From positions 1 through 43,942 of the forward strand of contig SCPD01000027.1 of assembly GCA_005502925.1 (NCBI GenBank): a DNA stretch of 43,942 bases. Reading direction: 5' to 3'. The position numbers and the translations under genes are program-made. The stretch's first letter is position 1. Every line of letters begins with the position of its first letter. The DNA comes from Rhizobiales bacterium Y(2018). GTDB lineage: Bacteria; Pseudomonadota; Alphaproteobacteria; Rhizobiales; Aestuariivirgaceae. The notes below the pieces were generated by a model. That model saw only the letters and a program-made list of their open reading frames with translations. It was not told where the DNA came from and did not search any database. This document shows, one piece after another, positions 1 to 43,942 of the stretch.

Positions 1-42
1 GATATGAAATTGCGAATTTGGAGATGTGGCTCCGCCGCTTCC

Positions 43-80
43 CCCTCACCCTAGCCCTCTCCCCCGCAGGGGGAGAGGGG
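43..80. repeat. Palindromic intergenic repeat, CCCTCTCCCCC type
   Basis: A perfect 11-bp inverted repeat (55-65 with 69-79) with a 3-nt loop lies directly after the last gene of the ybh-like operon. It has no T-run on either side, so it looks like a dispersed palindromic repeat rather than a classical Rho-independent terminator. A relative begins near the other end of the window (43897). It could still protect the 3' end of the operon mRNA. Confidence 0.7.
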
Positions 81-88
81 ATAGGTCA

Positions 89-1195
89 TCACTCCAGCCT
101 GCTCCGGAACAGCCACGCCGCCGCGCTCAGTGTGAAGAGGGCGATGAGCGCCAGCGGAAGGGTGTTGTGGAGAACCTCGCTCAGCGGGATGTCTTTCAGA
201 AACACGCCTTTCACCACGACCAGAAAATAACGCAGCGGATTGACATAGGTGATGGGCTGCAGCCACGCCGGCATGTTTTCGATCGGGGTGGCGAAGCCTG
301 AGAGCAGCACCGCCGGCACCATGAAGACGAAGGCGCCGAGGATCGCCTGCTGCTGGGTCATCGACAGCGACGAGATGAAAAGGCCGATGCCGACCACCGA
401 GGCCAGGTAGAAGAGGGCACTGCCATAGAGCAGTAGCAGCGAGCCGCGCAACGGGATCTCGAAGAAGAACACGGCGGTCAGCACATAGATGGTGATGTGG
501 AACAGACCGATCAGCATCGGCGGTGTGAGCTTGCCGATGAGGATTTCATGCGTCCGAAGGGGTGAGACCATGAGCTGGTCGAAGGTGCCGAGCTCACGCT
601 CGCGCGCCACCGACAGCGCCGTTACGATGAGCCCGATCAGGAGCGCGATGATGGCGACGAGGCTCGGCACGGTGAACCAGATATAAGTGAGATTGGGATT
701 GAACCAGTTGCGCGGCACGATGGTGACGGCGGCCGAAAGCTGGCGGGGTGTTGCGAGATCGGCGGCGAGCCTCGCGATGATCTGGTTCAGATAGCCGGCG
801 ACGATCTGCGAGGCATTGGAACGGCGGCCGTCGAGGATGACCTGCACGTCGCCGGCCCGCCCGGCTTCGAGGGCGCGGGAGAAATCGGGTCCGATCTGGA
901 CGGCCGCGATCACCTCCTGGTGGTCGATGAGCTCGTGGATCTTGTTTTGATCATCGGTGCGCTGGATCCGGCGGAAGCTCGGGGCGCCTTCGATGCGCTG
1001 GATGAGCTCCTGGCCCCATTTGCCGCTGTCGCGGTTGAGGACGGCGATATCGACATTCGTCACTTCGAGCGTCGCCGCATAGGAGAAAACGAAGAGCTGC
1101 AGGATCGGCGGCACGATGATGACCATGCGGCCGCGCGGATCGCGCAGGATCGCCAGCAGCTCCTTGATGATCAGAGCATTGATGCGGCCCCACAT
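89..1195 (-). CDS. ybhR: ABC-2 type transporter permease, YbhR-like
   Basis: This 368-residue inner-membrane permease has the ABC-2 layout: a TM helix near residues 25-45, a long periplasmic domain (about 45-170), then five or so TM helices from about 175 to the end. E. coli YbhR has the same length. Family members pair with a second permease and a double ATPase to export drugs or other compounds. It starts 1 nt after the upstream permease gene ends, so the two are translationally linked. It is the last gene of the operon led by ybhG. The substrate cannot be read from sequence; E. coli YbhGFSR has been linked to cation or drug efflux. Confidence 0.9.
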   Translation of the reverse strand: MWGRINALIIKELLAILRDPRGRMVIIVPPILQLFVFSYAATLEVTNVDIAVLNRDSGKWGQELIQRIEGAPSFRRIQRTDDQNKIHELIDHQEVIAAVQIGPDFSRALEAGRAGDVQVILDGRRSNASQIVAGYLNQIIARLAADLATPRQLSAAVTIVPRNWFNPNLTYIWFTVPSLVAIIALLIGLIVTALSVARERELGTFDQLMVSPLRTHEILIGKLTPPMLIGLFHITIYVLTAVFFFEIPLRGSLLLLYGSALFYLASVVGIGLFISSLSMTQQQAILGAFVFMVPAVLLSGFATPIENMPAWLQPITYVNPLRYFLVVVKGVFLKDIPLSEVLHNTLPLALIALFTLSAAAWLFRSRLE

Positions 1196-1196
1196 G

Positions 1197-2315
1197 TCAG
1201 GCGAGCCTCTTGCGCGTGCTGCGGCCGGCGAGGCCGAGGAACACGACGCCGGCCAGCAGCATGATAGCGATGTTGCGCAGCAGGAGCGGCCAGATATCGC
1301 CGGCGAGGAACACGGTCTGCAGACTGGGGATCAGGTAACGGGCCGGCACGATGGCGCTGATCCACTGGATGATCGTCGGCATCGAGCCGATCTCGAACAG
1401 GAAGCCCGACAGCAGGAAGGCCGGCAGGAAAGCCGAGAGCAGAGCGAGTTGCGAGGCGAGGAACTGGTTGCGCGTCGCCGCCGAGATGAGGAGGCCTTGG
1501 CCGAGCGCCGGCAGGAGGAAGGCGGCCGAGATGGCATAAAGGGCGAGCAGCGAGCCGCGGAACGGTACGCCGAACAGGAAGACGGCGACCAGCACGCAGA
1601 GTGTCATCGAGGTCATGGCCAGAATGAAGTAGGGCAGGATCTTGCCGGCGAGGAGCTCGGCGGCGGTGACCGGCGTGGCCATCATCGCCTCCATCGTGCC
1701 GCGCTCCCATTCACGCGCGACGACGAGTGCGGTGAGGAGCGTGCCGATCAGCGTCATCACGATGGCGATCGAGCCCGGCACCAGGAAATTGCGGCTGGTG
1801 AGCTCGGGGTTGAACCAGAAGCGTTGCTCGACATTGATGCCCGGGGGCTCGGCCTGGGTTTCGCTGGCGCGTTGTTTCATCCAGGTGGCGACAACTCCTT
1901 GCACATAGTTCTGCACGAAGCTCGCGGTATTGGGATCGGTGCCGTCGACGATGACCTGGATCTGCGGGTGGGTATGGGCGGTGAAGTCGCTGGCGAAGGT
2001 CTGCGGGATGACGACGATGCCGCGCACCTCGCCGACCACGAGCGCTCCTTCGAAGTCACGCCGGTCGCGGCCCAACTTCACCTCGAAATAGCGTGACGCC
2101 TGGAAACTCGCCGCGAGGTCCTGGGTGAGGGGTGTCATCTCCTCGACGGCGACGCCGAGCCGCGTGCGGGTGGCGTCGAGCGATACGCCATAACCGAAGA
2201 GAAACAGCAGGATCAGCGGCAGCACGAAGGCGATGAGAATGCTGCTCGGATCGCGCAGGATCTGATAGGTCTCCTTGCGCACGAGGGCCGTGAGGCGGCG
2301 GAGGGAGCCGCTCAT
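1197..2315 (-). CDS. ybhS: ABC-2 type transporter permease, YbhS-like
   Basis: This 372-residue permease (E. coli YbhS is 377) is a paralogue of the next gene: N-terminal TM helix near residues 25-45, a periplasmic loop of about 130 residues, then a C-terminal ABC2_membrane block of five to six helices. The WERGTMEAMMATPV segment near residue 220 is the conserved cytoplasmic coupling region of the family. It probably forms a heterodimer with the downstream YbhR-like protein, driven by the double ATPase. It is separated from the ATPase gene by 244 nt that hold an inverted pair of palindromic repeats, an interruption of an otherwise gapless operon. Confidence 0.9.
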   Translation of the reverse strand: MSGSLRRLTALVRKETYQILRDPSSILIAFVLPLILLFLFGYGVSLDATRTRLGVAVEEMTPLTQDLAASFQASRYFEVKLGRDRRDFEGALVVGEVRGIVVIPQTFASDFTAHTHPQIQVIVDGTDPNTASFVQNYVQGVVATWMKQRASETQAEPPGINVEQRFWFNPELTSRNFLVPGSIAIVMTLIGTLLTALVVAREWERGTMEAMMATPVTAAELLAGKILPYFILAMTSMTLCVLVAVFLFGVPFRGSLLALYAISAAFLLPALGQGLLISAATRNQFLASQLALLSAFLPAFLLSGFLFEIGSMPTIIQWISAIVPARYLIPSLQTVFLAGDIWPLLLRNIAIMLLAGVVFLGLAGRSTRKRLA

Positions 2316-2348
2316 GCCGCCTCCACTCGCGATCTTCTTCTTGCATTT

Positions 2349-2534
2349 CCCCTTCTCCCGCTTGCGGGAGAAGGTGCCCGATAGGGCGGATGAGGGTGTT
2401 GGTTCAGCTCACGACAGCTCGTCAGAAGAAGATGAGGAAGCTTCAACACTCTTCCGTGCTTTCGGCCTTGTAGACGCGGAGAGAACACCCTCATCCGGCC
2501 TTCGGCCACCTTCTCCCGCAGGCGGGAGAAGGGG
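2349..2534. repeat. Inverted pair of palindromic repeats with 83-nt core
   Basis: The left arm (2349-2400) and right arm (2484-2534) are inverted copies of a 50-nt unit, each carrying its own hairpin; 2351-2361 pairs with 2364-2374 around a 2-nt loop. The core (2401-2483) holds no gene. Its left end resembles the core at 38193 (GGTtCAGCTcAC against GGTGCCGCTGCAC), so the two elements look like diverged copies of one unit. It sits inside the ybh-like operon between the ATPase and first permease genes, where it could alter mRNA stability. Confidence 0.85.
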
Positions 2535-2559
2535 AAAATTCTGTGAGAGCCGTCACTTT

Positions 2560-4275
2560 TCATGCCGCCTCCTTCTCCGACCCTTCGACCAGCGCGATGA
2601 AGGCGTCTTCCATCGTGGGGTCGGGATTGGTGGGGGAGGCGACGCGGCCTTTAAGTTCGTCGGGGGAGCCGAGCGCGATCGATTTGCCGCGGAAGATGAG
2701 CGAGATGCGGTCGCAATATTCGGCCTCGTCCATGAAATGGGTGGTGACGAGGATGGTGACGCCTTTTTCGACGAGGCCGTTGATATGCGTCCAGAATTCC
2801 CGCCGTGTGATCGGATCGACGCCGGAGGTCGGCTCATCGAGAAACAGCGCCTCCGGCTCATGCATGACGGCGCAGGCGAGCGCCAGGCGCTGCTTGTGGC
2901 CGAGTGGCAGGTCCTTGGCCGATTGATTGGCATAACGGGCGAAGTCGAAGATGTCGGTGACGAGCTTGATCTTGTCCCGCTTGTGCTGGCCTTTGAGGCC
3001 ATAGACGCCGGCGAAGAAGTCGAGATTCTGCGCGACGCTCAGATCGCCATAGAGCGAGAATTTCTGCGCCATGTAGCCCAGGCGGTTGCGCGCCTCAGCG
3101 GTGTCGCGCCGGAGATCGAAGCCGGCGACACGGCCTTCGCCGGCGGTCGGCTTGAGGAGTCCGCACAGCATCTTGAAGGTCGTCGACTTGCCGGCGCCAT
3201 TGGGCCCGAGCAGGCCGAAGATCTCACCGCGCTTGATGTCGAAGGTGATGTCCTGGGCCGCGGTGAAGTCGCCGAAACGTTTGGTGAGGCCGCGCGCCTC
3301 GATCACATGTGTGTCGGCATCGGTCTGCGTTTGCGTCGCTTCCGCCAGCTTCGACCGGCCGCCGGGCCCGCCGCCGAGCAGGTCGACAAAGGCGTCCTCG
3401 AAACGGGGCGGCGCCGGGATGACCTTAGTCCCTTCGCCTTCTCGCAAGACATCCTGGCTGGCGCCGGCATCGGTGACGATGCGGATGGCCTCGCCTTGAA
3501 TGACGCCGTCGAGCACGCCCGGCCGGTCGAGCAGGCTGGCGAGCAACGGGCGCCGGCGGCCTTCGATGCCGGTCACCTTGAAAACGCGGCCGTCGACGCG
3601 TTGGGTGAGCTCGGCCGGCGGACCGGTGAAGAGGAGCTTGCCCTGATTGAGCAGCAGCACACTTGTGCAGGCTTCCGCCTCATCGAGATAGGCCGTCGAC
3701 CAGACGACGCCGATGCCTTCGCTGGTGAGGTCCTTCACCATCTTCCACAATTCGCGCCGCGAGATCGGGTCGACGCCGACGCCCGGCTCATCGAGAAGCA
3801 GGAGCCGCGGCTTCTTGAGGAGCGCGCAGGCGAGGCCGAGCTTCTGTTTCATGCCGCCCGACAATTTGCCGGCGAGCCTCTGGGTGAAGCGTTTGAGATC
3901 GGTGAAGCTCAGGAGTTCGTCGAAAACGGCGGCACGCTCGGCCTGGGGAAGACCGCGCAGATCGGCATAGAGATCGAGATTTTCCTGGACGCTCAGATCC
4001 TCATAGAGGCCGAAGCGCTGCGGCATGTAGCCGATCGCCGCCTGGATGCGCGCCGCTTCGCGCCGCGTATCGAAGCCGAGCACGGTGAGCGTGCCGGAAT
4101 CGGGCAGCAGCAGCCCGGTCATCAACCGGATCAGTGTCGTCTTGCCGGCGCCATCGGGCCCGACGAGGCCGGTGATCTCACCGCCCTTGATCGCGGCCGA
4201 TATCTGATCGAGGGCGGGAGCACCCGAGCCGAATGCCTTGCTGACTCCTTCGATCCGGACGAAGTCCTCGCTCAT
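2560..4275 (-). CDS. ybhF: Double ABC ATPase, YbhF-like
   Basis: Two complete ABC ATPase domains are fused in one 571-residue chain (E. coli YbhF: 578). The first has Walker A GPDGAGKT near residue 38, signature LSGGMKQ near 140 and Walker B LLLLDEP. The second has Walker A GPNGAGKS near 355, a degenerate signature LPLGHKQ near 455 and Walker B ALFLDEP. The length rules out RbbA/YhiH, which carries a fused permease. It would power export by the two downstream permeases. It starts 6 nt after the membrane-fusion gene ends. The altered second signature suggests that one of the two ATP sites is less active; this is inference. Confidence 0.92.
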   Translation of the reverse strand: MSEDFVRIEGVSKAFGSGAPALDQISAAIKGGEITGLVGPDGAGKTTLIRLMTGLLLPDSGTLTVLGFDTRREAARIQAAIGYMPQRFGLYEDLSVQENLDLYADLRGLPQAERAAVFDELLSFTDLKRFTQRLAGKLSGGMKQKLGLACALLKKPRLLLLDEPGVGVDPISRRELWKMVKDLTSEGIGVVWSTAYLDEAEACTSVLLLNQGKLLFTGPPAELTQRVDGRVFKVTGIEGRRRPLLASLLDRPGVLDGVIQGEAIRIVTDAGASQDVLREGEGTKVIPAPPRFEDAFVDLLGGGPGGRSKLAEATQTQTDADTHVIEARGLTKRFGDFTAAQDITFDIKRGEIFGLLGPNGAGKSTTFKMLCGLLKPTAGEGRVAGFDLRRDTAEARNRLGYMAQKFSLYGDLSVAQNLDFFAGVYGLKGQHKRDKIKLVTDIFDFARYANQSAKDLPLGHKQRLALACAVMHEPEALFLDEPTSGVDPITRREFWTHINGLVEKGVTILVTTHFMDEAEYCDRISLIFRGKSIALGSPDELKGRVASPTNPDPTMEDAFIALVEGSEKEAA

Positions 4276-4281
4276 GACAAT

Positions 4282-5286
4282 TCATGGCCCGCCTGGCTCG
4301 GGGATATGCACGGTGACCGGCATGCCTTGGCGCAGGCCCTGATCGGGTTCATCGATAACGACCCTGAGGCGATAGACGAGGTCGGTGCGCAGTTCCGGCG
4401 TCTCTACCGATTTGGGTGTGAATTCGGCGACCGGCGAAATGAAGCCGATCTTGCCGCGATAGGGGCGGTCCGGCGCGGAATCGGTGGTGACCGTCACCTC
4501 CAGACCCGGATGGATCTTGCCGAGCACGGGCTCGGGCACATAGGCACGCACCCAGACCGGCCGGTCGAGAGAGAGCACATAGACGATGTCGCTGGGCGCG
4601 ATGATGGCGCCGGGCTCACGCAGGCGCGACAGGATGGTGCCGGAAGCGGGCGCCTTGAGCTCCGTGTCGGCGAGCGAGGTCTGCGCCGCGGCGACATTGG
4701 CTTCGGCCTGCTGGAGATTGGCGCGGGCGGCGGCGATATCTTCGCTGCGCGTGCCTTCGAGCAGGAGATCGAGCGCCTGCTGAGCCGAGACGACGCGGGC
4801 GAGCGCCGCATCGCGTCCCGCCTTGGCGCTGTCGAGAGTCGATTGCGCGATGGCCCCGCCGGGGCGCAGTTGCGCGGCACGCTCATAAGCGAGCTTGGCG
4901 TTTTCGTAATTGGCGGTCTGCTCGTCGAGCTGGGCGCGCGCTTGGCTGATCTCGGCGATACGAGGCCCCGCCACCAGCTTGTCGAGCTGTGCCTTGAGCG
5001 ACGCGGCCTGCGCCTGGCTGGCGGCGAGCGCGTCTTCATAAGGCTTGGCATCGAGGCGGGCGAGTGCGTTGCCCGGCTTGATGCTGTCGCCTTCATCGAA
5101 TTCCATGGCGCTGATCCGCCCGCTGACGCGGAAGCCGAGTTCGACCTGGCGGATGTCGACATTGCCGTAAAGCGTAATCGGACCGTTAGCAGGCGCACCG
5201 AAGCCGAGGCGGGCCGGAAGATCGAACCACCAGGCGAAGAGGCCGCCGAGAAGGAGCACGGCCACTATGATTGCCAGTCTTTTCAT
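4282..5286 (-). CDS. ybhG: HlyD-family membrane fusion protein, YbhG-like
   Basis: A periplasmic adaptor anchored by one N-terminal helix (residues about 3-18), followed by a beta-barrel/lipoyl half, a long coiled-coil hairpin (about 75-190, rich in Ala, Gln and Glu) and the second lipoyl/barrel half. The chosen start gives 334 residues (E. coli YbhG: 332). A start at 5346 is also open, but it lies inside the operator/promoter, upstream of the probable transcription start, and would put 20 polar residues before the membrane anchor. It is the first gene of the export operon and would link the permeases to an outer-membrane channel encoded elsewhere. Confidence 0.9.
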
Positions 5287-5328
5287 CGCTTTTTCGGCTT
5301 CGGCGTCAGTCTTGACATTTGGAAAAAA

Positions 5329-5344
5329 GCCAACAATTGTTGGC
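5329..5344. promoter_or_regulatory. 16-bp palindromic operator for the TetR regulator
   Basis: GCCAACAATTGTTGGC is a perfect palindrome between the export operon and the divergent TetR gene. It overlaps the -10 region of the predicted ybhG promoter. Position, symmetry and length are typical of a TetR-family operator. Binding by the adjacent TetR protein is inferred. Confidence 0.75.
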
Positions 5345-5371
5345 ATATCTCCATTGGGGTTCTCTTGTCAA
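5342..5371 (-). promoter_or_regulatory. Predicted promoter of the ybhGFSR-like operon
   Basis: On the minus strand TTGACA (5366-5371) is followed after 18 nt by TATGCC (5342-5347). A transcript would start near 5335, leaving about 50 nt before the ybhG start at 5286. The -35 is perfect and the -10 weak. The palindrome at 5329 covers the -10 and start site, fitting repression by TetR. Confidence 0.5.
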
Positions 5372-5421
5372 CATGAGCCTCTCTCCTCAGCACCGCGCCA
5401 TGCTTCATGAAATTAACGTAA

Positions 5422-6045
5422 ATGGCTGAATTATCAGAAGAAAAGAAGGAAACGTCGAAGCTTCGCAAATCCGACGCGACGCGCGCGCGCATCGTCGAGG
5501 CGGCCCGCGAGCGCTTTCGCAAGGAGGGTTTCGAGCGCACCACGATCCGCAAGGTGGCGGCCGATGCCGGCATCGATCCCTCGATGGTGATGCGTTATTT
5601 CGAAAGCAAGCGCGGCCTGTTCGCTGCGGCGATGACGGTGGAATTGCGCATTCCCGATCTGAGCCGCCATCCGCGCGACAAGCTCGGCGAGGCGATCATC
5701 ACGCATTTCCTCAAGCGCTGGGAGGAGCCCGATGCCGATTCTCTTCAGCTCCTGCTGCGCTCATCGGCGAGCAATGAGGAGGCGGCCGAGCGACTGCGCG
5801 GCGTCTTCCGCGACCAGATCGTCACCCTGGTCGGGCGTTTGCGGGGAAGTGAAACGGATGCGCGCGAAGTCGCTTCGCTGATCGCGACGCAGACGGTCGG
5901 TCTCGCTTATACGCGCTATGTGCTCAAGCTGCCGCCGCTGGTGGCGATGCCGCATGAGACGATCATCAAGGTGATCGGCGCCACCATCCAGCGTTACCTG
6001 ACCGAGCCCTTGCCGAAGACTGGCAGGACTGTCCGGGGAAAATGA
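5422..6045 (+). CDS. TetR-family transcriptional regulator
   Basis: A 207-residue repressor with a TetR_N helix-turn-helix at about residues 12-58 (TIRKVAADAGIDPSMVMRYF is the recognition part) and a C-terminal ligand domain of about 140 residues. It is divergent from the ybhGFSR-like operon with the palindrome GCCAACAATTGTTGGC between them. In E. coli the matching operon is controlled by another TetR protein, CecR (YbiH), which is co-oriented with its target; here the regulator is divergent. It probably represses the exporter, and possibly itself, until a ligand binds. The start is the only ATG before the conserved domain; no strong Shine-Dalgarno is seen. Confidence 0.93.
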   Translation: MAELSEEKKETSKLRKSDATRARIVEAARERFRKEGFERTTIRKVAADAGIDPSMVMRYFESKRGLFAAAMTVELRIPDLSRHPRDKLGEAIITHFLKRWEEPDADSLQLLLRSSASNEEAAERLRGVFRDQIVTLVGRLRGSETDAREVASLIATQTVGLAYTRYVLKLPPLVAMPHETIIKVIGATIQRYLTEPLPKTGRTVRGK

Positions 6046-6068
6046 AGAGGTACGGTCTCCCAAGATTT

Positions 6069-6119
6069 CCCCCTTCTCCCGCTTGCGGGAGAAGGTGCCC
6101 GAAGGGCGGATGAGGGTGT
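6069..6119 (+). repeat. Left palindromic repeat arm of the DUF559 unit
   Basis: This arm is nearly identical to those at 2349 and 38140: a hairpin CTTCTCCCGC-TT-GCGGGAGAAG followed by a second small palindrome and GGATGAGGGTGT. The ATG within its last dozen bases (6110) is the likely start of the DUF559 gene, and GAAGG just before it could serve as ribosome binding site. Confidence 0.9.
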
Positions 6120-6505
6120 ATGGTGCCGTTGTGACAACGCGCCAAATAGAGCCCAGGCGTCTAGATCAGGCCCGCCGTCTGCGCCGAAGCCAGACGCCGG
6201 CGGAGGAGAGGTTGTGGCAGAACCTGCGCGGCCGGAGGCTGCAAGGACATAAGTTTGTTCGCCAGCATTCCATTGGTCCTTTCACGGTCGACTTCCTTTG
6301 CCGCGAAGCAACCCTCGTCATCGAGGTTGACGGCGCAACTCACGCGGAAGATCGCGAGATAGAGTACGATGCGCGCCGCACGGCCTATCTGGGATCACAG
6401 GGATACCGAGTTCTTCGCATCGTCAATGACGATGTATTTCATCGCTTCAACGACGTGATGGACATGATCCTCCTGGCGCTCGCGGATAAGCTGCCGCCGG
6501 ACTAA
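6110..6505 (+). CDS. DUF559 endonuclease-like protein
   Basis: A 131-residue protein of the DUF559 family, a small PD-(D/E)XK nuclease fold related to Vsr mismatch endonucleases. Visible family features are TPAEERLW (residues 29-36), the GPFTVDF segment with Asp61, then the IEVDG strand with Glu72 and Asp74, His78, and a C-terminal YDARRTAYL...GYRVLRI block. The active-site set looks intact. The start is uncertain: ATG at 6110 lies inside the left repeat arm, and GTG at 6131 is an alternative. The stop codon is immediately followed by the right arm. The function of DUF559 proteins is largely untested; nuclease activity is inferred from the fold. Confidence 0.85.
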   Translation: MRVYGAVVTTRQIEPRRLDQARRLRRSQTPAEERLWQNLRGRRLQGHKFVRQHSIGPFTVDFLCREATLVIEVDGATHAEDREIEYDARRTAYLGSQGYRVLRIVNDDVFHRFNDVMDMILLALADKLPPD

Positions 6506-6560
6506 CCAACACCCTCATCCGCCCTGTCGGGCACCTTCTCCCGCAAGCGGGAGAAGGGGG
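6506..6560 (-). repeat. Right palindromic repeat arm of the DUF559 unit
   Basis: This is the inverted counterpart of the arm at 6069, beginning directly after the TAA of the DUF559 gene. It carries the same hairpin (CTTCTCCCGC-AA-GCGGGAGAAG) and the CCAACACCCTCATCC terminal segment. The 114 nt from here to the next gene show nothing further that I can name. Confidence 0.9.
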
Positions 6561-6674
6561 AATGTGGGAGAGTTCTGTATCTCCTCACAGAGGAAACCTC
6601 TCCGATCCTGTTCTTCACATGACGTTCCCCGATACCGAGCAGAGTTCCCCGGACAGTCCTGCGAAGACTGGCGG

Positions 6675-7142
6675 TCAGGATCCTTCGAGATAGCGGGAGA
6701 GCTGCGCCAGCGACTCCTGTGTGCCCGTATCATTGTCTTCCGGCCGGATGCCGGACGGAATATCCGTGCAGATGAAAGTCACTTCGGTTCCGTCGCGGAC
6801 GGCATCAAAGCGGATCTCGATCCGCATCTCGCCGGCAAAGGCGGGATCGGGACTTTGGAAGGTGACAGCCTCGACAATCCGCCGCGACGGGTGCAGCTCG
6901 ACGAAGCGCACATTGACCATGTCTTCGTTTTCCGTCGTCTTGCCGCGCATCGTTTGCTCGCGCGCCGGATAGAACAGCGACATCCGATAGCCGCCGCCCT
7001 CACGGCCGTCGAAATCATGGATCCGGCCGGTCATCTCGCCGGGCGGCATCCAGGCGAGAAGGGCGGCGGGATTCATGAAGGCCGCATAGACCTTGTCGGG
7101 GCTCGCTTTGATGAAGCGCGACGTCCGGCTCGATCCCGTCAT
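6675..7142 (-). CDS. SRPBCC/AHSA1 domain protein
   Basis: A 155-residue protein with the AHSA1 (Aha1-like, START/SRPBCC superfamily) fold: an N-terminal [17 protein letters not shown] helix, the PGEMTG strand, a central GGGYRMSL hairpin and a C-terminal helix ([14 protein letters not shown]). The fold binds hydrophobic ligands, but most bacterial members have no known role. The start overlaps the stop of the upstream PLP-enzyme gene by 4 bp (ATGA), giving translational coupling. A longer in-frame extension upstream is only antisense-like low-complexity sequence inside the PLP gene and was discarded. Confidence 0.88.
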
Positions 7143-8422
7143 GCGACGGCCAGTGCCTGGGCGATATCGGCGATGAGATCGTCGGGATGCTCGACGCCGA
7201 TCGACAGACGGATGGTGGAATCGAGAATACCGATGCGGTCGCGCACCTCCTTCGGCACACCGGAATGGGTCATGGCGGCGGGATGGCTGGCGAGCGACTC
7301 GGTGCCGCCGAGGCTCACCGCCAGCTTGAAGATCTGCAGGTTGTTGAGAAAGGCGAAAGCCGCGGCTTGGCCGCCTTTGATGTCGAAGGAGAAGGTCGAG
7401 CCGGCGCCGGTGCATTGCTGCTTGTAGAGATGTGCAGCCGGGTCCGCCGCGTCGAGGAAAGGCAGATAATGCAGCTTTCCGACCTTCGGGTGCTCCTGCA
7501 GGAACTGCGCCACGGCCCGCGCATTGTCGTCGGCCCTTTCCATGCGCAGCGCCAGCGTCTCGAGCGAGCGGCCGAGCATCCAGCAGGAATGCGGGTCGAG
7601 CTGCGTGCCAATGGCACCGCGCAGCGCCTTGACCGGCTTGATGGTCGCGCGCGAGCCCAAGGCTGCGCCGGCGATGAGATCGGAATGTCCGCCGACATAT
7701 TTGGTGAGGGAATAAAGCGAGATGTCGGCGCCGTGCTCCAGCGGGTGCTGGAAGACGGGGCCGAGCAGTGTGTTGTCGCAGACGATGACCGGCTTGAGGT
7801 CCTGTGTCTTGCCGATCTCATCGGCGATGGTCCGCATCAGCGCGATATCGACCATCGTGTTGAGCGGATTGGACGGCGTCTCGATGAGGATGACCGAGAC
7901 GCGGCCCTTGGCGAGCGCCGCTTCGGCCGCCTTGCGCACCGCCGCCTCGTTCACCCCATCGGAGAAGCCGACGGATGCAATGCCGAGAGTCTGGAAGGTG
8001 CGGGCGAGCAGCGTTTCGGTGCCGCCATAAAGCGGCTGCGAATGCAGGATCGTATCACCGGGGCGCGTGAAGGCGAGAAGCGTCGTGGCGATGGCCGACA
8101 TGCCGGAGGAGAACAGGGTGCAGGCTTCCGCCCCTTCGAAGACGGCGAGGCGATCCTCGACGATCTCGCTGTTCGGATGGTTGAAGCGCGAATAGACGAG
8201 GCCGGCGCCGGTGCCCTTGGGCGGCTCCTTCCGGCCGGACACGAAATCGAAGAAGTCGCGGCCTTCCTCGGCGGTCTTGAAGACGAAGGTGGAGGTGAGG
8301 AAGACCGGCGGCTTGACGGCTCCCTCCGAAAGCTGCGGATCGAAACCGTAGCTCAACATCAAGGTTTCGGGATGCAGGCGATGATTGCCGATATGGGTCT
8401 TGTATGGCCTGGGAGCGGTCAT
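7139..8422 (-). CDS. Cys/Met metabolism PLP-dependent enzyme (cystathionine gamma-synthase family)
   Basis: A 427-residue fold-type I PLP enzyme of the Cys/Met metabolism family. It shows the [10 protein letters not shown] segment, the FSSGMSAI cofactor-binding loop, the conserved ETPSNPLN motif, the CDNT PLP-aspartate strand, and the Schiff-base lysine near residue 241 in SLTKYVGGH. Members use O-acyl-homoserine, cystathionine or methionine. The length and the insert before YSRFNHP (around [10 protein letters not shown]) match an alphaproteobacterial subgroup usually labelled cystathionine gamma-synthase-like or methionine gamma-lyase-like; I cannot separate these from sequence alone. It forms a two-gene unit with the AHSA1 protein. 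Confidence 0.92.
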
Positions 8423-8548
8423 GATGGTCCTCTATGGGCGGTGTGCCGGAGGAGCAGTCTAGAGCAGCTTTGTGACGGACCCAATCACGAGCTTGGACCT
8501 ATTTTCGGCATGATGCGGACGCAAGAAATGAACGAAAGAGGGGGAACC

Positions 8549-9553
8549 ATGCGTCTGATTCTTGGTTTGCTGTTAAGTTTCGTGGCGGCCATGCCATCGC
8601 GTGCCGAGCCCTCTGCACATTGGGCGAAGGCCGGCGAAACGGCCGTGACGCGAACCATATCCCGTTTGGTCAAGGATCACGCTGTCAGTGAGAAGCCGAC
8701 GGCCATATTGGTCGTGCAAGGTGACGCGATCGTCGCGAGCTGGGGAGATCTCGGTCGCAAGGTCAACATGGCCTCGGTCCGCAAGAGCTTGCTGAGCGCG
8801 CTGTATGGTATTGCAGTCGCCGAGCAGCGCATCAGCCTCACGCGCTCGCTCGCCGAAATGGGTATCGACGACAAGAAGCCGTCATTGACCGCTGCGGAGA
8901 AACTGGCGACTGTGGGTGATCTTCTCACGGCGCGCTCGGGCATCTATCATGCTGCCGCCTACGAGACCCGCGAGATCAAGAAGAAGCGGCCGGCGCGCGG
9001 CAGTCACGCGCCCGGCACCTATTGGTTCTACAACAATTGGGACTTCAACGTGCTCGGCACGATCTACCGGAAGGTGATCGGAGAAGACATTTTTGCGAGC
9101 TTCGAGCGGCGTATCGCTCGTCCGATCGGCATGGAGGACTTTTCGAAGCGCGATGGCCGATATGTTCTCGCGCCCGAGTCGGACCATCCGGCCTATCCGT
9201 TCATGCTGACGGCGCACGATGCGGCGCGCTTCGGACTCCTCTTTGCGAATGGCGGACGCTGGAACGGCAAGCAGGTCGTCCCGGCGGATTGGGTCGCTGA
9301 ATCGACACGCGCCCATGCGCACACCAACCGGGGCAATCGCGGCTATGGCTATATGTGGTGGGAGCTTTCGGCCGAACCCTGGGGCAGGGGCGGGGCTTAT
9401 GCGGCGGGTTTCGGCGGCCAGATCATCGCGTTCCTGCCGGCGAAAAAACTGGTTCTCGTGCAGACCGTCGACTTGCAAGCCAATCCCAAGGGCGTTCGTA
9501 CCTCCGCCGTCATCGAGTTGATGAAAAGGATTGTCGCGGCACTGCCTGAGTGA
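8549..9553 (+). CDS. Secreted serine hydrolase, beta-lactamase (class C/PBP-like) fold
   Basis: A 334-residue protein with a signal peptide (residues 1-20, cleavage after PSRA) and the beta-lactamase/transpeptidase-like domain. The nucleophile motif S76-V-R-K79 and the Y161-N-N163 motif are intact; the third motif is replaced by a FGGQ segment near residue 290, as in many EstB-like esterases. It probably hydrolyses an ester or peptide in the periplasm; a true antibiotic-resistance role is not indicated. ATG at 8549 is chosen over one at 8528 because AGAGGGGG stands 5-11 nt before it and it opens directly on the signal peptide. It is divergent from the PLP-enzyme gene. Confidence 0.9.
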   Translation: MRLILGLLLSFVAAMPSRAEPSAHWAKAGETAVTRTISRLVKDHAVSEKPTAILVVQGDAIVASWGDLGRKVNMASVRKSLLSALYGIAVAEQRISLTRSLAEMGIDDKKPSLTAAEKLATVGDLLTARSGIYHAAAYETREIKKKRPARGSHAPGTYWFYNNWDFNVLGTIYRKVIGEDIFASFERRIARPIGMEDFSKRDGRYVLAPESDHPAYPFMLTAHDAARFGLLFANGGRWNGKQVVPADWVAESTRAHAHTNRGNRGYGYMWWELSAEPWGRGGAYAAGFGGQIIAFLPAKKLVLVQTVDLQANPKGVRTSAVIELMKRIVAALPE

Positions 9554-9560
9554 GGCGGGA

Positions 9561-10358
9561 TCACTCCGCCACGCCCGGCGCCACGACCACCTTCACGCCG
9601 GCGCCTTCGATCTCGGCTTGCAGATTGGCGGGCGGCGCGGTGTCGACGACGAGGACATGGATCTCGTTCAGCGCGGCGATGCGCACCATGGCCTGGCGGT
9701 TGAATTTGCTCGCATCGCACAGCGCCACCACGAGATCGGATCTCTGGATGAAGGCGCGTTTGATTTCGGAATCTTCCGGCGAATAGTCGAAAAGCCCGGC
9801 CTCCGAGACGCCGGACAGGCCGAGAAACAGGATGTCATAGTGATAGGAGGCGACGAAGCTCGCGGCACTCGATCCATAGATCGACAATTCGCGCCCGCGC
9901 ACCCGTCCGCCCGGCAGATAGACCGGATGTGGCGTTTCGGCGAGGAGGCTCGCGGCGCGGGTATTGTTGGTGATGACGCGCAAATCCGCGATCTCGGCGA
10001 GGAAGCGGGTGATCTCGAGCGTGGTCGAGCCGGTATCGAGCGCGATCGTATGGCCGGGCTTGGCGAATTGCGCCGCCGCCCGCGCGATGCGGATCTTGGC
10101 GTCGCTGTTGCGCCGCCGCCGCGCCTCGAAAGTGGGCTCCCTTATGTCATAGATATTGGGCGCGCCGCTCCGCGCGATGAGCGCGCCGCCATGGGTGCGC
10201 CTGACCGTGCCGCAGCGCTCGAGCTCGGTCAGATCGCGCCGGATGGTGATTTCCGAGACGCCGGTTTCCTCCGCGATATCGGAAACGCTCATGAAGCCGC
10301 GCCGGGATAGGCTTTCGATGAGGAGAGTTTGCCGGGCAATCGGATCGCGAGAGGTCAT
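9561..10358 (-). CDS. DeoR-family transcriptional repressor
   Basis: A 265-residue DeoR-family protein: a helix-turn-helix at about residues 20-56 (DIAEETGVSEITIRRDLTEL), the THGGAL hinge, then the DeoRC sensor domain with DTGSTT, NN and LFLGLSGV motifs, which usually binds a phosphorylated sugar. It diverges from the ABC importer at 10510, and three copies of a TGATCGAAAnCG-type site lie between the two starts, one on its own start codon. It therefore probably controls the importer and itself. Convergent with the serine hydrolase (7 nt apart). The inducer is unknown. Confidence 0.93.
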   Translation of the reverse strand: MTSRDPIARQTLLIESLSRRGFMSVSDIAEETGVSEITIRRDLTELERCGTVRRTHGGALIARSGAPNIYDIREPTFEARRRRNSDAKIRIARAAAQFAKPGHTIALDTGSTTLEITRFLAEIADLRVITNNTRAASLLAETPHPVYLPGGRVRGRELSIYGSSAASFVASYHYDILFLGLSGVSEAGLFDYSPEDSEIKRAFIQRSDLVVALCDASKFNRQAMVRIAALNEIHVLVVDTAPPANLQAEIEGAGVKVVVAPGVAE

Positions 10359-10399
10359 GATCGTTCAAGGATGGTGGGGGATGATCGAAACCGTTCAAA
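10358..10399. promoter_or_regulatory. Two DeoR-site candidates at the repressor gene
   Basis: TGATCGTTCAA (10358-10368) covers the repressor start codon, and TGATCGAAACCGTTCAAA (10382-10399) covers the -10 of its likely promoter (minus strand TTGAAA at 10418-10423, 16 nt, TATTTG at 10396-10401). Both resemble the site at 10467, suggesting autorepression. Confidence 0.55.
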
Positions 10400-10439
10400 T
10401 ACGCTCATAAAAAGCGCTTTCAATTCTTAGCATATTGTC

Positions 10440-10467
10440 TTGTTTCTGGGCGCCGCGCCAGTATAAT
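10440..10467 (+). promoter_or_regulatory. Predicted promoter of the DeoR-linked ABC importer
   Basis: TTGTTT (10440-10445), a 16-nt spacer and a perfect TATAAT (10462-10467). The repressor-site candidate begins on the last base of the -10, so bound repressor would block the transcription start. Confidence 0.6.
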
Positions 10468-10484
10468 GATCGAAAACGATCAAA
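10467..10484. promoter_or_regulatory. DeoR-site candidate downstream of the importer promoter
   Basis: TGATCGAAAACGATCAAA matches the site at 10382 in 16 of 18 positions and contains the inverted repeat GATCG-AAAA-CGATC. It lies across the predicted transcription start of the importer operon. Confidence 0.6.
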
Positions 10485-10509
10485 GAAGTGCAGGGAGTGG
10501 GCGTACGGG

Positions 10510-11322
10510 ATGAAGAGGATCGCAGCGAGGGTTCTGCCGCACATTATTCTATGTGCCTTCTCCCTCTTGATCCTCATGCCGCTGCTCTGGATCCTGCGCG
10601 TCAGCTTCACCGACCGGCTCACCGCCTACAAGATCCCGCCCGAGATCGGCACCGTCGGTCTCATGAACTATGTCGAGATCTTCGCGCGTTATCCCTTCAC
10701 CGGCTGGTTTCTCAACAGCCTGATCATCGCGCTCGGCGCCACCGCCATCGCGCTGCCGCTCGCCACCGCGCTGGCCTATGCCTTTGCCCGTTTCAACACC
10801 GGCGGCACCTTTCTGCGCCTGGGCGTTCTCGCCAGCCAGATGCTGCCGCCGATCATCCTGGTCTTGCCGCTCTTCGGCATGTTCCTGTTCGCCGGCCTGA
10901 TGCAGAGCCATGTCGGCCTCATCATCGCCCATCTCACCATCTCGTTGCCTTTCCTTTCCTGGATGCTGGTGTCCTTCTTCGAGGGGGACGTGGCGCGGCT
11001 CGAGGAAGCGGCGCGCGTCGATGGCGCCACACGCTGGCAGGCCTTCCGGTACATCGCCGTACCGGTCGCGGCGCCCGGGATATTGGCGGCGGGACTTCTG
11101 GGCTTCATCCTGAGCTGGAACGAGTTTCTCTTCGCGCTGGTGCTTTCGGGCCCCAGCAGCCAGACGCTACCCGTCGGACTTGCCGCGCTCGAGACCCATG
11201 CCGGCGTCGAAATCGCGCCGCTCGCGGCCGCCACCGTCGTTTCCCTGGTGCCGGTCTTCGCGCTCCTGCCTTTCTTACGCAAGCATCTCATCAAAGGTCT
11301 TTCACTTGGAGCCCTCAAGTGA
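10510..11322 (+). CDS. Carbohydrate ABC importer permease, MalG-type
   Basis: A 270-residue inner-membrane permease with six TM helices (first at about 8-30) and the cytoplasmic EAA loop EEAARVDGATRWQ that contacts the ATPase. The C-terminus LIKGLSLGALK is typical of MalG-type subunits. ATG at 10510 is preferred over upstream non-ATG starts because it opens on the first TM helix; AGGGAG lies upstream, though rather far. It is the first gene of a four-gene unit, ahead of its binding protein, an unusual order. The sugar is unknown. Confidence 0.92.
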   Translation: MKRIAARVLPHIILCAFSLLILMPLLWILRVSFTDRLTAYKIPPEIGTVGLMNYVEIFARYPFTGWFLNSLIIALGATAIALPLATALAYAFARFNTGGTFLRLGVLASQMLPPIILVLPLFGMFLFAGLMQSHVGLIIAHLTISLPFLSWMLVSFFEGDVARLEEAARVDGATRWQAFRYIAVPVAAPGILAAGLLGFILSWNEFLFALVLSGPSSQTLPVGLAALETHAGVEIAPLAAATVVSLVPVFALLPFLRKHLIKGLSLGALK

Positions 11323-11362
11323 AACTGACGCATCACAATGGGCTGACCAGGGAGGTTGCAAC

Positions 11363-12640
11363 ATGTTGAAGAAATGGCTTCTTGCCGCGGCATTGGCGAC
11401 GGGATTGTCGGGCCCCGCTTTTGCCGAAACCGTGAACATCCTGATGGAAGGCGTCCCCGACACCGAATATGTGAAGACGCTGCTGCCTGAATTCACCAAG
11501 GAGACCGGCATCGAGGTCAATCTCGAAGTCGTCAATTACGCCGAGATGCATACCAAGCTGGTGCCGCAGCTCGTCGCCCCCAAAGGCAGCTATTCCGCCA
11601 TCGTCGTCGATTTCTACTGGGTCGGCGAATTCACCAAGGCCGGCTGGCTGCAGCCGCTCGACGAGCGCATCAAGGCCGACAATTTCGACACCTCCGTCTA
11701 TGTGCCGAAGCTGATGGATCTGGTCGGCCGAGTAGACGGCACCACCTACATGCTGCCCTTCTACAATTATGCGATGGGCCTTCTCTACCGCAAGGACCTC
11801 CTCGCGGACGAGAAGAACAAGACCGACTTCAAGGCCAAATATGGCTTCGATCTCGATGTGCCGAAGACCTGGGACGAATATCTGAAGCAAGTCGAGTTCT
11901 TCACCAAGGACGGCATCAATGGCGTGGTCAATCAGGGCCTGCGCCCCGATCCGATCGCCATGGAATGGTCGAACTATCTCTTCGCCAATGGCGGCGAATA
12001 TCACGACGCCAATTGGAAGGCGACGCTGAACACCGAAGCGGGCGTCAAGGCGGTCGAGCAATATGCAACCAATGTCAACAAATACGGCCCGATCGGCTCG
12101 GCGAGCTTCTCCTTCGACGAAGCTTTCAACGTCATGGCGCAGGGCAAGGCCTATAGCTACATCACCTACAACTTCTTCCGCGCCGGCATTGACGATGCCT
12201 CGAAATCCGCCGTCGTCGGCAAGGTCGAGATCATGCCGGTGCCGGGAACGGAAGCCGGCAAGGGCGGCAGCCTGAACGGCGCCTGGGGCTGGGCCATTCC
12301 GAAATCGAGCCCCAATGCCGACGCGGCCTGGAAGTTCCTGAAATGGGTCGAAAGCCCGGCTATCGCCAAGAAGCGCGCGCTGCAGGGCGGCTCGCCGACC
12401 CGCACCGACGTCTTCGACGATGCCGAGGTCAACGCCAAATATCCCTATGCCAAGGCGCTGAAGGAAATGCTGCTGACCAGCCACAATTTCCCGGTCTTCA
12501 CCTACACGCCGCAACTCGTCGAGGTGCTGGGCCGCGAGCTCAGCCTCGCGGTGGCGGGTGAGAAGAAGCCGGCCGAAGCGCTGGCGGCGATCGAGACCGA
12601 AATGACCGAGCTCGCCAAGAAGGATGGCAAACTCAAATAA
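11363..12640 (+). CDS. Sugar ABC transporter substrate-binding protein
   Basis: A 425-residue periplasmic binding protein of the cluster B (MalE/UgpB-like, SBP_bac_1) type with a clear signal peptide (residues 1-20, AFA cleavage). Typical segments are LLPEFTKETGIEV near residue 34, the WDEYL helix, and GAWGWAIPKSS near 305. GGAGG stands 7 nt before the ATG. It delivers a carbohydrate to the permeases on either side of it. The 101-nt gap to the next gene holds a strong hairpin that may stabilise its mRNA and raise its amount over the membrane parts. Confidence 0.93.
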   Translation: MLKKWLLAAALATGLSGPAFAETVNILMEGVPDTEYVKTLLPEFTKETGIEVNLEVVNYAEMHTKLVPQLVAPKGSYSAIVVDFYWVGEFTKAGWLQPLDERIKADNFDTSVYVPKLMDLVGRVDGTTYMLPFYNYAMGLLYRKDLLADEKNKTDFKAKYGFDLDVPKTWDEYLKQVEFFTKDGINGVVNQGLRPDPIAMEWSNYLFANGGEYHDANWKATLNTEAGVKAVEQYATNVNKYGPIGSASFSFDEAFNVMAQGKAYSYITYNFFRAGIDDASKSAVVGKVEIMPVPGTEAGKGGSLNGAWGWAIPKSSPNADAAWKFLKWVESPAIAKKRALQGGSPTRTDVFDDAEVNAKYPYAKALKEMLLTSHNFPVFTYTPQLVEVLGRELSLAVAGEKKPAEALAAIETEMTELAKKDGKLK

Positions 12641-12667
12641 TAAGAAGAAACGGAGACCTTGTTGACT

Positions 12668-12704
12668 TCCCCCTCTGTCGCGCCTCCCGCGCGGCGGAGG
12701 GGGA
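12668..12704 (+). promoter_or_regulatory. Intercistronic hairpin after the binding-protein gene
   Basis: TCCCCCTC (12668-12675) pairs perfectly with GAGGGGGA (12697-12704), and an inner CGCGC/GCGCG pair extends the structure. No T-run follows, so it is more likely an mRNA-stabilising or attenuating stem-loop than a full terminator. Such structures commonly follow binding-protein genes. Confidence 0.6.
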
Positions 12705-12741
12705 GCCTTCCTGAAGTTTTATCCTGGATCAGCCGACTTCC

Positions 12742-13668
12742 ATGACCTTAGCCGCGGACGACAGACGACTGAATGACTTACCGCGGGCTGAGCAGACGGC
12801 GGTAGAACGGCGCGACCGCATGTTCGGCTGGCTGATCGCTTCGCCGAGCCTGGGGCTGCTGTTCCTGGTCATTCTCTTCCCGGTCTTCTGGGCGCTTTAC
12901 ACCAGCGTCCATGACTACACGCTGATCGCGCCCAATTTCGACACCTTCAACGGCATCGACAACTACACCAAGGCGCTCGGCGATCCGGAATTCCGCCATA
13001 CGCTGTGGCTGACCGCCTTTTTCGTCGCCGCCGTCGTGCTGCTCGAATTCGCCCTGGGCTTCCTCGTCGCCTTGATGCTCAACAGCGTCGAGCGCTTCAA
13101 GGCCATCTATTACGCCATTCTGCTCTGCCCGTTGCTGATGAACCCGGTCATCGTCGGCCTCATCTGGCGTATGTTCCTGCATCCCTCGCTCGGCATCGTG
13201 AATTATCTTCTGAGCCTCGTCGGCATCGATCCGGTGAACTGGCTCGGCAGCACCAAGGTCGCGCTCTGGACGATCGTCATGGTCGACATCTGGCACCAGG
13301 TCTCCTTCATGATCGTACTGCTGCTCGCCGGTCTCTCCGCCCTGCCGCGCGAGCCTTATGAAGCGGCGCGCGTCGACGGCGCCTCGGCCTTGCGCTCTTT
13401 CTGGCATATCACGGTGCCGCTGATGCTGCCGGTCATCGCCGTCACCTTGCTGATCCGGCTCATCTTCGCGGTCAAGACCTACGACCTCGTCTACATCATG
13501 ACGCGCGGCGGGCCCGGCGTCGCAACCGATCTCGTCAGCTACTTCATCTACCGGACGGCCTTTGTCGGCCTCAATATCGGCGAGGCCTCGGCCATGTCGG
13601 CGATCCTGCTCGCCGTCATCATGGGGCTCACAGTCTGGCTTCACCGCTATATGCGCTCGCTCACCTGA
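12742..13668 (+). CDS. Carbohydrate ABC importer permease, MalF-type
   Basis: A 308-residue permease with a polar N-terminus (about 30 residues), six TM helices from about residue 33, and the EAA motif YEAARVDGASALRS near residue 215. It would form the heterodimeric channel with the MalG-type subunit encoded at 10510. It lies downstream of the binding-protein gene and 12 nt ahead of the ATPase gene. The conserved TRGGPGVATD segment near residue 255 is usual for the sugar permease family. Confidence 0.92.
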   Translation: MTLAADDRRLNDLPRAEQTAVERRDRMFGWLIASPSLGLLFLVILFPVFWALYTSVHDYTLIAPNFDTFNGIDNYTKALGDPEFRHTLWLTAFFVAAVVLLEFALGFLVALMLNSVERFKAIYYAILLCPLLMNPVIVGLIWRMFLHPSLGIVNYLLSLVGIDPVNWLGSTKVALWTIVMVDIWHQVSFMIVLLLAGLSALPREPYEAARVDGASALRSFWHITVPLMLPVIAVTLLIRLIFAVKTYDLVYIMTRGGPGVATDLVSYFIYRTAFVGLNIGEASAMSAILLAVIMGLTVWLHRYMRSLT

Positions 13669-13680
13669 AGATTTGGATCA

Positions 13681-14790
13681 ATGGCATCGATCTCGCTCAG
13701 CAACGTCCATAAATTCTATCCCAACGGCTATGCCGCGGTCCGCGATGTCTCGCTCGACATCAAGGATGGCGAGTTCATGATTCTGCTCGGGCCTTCGGGC
13801 TGCGGCAAGTCGACGACTTTGCGCATGATCGCCGGCCTCGAGACCATTTCAAAAGGCGATCTCCATATCGGCGGCGCCCGCATGAACGACATCGATCCGG
13901 CCGATCGCGATGTCGCCATCGTCTTCCAGAACTACGCGCTTTATCCGCATATGACGGTGATCGACAATCTGTCCTTCGGCCTGCGTCTGCGCGGCGTCGG
14001 GCGCGCCGTCATCGACCAGCGTGTCGCCAATATCGCCGACATGCTGGGTATCGGCGAACTCCTGTCACGCAAGCCGGCGCAATTGTCGGGCGGCCAGCGC
14101 CAGCGCGTGGCGCTGGGGCGGGCTCTGGTACGCGAGCCCAAGGCCTTCCTGCTCGATGAACCGCTCTCCAATCTCGACGCCAAATTGCGCAGCGCCATGC
14201 GCACCGAGCTCATCAAGCTGCACCGCACGCTCGGCACCACCATCGTCCATGTGACGCATGATCAGGTCGAGGCCATGACCATGGGTGAGCGCATCTGCAT
14301 CATGAAGGATGGCGTCATCGTTCAGGTGGGCGCGCCGATGGAGGTCTATCGCAATCCGGTCAACACCTTCGTCGCCGGATTCCTGGCCAGCCCGCCGATG
14401 AATCTTCTGCGCAGCCGGCTGTCGGCGCAAAGCCTGTCGCTTGGCGACACCGTCCTCGCTTTGCCGCCGGCGCTGGGTCAGGCTTTCGCCGCTCACGCGG
14501 AACGCGAGGTCATCGCCGGCATGCGGCCGGAAGATTTCCATCTGAAGGCGGACGCAGCGGCATCGACCGCCCCAGTCAAGGTCCATGCCGTAACGACCGA
14601 AGTGTTAGGACCTGAAGTGATTCTCGTCGCGACAGTCAGCGGTGAGCAAGGGGCGGAGATTCATATCCGTTGTCCGCGCGACTTCCGGGCGAAACCAGGC
14701 GAAATCGTGATCTTCCATTATGATGTGTCGCAGCTTCAACTGTTTGACCCTGAGACAACATACGCCCTCAAGCGACCCGTCCAAATTTGA
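13681..14790 (+). CDS. Sugar ABC importer ATPase, UgpC/MalK-type
   Basis: A 369-residue ATPase: Walker [10 protein letters not shown] near residue 38, Q-loop FQNYALYPH, signature LSGGQRQRV near 136, Walker B AFLLDEP, H-loop [10 protein letters not shown], then a C-terminal TOBE/OB regulatory domain (about 240-369). The MalK/UgpC type has this extra domain and can sometimes serve several importers. It closes the operon. No sugar-catabolic enzyme is encoded in the unit, so the transported sugar must be metabolised by genes elsewhere. Confidence 0.94.
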   Translation: MASISLSNVHKFYPNGYAAVRDVSLDIKDGEFMILLGPSGCGKSTTLRMIAGLETISKGDLHIGGARMNDIDPADRDVAIVFQNYALYPHMTVIDNLSFGLRLRGVGRAVIDQRVANIADMLGIGELLSRKPAQLSGGQRQRVALGRALVREPKAFLLDEPLSNLDAKLRSAMRTELIKLHRTLGTTIVHVTHDQVEAMTMGERICIMKDGVIVQVGAPMEVYRNPVNTFVAGFLASPPMNLLRSRLSAQSLSLGDTVLALPPALGQAFAAHAEREVIAGMRPEDFHLKADAAASTAPVKVHAVTTEVLGPEVILVATVSGEQGAEIHIRCPRDFRAKPGEIVIFHYDVSQLQLFDPETTYALKRPVQI

Positions 14791-14815
14791 ATCGCATTTT
14801 TGCTTTTGCGTCTCG

Positions 14816-15043
14816 TCACATCGCGGCCCACAGATAATAGACCGCCGCCCAGATCATCAGACCGATGATCAGGGCGATGAGATAAGCACTTAGCATCGAG
14901 CCTGGCTTGCCACGCTCTTTCTCTTCAGCGATCAGTTCTTCCGCTTTTTGTCGCGCATTTTTTTGTCTGTCGGTCATCGACTTGTCATAAGAGGATGATG
15001 CGCGTCTATTCGCATCGCCTTTTTGTTCTGTGTCTTGTTGCAT
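14816..15043 (-). CDS. Small single-TM membrane protein of unknown function
   Basis: A 75-residue protein not recognised. Its first half is polar and highly charged (Lys/Glu-rich, possibly a coiled coil, about residues 23-46); the C-terminal part is one TM helix (about 50-72) ending LWAAM. An internal ATG at 14977 gives 53 residues with the same charged-plus-TM layout and may be the true start; neither start has a clear Shine-Dalgarno. Base composition is more AT-rich than the neighbours. Convergent with the ABC ATPase gene. It may be a conserved small protein, but could also be spurious. Confidence 0.5.
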   Translation of the reverse strand: MQQDTEQKGDANRRASSSYDKSMTDRQKNARQKAEELIAEEKERGKPGSMLSAYLIALIIGLMIWAAVYYLWAAM

Positions 15044-15317
15044 GTGATGTCGTCGTTGCCGTTAAGATGGACCTGATCCCGCGTCTATTCAAAGGCTTAA
15101 TAATTGTTCCGTGTTCGGACTAACACTTGGTCAACATTTTACGCCAATTATTTCTTACTGCGAGCTAATTGTTGCCACCTTCTTGGGCAAAAAGAGCAAT
15201 CGTTGTGCAGCGCGGGATTTTTCTTGCTGCACATGCGTCTTCGCGCTTGCAAAATCAGTCAAGCTCGGCCTTAATCCTCGTGGGCGGCAACCCAAATGAA
15301 AGCGAATGGAGGACTCC
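15044..15317 (+). promoter_or_regulatory. AT-rich leader region of the EPS locus
   Basis: This 274-nt gene-free stretch is clearly more AT-rich than its surroundings. It holds several CAATT/AATTG elements (TTAATAATTG at 15097, CCAATTATTT near 15144, CTAATTGTTG near 15166) and a strong inverted repeat at 15204-15233. It must contain the EPS promoter, but I see no convincing -35/-10 pair. AT-rich EPS leaders in rhizobia are often bound by Ros/MucR zinc-finger repressors; that is only an analogy here. Confidence 0.45.
15204..15233. promoter_or_regulatory. 8-bp inverted repeat upstream of the EPS genes
   Basis: TGTGCAGC (15204-15211) and GCTGCACA (15226-15233) form a perfect inverted repeat with a 14-nt loop, 85 nt before the priming transferase. 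It may be an operator or a leader hairpin; no T-run follows. Confidence 0.5.
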
Positions 15318-16022
15318 ATGGACTTTCGTGTGAGGCCAAATTCAGCCGCTCGCGGCGAATTGTTTGCACACGCCGAGACGGCGTCTGCGTTCGCAGGCTT
15401 CGACACTTCACTGCTGCGCAAGTCGATGGTGATCAATCGATCCGTCGTGAAACGATGGATCGATGTGTTGATCGCCTCGCTTGCAATCCTTGTTCTGGCA
15501 CCGGTCGGACTCCTGATCGCGCTCGCGATCAAGATCGAATCGCCAGGGCCGGTGTTGTTCCGGCAGTTGCGCTACGGGCGCAACCGCTCATCCTTCTATA
15601 TCTGCAAGTTCCGCAGCATGACGGTGACGGAGTCGAAGGGAGATTTCACGCAGGCGAGCCGGAATGACGTAAGAGTCACCCGGATCGGCCGCTTCCTGCG
15701 CCGCACCAGTCTCGATGAGCTGCCGCAGCTCTATAATGTCCTGCGTGGCGAGATGTCCCTGGTGGGACCGAGGCCGCATGCGATTGCGATGGATGATGCG
15801 TTCGCTGAGGTCATCAGCAATTTCGGCGACCGCCATCTGGTGCGTCCGGGACTGACGGGCCTTGCCCAGGTCTCCGGCTATCGTGGCCCCACCGAAGCCC
15901 TGGAGCAGATCGAGTACAGGGTGCAGCACGACCGTCTCTATATCAGCAAATGGTCGGTGCTTCTCGACATGCAAATCATGGTCCGCACCGTCTTTGCATT
16001 GACCGGACCCAACGCCGTCTAG
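15318..16022 (+). CDS. Undecaprenyl-phosphate sugar phosphotransferase (ExoY-like)
   Basis: A 234-residue priming enzyme of the bacterial sugar transferase family (PF02397). It starts EPS repeat-unit synthesis by moving a sugar-1-phosphate from a UDP-sugar to undecaprenyl phosphate at the inner membrane. One TM helix (about 45-65) is followed by the diagnostic FRQLRYGRN, KFRSM, TSLDELPQLYNVLRG and MSLVGPRP motifs. Like ExoY of Sinorhizobium it lacks the four-TM N-terminus of WcaJ/WbaP. ATG at 15318 is chosen over 15306 because GGAGG sits 5 nt upstream. It is the first gene of the EPS locus. Sugar specificity (Gal or Glc) is not decidable here. Confidence 0.92.
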   Translation: MDFRVRPNSAARGELFAHAETASAFAGFDTSLLRKSMVINRSVVKRWIDVLIASLAILVLAPVGLLIALAIKIESPGPVLFRQLRYGRNRSSFYICKFRSMTVTESKGDFTQASRNDVRVTRIGRFLRRTSLDELPQLYNVLRGEMSLVGPRPHAIAMDDAFAEVISNFGDRHLVRPGLTGLAQVSGYRGPTEALEQIEYRVQHDRLYISKWSVLLDMQIMVRTVFALTGPNAV

Positions 16023-16032
16023 GCGAACACCT

Positions 16033-16090
16033 TCCGCGGCGACACGCGGACAACTCGGAAAACGAAACTGATCTGTCGACCGCGGTCGAC
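16033..16090. promoter_or_regulatory. Hairpin and 16-bp palindrome upstream of ugd
   Basis: In the 88-nt gap between the priming transferase and ugd, TCCGCG (16033-16038) pairs with CGCGGA (16045-16050). Then GTCGACCGCGGTCGAC (16075-16090) forms a perfect 16-bp palindrome ending 20 nt before the ugd start. The first could attenuate or protect mRNA; the second looks like a dimeric-regulator site or a strong RNA hairpin near the ribosome binding site. Confidence 0.5.
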
Positions 16091-16110
16091 CCGACACGAA
16101 AGGATATCGG

Positions 16111-17454
16111 ATGAATATCGCCATGATCGGATCGAGCTATGTGGGACTCGTGTCCGGTGCCTGCCTTGCCGATTTCGGCCACCGGGTCGTCTGCGTCGAT
16201 AAGGACCAGGCGAAGATCGAGGCGCTGCGCCAGGGCCGCATTCCGATCTATGAGCCGGGTCTCGATCAGGTCGTTGCCGACAATGTCAAAGCAGGCCGCC
16301 TCTCCTTCACCGGCGACCTCAAGGAAGGTGTCGCCCAGGCGGATGTCATCTTCGTCGCCGTCGGCACGCCATCCAGGCGCGGCGACGGCCATGCCGATAT
16401 GAGCTTCGTCGAAGCGGCGGCGCGCGAGCTTGGCGAAGTGGTGAGGCCCGAGACGGTCATCGTCATCAAATCGACGGTGCCGGTCGGCACGTCCGACAAG
16501 GTCGAGCACATCCTGCGCACGCACAATCCGACGCTCGATGTGTCGGTCGCCTCCAATCCGGAATTCCTGCGCGAGGGCTCGGCCATCGCCGATTTCAAGC
16601 GTCCCGACCGCATCATCGTCGGCGTCAATGACGAGCGCGGGCGCGCGGCGCTGAGCGAAGTCTACCGGCCGCTCTATCTCAACCGCTCGCCTTTGCTGTT
16701 CACCTCGCGCCGCACTGCCGAGCTCACCAAATATGCGGCCAACGCCTTTCTCGCCATGAAAGTCACCTTCATCAACGAGATCGCCGATCTGTGCGAGAAG
16801 GCCGGCGCCGACGTCCAGGACGTGGCGCGCGGCATCGGCCTCGACAACCGCATCGGCGCCAAGTTCCTGCATGCGGGACCGGGTTATGGCGGCTCGTGCT
16901 TCCCCAAGGATACAACGGCGCTCATCCGCATCGCCCAGGATTTCGAATCGCCCATGCGCCTGATCGAGGCGACGGTGGCGGTCAATGAAACCAGGCGGCG
17001 CGCCATGGGCCGCAAGATCGCCGCGGCGGTCGGCGGCGATCTGCGCGACCGGACCGTGGCGCTGCTCGGCGTCACCTTCAAGCCCAATACCGACGACATC
17101 CGCGAGGCCCCGGCGCTGGCGATCATCCAGGCGCTGCAGGATGCGGGTGCCCAGATCCGGCTTTATGACCCGGCCGGCATGGACGCGGCGCGCGCGCAGC
17201 TCAGCGGCGTCGCCTTCGGCGCCAGTCCTTATGAGATCGCCGATGGGGCGGATGCCCTGGTGATCGTTACCGAATGGGAAGAGTTTCGCGCCCTCGACTT
17301 CAAGACACTCAAGCAGGTCATGAAATCTCCCTGCCTGGTCGATCTGCGCAATGTCTATCGCCGCGAGGATCTGGCGCGCCACGGCTTCCGTTATTTCAGC
17401 ATCGGCCGGCCCGATCACGACATCCCGCTCAGCTTCGTCGAAGCCGCGGAATAA
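16111..17454 (+). CDS. ugd: UDP-glucose 6-dehydrogenase
   Basis: A 447-residue cytosolic enzyme that oxidises UDP-glucose to UDP-glucuronate with two NAD+, supplying acidic sugar for the EPS. Visible parts are an N-terminal Rossmann domain, the KSTVPVGT and NPEFLREG motifs, and the catalytic Cys263 in GYGGSCFPKD, then the C-terminal UDP-binding domain (LLGVTFKPNTDDIREAP near 315). The dinucleotide loop reads GSSYVG rather than the usual GxGYVG, a Ser for the second Gly. It has an AAAGGA ribosome binding site. It lies 21 nt before the glycosyltransferase block and is probably co-transcribed with it. Confidence 0.95.
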   Translation: MNIAMIGSSYVGLVSGACLADFGHRVVCVDKDQAKIEALRQGRIPIYEPGLDQVVADNVKAGRLSFTGDLKEGVAQADVIFVAVGTPSRRGDGHADMSFVEAAARELGEVVRPETVIVIKSTVPVGTSDKVEHILRTHNPTLDVSVASNPEFLREGSAIADFKRPDRIIVGVNDERGRAALSEVYRPLYLNRSPLLFTSRRTAELTKYAANAFLAMKVTFINEIADLCEKAGADVQDVARGIGLDNRIGAKFLHAGPGYGGSCFPKDTTALIRIAQDFESPMRLIEATVAVNETRRRAMGRKIAAAVGGDLRDRTVALLGVTFKPNTDDIREAPALAIIQALQDAGAQIRLYDPAGMDAARAQLSGVAFGASPYEIADGADALVIVTEWEEFRALDFKTLKQVMKSPCLVDLRNVYRREDLARHGFRYFSIGRPDHDIPLSFVEAAE

Positions 17455-17475
17455 GACCTGAGAGAGGGGACCGAC

Positions 17476-18708
17476 ATGTCGCTTTCACTTCCGCTGCCGG
17501 CCCGCAAGGACAGACCGCCGCATTGCGTGATCATCGTCGAAAATCTGCCGGTGCCCTTCGACCGCCGGGTATGGCAGGAGGCCAATGCGCTGAAGGAGGC
17601 GGGATGGGACGTCTCCGTCATCTGCCCGAAGAACGAGCAGCACCCGCTGAGCTATGAGGAGATCAACGGCATCGCGATCCATCGCCATGCTCTGCCACTC
17701 GAGGCGCGCGGCAAGCTCGGTTTCATTTTCGAATATGCCTGTGCGCTGTTCCACGAAACGCGGCTTCTGGCCAAGATCGCTCTGACCCGCGGCTTCGATG
17801 TGGTGCAGGGCTGCAATCCGCCCGACCTCATCTTCCTGGTCGCGGCGCCCTACAAGCTCTTCGGCAAGAAATATGTCTTCGACCATCACGATCTGTGCCC
17901 CGAGCTTTATGCCGCGAAATATGAGCGGCATGGTTTCTTTCACCGTCTGCTGCTGCTCGCCGAAAAATGCACGTTCCGGTCTGCCGACAAGGTGATCTCG
18001 GCCAACGACACCTATCGCGACATCGCGATTTCGCGCGGCGGCAAGAATCCCGGCGATGTCACGACCGTCTATAGCGTGCCCGACCGCCAGAAATTGCGCC
18101 GTGTCGCGCCCGATGCGGCGCTCAAGGCGGACGCCAAGGTGGTGCTCGGTTATGTCGGCATCATCGCCGACCAGGATGGCGTCGATCATCTGGTCCGCAT
18201 GATGCATCACATCGTGCATGAGGAGGGAAGGCAGGGCGTTCGCGCCGTGGTCGTCGGCGACGGGCCGGCGCTCGCGTCGGTGCAGGCGCTGGCAAGCACC
18301 CTCGGCGTGGCGGAGCATGTGGTCTTCACCGGCTATTTGCGGGGCGAGAAGCTGCTCGCCGCGCTGAGCAGCTTCGATATCGGCATCATTCCCGACCCGG
18401 TGAACGAGTACAATGACAAGATCAGCATGAACAAGGTGTTCGAATATTCGGCCCTTGGCGTTCCCTCCGTTTCCTATGATCTGAGCGAGACGCGCCGGCT
18501 TCTGGGCGATGCGGGAAGTTATGCCGCGGACGCGACGCCGCGGGGCCTCAGCCTGGCCGCCTTGCCGCTGATCGATGACGAGACGCATCGCCGTGCCATG
18601 GGAGCTCGGGCCGGCAAGCTTGCGGAAGAGAAATTCAACTGGTCGAGCGAAGCCGAAAAATATGTCGCTGCCTATGCCGACCTCGTGAAGCAGAGGGCCT
18701 ATGCATGA
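17476..18708 (+). CDS. Glycosyltransferase family 4 (GT-B)
   Basis: A 410-residue GT-B enzyme related to the WbuB/WcaI group. The N-terminal acceptor domain opens with IIVENLPVPFDRRVWQEANAL near residue 17; the C-terminal donor domain has LGYVGIIADQDG near 220, VVGDGP near 257 and the family E-x7-E equivalent in NKVFEYSALGVPSV near 320. It adds a sugar from a nucleotide donor to the lipid-linked EPS unit on the cytosolic face. Its stop overlaps the deacetylase start by 4 bp (ATGA). Donor and linkage cannot be assigned. Confidence 0.93.
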   Translation: MSLSLPLPARKDRPPHCVIIVENLPVPFDRRVWQEANALKEAGWDVSVICPKNEQHPLSYEEINGIAIHRHALPLEARGKLGFIFEYACALFHETRLLAKIALTRGFDVVQGCNPPDLIFLVAAPYKLFGKKYVFDHHDLCPELYAAKYERHGFFHRLLLLAEKCTFRSADKVISANDTYRDIAISRGGKNPGDVTTVYSVPDRQKLRRVAPDAALKADAKVVLGYVGIIADQDGVDHLVRMMHHIVHEEGRQGVRAVVVGDGPALASVQALASTLGVAEHVVFTGYLRGEKLLAALSSFDIGIIPDPVNEYNDKISMNKVFEYSALGVPSVSYDLSETRRLLGDAGSYAADATPRGLSLAALPLIDDETHRRAMGARAGKLAEEKFNWSSEAEKYVAAYADLVKQRAYA

Positions 18709-19454
18709 AGCGATTTAGGCGGCTTGCCGCACTGCCCGCGATTTTCCTGAGTGTATGCGCCGTGGCGGCGCAAGCCACGGAAGACAGATGCGTCGGCGCA
18801 TTGCCCGAGCGCACCTTGTCTCTGTCGGAAGCGAAGATCACGCAGTTCGGTACCTTGCAGAAGCTGCCGGCCTTGCCGCTCGAGGCCGGCGAATATGTGC
18901 TGACCTTCGACGACGGCCCGAGCTTCAAGACCACGCCGAAAATCCTCAGCGAGCTCCATGGCGCCTGTGTGCATGCGACATTTTTCATGGTCGGCAAGCA
19001 GGCATTGCAGCAGCCGCTCATTGCGCGCCTGGTCAAGGCGATGGGGCATTCGATCGGCACGCACACTTATTCGCATATCAAGCTGAAGGATCTGCCGCTC
19101 GGACAGGCGACGGAGGAAATCAAAAGGGGCGTCAAGGCCGTCCAATGGGCAGTGTACGGCAACCGCATGACATCCGTGCCGCTCTTCCGCTTTCCTGAAA
19201 ATGCCGGAACGCCCGATCTCCTTGAAGTGGCGGCGCGCCTCGATCTGATCGTGGCGAGCTATGACATCAGTCCCGAAGATTGGCGCAATCATCCGCCCGC
19301 CGAAACGCTGAGGCGCCTGCGGCAGCGGCTCAATGCCAATGACCGCGGCGTCATTGTGATGCATGACATCCAGACCAACACCGTGCCGCTCGTGCCCATG
19401 GTGATCGACGAGCTCAAATCGCGCAACGCCAAGATCGTTCATCTGGTGGAGTGA
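18705..19454 (+). CDS. Exported polysaccharide deacetylase (CE4/NodB-like)
   Basis: A 249-residue protein with an N-terminal signal sequence (residues 1-24) and a NodB-homology domain: TFDDGP with Asp69/Asp70, the metal-binding H120-T-Y-S-H124, RFPENAG (motif 3), and a late VMHDI histidine. CE4 enzymes remove N- or O-acetyl groups from polysaccharides using a divalent metal. In this locus it would trim acetyls from the EPS in the periplasm. The translational overlap with the preceding glycosyltransferase supports a role in the same polymer. The substrate (GlcNAc or O-acetyl) is unknown. Confidence 0.9.
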   Translation: MKRFRRLAALPAIFLSVCAVAAQATEDRCVGALPERTLSLSEAKITQFGTLQKLPALPLEAGEYVLTFDDGPSFKTTPKILSELHGACVHATFFMVGKQALQQPLIARLVKAMGHSIGTHTYSHIKLKDLPLGQATEEIKRGVKAVQWAVYGNRMTSVPLFRFPENAGTPDLLEVAARLDLIVASYDISPEDWRNHPPAETLRRLRQRLNANDRGVIVMHDIQTNTVPLVPMVIDELKSRNAKIVHLVE

Positions 19455-19457
19455 TCA

Positions 19458-20567
19458 TTGACCGAAACCCGTTCAAAAGTGCCGCATGCGGTGGTGATGG
19501 ACGAGCTCAAGCAGAAGCTCGATCTCGTCCGTGACGTCGTTCCGCTGAGCCGGCCGGTCGTCTTTCTTGATTATCCGATGCATGGCAATGTCGGGGATCT
19601 CCTGATCCATGCCGGCACCGACCGGTTCTTCGCGGCCAATGGCTATGAGGTGATCGGGCGCTTCAGCATCCACGAATTCTGTCTCACCCATCGCCCGGAT
19701 CGGCCGATTGCCTATTTCAAGCCGTCGGTCAGTCGCCTCGACGCCCTGGTGAAGCGGGGTGTCACCATCGTTTTCCAGGGTGGCGGCAATCTGGGCGATC
19801 TCTATCGCGACCATCAGATGTTCCGCGAGCTGGTGATCGAGCGTTATCCCGAGACGCCGATCGTCATCCTGCCGCAGTCCATCCATTTTCAGGCGCCGGA
19901 GAGCCGCCAGGCGACGGCCAAGGTGTTCGGCGGCCATCGCCAGCTTTATGTCTTCGCGCGCGATCGTGAATCGTTGAGCTTCCTGCGCGAGGAATGCGGC
20001 AACCCGGCTTCCCTCATGCCCGACATGGCGCATGCGTTGTGGGGCAGCTTGCCGCGTAACGACGGCAGCAAGACAGCCACGCTGAATTTCCGCCGCCGCG
20101 ACAAAGAGGCGAAACTCAGCCCGGACGAACCGGCGGCGACCTTCGATTGGGACGACGTCACCTCGGCCGCCGATCGCTTCACCATCCGGCTGTTGCGCAA
20201 GATGCAGTCGCTCGATCTGCCGACCCGCTATGTGGTGCCGAACCATGTGCTGTGGGACGGCTTTCGCGACCGTCTGCTCGGCCGTTCGGTCGACCGCGTC
20301 GGTCAATATGGCAAGCTCGTCACCGACCGGCTGCATGGCATGATCCTGGGCGCTCTCCTCGATATGCCCGTCATCAGCGAGGACAACAGCTACGGCAAGG
20401 TCGGCCGCTATTACACGGAGTGGTTCGCCGCTTCCGACCGCATCGAGCATCGTGTGCAGCGTAGGACGCCACCGGCACCGTCCGTATCGAGGTCGCCGGC
20501 ATCAGCGGGCGCGAGAGAAAACCCTCGCGCCGAGAACACAGGAGCTTTGAGGGAATATGGGGTCTGA
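19458..20567 (+). CDS. Polysaccharide pyruvyl transferase
   Basis: A 369-residue enzyme of the polysaccharide pyruvyl transferase family (PF04230; ExoV/GumL-related), which puts ketal pyruvate from phosphoenolpyruvate onto a sugar. Diagnostic parts are GNVGDLLI near residue 42, the GGGNLGDLY loop near 110, PQSIHF near 140 and TDRLHGMILGALLDMPV near 290. TTG at 19458 is preferred over ATG at 19497, as GGAG lies 6 nt upstream and the extra residues are plausible. The last 35 residues are Pro/Ser/Ala-rich and unlike the family, and the gene overlaps the next by 11 bp, so the C-terminus may be a recent extension. Confidence 0.9.
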   Translation: MTETRSKVPHAVVMDELKQKLDLVRDVVPLSRPVVFLDYPMHGNVGDLLIHAGTDRFFAANGYEVIGRFSIHEFCLTHRPDRPIAYFKPSVSRLDALVKRGVTIVFQGGGNLGDLYRDHQMFRELVIERYPETPIVILPQSIHFQAPESRQATAKVFGGHRQLYVFARDRESLSFLREECGNPASLMPDMAHALWGSLPRNDGSKTATLNFRRRDKEAKLSPDEPAATFDWDDVTSAADRFTIRLLRKMQSLDLPTRYVVPNHVLWDGFRDRLLGRSVDRVGQYGKLVTDRLHGMILGALLDMPVISEDNSYGKVGRYYTEWFAASDRIEHRVQRRTPPAPSVSRSPASAGARENPRAENTGALREYGV

Positions 20568-21435
20568 AATCCTGTTCATCACGACGACGGACGCCGCCGG
20601 CGGCCGGACCGCCGATCTCGACCGTCTGTTGACATCCATCACCAAGGCGATGGCCGGGCGCGACTGGCGCATGCTGTTGCTGATCCAGCGTTCGGCGGCG
20701 GGCGCCGATCTGCCGGTGGACCTGCCGGTGGACCTGCCGGAGAATGTTCAGGTCGAGACCATGCCCAATCGCGTGTCGCTGTCGCATGCGCGCAATCTCA
20801 TGCTGCGCAAGGCGCGCGAGCAGGGGCTTCTCGCCCGCGTGCCGCTCATCGCCTTTCCCGATGATGATTGCTGGTATCCGGATGGATCGCTCGGCCGCAT
20901 CCTCAATCTCTTCCGCATCGACCAGGCGCTGGACTTCTGGTTCTGCACCTATGCCTCCGCACCCGCCTCGCCGCGCCGCGCTTTGTCGATGGACATGAAG
21001 CCGCCTTCCGCTTTCATGGTCGCCGCCAAGGCGTCCTCCAACACCATCTTCTTGAGAAGCCGCATCGCCGAGACCATTGGCGGCTTCGACGAGGAGCTGG
21101 GGGTCGGCACCCGCAATAGTGGCGGCGAGGATACCGATTATGCGCTGAGAGCCTTCCTGTCGGCGCGCAAATGCCGCTTCGTCGATCAGCCGTTGATCGG
21201 CCATCGCGACCACGATCCGACACTCCGGTCGCATTATTTCCGCGGCAGCCTCATTGCCATCGCCCGCCATGCCGCCGAGCGTCCGGCGCGTGTGCCGCTT
21301 CTGGCGCGCAAGCTCCTGGTCGGCGGCGCGCTGGTCGCCACCAGGCGGATGTCGTCGCAGGATTTCGTGAGCGCGCTCAAGGTCGCCTTCTCGGCCAAGA
21401 CCGGCTGGCGCCGCTCGAAAGGGGAGGCCGCCTGA
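20557..21435 (+). CDS. Glycosyltransferase family 2
   Basis: A 292-residue GT-A enzyme: the FPDDDCWYPDGSL segment near residue 105 is the metal-binding DxD-type loop, and GTRNSGGEDTDYALRAFL near 188 is the acceptor/catalytic base motif. It adds a sugar to the growing EPS unit. Residues near 51-62 are a short DLPV repeat (DLPVDLPVDLPE) encoded by a 12-bp tandem duplication in a loop before the SHARN motif. Its stop codon overlaps the next gene's start by 1 nt. Sugar and linkage unknown. Confidence 0.9.
   Translation: MGSEILFITTTDAAGGRTADLDRLLTSITKAMAGRDWRMLLLIQRSAAGADLPVDLPVDLPENVQVETMPNRVSLSHARNLMLRKAREQGLLARVPLIAFPDDDCWYPDGSLGRILNLFRIDQALDFWFCTYASAPASPRRALSMDMKPPSAFMVAAKASSNTIFLRSRIAETIGGFDEELGVGTRNSGGEDTDYALRAFLSARKCRFVDQPLIGHRDHDPTLRSHYFRGSLIAIARHAAERPARVPLLARKLLVGGALVATRRMSSQDFVSALKVAFSAKTGWRRSKGEAA
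20707..20742 (+). repeat. 12-bp tandem repeat within the GT2 gene
   Basis: GATCTGCCGGTG is followed by GACCTGCCGGTG and a near copy GACCTGCCGGAG. The unit is a multiple of three, so copy-number change would alter loop length and keep the frame. Confidence 0.8.
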
Positions 21436-21938
21436 TGCGCAGCCTCAATCAGCTGCTCTGGCTGCAGCGCGCCTTGGTGAAGCTCAGATGGGCCTATTTC
21501 ACCAAATTCTGGGGCATGGACATCGATCCGAGCACGGTCATGTCACTGAGCGTCCGGCTCGACAAGACCTATCCGAAAGGCGTGCATATCGGCCCCGACA
21601 GCTATCTCGCTTTCGACGTCGCGGTGCTGGCGCATGACATGTCGCGCGGCCTCTATCTCGACACCTATATCGGCGCACGCTGCTTCATCGGCGCGCGCAG
21701 CATCATCCTGCCCGGCATACGTATTGGCGACGGCTCGATCGTCGGCTCCGGCAGCGTCGTCACCCGCGACGTGCCACCGGCCACGATCGTTGCCGGCAAT
21801 CCGGCGCGTATCATCCGCCAGGGCATCGAAACCGGCCGGTTCGGCCGCTTGCGCAGCGCCGACCGGCCGCCGGAACAGTTCGTCACGCCCGAAAGAGAGT
21901 TGGATCTCGCGGCGCGCGGGGCGGAGGGCCTGTCATGA
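21435..21938 (+). CDS. Hexapeptide-repeat acyltransferase
   Basis: A 167-residue left-handed beta-helix enzyme of the LbH/WbbJ-like O-acetyltransferase group. Hexapeptide repeats run from about residue 55 to 130 (YIGARCFIGARSIILPGIRIGDGSIVGSGSVV), followed by the PATIVAGNPARIIR end motif. It would transfer an acetyl (or other acyl) group from acyl-CoA to an EPS sugar in the cytosol. The start shares one base with the preceding stop (TGATG) and the stop overlaps the next start by 4 bp. A longer upstream frame exists only as an overlap with the GT2 gene and was discarded. Confidence 0.9.
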   Translation: MRSLNQLLWLQRALVKLRWAYFTKFWGMDIDPSTVMSLSVRLDKTYPKGVHIGPDSYLAFDVAVLAHDMSRGLYLDTYIGARCFIGARSIILPGIRIGDGSIVGSGSVVTRDVPPATIVAGNPARIIRQGIETGRFGRLRSADRPPEQFVTPERELDLAARGAEGLS

Positions 21939-22585
21939 AATTTGCCGCGGCTCTGCTGCTGATGGTTCTGATGATTGCGCCGGCCGCGGCGCAACAGGGC
22001 GAAGCCCTGAAGATCGTGACCTTCGGCACCAGCCTCACGGCACGAGGCGGCTGGCAGGAGCCGTTCCGCCGCGCTCTGAGTGCTTGCCGCGGCGCCGAGG
22101 TAACGATCGTCAATCTGGCGAAGAGCGGCATGGCGTCCGACTGGGGCGTGACCCAGACCGACAAGGTGCTGGCCGAGAAGCCCGGTGTCGTTCTCATCGA
22201 ATTCGCCGTTAATGACTCGGCACTCGACCGCTTCCTCTCGCTCGCCTCGAGCGGCGCCAATATCGAGAAGATCGTCACGCGCCTGAAAGCGGGCGACAGC
22301 AAGCCCGCTATCTATGTCATGGCGATGTCGCCGGTTTCGGGCCTGCGCGGACTGATCCGTCCCTATCTCGCTCAATATGAGGATCTGCATGCCGAGATCG
22401 CGCAGCGGCTGGGGGTTGGTTTCATCGATCACCGGCCGGCCTGGGCCAGGCTTTCCGCCGATGAGGTCGCCACTGCGATCGCCGACGGCACCCATCCCGA
22501 TCCCGATACCGCCGGCCGCGTGATGCTGCCGGGGCTGATGAAGGCCCTCGCCGGCGCCGATTGCCAGGCCGCCAGAACGGAGTGA
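21935..22585 (+). CDS. Periplasmic SGNH/GDSL-family hydrolase
   Basis: A 216-residue protein with a signal peptide (1-20, AAA/AQ cleavage) and an SGNH hydrolase domain: block I is FGTSLTARGG (Ser nucleophile; GTS replaces GDS), block II KSGMAS, block III EFAVND, block V DGTHPD with the catalytic Asp/His. Such enzymes act as carbohydrate esterases or lipases. Sitting after the acyltransferase, it may remove or move acyl groups on the EPS in the periplasm; this is inferred from position. It starts within an ATGA overlap. Confidence 0.88.
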   Translation: MKFAAALLLMVLMIAPAAAQQGEALKIVTFGTSLTARGGWQEPFRRALSACRGAEVTIVNLAKSGMASDWGVTQTDKVLAEKPGVVLIEFAVNDSALDRFLSLASSGANIEKIVTRLKAGDSKPAIYVMAMSPVSGLRGLIRPYLAQYEDLHAEIAQRLGVGFIDHRPAWARLSADEVATAIADGTHPDPDTAGRVMLPGLMKALAGADCQAARTE

Positions 22586-22592
22586 ATTTTTG

Positions 22593-23465
22593 ATGAGCAT
22601 CTCGGCCGTCATTCCCGTGAAGAATCGTCCTTCCCTGATCGTCCAGGCGATCGGCAGCTGCCTTGCGCAAAGCCAGGCGCCGGACGAGATCATCATCGTC
22701 GATGACGGGTCGGATGATGCGACGCCCGATATCGTGAAGGATCTCGCGGCGAAGGAGAGCCGGATCAAGCTCATCCGCCGCGAGAAGAGCGGCGGCGCCG
22801 CCTTGGCCCGCAATCTCGGCGCCGCGCAGGCTGAGGGCAGGTGGCTCGCCTTTCTCGATTCCGACGACCGCTGGCATGAAGACAAGCTCGAAAGCCAGCT
22901 CGCTCTGGCGCGCCAGTTCCCGGATGCGCCGGCGATCTTCTGCGGCATTCGTTACGCCTATGCGACGCGCAAGGCGCGGATCGGCATCCCGAAGCCGGTC
23001 ATCTTCCATGCCGATCTCACGGTCTCCAATGTGCTGGCCTCGACCTCGGCGGCCTTCGTGCGCAAGGACCGGTTCGAAGAGGTTCTGGGCTTCGATGCGG
23101 CGCTGCCCAATTGCGAGGACTGGGATCTGTGGCTGAAGCTCGCCAAGCTTGGGCCCTTGCCCGTCGTCCAGGCGCCGCTCGTCGAGTATTCCTTCGAGGC
23201 GACCAACAAATTGTCGCGCGACGTGACCAAGCTGCTGCGCGGGCATGAGCTGGTCTTCGCCCGCATCGCGGCCGAATGCGGCTCGGGCCGCCTGTCGGCT
23301 CTGCATGACCTCAAGCGCGCCGAGCTCCATATCAGGGTGACCGGCGAGGTGATGAAGGCGCTGCGCTTCATCAAATCGGCTTTGCTGCAATCACCCTCGG
23401 GCGAAGTCCTGCGGCGCTCCGTTCATCTCATGGGTCTGATGACCGTGCATGGGGCGCGCTTGTGA
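22593..23465 (+). CDS. Glycosyltransferase family 2
   Basis: A 290-residue GT-A enzyme of the classical GT2 type. It opens with ISAVIPVKNRP, has IIIVDDGSDD near residue 34, the ALARNLGAA helix, the FLDSDD metal-binding motif near 90, and CEDWDLWLKLA near 170. It adds a sugar to the lipid-linked repeat unit. ATG 22593 is preferred to the TTG directly before it; GGAG lies about 10 nt upstream. It overlaps the polymerase gene by 4 bp (GTGA). Donor unknown. Confidence 0.92.
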   Translation: MSISAVIPVKNRPSLIVQAIGSCLAQSQAPDEIIIVDDGSDDATPDIVKDLAAKESRIKLIRREKSGGAALARNLGAAQAEGRWLAFLDSDDRWHEDKLESQLALARQFPDAPAIFCGIRYAYATRKARIGIPKPVIFHADLTVSNVLASTSAAFVRKDRFEEVLGFDAALPNCEDWDLWLKLAKLGPLPVVQAPLVEYSFEATNKLSRDVTKLLRGHELVFARIAAECGSGRLSALHDLKRAELHIRVTGEVMKALRFIKSALLQSPSGEVLRRSVHLMGLMTVHGARL

Positions 23466-24745
23466 GAAGACCGGTTGCCCAGACATGGTGGTCCAATTTC
23501 GGCATGCTCGACCTGCTGCTGATCGCCTATGTCTTCCTGACCCAGCTCAGCATCCGCCGCCTGACCGGCAGCGAGAAGCTCGCCACCGATCCGGCCAAGC
23601 TCGATCTGTCGAACATCACCAAGATCGCCTTGTGGGTCTTCGGTCTGCTGTTCGCCGCCTGGCTGCTGCGCCGGCATTCCGGCTGGCTGCTGCAGGCGCC
23701 GATGCGCTACGTGCTGATCTTCTTCGCCTGGATATTCGTCACTGCGCTTTATTCGCCGGAGCCCTTCAAATCGCTGGTCATGGCGGCGAGCCTCCTGTCG
23801 GTCTTCTTCGTCTTCCTCGCTTTCGCCGAGGCGCGCGGGCTGCCGGTTCTATTCGACCGGCTGATCCAGATCCAGACGGTGTTTCTCGCACTGTCTATCC
23901 TGCTGTTCTTCGCGGTTCCTTCCGTGTCGCGCATGCTGGCCTGGGACGGCTCGGTCGGCAGCCGCATGACCGGCCTCGGCGGCCATCCCAACCAGACCGG
24001 CGTGCTGGCGAGCTTCATTCTCGTTGCGATCTATGCTCGCTGCGACAGTGGCAGTCTTTCGCGCCTGTTCAAGGCTCTCGCCATCGGGGTAGCGCTCGTT
24101 GCCCTGGTCCTGACCCAGAGCCGCACCTCCTTGATCGCCGCTGCCTTCGGCTGCGCCACGTTCTTCCTGCTCAAGAACCGCTGGAATGCGGTGCTCATCC
24201 CCATTCTTCTGTGCCTGGGGGCCGCCGCGGCCATCGTCATCAGCCTCGACAGTCAGATCCTCGCGATGTTCGCCCGCTCCGGCGATGCCGATGAGCTGCT
24301 CACCGGAACGGGCCGCAGCTTCATCTGGGAGTTGTCCTGGGGCCTCATCCAGCGCCAGCCGATCTTCGGCTACGGCTTCAATTCGACCTACAGCATCTTC
24401 ATGGCGGAGGCCTATCTGCTGGCGGGCGATGTCGGCATCTACATCTTTCCGCATTCGCATAATCTGGTGCTGCAGCTTCTGCTCTATGGCGGGGTGATCG
24501 CGTTGGCACTCTTCATCCTGCTGATCGCCTCGATCGGGCGCTGCGCGCTTGCCGCACGCGACCCGCGCATCGCCGCCTTGCTCGCTTGTTATCTTGCCTT
24601 CTCGATGACCGAATCCGCCGGCTTCTTTCAATATGCCGACAACATGATCGCGATCTTGGCGCTGGCGGTCGTGGCCGCCCAGTTCGCGCCCACTCACTTC
24701 CGGCAGGCCGCCCGCTTCACTCATCCGGCGGAGGCCTTGCCATGA
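23462..24745 (+). CDS. Wzy-type EPS polymerase / O-antigen ligase family protein
   Basis: A 427-residue integral membrane protein with about eleven predicted TM helices and a large periplasmic loop carrying the Wzy_C/O-antigen-ligase signature (PHSHNLVLQLLLYGG near residue 335). It most resembles ExoQ/Wzy polymerases that join flipped repeat units in the periplasm. The start is GTG, overlapping the previous stop (GTGA); the stop overlaps the flippase start (ATGA). A ligase role is less likely because it sits between EPS glycosyltransferases and a flippase. Confidence 0.87.
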   Translation: MRRPVAQTWWSNFGMLDLLLIAYVFLTQLSIRRLTGSEKLATDPAKLDLSNITKIALWVFGLLFAAWLLRRHSGWLLQAPMRYVLIFFAWIFVTALYSPEPFKSLVMAASLLSVFFVFLAFAEARGLPVLFDRLIQIQTVFLALSILLFFAVPSVSRMLAWDGSVGSRMTGLGGHPNQTGVLASFILVAIYARCDSGSLSRLFKALAIGVALVALVLTQSRTSLIAAAFGCATFFLLKNRWNAVLIPILLCLGAAAAIVISLDSQILAMFARSGDADELLTGTGRSFIWELSWGLIQRQPIFGYGFNSTYSIFMAEAYLLAGDVGIYIFPHSHNLVLQLLLYGGVIALALFILLIASIGRCALAARDPRIAALLACYLAFSMTESAGFFQYADNMIAILALAVVAAQFAPTHFRQAARFTHPAEALP

Positions 24746-26211
24746 GGCTCTCGCTCAAATCCGGCTCGACCCTGGCGATCGCCAATCTTGCCGAAATGAT
24801 GTTCCCGTTCATTCGCAATATCGTGCTGGCGCGGCTGCTGGCGCCGCATGAATTCGGCGTGGCGATCTCGCTCGCCATGATCAGCGCGCTGGTCGAGATC
24901 GGCTTCGATTTCGGCGTGCCGGTCTCGGCGGTGCGTTACACCACGACCGATGATCCCAAACGCGCTCTGGCGACGCTGCACACGCTGCAGCTGTCGCGCG
25001 CCGCTTTGGTCGGCGCGCTGATCATGGCCATGGCGCCGCTTCTCGCCGTCATCTTCTCGTCGCCCGAAGCGACCTATGCTTATGTTGCGGTGGGAGCTTG
25101 CGCCATCATCCGCGGTTTCGGCAATCTCGGCGTCAAGCAGGCGATGCGTGACTATCAATATTGGCGCAACGCCGTCACCATCATCATGACGCAGCTCGCC
25201 TGGACGGTGGCCGTCATCGCAGCCGCGCTGATCTCGCCCGATTACACCGTGATGGCCTGGGGCCTTGCCGCGAGCGTCATCGCCTCAGGCATCACCTCGC
25301 ATCTTTTGTCGCGCTATCCCTGGCGGCTCGGCTGGGACAAGACGATTGCCGATGAAGCGACCACCTTCGGCAAGCCGCTGGTGCCGACCGGTATCGTCAC
25401 CGCCGGCATGACGCTCGGCGACCGGGTCTTCATCGGCTGGGCGCTCGGCACCCAGGCGCTCGCCTTCTACAGCGTGATCTTCGGCACGGCCACCTTGCCG
25501 CGCGGCGCCATCCTGCGTTTTCTCACCAATCTCTTCGTGCCGGCTTTCGTCAACCGGCCGGAAGATCATCCTTCGGTGAAGAAGAACTGCGCCCGCTGGA
25601 CTCTCGTTCTGTCGGCCGTCGCCTTCTTCTACGCCATGGGGTTCATATTTGCAGGCACGCCTTTGCTACCCTTGCTGTTCGGCAAGGCCTATGCCGCCTC
25701 GCCCTATCTGATGTCGCTGATCGGGCTCAATCTCTTCGTCAAATTCCTCTACCAGCTGCCGAGCCCGGTGGCCCTGGCCCAGGGACGCAGCAAGCTGATG
25801 CTCACCTGCACCGTCTTCTCGATCCTCGCATTGGGTGTCGGCGCCGCGGCGACGCTGGTCAAGCCGTCGATCGAGGTCTTCGTCCTGGCGCTCACGGTGG
25901 CCGAGGTGCTGGCGGTGCTACGCATCGGCATGATCTCGGTGAGGACGCTCAATTATTCGGCGGGGCAGGTGACCATGGCGCTTCTGGGTCCCATGGCGGC
26001 GATCGGCATCGCTCTGGCGACCAGCCTGGCCTTGCCCGCCATTCCGCTGATCGACTGGCTGATCCTGGGCGCGATCCTTACGCTGGGCGGTCTCATCTTC
26101 TATGCCGTGATGGCGCATCTCTTCGTCATGCCGCTGAAGCCGGCGCTTCTGCGTCAGGCTTTTGCCGACATCGTGAACCGCCGTCCCGTCACCGTGAGCG
26201 AGGAGTCCTGA
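24742..26211 (+). CDS. Wzx-type oligosaccharide flippase
   Basis: A 489-residue membrane protein of the MOP/Wzx superfamily with 12-14 predicted TM helices. The N-terminal AIANLAEMMFPFIRNIVLARLL and LAPHEFGVAISLAM segments are typical of polysaccharide exporters of the Wzx/ExoT group. It moves the undecaprenyl-linked repeat unit across the inner membrane for the Wzy-type enzyme encoded just before. ATG within the ATGA overlap is chosen; the frame stays open upstream only inside the polymerase gene. Confidence 0.9.
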   Translation: MRLSLKSGSTLAIANLAEMMFPFIRNIVLARLLAPHEFGVAISLAMISALVEIGFDFGVPVSAVRYTTTDDPKRALATLHTLQLSRAALVGALIMAMAPLLAVIFSSPEATYAYVAVGACAIIRGFGNLGVKQAMRDYQYWRNAVTIIMTQLAWTVAVIAAALISPDYTVMAWGLAASVIASGITSHLLSRYPWRLGWDKTIADEATTFGKPLVPTGIVTAGMTLGDRVFIGWALGTQALAFYSVIFGTATLPRGAILRFLTNLFVPAFVNRPEDHPSVKKNCARWTLVLSAVAFFYAMGFIFAGTPLLPLLFGKAYAASPYLMSLIGLNLFVKFLYQLPSPVALAQGRSKLMLTCTVFSILALGVGAAATLVKPSIEVFVLALTVAEVLAVLRIGMISVRTLNYSAGQVTMALLGPMAAIGIALATSLALPAIPLIDWLILGAILTLGGLIFYAVMAHLFVMPLKPALLRQAFADIVNRRPVTVSEES

Positions 26212-26213
26212 TC

Positions 26214-27056
26214 ATGCGCGTCGCCTATCTCGTCCTCGCTCATCGCGCGCCCAGCGACCTGCTGGCGCTCCTGGCCAAGCTCAAATCTCACGGCGAGACC
26301 TATCTTCATATCGACCGTGACGCGAAAGGCTTCGAAGGTCACTGGGACCAGCTCGCGCAGTATGCGACCTTGCCGGCGCGGCGTCATTCGGTGAGCTGGG
26401 GCGGATTTTCGGTTGTCGAGGCGACGCTCGAGCTGATCGAGACGGCGCTGGCCAAAAGCAACGCCGATTATCTGATGCTGGTGAGCGGCGCCTGTCTACC
26501 TGTCGGCGATCTCGCCGAGCTTGCCGAGAGACTGGCACAGGAGGGCGGCGAATATATCGACATGATGCCGGACGAACAGGCCTTCGCCCATAGGCGTGAG
26601 GCGCGGCTCGCGCATTACCGCTTCTACAGCAAGACCTTGCCGCGCTCCTGTCTGGGCGCCGTCAACCGCCTGTCGCGGCACTTGTGGACGCGGCCCGATT
26701 TTTCGGCGGAATTCGGAGCCCCGCATTTCGGGTCGATGTGGTGGTGCCTGTCGCGGCCGTGTCTCGACTGGGCCATGCGCTTCCGTCGGAGGAATCCGCG
26801 TTTTGACCGCCGTTTCCGCTACAGCGAGACGCCGGATGAATCTTATTTCCAGACTCTGGTGTCGCTCTCGCCTTTTGCCGGCCGGGTGAGGGACTCTCTC
26901 ACCTATGTCGATTGGGAGAAGGGCGGCAGCCATCCCAAGCTGCTGTCGCGCGAGGACCTGCCGCGTATCGCCGCTTCGGGACAGTATTTCGCCCGCAAAT
27001 TCGACTGGGACCATGATCGCGATCTGGTTCTCTCACTCCTGGATGCAAGCCGATGA
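26214..27056 (+). CDS. Glycosyltransferase family 14 (core-2/I-branching-like)
   Basis: A 280-residue protein of the core-2/I-branching enzyme family (PF02485, GT14). Visible family parts are YLVLAHRAP, YLHIDRDA near residue 30, VSWGGFSVVEATL near 62, DYLMLVSGACLPV near 84, and SETPDESYFQTLV near 203, which holds the conserved catalytic-type Glu. Eukaryotic relatives form beta-1,6-GlcNAc branches; bacterial ones are poorly studied. It may add a side branch to this EPS. GAGGAG lies just before the start, and the stop overlaps the GH10 gene (ATGA). Confidence 0.87.
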   Translation: MRVAYLVLAHRAPSDLLALLAKLKSHGETYLHIDRDAKGFEGHWDQLAQYATLPARRHSVSWGGFSVVEATLELIETALAKSNADYLMLVSGACLPVGDLAELAERLAQEGGEYIDMMPDEQAFAHRREARLAHYRFYSKTLPRSCLGAVNRLSRHLWTRPDFSAEFGAPHFGSMWWCLSRPCLDWAMRFRRRNPRFDRRFRYSETPDESYFQTLVSLSPFAGRVRDSLTYVDWEKGGSHPKLLSREDLPRIAASGQYFARKFDWDHDRDLVLSLLDASR

Positions 27057-28144
27057 ACCGACGCCATCTCCTGGCCGCCCTGTCGGGCGCCGCCATGACC
27101 ACCTCACCCTTGCACGCCGAGGCCCAGACGGTCGAGCGCAGCTTGAAGGGCCTCGCTTCCGCCAAGGGGCTTGTTTATGGCGCTGCCGTCGCGACCTGGC
27201 AGACCGACCGGGATGCGACGCTGCGCCGGACCTTTTCGCGCCAATGCGCCGCCGTCGTGCCGGAATGGGAGATGAAATGGGGCGCCATCGAAGGCACGCG
27301 CGGCCAGCGCAACTATACCGGCGCCGATCGCGTGGTCTCCTTCGCCTCGTCCTTCAGTCTGAAGACCAGAGGCCATGCCGCCATCTGGCACCGCAATCTG
27401 CCGCGTTGGGTCGAGGCGGCGCTCAAGGCGGAAGGCGAGAAGATCATCATCGATCATATCCGCGATCTGATGGCCCATTACAAAGGCAAGATCGTCAGCT
27501 GGGACATCGTCAACGAGGCGATCGAGCCGAAGGACGGGCAGCCGGACTCCTTGCGCAACTCGGTGTTCCTGAAACATCTGGGGCCGGACTATATCGCGCG
27601 CGCCTTCACCATCGCCGCCGAAGCCGATCCCGGCATTCAGGCCTATTACAATGAATATGGGCTCTATCATAATGATGCGCCCGATGCGGCGCGCCGCTCG
27701 GCCGTTCTCACTCTGCTGGAGAAGCTCAAGCGCCAGGGCGCGCCGGTTCATGGCCTCGGCATTCAGGGCCATCTGACGGTCGGCCGGCCTTTCGATCCCG
27801 GGACTTTCGCCACTTTCCTGCGCCAGGTCGCAGGGCTCGGCTACAAGATCCTGATCACCGAGCTCGATATCGACGATCGCCGGCTCACCCAGACGGTCAG
27901 CGAGCGTGACCGTCTCGTGGCCGAGATGGCGACGCAATTCCTGACTGTCGCCTTGAGTGAGCGCGCCGTCGAGGGCGTTCTCACCTGGGGCCTGTCGGAC
28001 CGCTATTCCTGGCTCAATTCGAGCACCTTTCAAAGCCGCACCGACGGCACGATGAACCGCTGCCTGCCCTATGACGACAAATTCGAACGCAAGGCTTTCT
28101 GGTTCGCCTTGGCCGACGCGTTCGCCCGGGCACCGACGCGATAG
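27053..28144 (+). CDS. Exported GH10 endo-beta-glycanase
   Basis: A 363-residue glycoside hydrolase of family 10 (endo-1,4-beta-xylanase family). The N-terminus MNRRHLLAALSGAA has a twin-arginine pattern suggesting Tat export. The domain shows EMKWGAIEG near residue 75, GHAAIWH near 106, the acid/base Glu155 in WDIVNEAI, the nucleophile Glu270 in ITELDID, and WGLSDRYSW near 315. Both catalytic residues are intact. Embedded between EPS glycosyltransferase and Wzc genes with a 4-bp overlap, it probably cuts the EPS itself, like ExoK in succinoglycan (a GH16 enzyme), rather than plant xylan. Confidence 0.93.
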   Translation: MNRRHLLAALSGAAMTTSPLHAEAQTVERSLKGLASAKGLVYGAAVATWQTDRDATLRRTFSRQCAAVVPEWEMKWGAIEGTRGQRNYTGADRVVSFASSFSLKTRGHAAIWHRNLPRWVEAALKAEGEKIIIDHIRDLMAHYKGKIVSWDIVNEAIEPKDGQPDSLRNSVFLKHLGPDYIARAFTIAAEADPGIQAYYNEYGLYHNDAPDAARRSAVLTLLEKLKRQGAPVHGLGIQGHLTVGRPFDPGTFATFLRQVAGLGYKILITELDIDDRRLTQTVSERDRLVAEMATQFLTVALSERAVEGVLTWGLSDRYSWLNSSTFQSRTDGTMNRCLPYDDKFERKAFWFALADAFARAPTR

Positions 28145-28153
28145 GAGGAAGTC

Positions 28154-30421
28154 ATGATGCGCGAAACCTTCCCCACCCCGGCTCCCTTGCCGCATCGCGG
28201 AGCGTCGCCGGCGCCGCCGATCGATCTTTACAAGCTCGTCGCCATCGTGCGCCGGCAATGGCGCATCGCGGCACTGAGCGTCGCCGTATTCCTGCTGCTC
28301 GGCGTCGTCTATCTGCTTCTCGCCGCGCCGAAATATTCGGCATCCACCGACATCCTGATCGACCAGGACAATAGCCGTATCCTCTATCAGGGCTCGGCGC
28401 TCGAGCGCACCGTCGAGGACGAGGCGCGCATATTGAGCCAGGTCGAGGTTTTGACATCCGACAAGGTCGGTCTGGCCGTCGTCGACAAGCTCAAGCTCGA
28501 CCAGGATCCGAATTTCATGAGCGCGCCGGCGGGGCCTTTGCAGATGGTGCGCTCCGTGATCCGGGGCGTGACGTCGCTGTTTTCATCCTCACCGTCCGAC
28601 ACCGCGTCGGAAGAGGAGCTGCGCCGCCGTGCCGCTTTGCAGAATATCCAGCGCAACCTGATCGTCGAGCGGCTCAACCGCAGCTATGTGCTGAATATCC
28701 GCTTCACCTGGTCGGATCCGGTATTGGCGGCACGGGTCGCCAAGGGTGTCGCCGAAGCCTATCTGGCCGATCAGTTGAACGCCAAATATGAAGCGACCCG
28801 GCTCGCCGGCGGCTGGGCCCAGCAGCGCATGAAGGACTTGCAGCAGGAGGCGCTCAAATCCGATCTCGCGGTGCAGAAATTCCGCGCCGAGAACGGCCTG
28901 ATCGCGGCCAGCGGCAAGCTCGTCAGCGAGCAGCAATTGTCGGAGCTGAACAGTCAGCTCATCGTGGCGCGCACCGAGACGGCGGCGGCGCAAGCCAAAT
29001 ATCAGCGGTTGCAGTCGGTCATCGACGGCGGCCAGCCGGACGCCATCGTCGCCGGCACGCTGGACAGCGCCATCGTCAACGACCTGCGCTCGAAATATCT
29101 CGAGGCCTCGCGCCTGGCGGCGGAAATCGCCGAGAAGACGGGCCCCGACCATGTCCAGGTCAAGCGCCTGCGTAATTCGATGGAAGAATACCGGAAGCTG
29201 ATCTTCGACGAGCTCGGCCGTATCGCCAAGAGCTACAGCAGTGAATATCAGGTGGCGAAGTCGCGCGAGGACGCTTTGCGCAACATCGTGACGGACGCCA
29301 CCGGTATCAGCGCCGATGCGAATGAGACTCTGGTTCAATTGCGCGAGCTCGAGCGCGAGTCCGAGTCCTATAAGGATCTCTATCAGAAATTCCTGCAGCG
29401 CTATCAGGAGTCGCTGCAGCAGGAGAGCTTCCCGGTCACCGAGGCGCGTATCATTTCCGAGGCGGCGGTGCCGCAGGAAACGAGCGGGCCGAAGAAGTCC
29501 CTGGTGCTTGCTCTGTGCGCAATGCTGGGCCTCGCTTTCGGTACCGGCCTCGGCGCGCTGCAGGAATATCGTGACCGCTTCTTCCGCACCGGCGAGCAGA
29601 TAGCGGAAGAAACGGACCTTCCGTTCCTGGGCATGGTGCCGTTGATCGAGGACGGCAGGTCGGTCACGTCCTATGCCGTCGATCATCCTTTGTCGCTGTT
29701 CGCCGAGACGTTGCGCAGCGCCAAGATTTCGGCCGATCTGTCGCTCGGGCGCGAGAAGCCGAAAGTCCTCGGCATCATCTCGGTCCTGCCGGGCGAGGGC
29801 AAGTCGACGGTGGCGATCAATTTCGCCCGCCTCCTCGCCAGCCAGAAGGCCCGCACCTTGCTCATCGACGCCGATCTGCGCAACCCGTCGCTGACGCGCA
29901 TGGTGGCGTCCCACGCCAAGGCCGGCCTCGCCGAATTCGTCATCGACAAGGTGCCGCTCCAGGATCTGCTGCTGTTCGAAGAGCGCACCCGGCTCGCCAT
30001 GCTGCCGGCGGTGCTGCGGCGCGACGTGCCTCTGACCTCGGAACTTCTGGCGTCACGTGAGATGGTGGGCCTGCTCGAAGAGGCGAGGGGAGCTTTCGAT
30101 TATATCATCCTCGATCTGCCGCCGCTCGCCCCGGTGGTCGATGTGCGCGCGATCACGCCACATGTCGACGGCTTCGCCTGCGTGGTCGAATGGGGCAAGA
30201 CGCCCCGCGCCGTGGTGCAGGCGAAGCTCGAGGTCGACCCGCCGCTCGCCAAGAAGTGCCTTGGCATCATGTTGAACAAGGTCGATCTCGACAAGATGAA
30301 GCTCTATGGCAGCGAGGGCGCGACCTATGGCGACCCGCGCTATTCGGCCTATTTCCGCGAGGCGTCTTCCCAGGTGCCGGGCGAAGGGCTCAAGGCGGCG
30401 AGACTGCCGGCGCCGGCGTGA
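28154..30421 (+). CDS. Wzc/ExoP-type polysaccharide co-polymerase and tyrosine autokinase
   Basis: A 755-residue inner-membrane protein controlling EPS chain length and export. It has an N-terminal Wzz domain with TM1 at about 35-58, a long periplasmic coiled-coil region, TM2 at about 443-465, then a cytosolic BY-kinase domain: Walker A LPGEGKST (Lys550), Walker A' LLIDADLR (572-574) and Walker B IILDLPP (Asp654). The C-terminus bears a tyrosine cluster, Tyr718, 725, 730 and 733, the expected autophosphorylation sites. GGAGG stands before the start. It is the last EPS gene; no matching outer-membrane OPX or phosphatase gene is in the window. Confidence 0.94.
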   Translation: MMRETFPTPAPLPHRGASPAPPIDLYKLVAIVRRQWRIAALSVAVFLLLGVVYLLLAAPKYSASTDILIDQDNSRILYQGSALERTVEDEARILSQVEVLTSDKVGLAVVDKLKLDQDPNFMSAPAGPLQMVRSVIRGVTSLFSSSPSDTASEEELRRRAALQNIQRNLIVERLNRSYVLNIRFTWSDPVLAARVAKGVAEAYLADQLNAKYEATRLAGGWAQQRMKDLQQEALKSDLAVQKFRAENGLIAASGKLVSEQQLSELNSQLIVARTETAAAQAKYQRLQSVIDGGQPDAIVAGTLDSAIVNDLRSKYLEASRLAAEIAEKTGPDHVQVKRLRNSMEEYRKLIFDELGRIAKSYSSEYQVAKSREDALRNIVTDATGISADANETLVQLRELERESESYKDLYQKFLQRYQESLQQESFPVTEARIISEAAVPQETSGPKKSLVLALCAMLGLAFGTGLGALQEYRDRFFRTGEQIAEETDLPFLGMVPLIEDGRSVTSYAVDHPLSLFAETLRSAKISADLSLGREKPKVLGIISVLPGEGKSTVAINFARLLASQKARTLLIDADLRNPSLTRMVASHAKAGLAEFVIDKVPLQDLLLFEERTRLAMLPAVLRRDVPLTSELLASREMVGLLEEARGAFDYIILDLPPLAPVVDVRAITPHVDGFACVVEWGKTPRAVVQAKLEVDPPLAKKCLGIMLNKVDLDKMKLYGSEGATYGDPRYSAYFREASSQVPGEGLKAARLPAPA

Positions 30422-30487
30422 TCGGGTTGACGAGGGGCGGGACGACCCGGCAAAGAGGTTTCTTCTGATCGCGGAAGGCCTTTTCAG

Positions 30488-31246
30488 ATGCGCAAGCTCT
30501 TCATCATCGGTGTCGGCGCCGGTGATCCCGATTACATCACCGTCCAGGCCGTTAAGGCGCTGAACGCGGTCGATGTGTTCTTCGTCATCGACAAGGGCGA
30601 GGAAAAGGACGACCTCGTGGCGCTGCGCAAGGAAATATGCCGCCGCCATATCCAGAAACCGACCTATCGGATCGTCGAGGCGCGCGATCCCGAACGTGAC
30701 CGCACCGCTGCGGCCTATACGTCGGCGGTCGAGGACTGGTATGATAAACGCGCTTTGATCTTCGAGCGCATGATCACCGAGGAGCTCGGTGAAGAGGGCT
30801 GCGGCGGCTTTCTCGTCTGGGGCGATCCGACCCTTTACGACAGCACGATCCGCATCGTCGAGCGGATCAAGGCGCGGGGAAACGTCGCCTTCGACTATGA
30901 GGTCATACCGGGGATCAGCAGCGTCCAGGCGCTCGTCGCCAAGCACCGCTTGCCGATCAACCGTGTCGGGGAATCGATCCATGTCACGACCGGACGCAAG
31001 CTGGCGGAAGGCCTGCCGCCGGGCATCGCCAATGTCGTGGTCATGCTCGACAGCCAGAATGCCTATCGGGGCGTCGATCCCGCGGCCGAGATCTATTGGG
31101 GCGCCTATATCGGCACGCCGGACGAGATCCTGATCGCGGGCAAAGTCGCCGACGTGGCCGAGACGATCGCGGCGACCCGCGCCGAGGCGCGTGAGAGGCA
31201 TGGCTGGATCATGGACACCTATCTTCTGAGATTCCCGCAAAAGTAG
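30488..31246 (+). CDS. cobF: Precorrin-6A synthase (deacetylating)
   Basis: A 252-residue SAM-dependent methyltransferase of the tetrapyrrole methylase fold, matching CobF of the aerobic cobalamin pathway, which methylates precorrin-5 at C-1 with loss of acetate. It shows the N-terminal IIGVGAGDPDYIT SAM-binding loop, the GGFLVWGDPTLYDST motif near residue 108, and VIPGISSVQ near 140. No other cobalamin gene is in the window, whereas cobF is usually near other cob genes. GGAAGG lies 9 nt upstream. It begins 66 nt after the EPS kinase gene; the gap shows no B12 riboswitch box, only a weak CGGGT/ACCCG stem. Confidence 0.93.
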   Translation: MRKLFIIGVGAGDPDYITVQAVKALNAVDVFFVIDKGEEKDDLVALRKEICRRHIQKPTYRIVEARDPERDRTAAAYTSAVEDWYDKRALIFERMITEELGEEGCGGFLVWGDPTLYDSTIRIVERIKARGNVAFDYEVIPGISSVQALVAKHRLPINRVGESIHVTTGRKLAEGLPPGIANVVVMLDSQNAYRGVDPAAEIYWGAYIGTPDEILIAGKVADVAETIAATRAEARERHGWIMDTYLLRFPQK

Positions 31247-31292
31247 AAAAATCAACTACTTAAAGTCGAAAGATCCAGGTCGGACAGAAAAC

Positions 31293-31320
31293 TTGACTCC
31301 GCAAGTCGGATATTTACTAT
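31293..31320 (+). promoter_or_regulatory. Predicted promoter of the Ton operon
   Basis: TTGACT (31293-31298), 16-nt spacer, TACTAT (31315-31320), ending 58 nt before the first gene of the unit. The -10 is inside the palindrome at 31307. Confidence 0.45.
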
Positions 31321-31323
31321 CCG
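31307..31323. promoter_or_regulatory. 17-bp palindrome over the Ton-operon promoter
   Basis: CGGATA-TTTAC-TATCCG is a perfect inverted repeat with 5-nt spacer. A second inverted repeat, ACTTG-ACTCCG-CAAGT (31291-31306), abuts it. It does not match an Irr box (TTTAGAA-TTCTAAA) or a typical Fur box, so the regulator is unknown. Confidence 0.5.
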
Positions 31324-31378
31324 GCCCAGCCAGGCCCAAACCCAGCGCGCGAAAAAACCCAATTTCCTAAGGGCCTAT

Positions 31379-31807
31379 ATGTATTTAGCGCGCATCCGCA
31401 CCCTGTGTTCGAGCCTCTTGCTGACCGCCGCCGCGGTGGCCCTGCCGACTCAGGCCTTCGCCAAAGATGATCTCAGTCTCGAGCTCAACAAGCTCGAGCC
31501 GGCGGGCGCCCAGTGCCAAGCCTATTTCCTCATCGCCGAGAAGGCCGGCAAGCCGCTCCAGTCGCTGAAAGTCGATCTCATCATTTTCGGCAAGGATGGC
31601 GGCATCGCCAAGCGGCTCATCGCCGAGATGGGGCCGGTGCGCTCCAACAAGACCAGCGTGAAGATCTTCGCCATCGATGTCGCCTGTCCGGACGTTGCCG
31701 GCGTGCTGCTGAACGACGTGTCGAGCTGTGCGCCGGACGCTACACCCGAGGCTTGCCTCGATCGGCTCGCCCTCTCGTCGCGCCTCGATATCCGTTTCTA
31801 TAAGTGA
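31379..31807 (+). CDS. Small cysteine-containing periplasmic protein, function unknown
   Basis: A 142-residue protein with a signal peptide (about 1-28, cleavage after QAFA). The mature part is a compact alpha/beta sequence (LELNKLEPAGAQCQAYFLI...SLKVDLIIF) with four cysteines (in AQCQ, VACP, SSCAP and EACL) that could form two disulfides. I do not recognise a named family. It is the first gene of a unit with exbB, exbD and tonB and ends only a few nt before exbB, so it may assist or sense TonB-dependent uptake. The ATG follows the predicted promoter by about 58 nt. Confidence 0.8.
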   Translation: MYLARIRTLCSSLLLTAAAVALPTQAFAKDDLSLELNKLEPAGAQCQAYFLIAEKAGKPLQSLKVDLIIFGKDGGIAKRLIAEMGPVRSNKTSVKIFAIDVACPDVAGVLLNDVSSCAPDATPEACLDRLALSSRLDIRFYK

Positions 31808-31816
31808 GTGCTTGAA

Positions 31817-32467
31817 ATGCAAGGTGGAGAAATATCTCCGGTCGAACTCTTTCTGCAGGCGGGTCCCGTCGTCAAAGCGGTGATCGTCATGCTGATCCTG
31901 TCGTCGCTGTGGTGCTGGATCATCATCTTCGAGGCCTTGTGGACGCTGATGCGCCTGCGCCGCGCCATCAAGAGCGAAGGCGCCGCCAAAGGCCGCATGG
32001 GCCAGGTGATCGGCCGGATCTTCGCCACCGGCCGCGAGGAGGCTTTCGAGGCGCAAGCCTCGCCCGCCGAATCCGACCGCCGCACCGCCATCACCGCGGC
32101 AATGAAACGGCGCGCCCAGGAACTGATCGAATCCAGCCAGCGCGGCCTGCCCAATCTGGCGGTCATCGCGTCGGTGGCGCCATTCGTCGGCCTCTTCGGC
32201 ACGGTCTGGGGCATCATGACGAGTTTCGCCGGCATCGCCGCCGCCAAGGATACGAGCCTCGCGGTCGTAGCCCCCGGCATCGCCGAAGCGCTGGCGGCGA
32301 CCGCCATCGGCCTTGCCGCCGCCATTCCGGCTGCTTTCGCCTATAACCGCCTGGCCGCCGCCTTCGGCATCACCGCGCGCTCGCTCAACCGGCTGATCGA
32401 GGATTACGGCACCAGGCTCGCCCGCGAGAACACCGCCGTCGCCCCGATGAGGAAGAAGATCGCATGA
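31817..32467 (+). CDS. exbB: ExbB/TolQ-type proton channel
   Basis: A 216-residue inner-membrane protein of the MotA/TolQ/ExbB family with three TM helices (about 17-40, 110-135 and 152-175). The SVAPFVGLFGTVWGIM and GIAEALAATAIGLAAAIPA motifs line the proton path. It forms the motor with ExbD that energises TonB. ATG at 31817 is preferred; a GTG 9 nt upstream is in frame and equally close to the previous stop. The stop overlaps the exbD start by 4 bp. ExbB rather than TolQ is chosen because tonB follows and no tolB or pal is nearby. Confidence 0.93.
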   Translation: MQGGEISPVELFLQAGPVVKAVIVMLILSSLWCWIIIFEALWTLMRLRRAIKSEGAAKGRMGQVIGRIFATGREEAFEAQASPAESDRRTAITAAMKRRAQELIESSQRGLPNLAVIASVAPFVGLFGTVWGIMTSFAGIAAAKDTSLAVVAPGIAEALAATAIGLAAAIPAAFAYNRLAAAFGITARSLNRLIEDYGTRLARENTAVAPMRKKIA

Positions 32468-32940
32468 GCTTCAACCTTTCCGCCGATCATGACAGCGACG
32501 ATCTGGCCCCGATGGCCGAGATCAATGTCACACCGATGGTCGACGTCATGCTGGTGCTGCTCATCATCTTCATGGTGGCGGCACCGATGTTGAGCTCCGG
32601 CATGAAGGTGGAGCTGCCGCAGGCGAAATCGGCCCAGCCGAGCGACCCGCAAAATCCCATCGTGCTGACCATTGGCGCCGACAAGAAGGTGACGCTCGGA
32701 CCCGACGAAATTGCGCGGCCCGAGCTCGTCTCGCGCATCAAGGCGATGATGGGGACCGAGAGCCGTGTCGTGCATGTGCGCGGCGACCGCACCGCATCTT
32801 ATGGCGACATCGTCGCGGTGCTGGATGATTTGGCACTCAACGGCATCACCAAGCTCTCGCTCATCGCCAATAAGGACAAGGCCGCGCCGCAGATCGTGAG
32901 TCCGGCACCGGCACCAGCCCCGGAAGGAACGACACCATGA
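32464..32940 (+). CDS. exbD: ExbD/TolR-type biopolymer transport protein
   Basis: A 158-residue protein with one TM helix (about 26-44) in the family pattern INVTPMVDVMLVLLIIFMV; Asp27 is the essential protonatable residue. The periplasmic domain follows, with the VRGDRTASYGDIV segment near 105, and then a short Pro/Ala tail. It works with ExbB as the proton-driven motor. It is coupled on both sides by ATGA overlaps with exbB and tonB. Confidence 0.93.
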   Translation: MSFNLSADHDSDDLAPMAEINVTPMVDVMLVLLIIFMVAAPMLSSGMKVELPQAKSAQPSDPQNPIVLTIGADKKVTLGPDEIARPELVSRIKAMMGTESRVVHVRGDRTASYGDIVAVLDDLALNGITKLSLIANKDKAAPQIVSPAPAPAPEGTTP

Positions 32941-33848
32941 AGGGAGCAGGCCTCACTCAGAGCGCGCGGTTCATCTGCATTACCTTGGCGCTCGTCGTTC
33001 ATGCCGCTGCGGCGGCCGCCTTCATGCTGGTGCCACCTGCCGAGCCGCCCGAATCTTCCGAAGGCGTCGAGATCGAGATGCTGGCCGAGATCACCAGCGA
33101 GGAGGCCGCCGAGGCCGAAGCCGCGGTCGCCGCCCAGTCGGTGCTGGCGGAAGCCGCGACGGAAGCCCAGCCCGGCGATGCGCAGTCGGTGATGGGCCAA
33201 CAGGTGGACAGCCTGGCGCCGCTCAATACCGAAGAGACAGAAGTCACGCCCGACCCGGTGAAAGAGGTCGAGAAGACGGAAAACGTGCCCGAGGCGCAGG
33301 ACACGCCTGAGGTCAAGCCGACCGAGGAACCGGTGACCATGGCGGCGGTTGAGCCGACCGAGGTGACGGCGGTCGATACACCGGTTGAGCTCGAAACGCC
33401 TGTCGTCGAGACGCCGGAAGCGCCTGCTCTCGTCAAGAAGCCGAAACCGGCGCCGGCGGCGAAGCGGAAGAAGGCCAAGGTACAGCAGCGCCGCGCGGCG
33501 ATCGCCGGCTCGGTCGTGACCAAGGAGGCCACCCGCAAGGGCGCCTCGCAGGCGGATCGCTCCAGCGGCGCGCAAGCGAGCGCCGCTTATCGGTCGGTTG
33601 TCCGGGGACGTATCATCGCCCGGCGTCCCGCCATGATGGCGAAAATCCGCCAGGACGGCCGCCGTGTGGTGCGAATCCGCTTCCTGATCGGTGCGAGCGG
33701 CTCGGTGTTGTCGTCTTCGGTCAGTGAGTCCTCCGGCGACGCCGCACTCGACTCCGCAGTCCGGGCCATCGTTGCGTCCATCGACTTTCCGCCACCGCCT
33801 ACTGGCCGCGCGACAATCACCGTCCCGATCGAGCTGGATCGCAAATAG
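32937..33848 (+). CDS. tonB: TonB energy-transducing protein
   Basis: A 303-residue TonB-family protein: one N-terminal TM helix (about 11-32, with the conserved His in LVVHAAA), a long periplasmic spacer rich in Glu, Pro, Val and Ala (about 35-185) with a basic PKPAPAAKRKKAK stretch, and a C-terminal TonB domain (about 215-303: VVRIRFLIGASGSVLSSSVSESSG, then FPPPP). It transmits motor energy to TonB-dependent outer-membrane receptors for iron complexes, B12 or sugars. No receptor gene is in the window. It is convergent with the SDR gene, only 3 nt apart. Confidence 0.92.
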   Translation: MKGAGLTQSARFICITLALVVHAAAAAAFMLVPPAEPPESSEGVEIEMLAEITSEEAAEAEAAVAAQSVLAEAATEAQPGDAQSVMGQQVDSLAPLNTEETEVTPDPVKEVEKTENVPEAQDTPEVKPTEEPVTMAAVEPTEVTAVDTPVELETPVVETPEAPALVKKPKPAPAAKRKKAKVQQRRAAIAGSVVTKEATRKGASQADRSSGAQASAAYRSVVRGRIIARRPAMMAKIRQDGRRVVRIRFLIGASGSVLSSSVSESSGDAALDSAVRAIVASIDFPPPPTGRATITVPIELDRK

Positions 33849-33851
33849 GCG

Positions 33852-34628
33852 CTACCAGCAGCAGTAACCACCATCGGCGAGCACGATCGAGCCGGTCATC
33901 AGGCTCGCGGCGTCGGAGGCGAGGAAATGCACGACGGACGCGATCTCGTCGGGCTGGCCGACGCGCCCCATCGGCGTCATTTCGAGCCAGGTTTCGTACA
34001 TCTCCGGATCCTCTTTGATGCCGAAAGACGTGAGCGGCGTCTCGATATAGGTGGGCGCCACCGCATTGACGCGCACGCCACCTTTCGCCCATTCGGCGGC
34101 GAGCGAGCGGGTCAGGTGATGCACCGCCGCTTTCGACGCATTGTAGAAGGCTTGCGGCTGCGGCTTGTTCACGATGAAGCCCGACATCGAGCCGATATTG
34201 ACGATCGCGCCCGCCTTCTGCTTCAGCATCTGGCGGCCGAAGGCGCGGCAGCACCAGAACAGGCCGTCGAGATTGACATCCATGTGGAAGCGCCAGTGCT
34301 CGTCACTCGTATCCTCGGCCTTGACGTTACTCTTGGCGACGCCGGCATTGTTGACGAGGATATCGACCCGGCCATGCTGCTTGATGACATCGGCGGCGAC
34401 GCGGTCGACGTCCTTCGACCTGGTGACGTCGAGTGTGGCGCCATGCGCCTTGATACCGAGCTTCTTGAGCTCAGCCACGCTCGCCTCGACGCGGTCGGCC
34501 ATCATGTCGGCGACGATCACGGTCGCTCCCGCCTCGCCGAGCGACCTGGCGCAGGCGGCGCCTATGCCTTGACCGGCGCCCGTCACCACCGCCACTTTCC
34601 CGTCGAGCTTCAGTTTTTCGAGATACAC
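33852..34628 (-). CDS. Short-chain dehydrogenase/reductase, galactitol/arabinitol-dehydrogenase-like
   Basis: A 258-residue classical SDR: TGxxxGIG loop TGAGQGIGAA near residue 17, NNAG near 95, catalytic Ser/Tyr/Lys in IGSMSGF and YNASKAA, and the C-terminal ADGGYCCW. The VNLDGLFWCCRAFGRQML and ETWLEMTPMGRVGQPDEI segments resemble Rhodobacter galactitol dehydrogenase. It is the last gene of the smo unit, 13 nt after smoS, so it most likely oxidises another polyol brought in by the transporter. The exact substrate is unproven. Confidence 0.9.
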   Translation of the reverse strand: MYLEKLKLDGKVAVVTGAGQGIGAACARSLGEAGATVIVADMMADRVEASVAELKKLGIKAHGATLDVTRSKDVDRVAADVIKQHGRVDILVNNAGVAKSNVKAEDTSDEHWRFHMDVNLDGLFWCCRAFGRQMLKQKAGAIVNIGSMSGFIVNKPQPQAFYNASKAAVHHLTRSLAAEWAKGGVRVNAVAPTYIETPLTSFGIKEDPEMYETWLEMTPMGRVGQPDEIASVVHFLASDAASLMTGSIVLADGGYCCW

Positions 34629-34641
34629 GTTCCTGATCCTT

Positions 34642-35412
34642 TCAACTCATCCATTGACCGCCATCCACATTGAAGGTCTGCGCCACGACATAGTCGCTCT
34701 CGGCCGAAGCGAGGAAGATTGCGCAGCCGACATGATCCTCGGGCTTGCCCATGCGCCCGAAAGGCACGCCTTCACCGACGAGCCGTTTCTTCTCGCCGGG
34801 CGGCCGGCCCTCATATTTGGCGAAGAGGGCGTCGACTTCGTCCCACATCGGCGTGTCGACCACGCCGGGGGCGATGCCGTTGACATTGATCCGGTGCTTG
34901 ATGAGCCCGAGCCCCGCCGATTGGGTGAGGCTGATGACGGCAGCCTTCGAAGCGCAATAGACGGCGACCAGCGCTTCGCCGCGCCGGCCGGCTTGCGACG
35001 CCATATTGATGATCTTGCCGCCCTTGCCGCGTTTGATCATGGCTTTTGCCGCTGCTTGCAAGGTGAACAGCAGGCCTTTCACATTGACGGTGAAGATGCG
35101 GTCATAGCTCTTCTCGGTGATCTCCTCGATCGGCGCCATGTCGAAGATCGCGGCATTGTTGACCAGGATGTCGACGCCGCCGGCCTGCGCTTCGACCTCC
35201 TCGATCATCCGGTTGATCGAGTCCATCCGCGTGACGTCGAGATGCGCGGCAAAGGCGCCGCCGCCGGTCTCGCGGGCCGTGGCGCGCGCCACATCCTCAT
35301 CGATGTCGGCGATACAGACACGGGCGCCCTCACGTGCGAAACCCTCGGCGATGGCGCGTCCGATGCCGCGCGCCCCTCCGGTGACGATCGCCGTTTTGTG
35401 CTCAAGCCGCAT
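34642..35412 (-). CDS. smoS: Sorbitol dehydrogenase, SmoS
   Basis: A 256-residue SDR that matches SmoS (sorbitol/galactitol 2-dehydrogenase) throughout: [20 protein letters not shown] at the N-terminus, [15 protein letters not shown] near 86, [25 protein letters not shown] around the catalytic Tyr/Lys near 150, and [14 protein letters not shown] at the end. It oxidises D-glucitol to D-fructose with NAD+ in the cytosol. The ATG overlaps the end of the ATPase gene by 11 bp. It would metabolise what the SmoEFGK importer delivers. A longer upstream frame lies within the ATPase gene and was discarded. Confidence 0.93.
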
Positions 35413-36412
35413 TCTTGATCGCTCTCCCGTTCTGGTCGAAACGATGGATACGGTTCTTTTCCGGTGTGAGCCAGATCTTGGCACCAGGACCTTGGTCGTA
35501 CTCACCGGCGGCACGCACTGTGAGGCGGCCGCCGACTTTCGTGTCGATATGAAGAAACGTGTCCGCGCCCAGATGCTCGGCGAGCGCGATCGTGCCTTCC
35601 CAGGCGCCGGACTGGCTGGAGAGCGCGATATGCTCGGGGCGCACGCCGATCGTCTGCGCCTGGTACTGGCCGGCGACTTCCCCGGAGACGAAATTCATCT
35701 TGGGGCTTCCGATGAAGCCCGCGACGAACAGCGAATCCGGGTTGTTGTAGAGCTCGAGGGGTGAGCCGACCTGTTCGACATTGCCCTTGTTGAGCACCAC
35801 GATGCGATCCGCCATGGTCATGGCTTCGACCTGGTCATGCGTGACATAGATCATGGTAGCGCCGAGCGTCTGGTGGAGCTGCATGATCTCGAGGCGCATC
35901 TGCACGCGCAAGGCGGCATCGAGATTGGACAAGGGTTCATCGAACAGAAATGCCTTGGGCTGGCGCACGATGGCACGGCCGATGGCGACGCGCTGGCGTT
36001 GGCCGCCCGAGAGCTGGCGTGGCTTGCGGTCGAGATAGTCGGTGAGATTGAGGGTCTGTGCCGCCTTGGCGACCTTGGCCTCGATTTCAGGTTTCGGCAT
36101 GCCGGCCATCTTGAGACCGAAGGCGATGTTGTTGCGGACACTCATATGCGGATAGAGCGCATAGGACTGGAACACCATCGAGAGGCCGCGCTTGGCCGGA
36201 GGCAGTTGCGCGGCATCGCTGCCGTCGATGATGATTTCGCCGCCCGAGACGTCTTCGAGGCCGGCAATGAGCCTGAGCAAGGTCGACTTGCCGCAGCCCG
36301 ACGGGCCGACAAAGACGACGAACTCGCCATTCTTGATCGCCAGATTGGCATTGGGGATGATGGTGACGTCGCCAAAGCGCTTCTGCACGTCTTTCAGAAC
36401 GATGGTGCCCAT
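35402..36412 (-). CDS. smoK: Sorbitol/mannitol ABC importer ATPase, SmoK
   Basis: A 336-residue MalK/UgpC-type ATPase: Walker [10 protein letters not shown] near residue 38, [10 protein letters not shown]-loop, LSGGQRQRV signature near 135, Walker [18 protein letters not shown]-loop, and a TOBE domain from about 240. ATG shares one base with the stop of the upstream permease (TAATG). It powers the SmoF/SmoG channel. The assignment to polyols comes from the adjacent smoS and the SorC-type regulator, not from the ATPase itself. Confidence 0.93.
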
Positions 36413-37242
36413 TATTTGACAGCTCCGAAGGTAAGGCCGCGGACAAGTTGCTTCTGGGCGAACCAGCCCAGGACGAGAATGGGAGCGATCGCCATGGTCG
36501 AGGCGGCGGAGAGCTTGGCCCAGAACAGGCCCTCGGGACTGGAATAGGAGGCGATGAAGGCGGTGAGCGGGGCCGCCGCCGAGGTGGTGAGATTGAGGGT
36601 CCAGAAGGCCTCGTTCCAGGCGAGGATGATGTTGAGCAACAGCGTCGAGGCGATGCCCGGTACCGCCATGGGGGCCAGGACATAGACGAGTTCCTTCCAC
36701 AAGGAGGCGCCGTCCATGCGTGCCGCTTCGAGGATCTCAGGCGGGATCTCCTTGAAATAGGTGTAGAGCATCCACACGATGATCGGCAGGTTGAGCAGGA
36801 ACAGCACCGCGATCAGGCCGCCGCGCGAATCGAGCAGCCCCATGTCGCGGAAGATCAGATAGACCGGGATGAGAGCGCCGACCGGCGGCATCATCTTGGT
36901 GGAGAGCATCCACATCAAGAGGTCCTTGGTGCGCTTGCCGGGCGCGAAGGCCATGGCCCAGGCGGCGGGGATGGCAAACAGCAGCGCCACCAGGGTCGAG
37001 CCGATCGACAGGATCAGCGAATTGCTGACGAAGCGCAGATAGTTCGAGCGTTCCTGCACGATGCCGTAATTCTCGGTCGTCCATTCAAAGAACAGGAATT
37101 TGGGCGGCGTCGAGAAGGCTTCCAGCTCGGTCTTGAAGCTGGTGATGATGGTCCACAGGATCGGGAAGAAGATCAGGAAGCCAATCAGCCAGGCGGCTGC
37201 CGTGGCGATGGTGCGTCTGCGCAAGGATACGGCGCGAGCCAT
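36412..37242 (-). CDS. smoG: Sorbitol/mannitol ABC importer permease, SmoG
   Basis: A 276-residue MalG-type permease with six TM helices (first at about 12-34) and the EAA loop [16 protein letters not shown] near residue 180. The C-terminus [11 protein letters not shown] is typical of the family. It pairs with SmoF (3 nt upstream in the transcript) to form the inner-membrane channel. Its last base is shared with the ATPase start codon. Confidence 0.92.
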
Positions 37243-37245
37243 CTT

Positions 37246-38109
37246 CTAACCCTCCAGATTCCGGCCGATCATCCTGATCAGGAAGAAGGCCACGATATTG
37301 GCAAGCACGACCGCCACTATGCCGCCCGCCGAAGCGCCGCCGACATCGAAATTGAGCAGGCCCTGGAAATAGACGAGATAGGGCAGGTTGCCCGCCGGCC
37401 CGCCGGTTCCAGTGACATAGATCTCGGCGAAGACATTGAGGAGGAAGATGGTTTCGATCAGGATGACGACGGTGATCGGCCGCGCCAGATGCGGCAGCAC
37501 GATATAGTAGAAGTAGGAAAGCGGCGGCGTGCCGTCCATTTCGGCCGCTTCCTTCTGTTCCTCATCCAGCGACTGGATCGCGGTGAGCAGGATGAGCGTC
37601 GCGAAGGGCAGCCACTGCCAGGCCACCATGATGATGACGGCGGTGAGCGGATATTGCGCGAACCAGTCGACCGGCTCGAGCCCGACCGATTTCATCAGCC
37701 AGGCGAAGAGCCCCGACACCGGATGCATGAACATGTTCTTCCAGACGAGCGCGCTCACCGTCGGCATGACGAAGAAAGGCGCGATCACCATGAGGCGCAC
37801 GATGTTGCGTCCGACGATCGCCTGGTCGAGGAGGAGCGCGAGCAGCGTGCCGCCGATGATGCTGATCGCCAGCACCGCGAAGACAAGCTTCAGCGAATTG
37901 CCGAGCGCCGCGAAGAAGGCGGGGTCGGTGAGGAAGTACTCGTAGTTGAGAAACCAGACGAAGCTCTCATTGCCGGGATCGAGCAGGTTGTAGCGTAAGA
38001 GCGAGAACCAGATGGTGAGCGCGAGCGGCACGATCATCCACAGGAACAGCACGATGACGGAAGGCGCCACGGCCAGTTTCCCGAGCAGTCTGGTTTGCTG
38101 TGTCGCCAT
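37246..38109 (-). CDS. smoF: Sorbitol/mannitol ABC importer permease, SmoF
   Basis: A 287-residue MalF-type permease with six TM helices (first at about 14-36). The EAA loop here reads KEAAEMDGTPPLSYFYYIVLP, and TGTGGPAGNLPYLVY follows near residue 235. It is separated from the binding-protein gene by 322 nt containing a repeat pair, so it may be made in smaller amounts than SmoE or have its own translation start context. Confidence 0.92.
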   Translation of the reverse strand: MATQQTRLLGKLAVAPSVIVLFLWMIVPLALTIWFSLLRYNLLDPGNESFVWFLNYEYFLTDPAFFAALGNSLKLVFAVLAISIIGGTLLALLLDQAIVGRNIVRLMVIAPFFVMPTVSALVWKNMFMHPVSGLFAWLMKSVGLEPVDWFAQYPLTAVIIMVAWQWLPFATLILLTAIQSLDEEQKEAAEMDGTPPLSYFYYIVLPHLARPITVVILIETIFLLNVFAEIYVTGTGGPAGNLPYLVYFQGLLNFDVGGASAGGIVAVVLANIVAFFLIRMIGRNLEG

Positions 38110-38139
38110 GAGCTAGCTCCTGGGCTCTCTGTCTCTACT

Positions 38140-38319
38140 CCCCATCTCCCGCTTGCGGGAGAAGGTGCCCGAAGGGCGGATGAGGGTGTTGGTGCCGCTG
38201 CACCACAGTCTGACTGTTTTCTGGGCCTTCGTCTTTATCTCGCAAGCTCATTCGTCAGGTTCGGAGCCACACCCTCACCCGGCCTTTGGCCACCCTCTCC
38301 CGCAGGGCGGGAGAGGGGG
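38140..38319. repeat. Inverted pair of palindromic repeats with 74-nt core
   Basis: The left arm (38140-38192) and right arm (38267-38319) are inverted copies of the same repeat found at 2349 and 6069. The core (38193-38266) has no gene. It fills most of the 322-nt gap between smoF and smoE; the rest of the gap (38320-38431) shows nothing I can name. Each arm folds as a hairpin, and the pair could form a large composite stem that limits transcription or mRNA decay between smoE and smoF. Confidence 0.88.
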
Positions 38320-38431
38320 AAACTCTGAGAGGATGACGACTTGGCACTGAGCGACATGCTTGCAATAGGAGAGAAAAATGGCTGCCCGGCTCGTCGGTGC
38401 CGAGCAGCCGAGTTCGGGAGGAGCCGCCCCT

Positions 38432-39748
38432 CTATTTGATATAGCCGGCCTTGGTCATTTCGCGGGTGGTCGCGGCCTGTGCTTCGGCGAGCGCGTCATC
38501 GGCGCTCTTTTCGCCAGCGAGTGCGGCCGAGAAGATCTGCCCCACCGTCGTGCCGATGCCCTGGAATTCAGGGATGGCGACGAACTGCACGCCGACATAA
38601 GGCACGGGCTTCACCGTCGGCTTGGTCGGATCGGCCGAGTTGATCGAGTCGAGCGTCATCTGCGCGAAAGGCGCCGCCTTCAGATATTCCGGGTTCTTGT
38701 AGAGCGAGGTACGCGTGCCGGGGGGCACATTGGCCCAGCCTTCTTTCGACGCGACGAGGTCGAGATAGTGCTTGCTCGTGGCCCAGGAGACGAATTTCTG
38801 CGCCGCTTCGGCTTTCTGCGAGCCGGCGGGAACCGCGAGCGACCATGCCCACAGCCAGTTGCCGCGCTTGCCGAGGCCGTTATCGGGGGCGAGAGCGAAG
38901 CCGACCTTATCGGCGACTTTCGAATCCTTCGGATTGGTGACGAAGGAGGCGGCCACCGTCGCGTCGATCCACATGCCGCATTTACCGGAATTGAACAGCG
39001 CCAGATTCTCGTTGAAGCCGTTGGAGGAAGCGCCCGGAGGACCGGCATCCTTCATCAGATCGAGATAGAAGGTGAGGGTGTTCTTCCATTCCGGCTGGTC
39101 GAATTGCGGTTTCCAGCTCTCGTCGAACCAGCGCGCGCCGAAGGAGTTTGCCGTGGCGGTCAGGAAGGCCATGTTCTCACCCCAGCCGGCCTTGCCGCGC
39201 AGGCACACACCATAGATTTCACCGGCCTTGTCGGTCATCTTGCGTGCTGCGTCGGCCACGAATTCCCAGGTCGGCGCATCTGGCATCTTGAGCCCGGCCT
39301 TCTCCATGAGGTCGGTGCGGTACATGACCATGGAGCTTTCGCCATAGAAGGGCGCTGCATAGAGCTTGCCGTCGAGTGTCAGACCGCTGCGGATCGCCGG
39401 CAGGAGATCATCGACATCGTAATCGGCGCCGAGGCCATCGAGGGAAACGAGCCAGCCTTTCTTGGCCCAGATCGGCACTTCATAGGTGCCGATGGTGAGA
39501 ACGTCGAACTGACCGCCTTTGGTGGCGATGTCCGTCGTCACTTTCTGGCGCAGCACATTCTCCTCGAGCGTTACCCATTCGAGCGAGATGTCCGGATTGG
39601 CTTTGGTGAAGTCCTCGGTCAGCGTCTGCATGCGGACCATGTCGCCATTATTGACGGTGGCGATGGTGAGCTTCGTTTCAGCAAGGGCTGTGGTCGAAAG
39701 CGCGGCAAGTGCGAAGGTGCCGAGAACGCCAGTCAGGATGGCTTTCAT
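38432..39748 (-). CDS. smoE: Sorbitol/mannitol substrate-binding protein, SmoE
   Basis: A 438-residue periplasmic binding protein (SBP_bac_1, cluster D-like) with a signal peptide (1-23, cleavage after ALA). Typical segments are LTEDFTKANPDISLEWVTL near 42, PFYGESSMVMYRTDLMEKAG near 117, and WLWAWSLAVPAGSQK near 308. GGGAGG lies 7 nt before ATG 39748, while a longer frame upstream lacks a binding site and crosses the regulatory DNA. It captures polyols for SmoFGK. TTGAGCATTTGC-type sites lie upstream, pointing to control by the SorC-family regulator. Confidence 0.93.
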   Translation of the reverse strand: MKAILTGVLGTFALAALSTTALAETKLTIATVNNGDMVRMQTLTEDFTKANPDISLEWVTLEENVLRQKVTTDIATKGGQFDVLTIGTYEVPIWAKKGWLVSLDGLGADYDVDDLLPAIRSGLTLDGKLYAAPFYGESSMVMYRTDLMEKAGLKMPDAPTWEFVADAARKMTDKAGEIYGVCLRGKAGWGENMAFLTATANSFGARWFDESWKPQFDQPEWKNTLTFYLDLMKDAGPPGASSNGFNENLALFNSGKCGMWIDATVAASFVTNPKDSKVADKVGFALAPDNGLGKRGNWLWAWSLAVPAGSQKAEAAQKFVSWATSKHYLDLVASKEGWANVPPGTRTSLYKNPEYLKAAPFAQMTLDSINSADPTKPTVKPVPYVGVQFVAIPEFQGIGTTVGQIFSAALAGEKSADDALAEAQAATTREMTKAGYIK

Positions 39749-39772
39749 TGATGTCCTCCCAAAGGATATGAA

Positions 39773-39799
39773 TTGAGCATTTGCTTCTGAATTGGGCAT
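39773..39799. promoter_or_regulatory. SmoC-site candidates upstream of smoE
   Basis: TTGAGCATTTGC (39773-39784) contains the short palindrome AGCA-TT-TGCT, and AATTGAGCAT (39771) is repeated as AATTGGGCAT (39790-39799) 19 nt away. The 12-mer recurs at 39905 and, with one change, at 40891. A possible -35 for smoE, TTGACT on the minus strand, is at 39824-39829; no clear -10 was found. Confidence 0.5.
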
Positions 39800-39904
39800 A
39801 ATCTCAGAATGAAAGGGAGGTGAAGTCAAGCCGAATTCCTGTTGCGATGCACAAAGGCAGAGCAATATCGACACCAAGATATTGGATTCGCGGGAAAATA
39901 AAAT

Positions 39905-39939
39905 TTGAGCGTTTGCTATTTATTCAAGCAAAAGCTCAG
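39905..39939 (-). terminator. Rho-independent terminator of smoC, overlapping a regulator-like sequence
   Basis: On the minus strand CTGAGCTTTTGC (39928-39939) pairs with GCAAACGCTCAA (39905-39916), one mismatch, 11-nt loop, followed by ATTTTATTTT. The hairpin spans the smoC stop codon. One arm is also a copy of the TTGAGCrTTTGC motif, so it may serve as an operator as well. Confidence 0.6.
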
Positions 39940-40873
39940 CCATTTTCTCATTGGTGATGAGGCCGTTGATCAATTTCCCGCGCAGAGCGCCTTTGATCGC
40001 CCTTAGTCTGGGGATGGCCATGCCGACGCCGATCAAGCGGCGGGTCGCCGGCTGCTCCAGCGGCACGCTCAGCACGCGGTCATTGGTGAGGCCGTCGACA
40101 AGCTTGCCCTGGGCGTCGAAGGCCCAGCCGATGATCTCGCCGACGGCACCCGCCCGCACCATCGCCCTGAGCTCGTCGGCCTTGACGAAGCCGTCGCGCA
40201 AAAGCGCCGCATCGTCGTCGACCGTGCCGATACCGACAAAGGTCACATCGGCCTGGCGGGCGAGCTCGGCCACATTCCGGAACGGCTTCTGCGCCAGCAG
40301 CAGGGATTTCTCATGCACGGTGGTGGCGATCACCGGCAACGGCATCGGATAATGCGGCGCCTTGACCCGGTCGCCGATGCGACTGACCACGTCGAACAGA
40401 GTGGCGGAGCCGTCGGGCGCGATATTGCCGACAAGCGACACGACCTTATGTTGCGGGCAGTCCATGGGGGTGAGCTGCTCGACCATGGCGCGCAGCATGC
40501 GCCCGGTGCCCATGGCGACGATCACCGGATGCTGCGAGACGAGGTAACGCTCGAGCTCGGCCGCCGCCGCTTCCGCCACGCCGAGTGTCGTCGAGGTCGA
40601 TTCCGGATCGCTCGGCACCACCTCGCAGAAATCGATCGCATAGGCTTCTTTGAGCCGTTCCGACAATTCCAGGCAATGACCGATCGGATGATCGAGCCGG
40701 ACCTTGATCAGCTTCTCGCTGACGGCGAGCGAAACCAGCCGCTGCGCCGTCTGGCGCGACACGCCGAGCTTGCGGGCGATCTCGTCCTGGGTGTTGCCGG
40801 CGATGTAATAGAGCCAGCCCGCCCGGGCCGCGTCGTCGAGCCTGTCCGCCTCTGAATCCGGTTTGCGCGCCAA
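39920..40873 (-). CDS. smoC: SorC-family sugar-responsive regulator, SmoC-like
   Basis: A 317-residue SorC/DeoR-type regulator: N-terminal helix-turn-helix at about residues 18-55 (TQDEIARKLGVSRQTAQRLV) and a C-terminal sugar-binding domain with VIVAMGTGRML near 115, VSLVGNIAPDGS near 143, and FVGIGTVDDDAALLRDG near 212. It would control the smo transporter in response to a polyol or its phosphate. The start is TTG, supported by AGGAG 6 nt upstream. It is transcribed toward smoE with the candidate operator in the gap; another copy lies just before its own start. Confidence 0.92.
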   Translation of the reverse strand: MARKPDSEADRLDDAARAGWLYYIAGNTQDEIARKLGVSRQTAQRLVSLAVSEKLIKVRLDHPIGHCLELSERLKEAYAIDFCEVVPSDPESTSTTLGVAEAAAAELERYLVSQHPVIVAMGTGRMLRAMVEQLTPMDCPQHKVVSLVGNIAPDGSATLFDVVSRIGDRVKAPHYPMPLPVIATTVHEKSLLLAQKPFRNVAELARQADVTFVGIGTVDDDAALLRDGFVKADELRAMVRAGAVGEIIGWAFDAQGKLVDGLTNDRVLSVPLEQPATRRLIGVGMAIPRLRAIKGALRGKLINGLITNEKMAELLLE

Positions 40874-40890
40874 TCTGCACTCCTGTCCGG

Positions 40891-40908
40891 TTCAGCATTT
40901 GCATATTG
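40891..40908. promoter_or_regulatory. SmoC-site candidate at the regulator gene
   Basis: TTCAGCATTTGCATATTG shares the AGCATTTGC core with the sites at 39773 and 39905 (11 of 12 with the former). It lies 18 nt before the smoC start codon, consistent with autoregulation. Confidence 0.45.
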
Positions 40909-40935
40909 CCGGGAGAATGGAAACCCTCTCTCAAC

Positions 40936-41039
40936 CCGTCATCCCGGCGAAAGCCGGGATCCATTGAGCTCGCGCAACACGGGCAATGCTGCTCGCGTGG
41001 AAAGGCTTTTGTGGATCCCGGCTTTCACCGGGATGACGG
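40936..41039. repeat. Inverted pair of CGTCATCCCGG palindromic repeats
   Basis: A 28-nt unit (40936-40963) recurs in inverted form (41012-41039) with one mismatch. Each unit is itself a hairpin; the left has CCCGGC-GAAA-GCCGGG. The core of 48 nt holds nothing I recognise. This is a second repeat family, widespread in alphaproteobacteria, between smoC and the third ABC importer, where it may mark the end of the importer transcript. Confidence 0.85.
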
Positions 41040-41048
41040 AAGGAGGAG

Positions 41049-42101
41049 CTAGTTCAGCCTGAGACCGCTTACGCGATCGAAGACATGGATATCCGCGGCC
41101 TTGGCCGTGAGATATTTGCGGTCGCCAGGGCTCAACTGCGGACGTTCGAGCGCCAGCAACGTGACACGTTCATCGGCGGCATCAAGTGTCACCTGTGTGC
41201 TCATGCCGAGCGGTTCGACCACGGTCACCGTGGCGGGAAGCCCCTGATCGGCGAAATGCAGATGCTCCGGACGGATGCCGATGACGACCTCGCGCCCTTC
41301 CTTCCAGGCGGCTGGGGCGAGCGGCAGGAGCGATCCATCGACGAGGCGCGCCGCGCCCTTCACAATGACCGCGTCGAAGAAGTTCATCGTCGGCGAACCG
41401 ATGAAGCCGGCGACGAACATATTGGCGGGACGGTCATAGAGCTCGAGCGGCGGTCCCACCTGCTGGATGACGCCGTCGCTCATCACCACGATGCGGTTGG
41501 CCATGGTCATCGCCTCGACCTGGTCATGGGTGACATAGATCGCCGTCGTCTTCAGCGACTGATGCAGCGCCTTGATCTCGGTGCGCATGGTCGAGCGGAG
41601 TTTGGCGTCGAGATTGGAGAGCGGCTCGTCGAAGAGAAACACTTTGGGATTGCGCACGATGGCGCGGCCCATGGCGACGCGCTGGCGCTGGCCGCCGGAG
41701 AGCTGCTTGGGCAAACGGTCGAGCAGGGCATTGAGGCCCAGCTTGGCCGAGGCTTGCGCCACGCGCTCGCCGATCAGCGCCGCCGGGCTTTTACGCAAAT
41801 TGAGGCTGAAGGCCATGTTGCGCCGGACATCCATATGCGGATAAAGCGCATAGGACTGGAACACCATGGCGATGTCGCGGTCCTTGGGCGCCATATGGGT
41901 CACTGGCCGGTCGCCGATCTGGATCTCGCCGCCATTGATGGCCTCGAGCCCGGCGATGCTGCGGAGCAGCGTGGACTTGCCGCAGCCCGAGGGACCGACC
42001 AGCACCACGAACTCGCCGTCGGCGATGTCGAGATCGATGCTTTCCAGCACCGTGATCGGCCCGAATTTCTTATGGACATTGCGCAATGAGACCGAGGCCA
42101 T
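41049..42101 (-). CDS. Sugar ABC importer ATPase, UgpC/MsmK-type
   Basis: A 350-residue ATPase with Walker [10 protein letters not shown] near residue 38, [18 protein letters not shown] near 134, Walker [17 protein letters not shown], and a C-terminal TOBE domain (about 235-350). It serves the two permeases encoded just upstream and is last in the transcript. It closely resembles the other two ATPases in the window but is a distinct gene. Substrate unknown. Confidence 0.94.
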   Translation of the reverse strand: MASVSLRNVHKKFGPITVLESIDLDIADGEFVVLVGPSGCGKSTLLRSIAGLEAINGGEIQIGDRPVTHMAPKDRDIAMVFQSYALYPHMDVRRNMAFSLNLRKSPAALIGERVAQASAKLGLNALLDRLPKQLSGGQRQRVAMGRAIVRNPKVFLFDEPLSNLDAKLRSTMRTEIKALHQSLKTTAIYVTHDQVEAMTMANRIVVMSDGVIQQVGPPLELYDRPANMFVAGFIGSPTMNFFDAVIVKGAARLVDGSLLPLAPAAWKEGREVVIGIRPEHLHFADQGLPATVTVVEPLGMSTQVTLDAADERVTLLALERPQLSPGDRKYLTAKAADIHVFDRVSGLRLN

Positions 42102-42104
42102 GAT

Positions 42105-42959
42105 CTATCCCTTGACGGCGCCGGCGGTGAGGCCGGTGACCAGATAACGTTGCAGGAACATGAAGAAGAGGCAGACCGGTATGAGGGCCATTACCGAGGC
42201 GGCCATCATCTGCCCCCAGTCGACGGCGAATTTGCCGACAAAGGTGAGAAGCCCGACCGAGAAGGTCTTCTGGCTTTCGCTGTTGATCAGCATGAGGGCG
42301 AAGAGCAGCTCGCTCCAGGCCGCGGTGAAGACGAAAGCGACGGTGGCGCCCATGCCGGGCAGCGTCAACGGCATGATCACCCGGCGCAGCGCCTCGAAGC
42401 GGGTGCAGCCGTCGATCATTGCCGCCTCTTCGAGATCTTTCGGCACCCCATCGAGGAAGGACTGCATCAGGAATGTGGCAAAAGCGATGTTGAAGGCGGT
42501 GTAGATGATGATCAGCCCATAGAGGTTATCGGTGAGGCCGAGCTGGCCCATGATGCGGTAGATCGGCGGGATGACCATCACCAGCGGGAAGGTCTGAGTG
42601 AGAAGCAGCACCAGGCTCACCACCGCCTTGCCGCGGAAACGGAAACGCGACAGCGCATAGCCCGCGAAGGACGCGACCACGGTGACGATGACCGCCGTCG
42701 TCACCGACACCAGGATGCTGTTGAGGAAATAACGCGGGAAGTCGGTGGCTTTGAGCACGCTCGTATAGTTGGCGAGCGTCATGCGGCTGGGCCACAACTT
42801 GATGCCTTCGCTGTAGAGCAGGTCCTGCGGCGTCACCGAGATCTTGATCGTCCAGTAGATCGGCAGGAGCGCGAAGATGACATAGCAGGCGATGGCGGCA
42901 TAGAGACCGGTCTGGCCGAGTATGCGCTGGAGGAGGGACTGGCCGGGCATGTCAGACAT
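42105..42959 (-). CDS. Carbohydrate ABC importer permease, MalG-type
   Basis: A 284-residue permease with six TM helices (first at about 15-35). The EAA loop is LEEAAMIDGCTRFEALRRVIMP near residue 180, and the C-terminus YLVTGLTAGAVKG is typical. It overlaps the MalF-type gene by 8 bp and ends 3 nt before the ATPase start. It forms the channel with the protein encoded at 42952. Confidence 0.92.
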   Translation of the reverse strand: MSDMPGQSLLQRILGQTGLYAAIACYVIFALLPIYWTIKISVTPQDLLYSEGIKLWPSRMTLANYTSVLKATDFPRYFLNSILVSVTTAVIVTVVASFAGYALSRFRFRGKAVVSLVLLLTQTFPLVMVIPPIYRIMGQLGLTDNLYGLIIIYTAFNIAFATFLMQSFLDGVPKDLEEAAMIDGCTRFEALRRVIMPLTLPGMGATVAFVFTAAWSELLFALMLINSESQKTFSVGLLTFVGKFAVDWGQMMAASVMALIPVCLFFMFLQRYLVTGLTAGAVKG

Positions 42960-43866
42960 CCCTCAGAAGCGCGCGCCGCATCTGGATGACGATCAGCGCA
43001 TAAGCGATGAGAAGGACGAGGAGCAGCACCGCGATCGCCGAGGCATAACCCTTGTCGAGCGACTTGAAAGCCGAGACATAGATATAGGTGGCGATGGTGT
43101 TGGTGGAGCCGGCCGGCCCGCCCGCCGTCATGACATAGATGAGATCGGCGAAAGTGGCGATCCACACGGTGCGCAGCATGACCGTGATGGCGATGGTAGG
43201 GGCGAGGAAGGGCAGCGTGACCTTGGTGAATTGCTGCCAGGCGGTGGCGCCGTCGATGGACGCCGCCTCATAGAGCTCGGAGGGGATCGATTTCCGCGCC
43301 GCCAGCAGCGTGATGGCGAAGAAGGGTATGCCGAACCAGACATTGGCGATGATCGGCCCCCACATGGCGGTCGAGGGATCGGCGAGGATGGTGACCGGTT
43401 CCGATTGCAGCCCGATGGCATGGAAGACATGCGGCAAAGGGCCGATGAGCGGATTGAACAGCCACGCCCAGGTGAGGCCGGTAAGGAAGATCGGCACCGC
43501 CCAGGGCAGGAAGACCAGGCCTTGCACCAGCCGGCGGCCATGGAAGGGCTGGTTGAGAAGCAGCGCCAGGCCGAGCCCTAAGAAGAACTGCAGCGCGAGG
43601 CTCGCCACCGTCCACCACAGCGTGTTGATGAGGGCGTCATGCAGGACGGGATCGACGATCATCGCGCGATATTGGCCGAGGCCGACATATTCGGAACGGA
43701 AGGCCGAGAATTTGCGGAAGGAATAGCTGATGCCGATGATCAGGGGCGCGACCAGGACGGTGACGATGATCACCAGCGCCGGGCTCAAATAAAGCCACGG
43801 CTCGAGAAAGCGGCGCCGGTCGGCCTGGCGTTGGAGAGCCAGATTATCTGCGGTGATGGCGGTCAT
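42952..43866 (-). CDS. Carbohydrate ABC importer permease, MalF-type
   Basis: A 304-residue permease with a polar N-terminus, six TM helices from about residue 27 and the EAA loop YEAASIDGATAWQQFT near 205, followed by MTAGGPAGSTNTI near 250. ATG 43866 is preferred to the TTG one codon upstream. The binding-protein gene of this importer is probably further upstream outside the window, since a repeat follows immediately. Confidence 0.91.
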   Translation of the reverse strand: MTAITADNLALQRQADRRRFLEPWLYLSPALVIIVTVLVAPLIIGISYSFRKFSAFRSEYVGLGQYRAMIVDPVLHDALINTLWWTVASLALQFFLGLGLALLLNQPFHGRRLVQGLVFLPWAVPIFLTGLTWAWLFNPLIGPLPHVFHAIGLQSEPVTILADPSTAMWGPIIANVWFGIPFFAITLLAARKSIPSELYEAASIDGATAWQQFTKVTLPFLAPTIAITVMLRTVWIATFADLIYVMTAGGPAGSTNTIATYIYVSAFKSLDKGYASAIAVLLLVLLIAYALIVIQMRRALLRDV

Positions 43867-43896
43867 CAAAGGTCTAGCATCCCTCAGCTCTCGTTA

Positions 43897-43942
43897 CCCT
43901 CGCCCCAGCGGGGGAGAGGGAGGGGCCCATTGCGTAGCAATG
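43897..43942. repeat. Palindromic intergenic repeat at window end (partial)
   Basis: CCCTCGCCCC-AGC-GGGGGAGAGGG resembles the repeat at 43, and CATTGC-GTA-GCAATG (43928-43942) forms a second hairpin cut by the window end. It sits just upstream of the importer permease gene, where the binding-protein gene would be expected to end. Confidence 0.6.

Follow-up and report, generated by a model that had tools for sequence, protein, structure and literature searches.

RAYT genes lie between inverted palindromic repeats whose type tends to follow the lineage of the enzyme, as set out in the part of the source available to us (PMC6006769). A different repeat, the TM motif of E. coli (TMECO, earlier PIT), was described in 23 copies and with a single strand that forms a purine-motif triplex in vitro by CD and NMR (Holder et al. 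2015; PMC4666352); the same source, of which a part was available, reports an association of the motif with local genome variability and found none with transposons, phages or plasmids. Repeats of the TM/PIT kind occur widely and their triplex is stable in vitro, and the available part of the describing paper names neither an enzyme nor a mobile origin for them (PMC4666352). Here we report that genes for DUF559 nucleases are often bracketed by TM repeats and co-occur with them, making DUF559 a testable candidate enzyme for a repeat family of unknown origin and offering a role for a common 'endonuclease domain-containing protein' named in just 14 papers of the literature searched. The combination of DUF559 with TM arms was not seen among the literature matches listed, none of which linked DUF559 to these repeats; most subscription journals fell outside the scope of that search.

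The locus lies in the window, the whole stretch of 43,942 nucleotides analysed here, from the genome of Rhizobiales bacterium Y(2018) (the source genome, G000). An open reading frame at 6110/6131-6505 encodes a DUF559 protein (PF04480, E 2.7e-35) and is flanked by inverted repeats at 6067-6102 and 6527-6562 that are 36 nt long and 100% complementary, bearing out the first-pass annotation, which had placed the gene between inverted palindromic arms. Read from the outside inward, the arm opens with the hairpin CCTTCTCCCGC-TT-GCGGGAGAAGG, continues with a smaller hairpin and closes with the tail GGATGAGGG, which adjoins the gene. The left arm, which we assign as a TM (intrastrand-triplex) arm from its sequence, the inverted repeat and a mirror rule set out below, occupies 6072-6116 on the plus strand, with the hairpin CCTTCTCCCGC/GCGGGAGAAGG at 6072-6095, a second hairpin GCCCGAAGGGC at 6097-6107 and the third-strand tail GGATGAGGG at 6108-6116. 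The right TM arm, recognised from sequence and as the inverted repeat, lies on the minus strand at 6512-6557, with its tail CCCTCATCC at 6512-6520, its second hairpin at 6521-6532 and its hairpin at 6534-6557. The annotation had also started the frame at ATG 6110, inside the left arm; this ATG does lie in the arm, within the third-strand tail, but is probably not the start. At the position of GTG 6131, two distinct close copies, one in genome G127 (L253 = L172) and one on contig C5 of the source genome (L006), read ATG, so the start probably lies immediately inward of the arm rather than within it, which gives a plus-strand gene of 124 codons plus stop at 6131-6505. The stop codon TAA, at 6503-6505, ends 6 nt short of the tail of the right arm, in keeping with the annotation. 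Rfam gave no match in the window. Another repeat, CCGTCATCCCGGCGAAAGCCGGGATCCA, forms an inverted pair of its own at 40936-40963 and 41012-41039, 48 nt apart.

Across 16 homologues, 13 positions of the protein do not vary; they include E32, D61, E72, D74, H78 and D87, some of which presumably supply the letters of the EDxHD motif. An AlphaFold2 model (pLDDT 78.4, pTM 0.70; the N-terminal 16 residues poor) retrieved 3hrl (NGO0050; E 6.5e-9), the homing endonuclease I-Bth0305I (3r3p; E 1.1e-5) and Vsr (1vsr; E 3.7e-3) with Foldseek, the last in agreement with the earlier statement that DUF559 is related to Vsr; sequence and profile searches also reach 3hrl and I-Bth0305I (profile against 3r3p, E 3.6e-5). 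By its modelled fold, the protein is a single-domain EDxHD/Vsr-type nuclease. It shares its catalytic-domain fold and conserved acidic and histidine residues with I-Bth0305I and Vsr; unlike them, it is one domain of about 110 residues that lacks a long DNA-binding extension and is encoded between two repeats, and no intron or intein was seen at the DUF559 loci read. For one DUF559 protein, VsrA of Caulobacter, the available part of the source (PMC12907096) reports that cells without the cytosine methyltransferase ScmA need it to mount the SOS response, which suggests an active nuclease. That requirement and the match to Vsr would also suit a host repair or maintenance function, in which an enzyme akin to Vsr would process structures or mismatches at TM motifs and be kept beside its substrates. 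We consider this very improbable: the patchy presence of DUF559 (43 of 115 genomes) looks selfish rather than housekeeping, and single genomes hold several divergent copies with different arm types, present in one relative and absent from another.

The arrangement resembles that of REPtrons (TnpA-REP/RAYT with REP/BIME), in which a gene likewise lies between inverted palindromic intergenic repeats, repeat type tends to go with enzyme lineage and gene-less inverted pairs are dispersed in the genome. The parts differ. A REPtron enzyme belongs to the HUH-Y1 class (Y1_Tnp), whereas that of the DUF559 unit is of the EDxHD/Vsr type (PF04480); REPtron repeats have a 5' GT(A/G)G foot, whereas GTRG occurs within 6 nt 5' of the hairpin in just 2 of 160 DUF559 arms; and the DUF559 arms, unlike REPtron repeats, carry a mirror third strand. 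DUF559 copies are, again unlike REPtrons, often several per genome and show presence and absence between relatives. With no HUH-Y1 protein and a GTRG foot in 2/160 arms, the DUF559 unit is not a RAYT system.

To score flanks, we aligned the 250 nt upstream of a DUF559 domain hit locally with the reverse-complemented 250 nt on its downstream side and took the best match, counting scores of at least 18. All six DUF559 genes found in the source genome have arms on both sides (seven hits, one C5 gene being split over two frames), although the arms of two of these units (C9 and C11:1105643) differ in sequence from those of the other four. Across the Alphaproteobacteria (115 genomes, 43 with a DUF559 hit), inverted arms flank 39 of 57 DUF559 loci outside the source genome, or 42 of 60 when three of its own loci are included, against 1 of 1955 geometry-matched placements in the same stretches, the three own stretches included; the 57 loci are all the non-own hits of at least 90 bits, with weaker, mostly partial hits left out. 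A family-level survey of 60 genomes (38 with a hit) gave 46 of 60 loci against 0 of 1863 control placements; its loci were drawn from about 99 non-own hits of at least 80 bits and comprise 19 of the 21 hits in the genus and 41 others, taken mainly from the top of the list with some contig-end hits avoided. This is the enrichment that the first-pass annotation's proposal of a repeat-mobilising unit implied. Counted by genome, 23 of 29 (class) and 22 of 29 (family) have at least one locus with inverted arms, and 0 of 1200 shuffled flanks pass. Loci with short flanks were kept in the class and family counts; the gene-level comparison, which omits 4 of 117, finds arms at 83 of 113 DUF559 loci and at 2 of 764 other open reading frames in the same stretches, one of which neighbours a DUF559 unit while the other encodes a GIY-YIG nuclease. 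Inverted arms are missing at this threshold from 18/57 class and 14/60 family loci, and direct repeats alone are present at four class and two family loci, that is, 6 of the 32 without inverted arms.

The arm-nuclease-arm arrangement thus recurs across the Alphaproteobacteria, and sometimes beyond them. Ten of 17 loci from a plasmid collection, chosen for spread among 39 records, score at least 18: four in Deinococcus, two in Pseudanabaena (L306 and the doubtful L314, inside a long annotated CDS), one each in S. meliloti and A. lipoferum, and two in S. parapaucimobilis. On the four Deinococcus plasmids the arms are flipped, with the hairpin inside and the tail outside. Plasmid-collection loci of E. 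coli, Photobacterium, Synechocystis (two) and A. brasilense (one) have no arms, scoring 12.5 or less. Direct rather than inverted repeats mark a Picosynechococcus locus (14.5 inverted, 73 direct) and an N. gonorrhoeae locus (14 inverted, 80 direct), the latter with TM-like motifs in direct copies. Among loci from named genomes (L176-L187), 8 of 12 pass, L177 being without a score; L172-L175 repeat loci of the family set and were not counted again.

The association extends to whole genomes. A single TM pattern matched in 22 of 30 genomes with a full-length DUF559 gene and in 3 of 85 without (Fisher 4.6e-14; 115 genomes); restricted to genomes of 2.4 Mb or larger, the counts are 20/25 and 1/34, and with any DUF559 hit counted over all 115 they are 23/43 and 2/72. 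This pattern misses CCCTCCCC-type stems, and its reversed control matched in none of the 115 genomes. TM matches exceed two per DUF559 gene in 19/30 genomes with the full-length gene and in 3/85 without; the three TM-bearing genomes that lack one are two assemblies of 77% and 81% completeness and one with a partial DUF559 hit. Arm type also tends to follow the protein. When the seven main tail types (60 rows) are mapped on a tree of 121 DUF559 domains, 21 changes suffice, against an average of 37.4 for shuffled types (minimum 33 in 200 shuffles), in a test whose shuffle ignores kinship, whose tree has few columns and which left out 27 of the 87 units with typed arms, labelled 'other'; short versus long linkers (87 rows) require 13 changes against 27.2 when shuffled (minimum 21). 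Tail types GGATGAGG, GGGTGGGG and GGATGGGG cluster on the tree, with none of 500 shuffles as low, while GGGTGAGG (41/500) and GGTGAGGG (500/500) are not clearly clustered. The GGATGAGG group places the window copy and L140 of the source genome beside L253 of G127 and L261 of G137, and the GGATGGGG group places L142 of the source genome beside L257 and L258 of G132. Arm type thus appears to cluster by DUF559 lineage, unevenly among types.

Although arm letters vary across genomes, and the arm types of DUF559 lineages include GGATGAGGG, GGGTGAGGG and GGGGTGGGG, one relation tends to persist: the tail mirrors the purine strand of the hairpin, setting G against G and A against A or T. Examples are the stem GGGAGAAGG with tail GGATGAGGG, GGGAGAGGG with GGGTGAGGG and GGGGAGGGG with GGGGTGGGGG. 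We assembled 160 of 176 possible arms from 86 of the 88 units scoring at least 18, requiring a pyrimidine-first hairpin and enough tail. Mirror matching, which here also allowed T opposite C, outdid direct matching in 90 arms, was worse in 11 and tied in 59. Own tails fit their stems better than permuted ones (7.49 against 5.66; maximum 5.96 in 300 permutations), as they do when the 34 distinct stems are compared (6.44 against 4.71; none of 1000 permutations reached the observed value). Direct matching beats its own permutations as well, by a smaller margin (6.26 against 5.48 and 5.44 against 4.61, respectively), because many stems mirror themselves. Judged from their letters, the mirror pairs are the triads of a purine-motif triplex, and the arms have, on one strand, the TM/PIT order of pyrimidine stem, purine stem and mirror purine third strand. 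By this logic the arms qualify as TM/PIT repeats. They share with TMECO both sequence and triplex logic, including copies in inverted pairs, the triplex of the arms being predicted from their sequence; they differ in bracketing a nuclease gene, the available text on TMECO containing neither an endonuclease nor a DUF (PMC4666352).

We lean towards reading the DUF559 gene and its two inverted TM arms as a compact selfish unit, REPtron-like but built of unrelated parts, with a homing-type nuclease that would act on the triplex arms. The nuclease would recognise the TM motif as a hairpin with a reverse-Hoogsteen third strand, most likely when replication or repair leaves the strand single, and would nick or cut at or beside it; host repair or recombination would then copy or move the arm-bounded unit, which would in this sense be mobile by its own nuclease. 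Gene-less TM pairs could be moved likewise in trans, as non-autonomous derivatives. Such a scheme suggests a REP-like system made from parts unrelated to RAYT/REP, possibly with an enzyme that reads structure. Against it count the loci without inverted arms, the flipped arms in Deinococcus and the direct copies in N. gonorrhoeae, and the small number of DUF559 elements, two, both with terminal inverted repeats, that show a clear target duplication; the uneven clustering of arm types tempers it slightly. The first-pass annotation had already proposed an autonomous and non-autonomous pair analogous to RAYT and REP. Flanking and empty sites fit this analogy, which gains from the arm-protein clustering and the genome-level co-occurrence; it loses the similarity claimed for one gene-less core, most other cores are of no help to it, and an outer element was the mover at the window site.

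Gene-less arms are abundant in the source genome. Its 7.10 Mb hold 146 copies of the core palindrome CCTTCTCCCGC-NN-GCGGGAGAAGG, against none of a reversed control pattern, which is not a chance level, and a longer arm pattern matches 62 times forward and 64 times in reverse; many of the listed matches to the arm pattern form inverted pairs about 120-160 nt long. Two such pairs lie in the window, as the first reading had said, with inverted repeats at 2346-2381/2502-2537 and about 38140-38188/38269-38320. The first, recognised by inverted-repeat search and arm pattern, comprises TM arms at 2349-2398 (plus) and 2485-2535 (minus) around a 91-nt core. The second, for which alignment of the core was also used, has a plus-strand TM arm at 38140-38188 and a core of about 80 nt; its minus-strand partner at 38269-38320, placed by inverted-repeat search and core alignment, has a variant stem and approximate boundaries. 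The claim that the core near 38193 shares its left-end letters with the DUF559 unit fell: TGGTGCCGYTG is present but not significant, the core from 38189 aligning to DUF559 units at 14.5 against shuffles with a mean of 14.0 and a maximum of 19.0, and we rejected this core as a DUF559 remnant. Twelve of 13 short cores aligned in this way against shuffles were not clearly DUF559-derived, a 94-nt core merely tying with its own null maximum (18.5). The exception, a 111-nt core on C4, scores 37.5 against a DUF559 unit at its 3' end (null maximum 23.0) and from this alignment clearly reads as an internal-deletion derivative of such a unit. Gene-less pairs could be ancient, or their arms alone could be what allows them to be mobilised.

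The search of the source genome for Y1_Tnp (RAYT-like) genes found one, L053 (G000:C11:636812; 30.4 bits), and the GGGAGAAGG stem was not found in its 3.3-kb locus; a RAYT of this genome serving the repeats was rejected on that ground. A search for RIME1 gave no match. In G121 (L246, L247 and L248) and on C9 of the source genome (L141), longer inverted repeats reach about 40-60 nt further outward from the arms, so the ends of the unit may lie beyond the hairpins in this lineage.

Relatives without the unit at the orthologous site, looked for because the first reading implied mobility, were found at the window locus and at others. At the window locus the unit sits within a larger element: 18-bp perfect inverted repeats GCAGGACTGTCCGGGGAA, of which shuffles gave an expectation of 0, bound 6023-6662. 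These terminal inverted repeats (TIRs), found by repeat search and by genome matches and resembling the end of ISRm16, lie at 6023-6040 (plus) and 6645-6662 (minus), and outside them an 8-bp target-site duplication GAAGACTG occupies 6015-6022 and 6663-6670 (both plus). In G127 the flanks meet at a single site, GAAAGCCG, so a 640-bp element was inserted at the window locus. Judged by this comparison, the last mover at the window site is the outer element with its TIRs and target duplication, not the arm-bounded unit alone, and we read it as a MITE-like carrier of the arm-gene unit. The unit favoured above would here have been carried, in addition, by a larger element with ISRm16-like ends.

The outer ends, which carry GCAGGRCTGTCC, have 27 matches in the source genome with at most one mismatch. 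Allowing up to four mismatches at the partner end, we found ten two-ended elements and one 130-bp pair; eight of the ten measure 335-343 bp, and the other two, with DUF559, 635-640 bp. Every one examined contains at least one TM hairpin. Exact 8-bp target duplications accompany four of the ten (GAAGACTG, CGCAAGCG, CGCTACGC and CGCCTCGC), and that of the DUF559 element on C11, CGCAAGCG, lies inside a TM hairpin loop. These ISRm16-like elements (window 6015-6670; L223, L229 and L231) are often at small GC palindromes, CGCAAGCG, CGCTACGC and CGCCTCGC, in one case within the loop of a TM hairpin. The IS4-like ISRm16 has a nearly identical end, GCAGGGCTGTCCGGGGAA, and in S. meliloti Ak57 it lies within a TM hairpin loop beside another DUF559 gene. 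ISRm16 and its MITE-like relatives thus share with the window element the end GCAGG(G/A)CTGTCCGGGGAA and insertion into hairpin loops, whereas the 640-bp element codes for DUF559 only; a search for the DUF4372 domain found no such transposase in the source genome, where some TIR matches lie at contig ends.

Such elements invite the reading that DUF559 and its arms are cargo of a DDE transposon, the arms being interior parts of MITEs or hot spots for insertion. The 640-bp element absent from G127, the ISRm16 end and the ten two-ended elements, each with a TM hairpin, all speak for it. Both TIRs, however, are present in only two of the six own DUF559 units, and units without TIRs are left unexplained; on this count we rejected the outer element as sole cause. 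What recurs over the class, moreover, is the arms; TM copies go together with DUF559 in the survey of 115 genomes, and clustering of arms by lineage does not necessarily follow from transposon cargo. We therefore regard the cargo reading as quite unlikely.

Other sites show the unit present in one genome and absent from another. A 574-nt unit of G127 faces 12 nt in the source genome with no TM pair, and the 587-nt unit on C22 of the source genome faces 168 nt in G127 with a different inverted repeat; this other repeat forms an inverted pair, GTCATGGCCG... / ...CGGCCATGAC, at about 1332-1500 of L323. Shinella PSBB067, in which the flanks stand 1 nt apart, lacks the unit seen in S. meliloti Ak57 and Sinorhizobium C101/K101. 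In Deinococcus sp. NW-56 the unit lies in a 511-nt insertion between two genes whose annotations in D. deserti, D. ficus and D. radiophilus overlap by 4 nt, the alignment being exact for D. deserti. D. proteolyticus has a unit at another junction of the same operon, and Sphingomonas parapaucimobilis one between sufB and sufC. DUF559 genes at different junctions of one hpa catabolic operon were also seen on Deinococcus plasmids of several species (L309, L310, L311 and L344); in D. wulumuqiensis the gene is annotated as just 162 nt long. The polarity of presence and absence is clear only where a target duplication exists, and by eye the few empty sites examined share no common target.

These sites bear on a third explanation, in which a free-standing homing endonuclease targets the TM pair and spreads by gene conversion into pre-existing arm-core-arm elements made by other machinery. 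Its attraction is that the closest characterised relative of the protein, I-Bth0305I, is a homing endonuclease, that gene-less arm pairs are abundant, and that the eight TIR elements of 335-343 bp with TM hairpins share the outer layout of the 635-640-bp elements with DUF559. Homing into existing TM pairs becomes less likely because no examined empty site keeps such a pair: the unit-free sites are the 8-bp site at the window locus, 12 nt, 168 nt and 1 nt, and at that of D. deserti two genes overlap by 4 nt. We consider this explanation unlikely, and keep to the proposed selfish unit, which would act through its own TM arms.

The GIY-YIG nuclease that passed the flank threshold has counterparts. 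At three of five loci examined, a different type of inverted palindrome, CTCCTTCGAGG..CCTCAGGATGAGG or a similar one, stands on both sides of a GIY-YIG open reading frame: at 7942-8316 of L299 (G147) and at L334 and L335 in Methylobacterium records. A second class may thus pair GIY-YIG nucleases with another palindrome, which would make them a second homing-type nuclease coupled to a repeat family.
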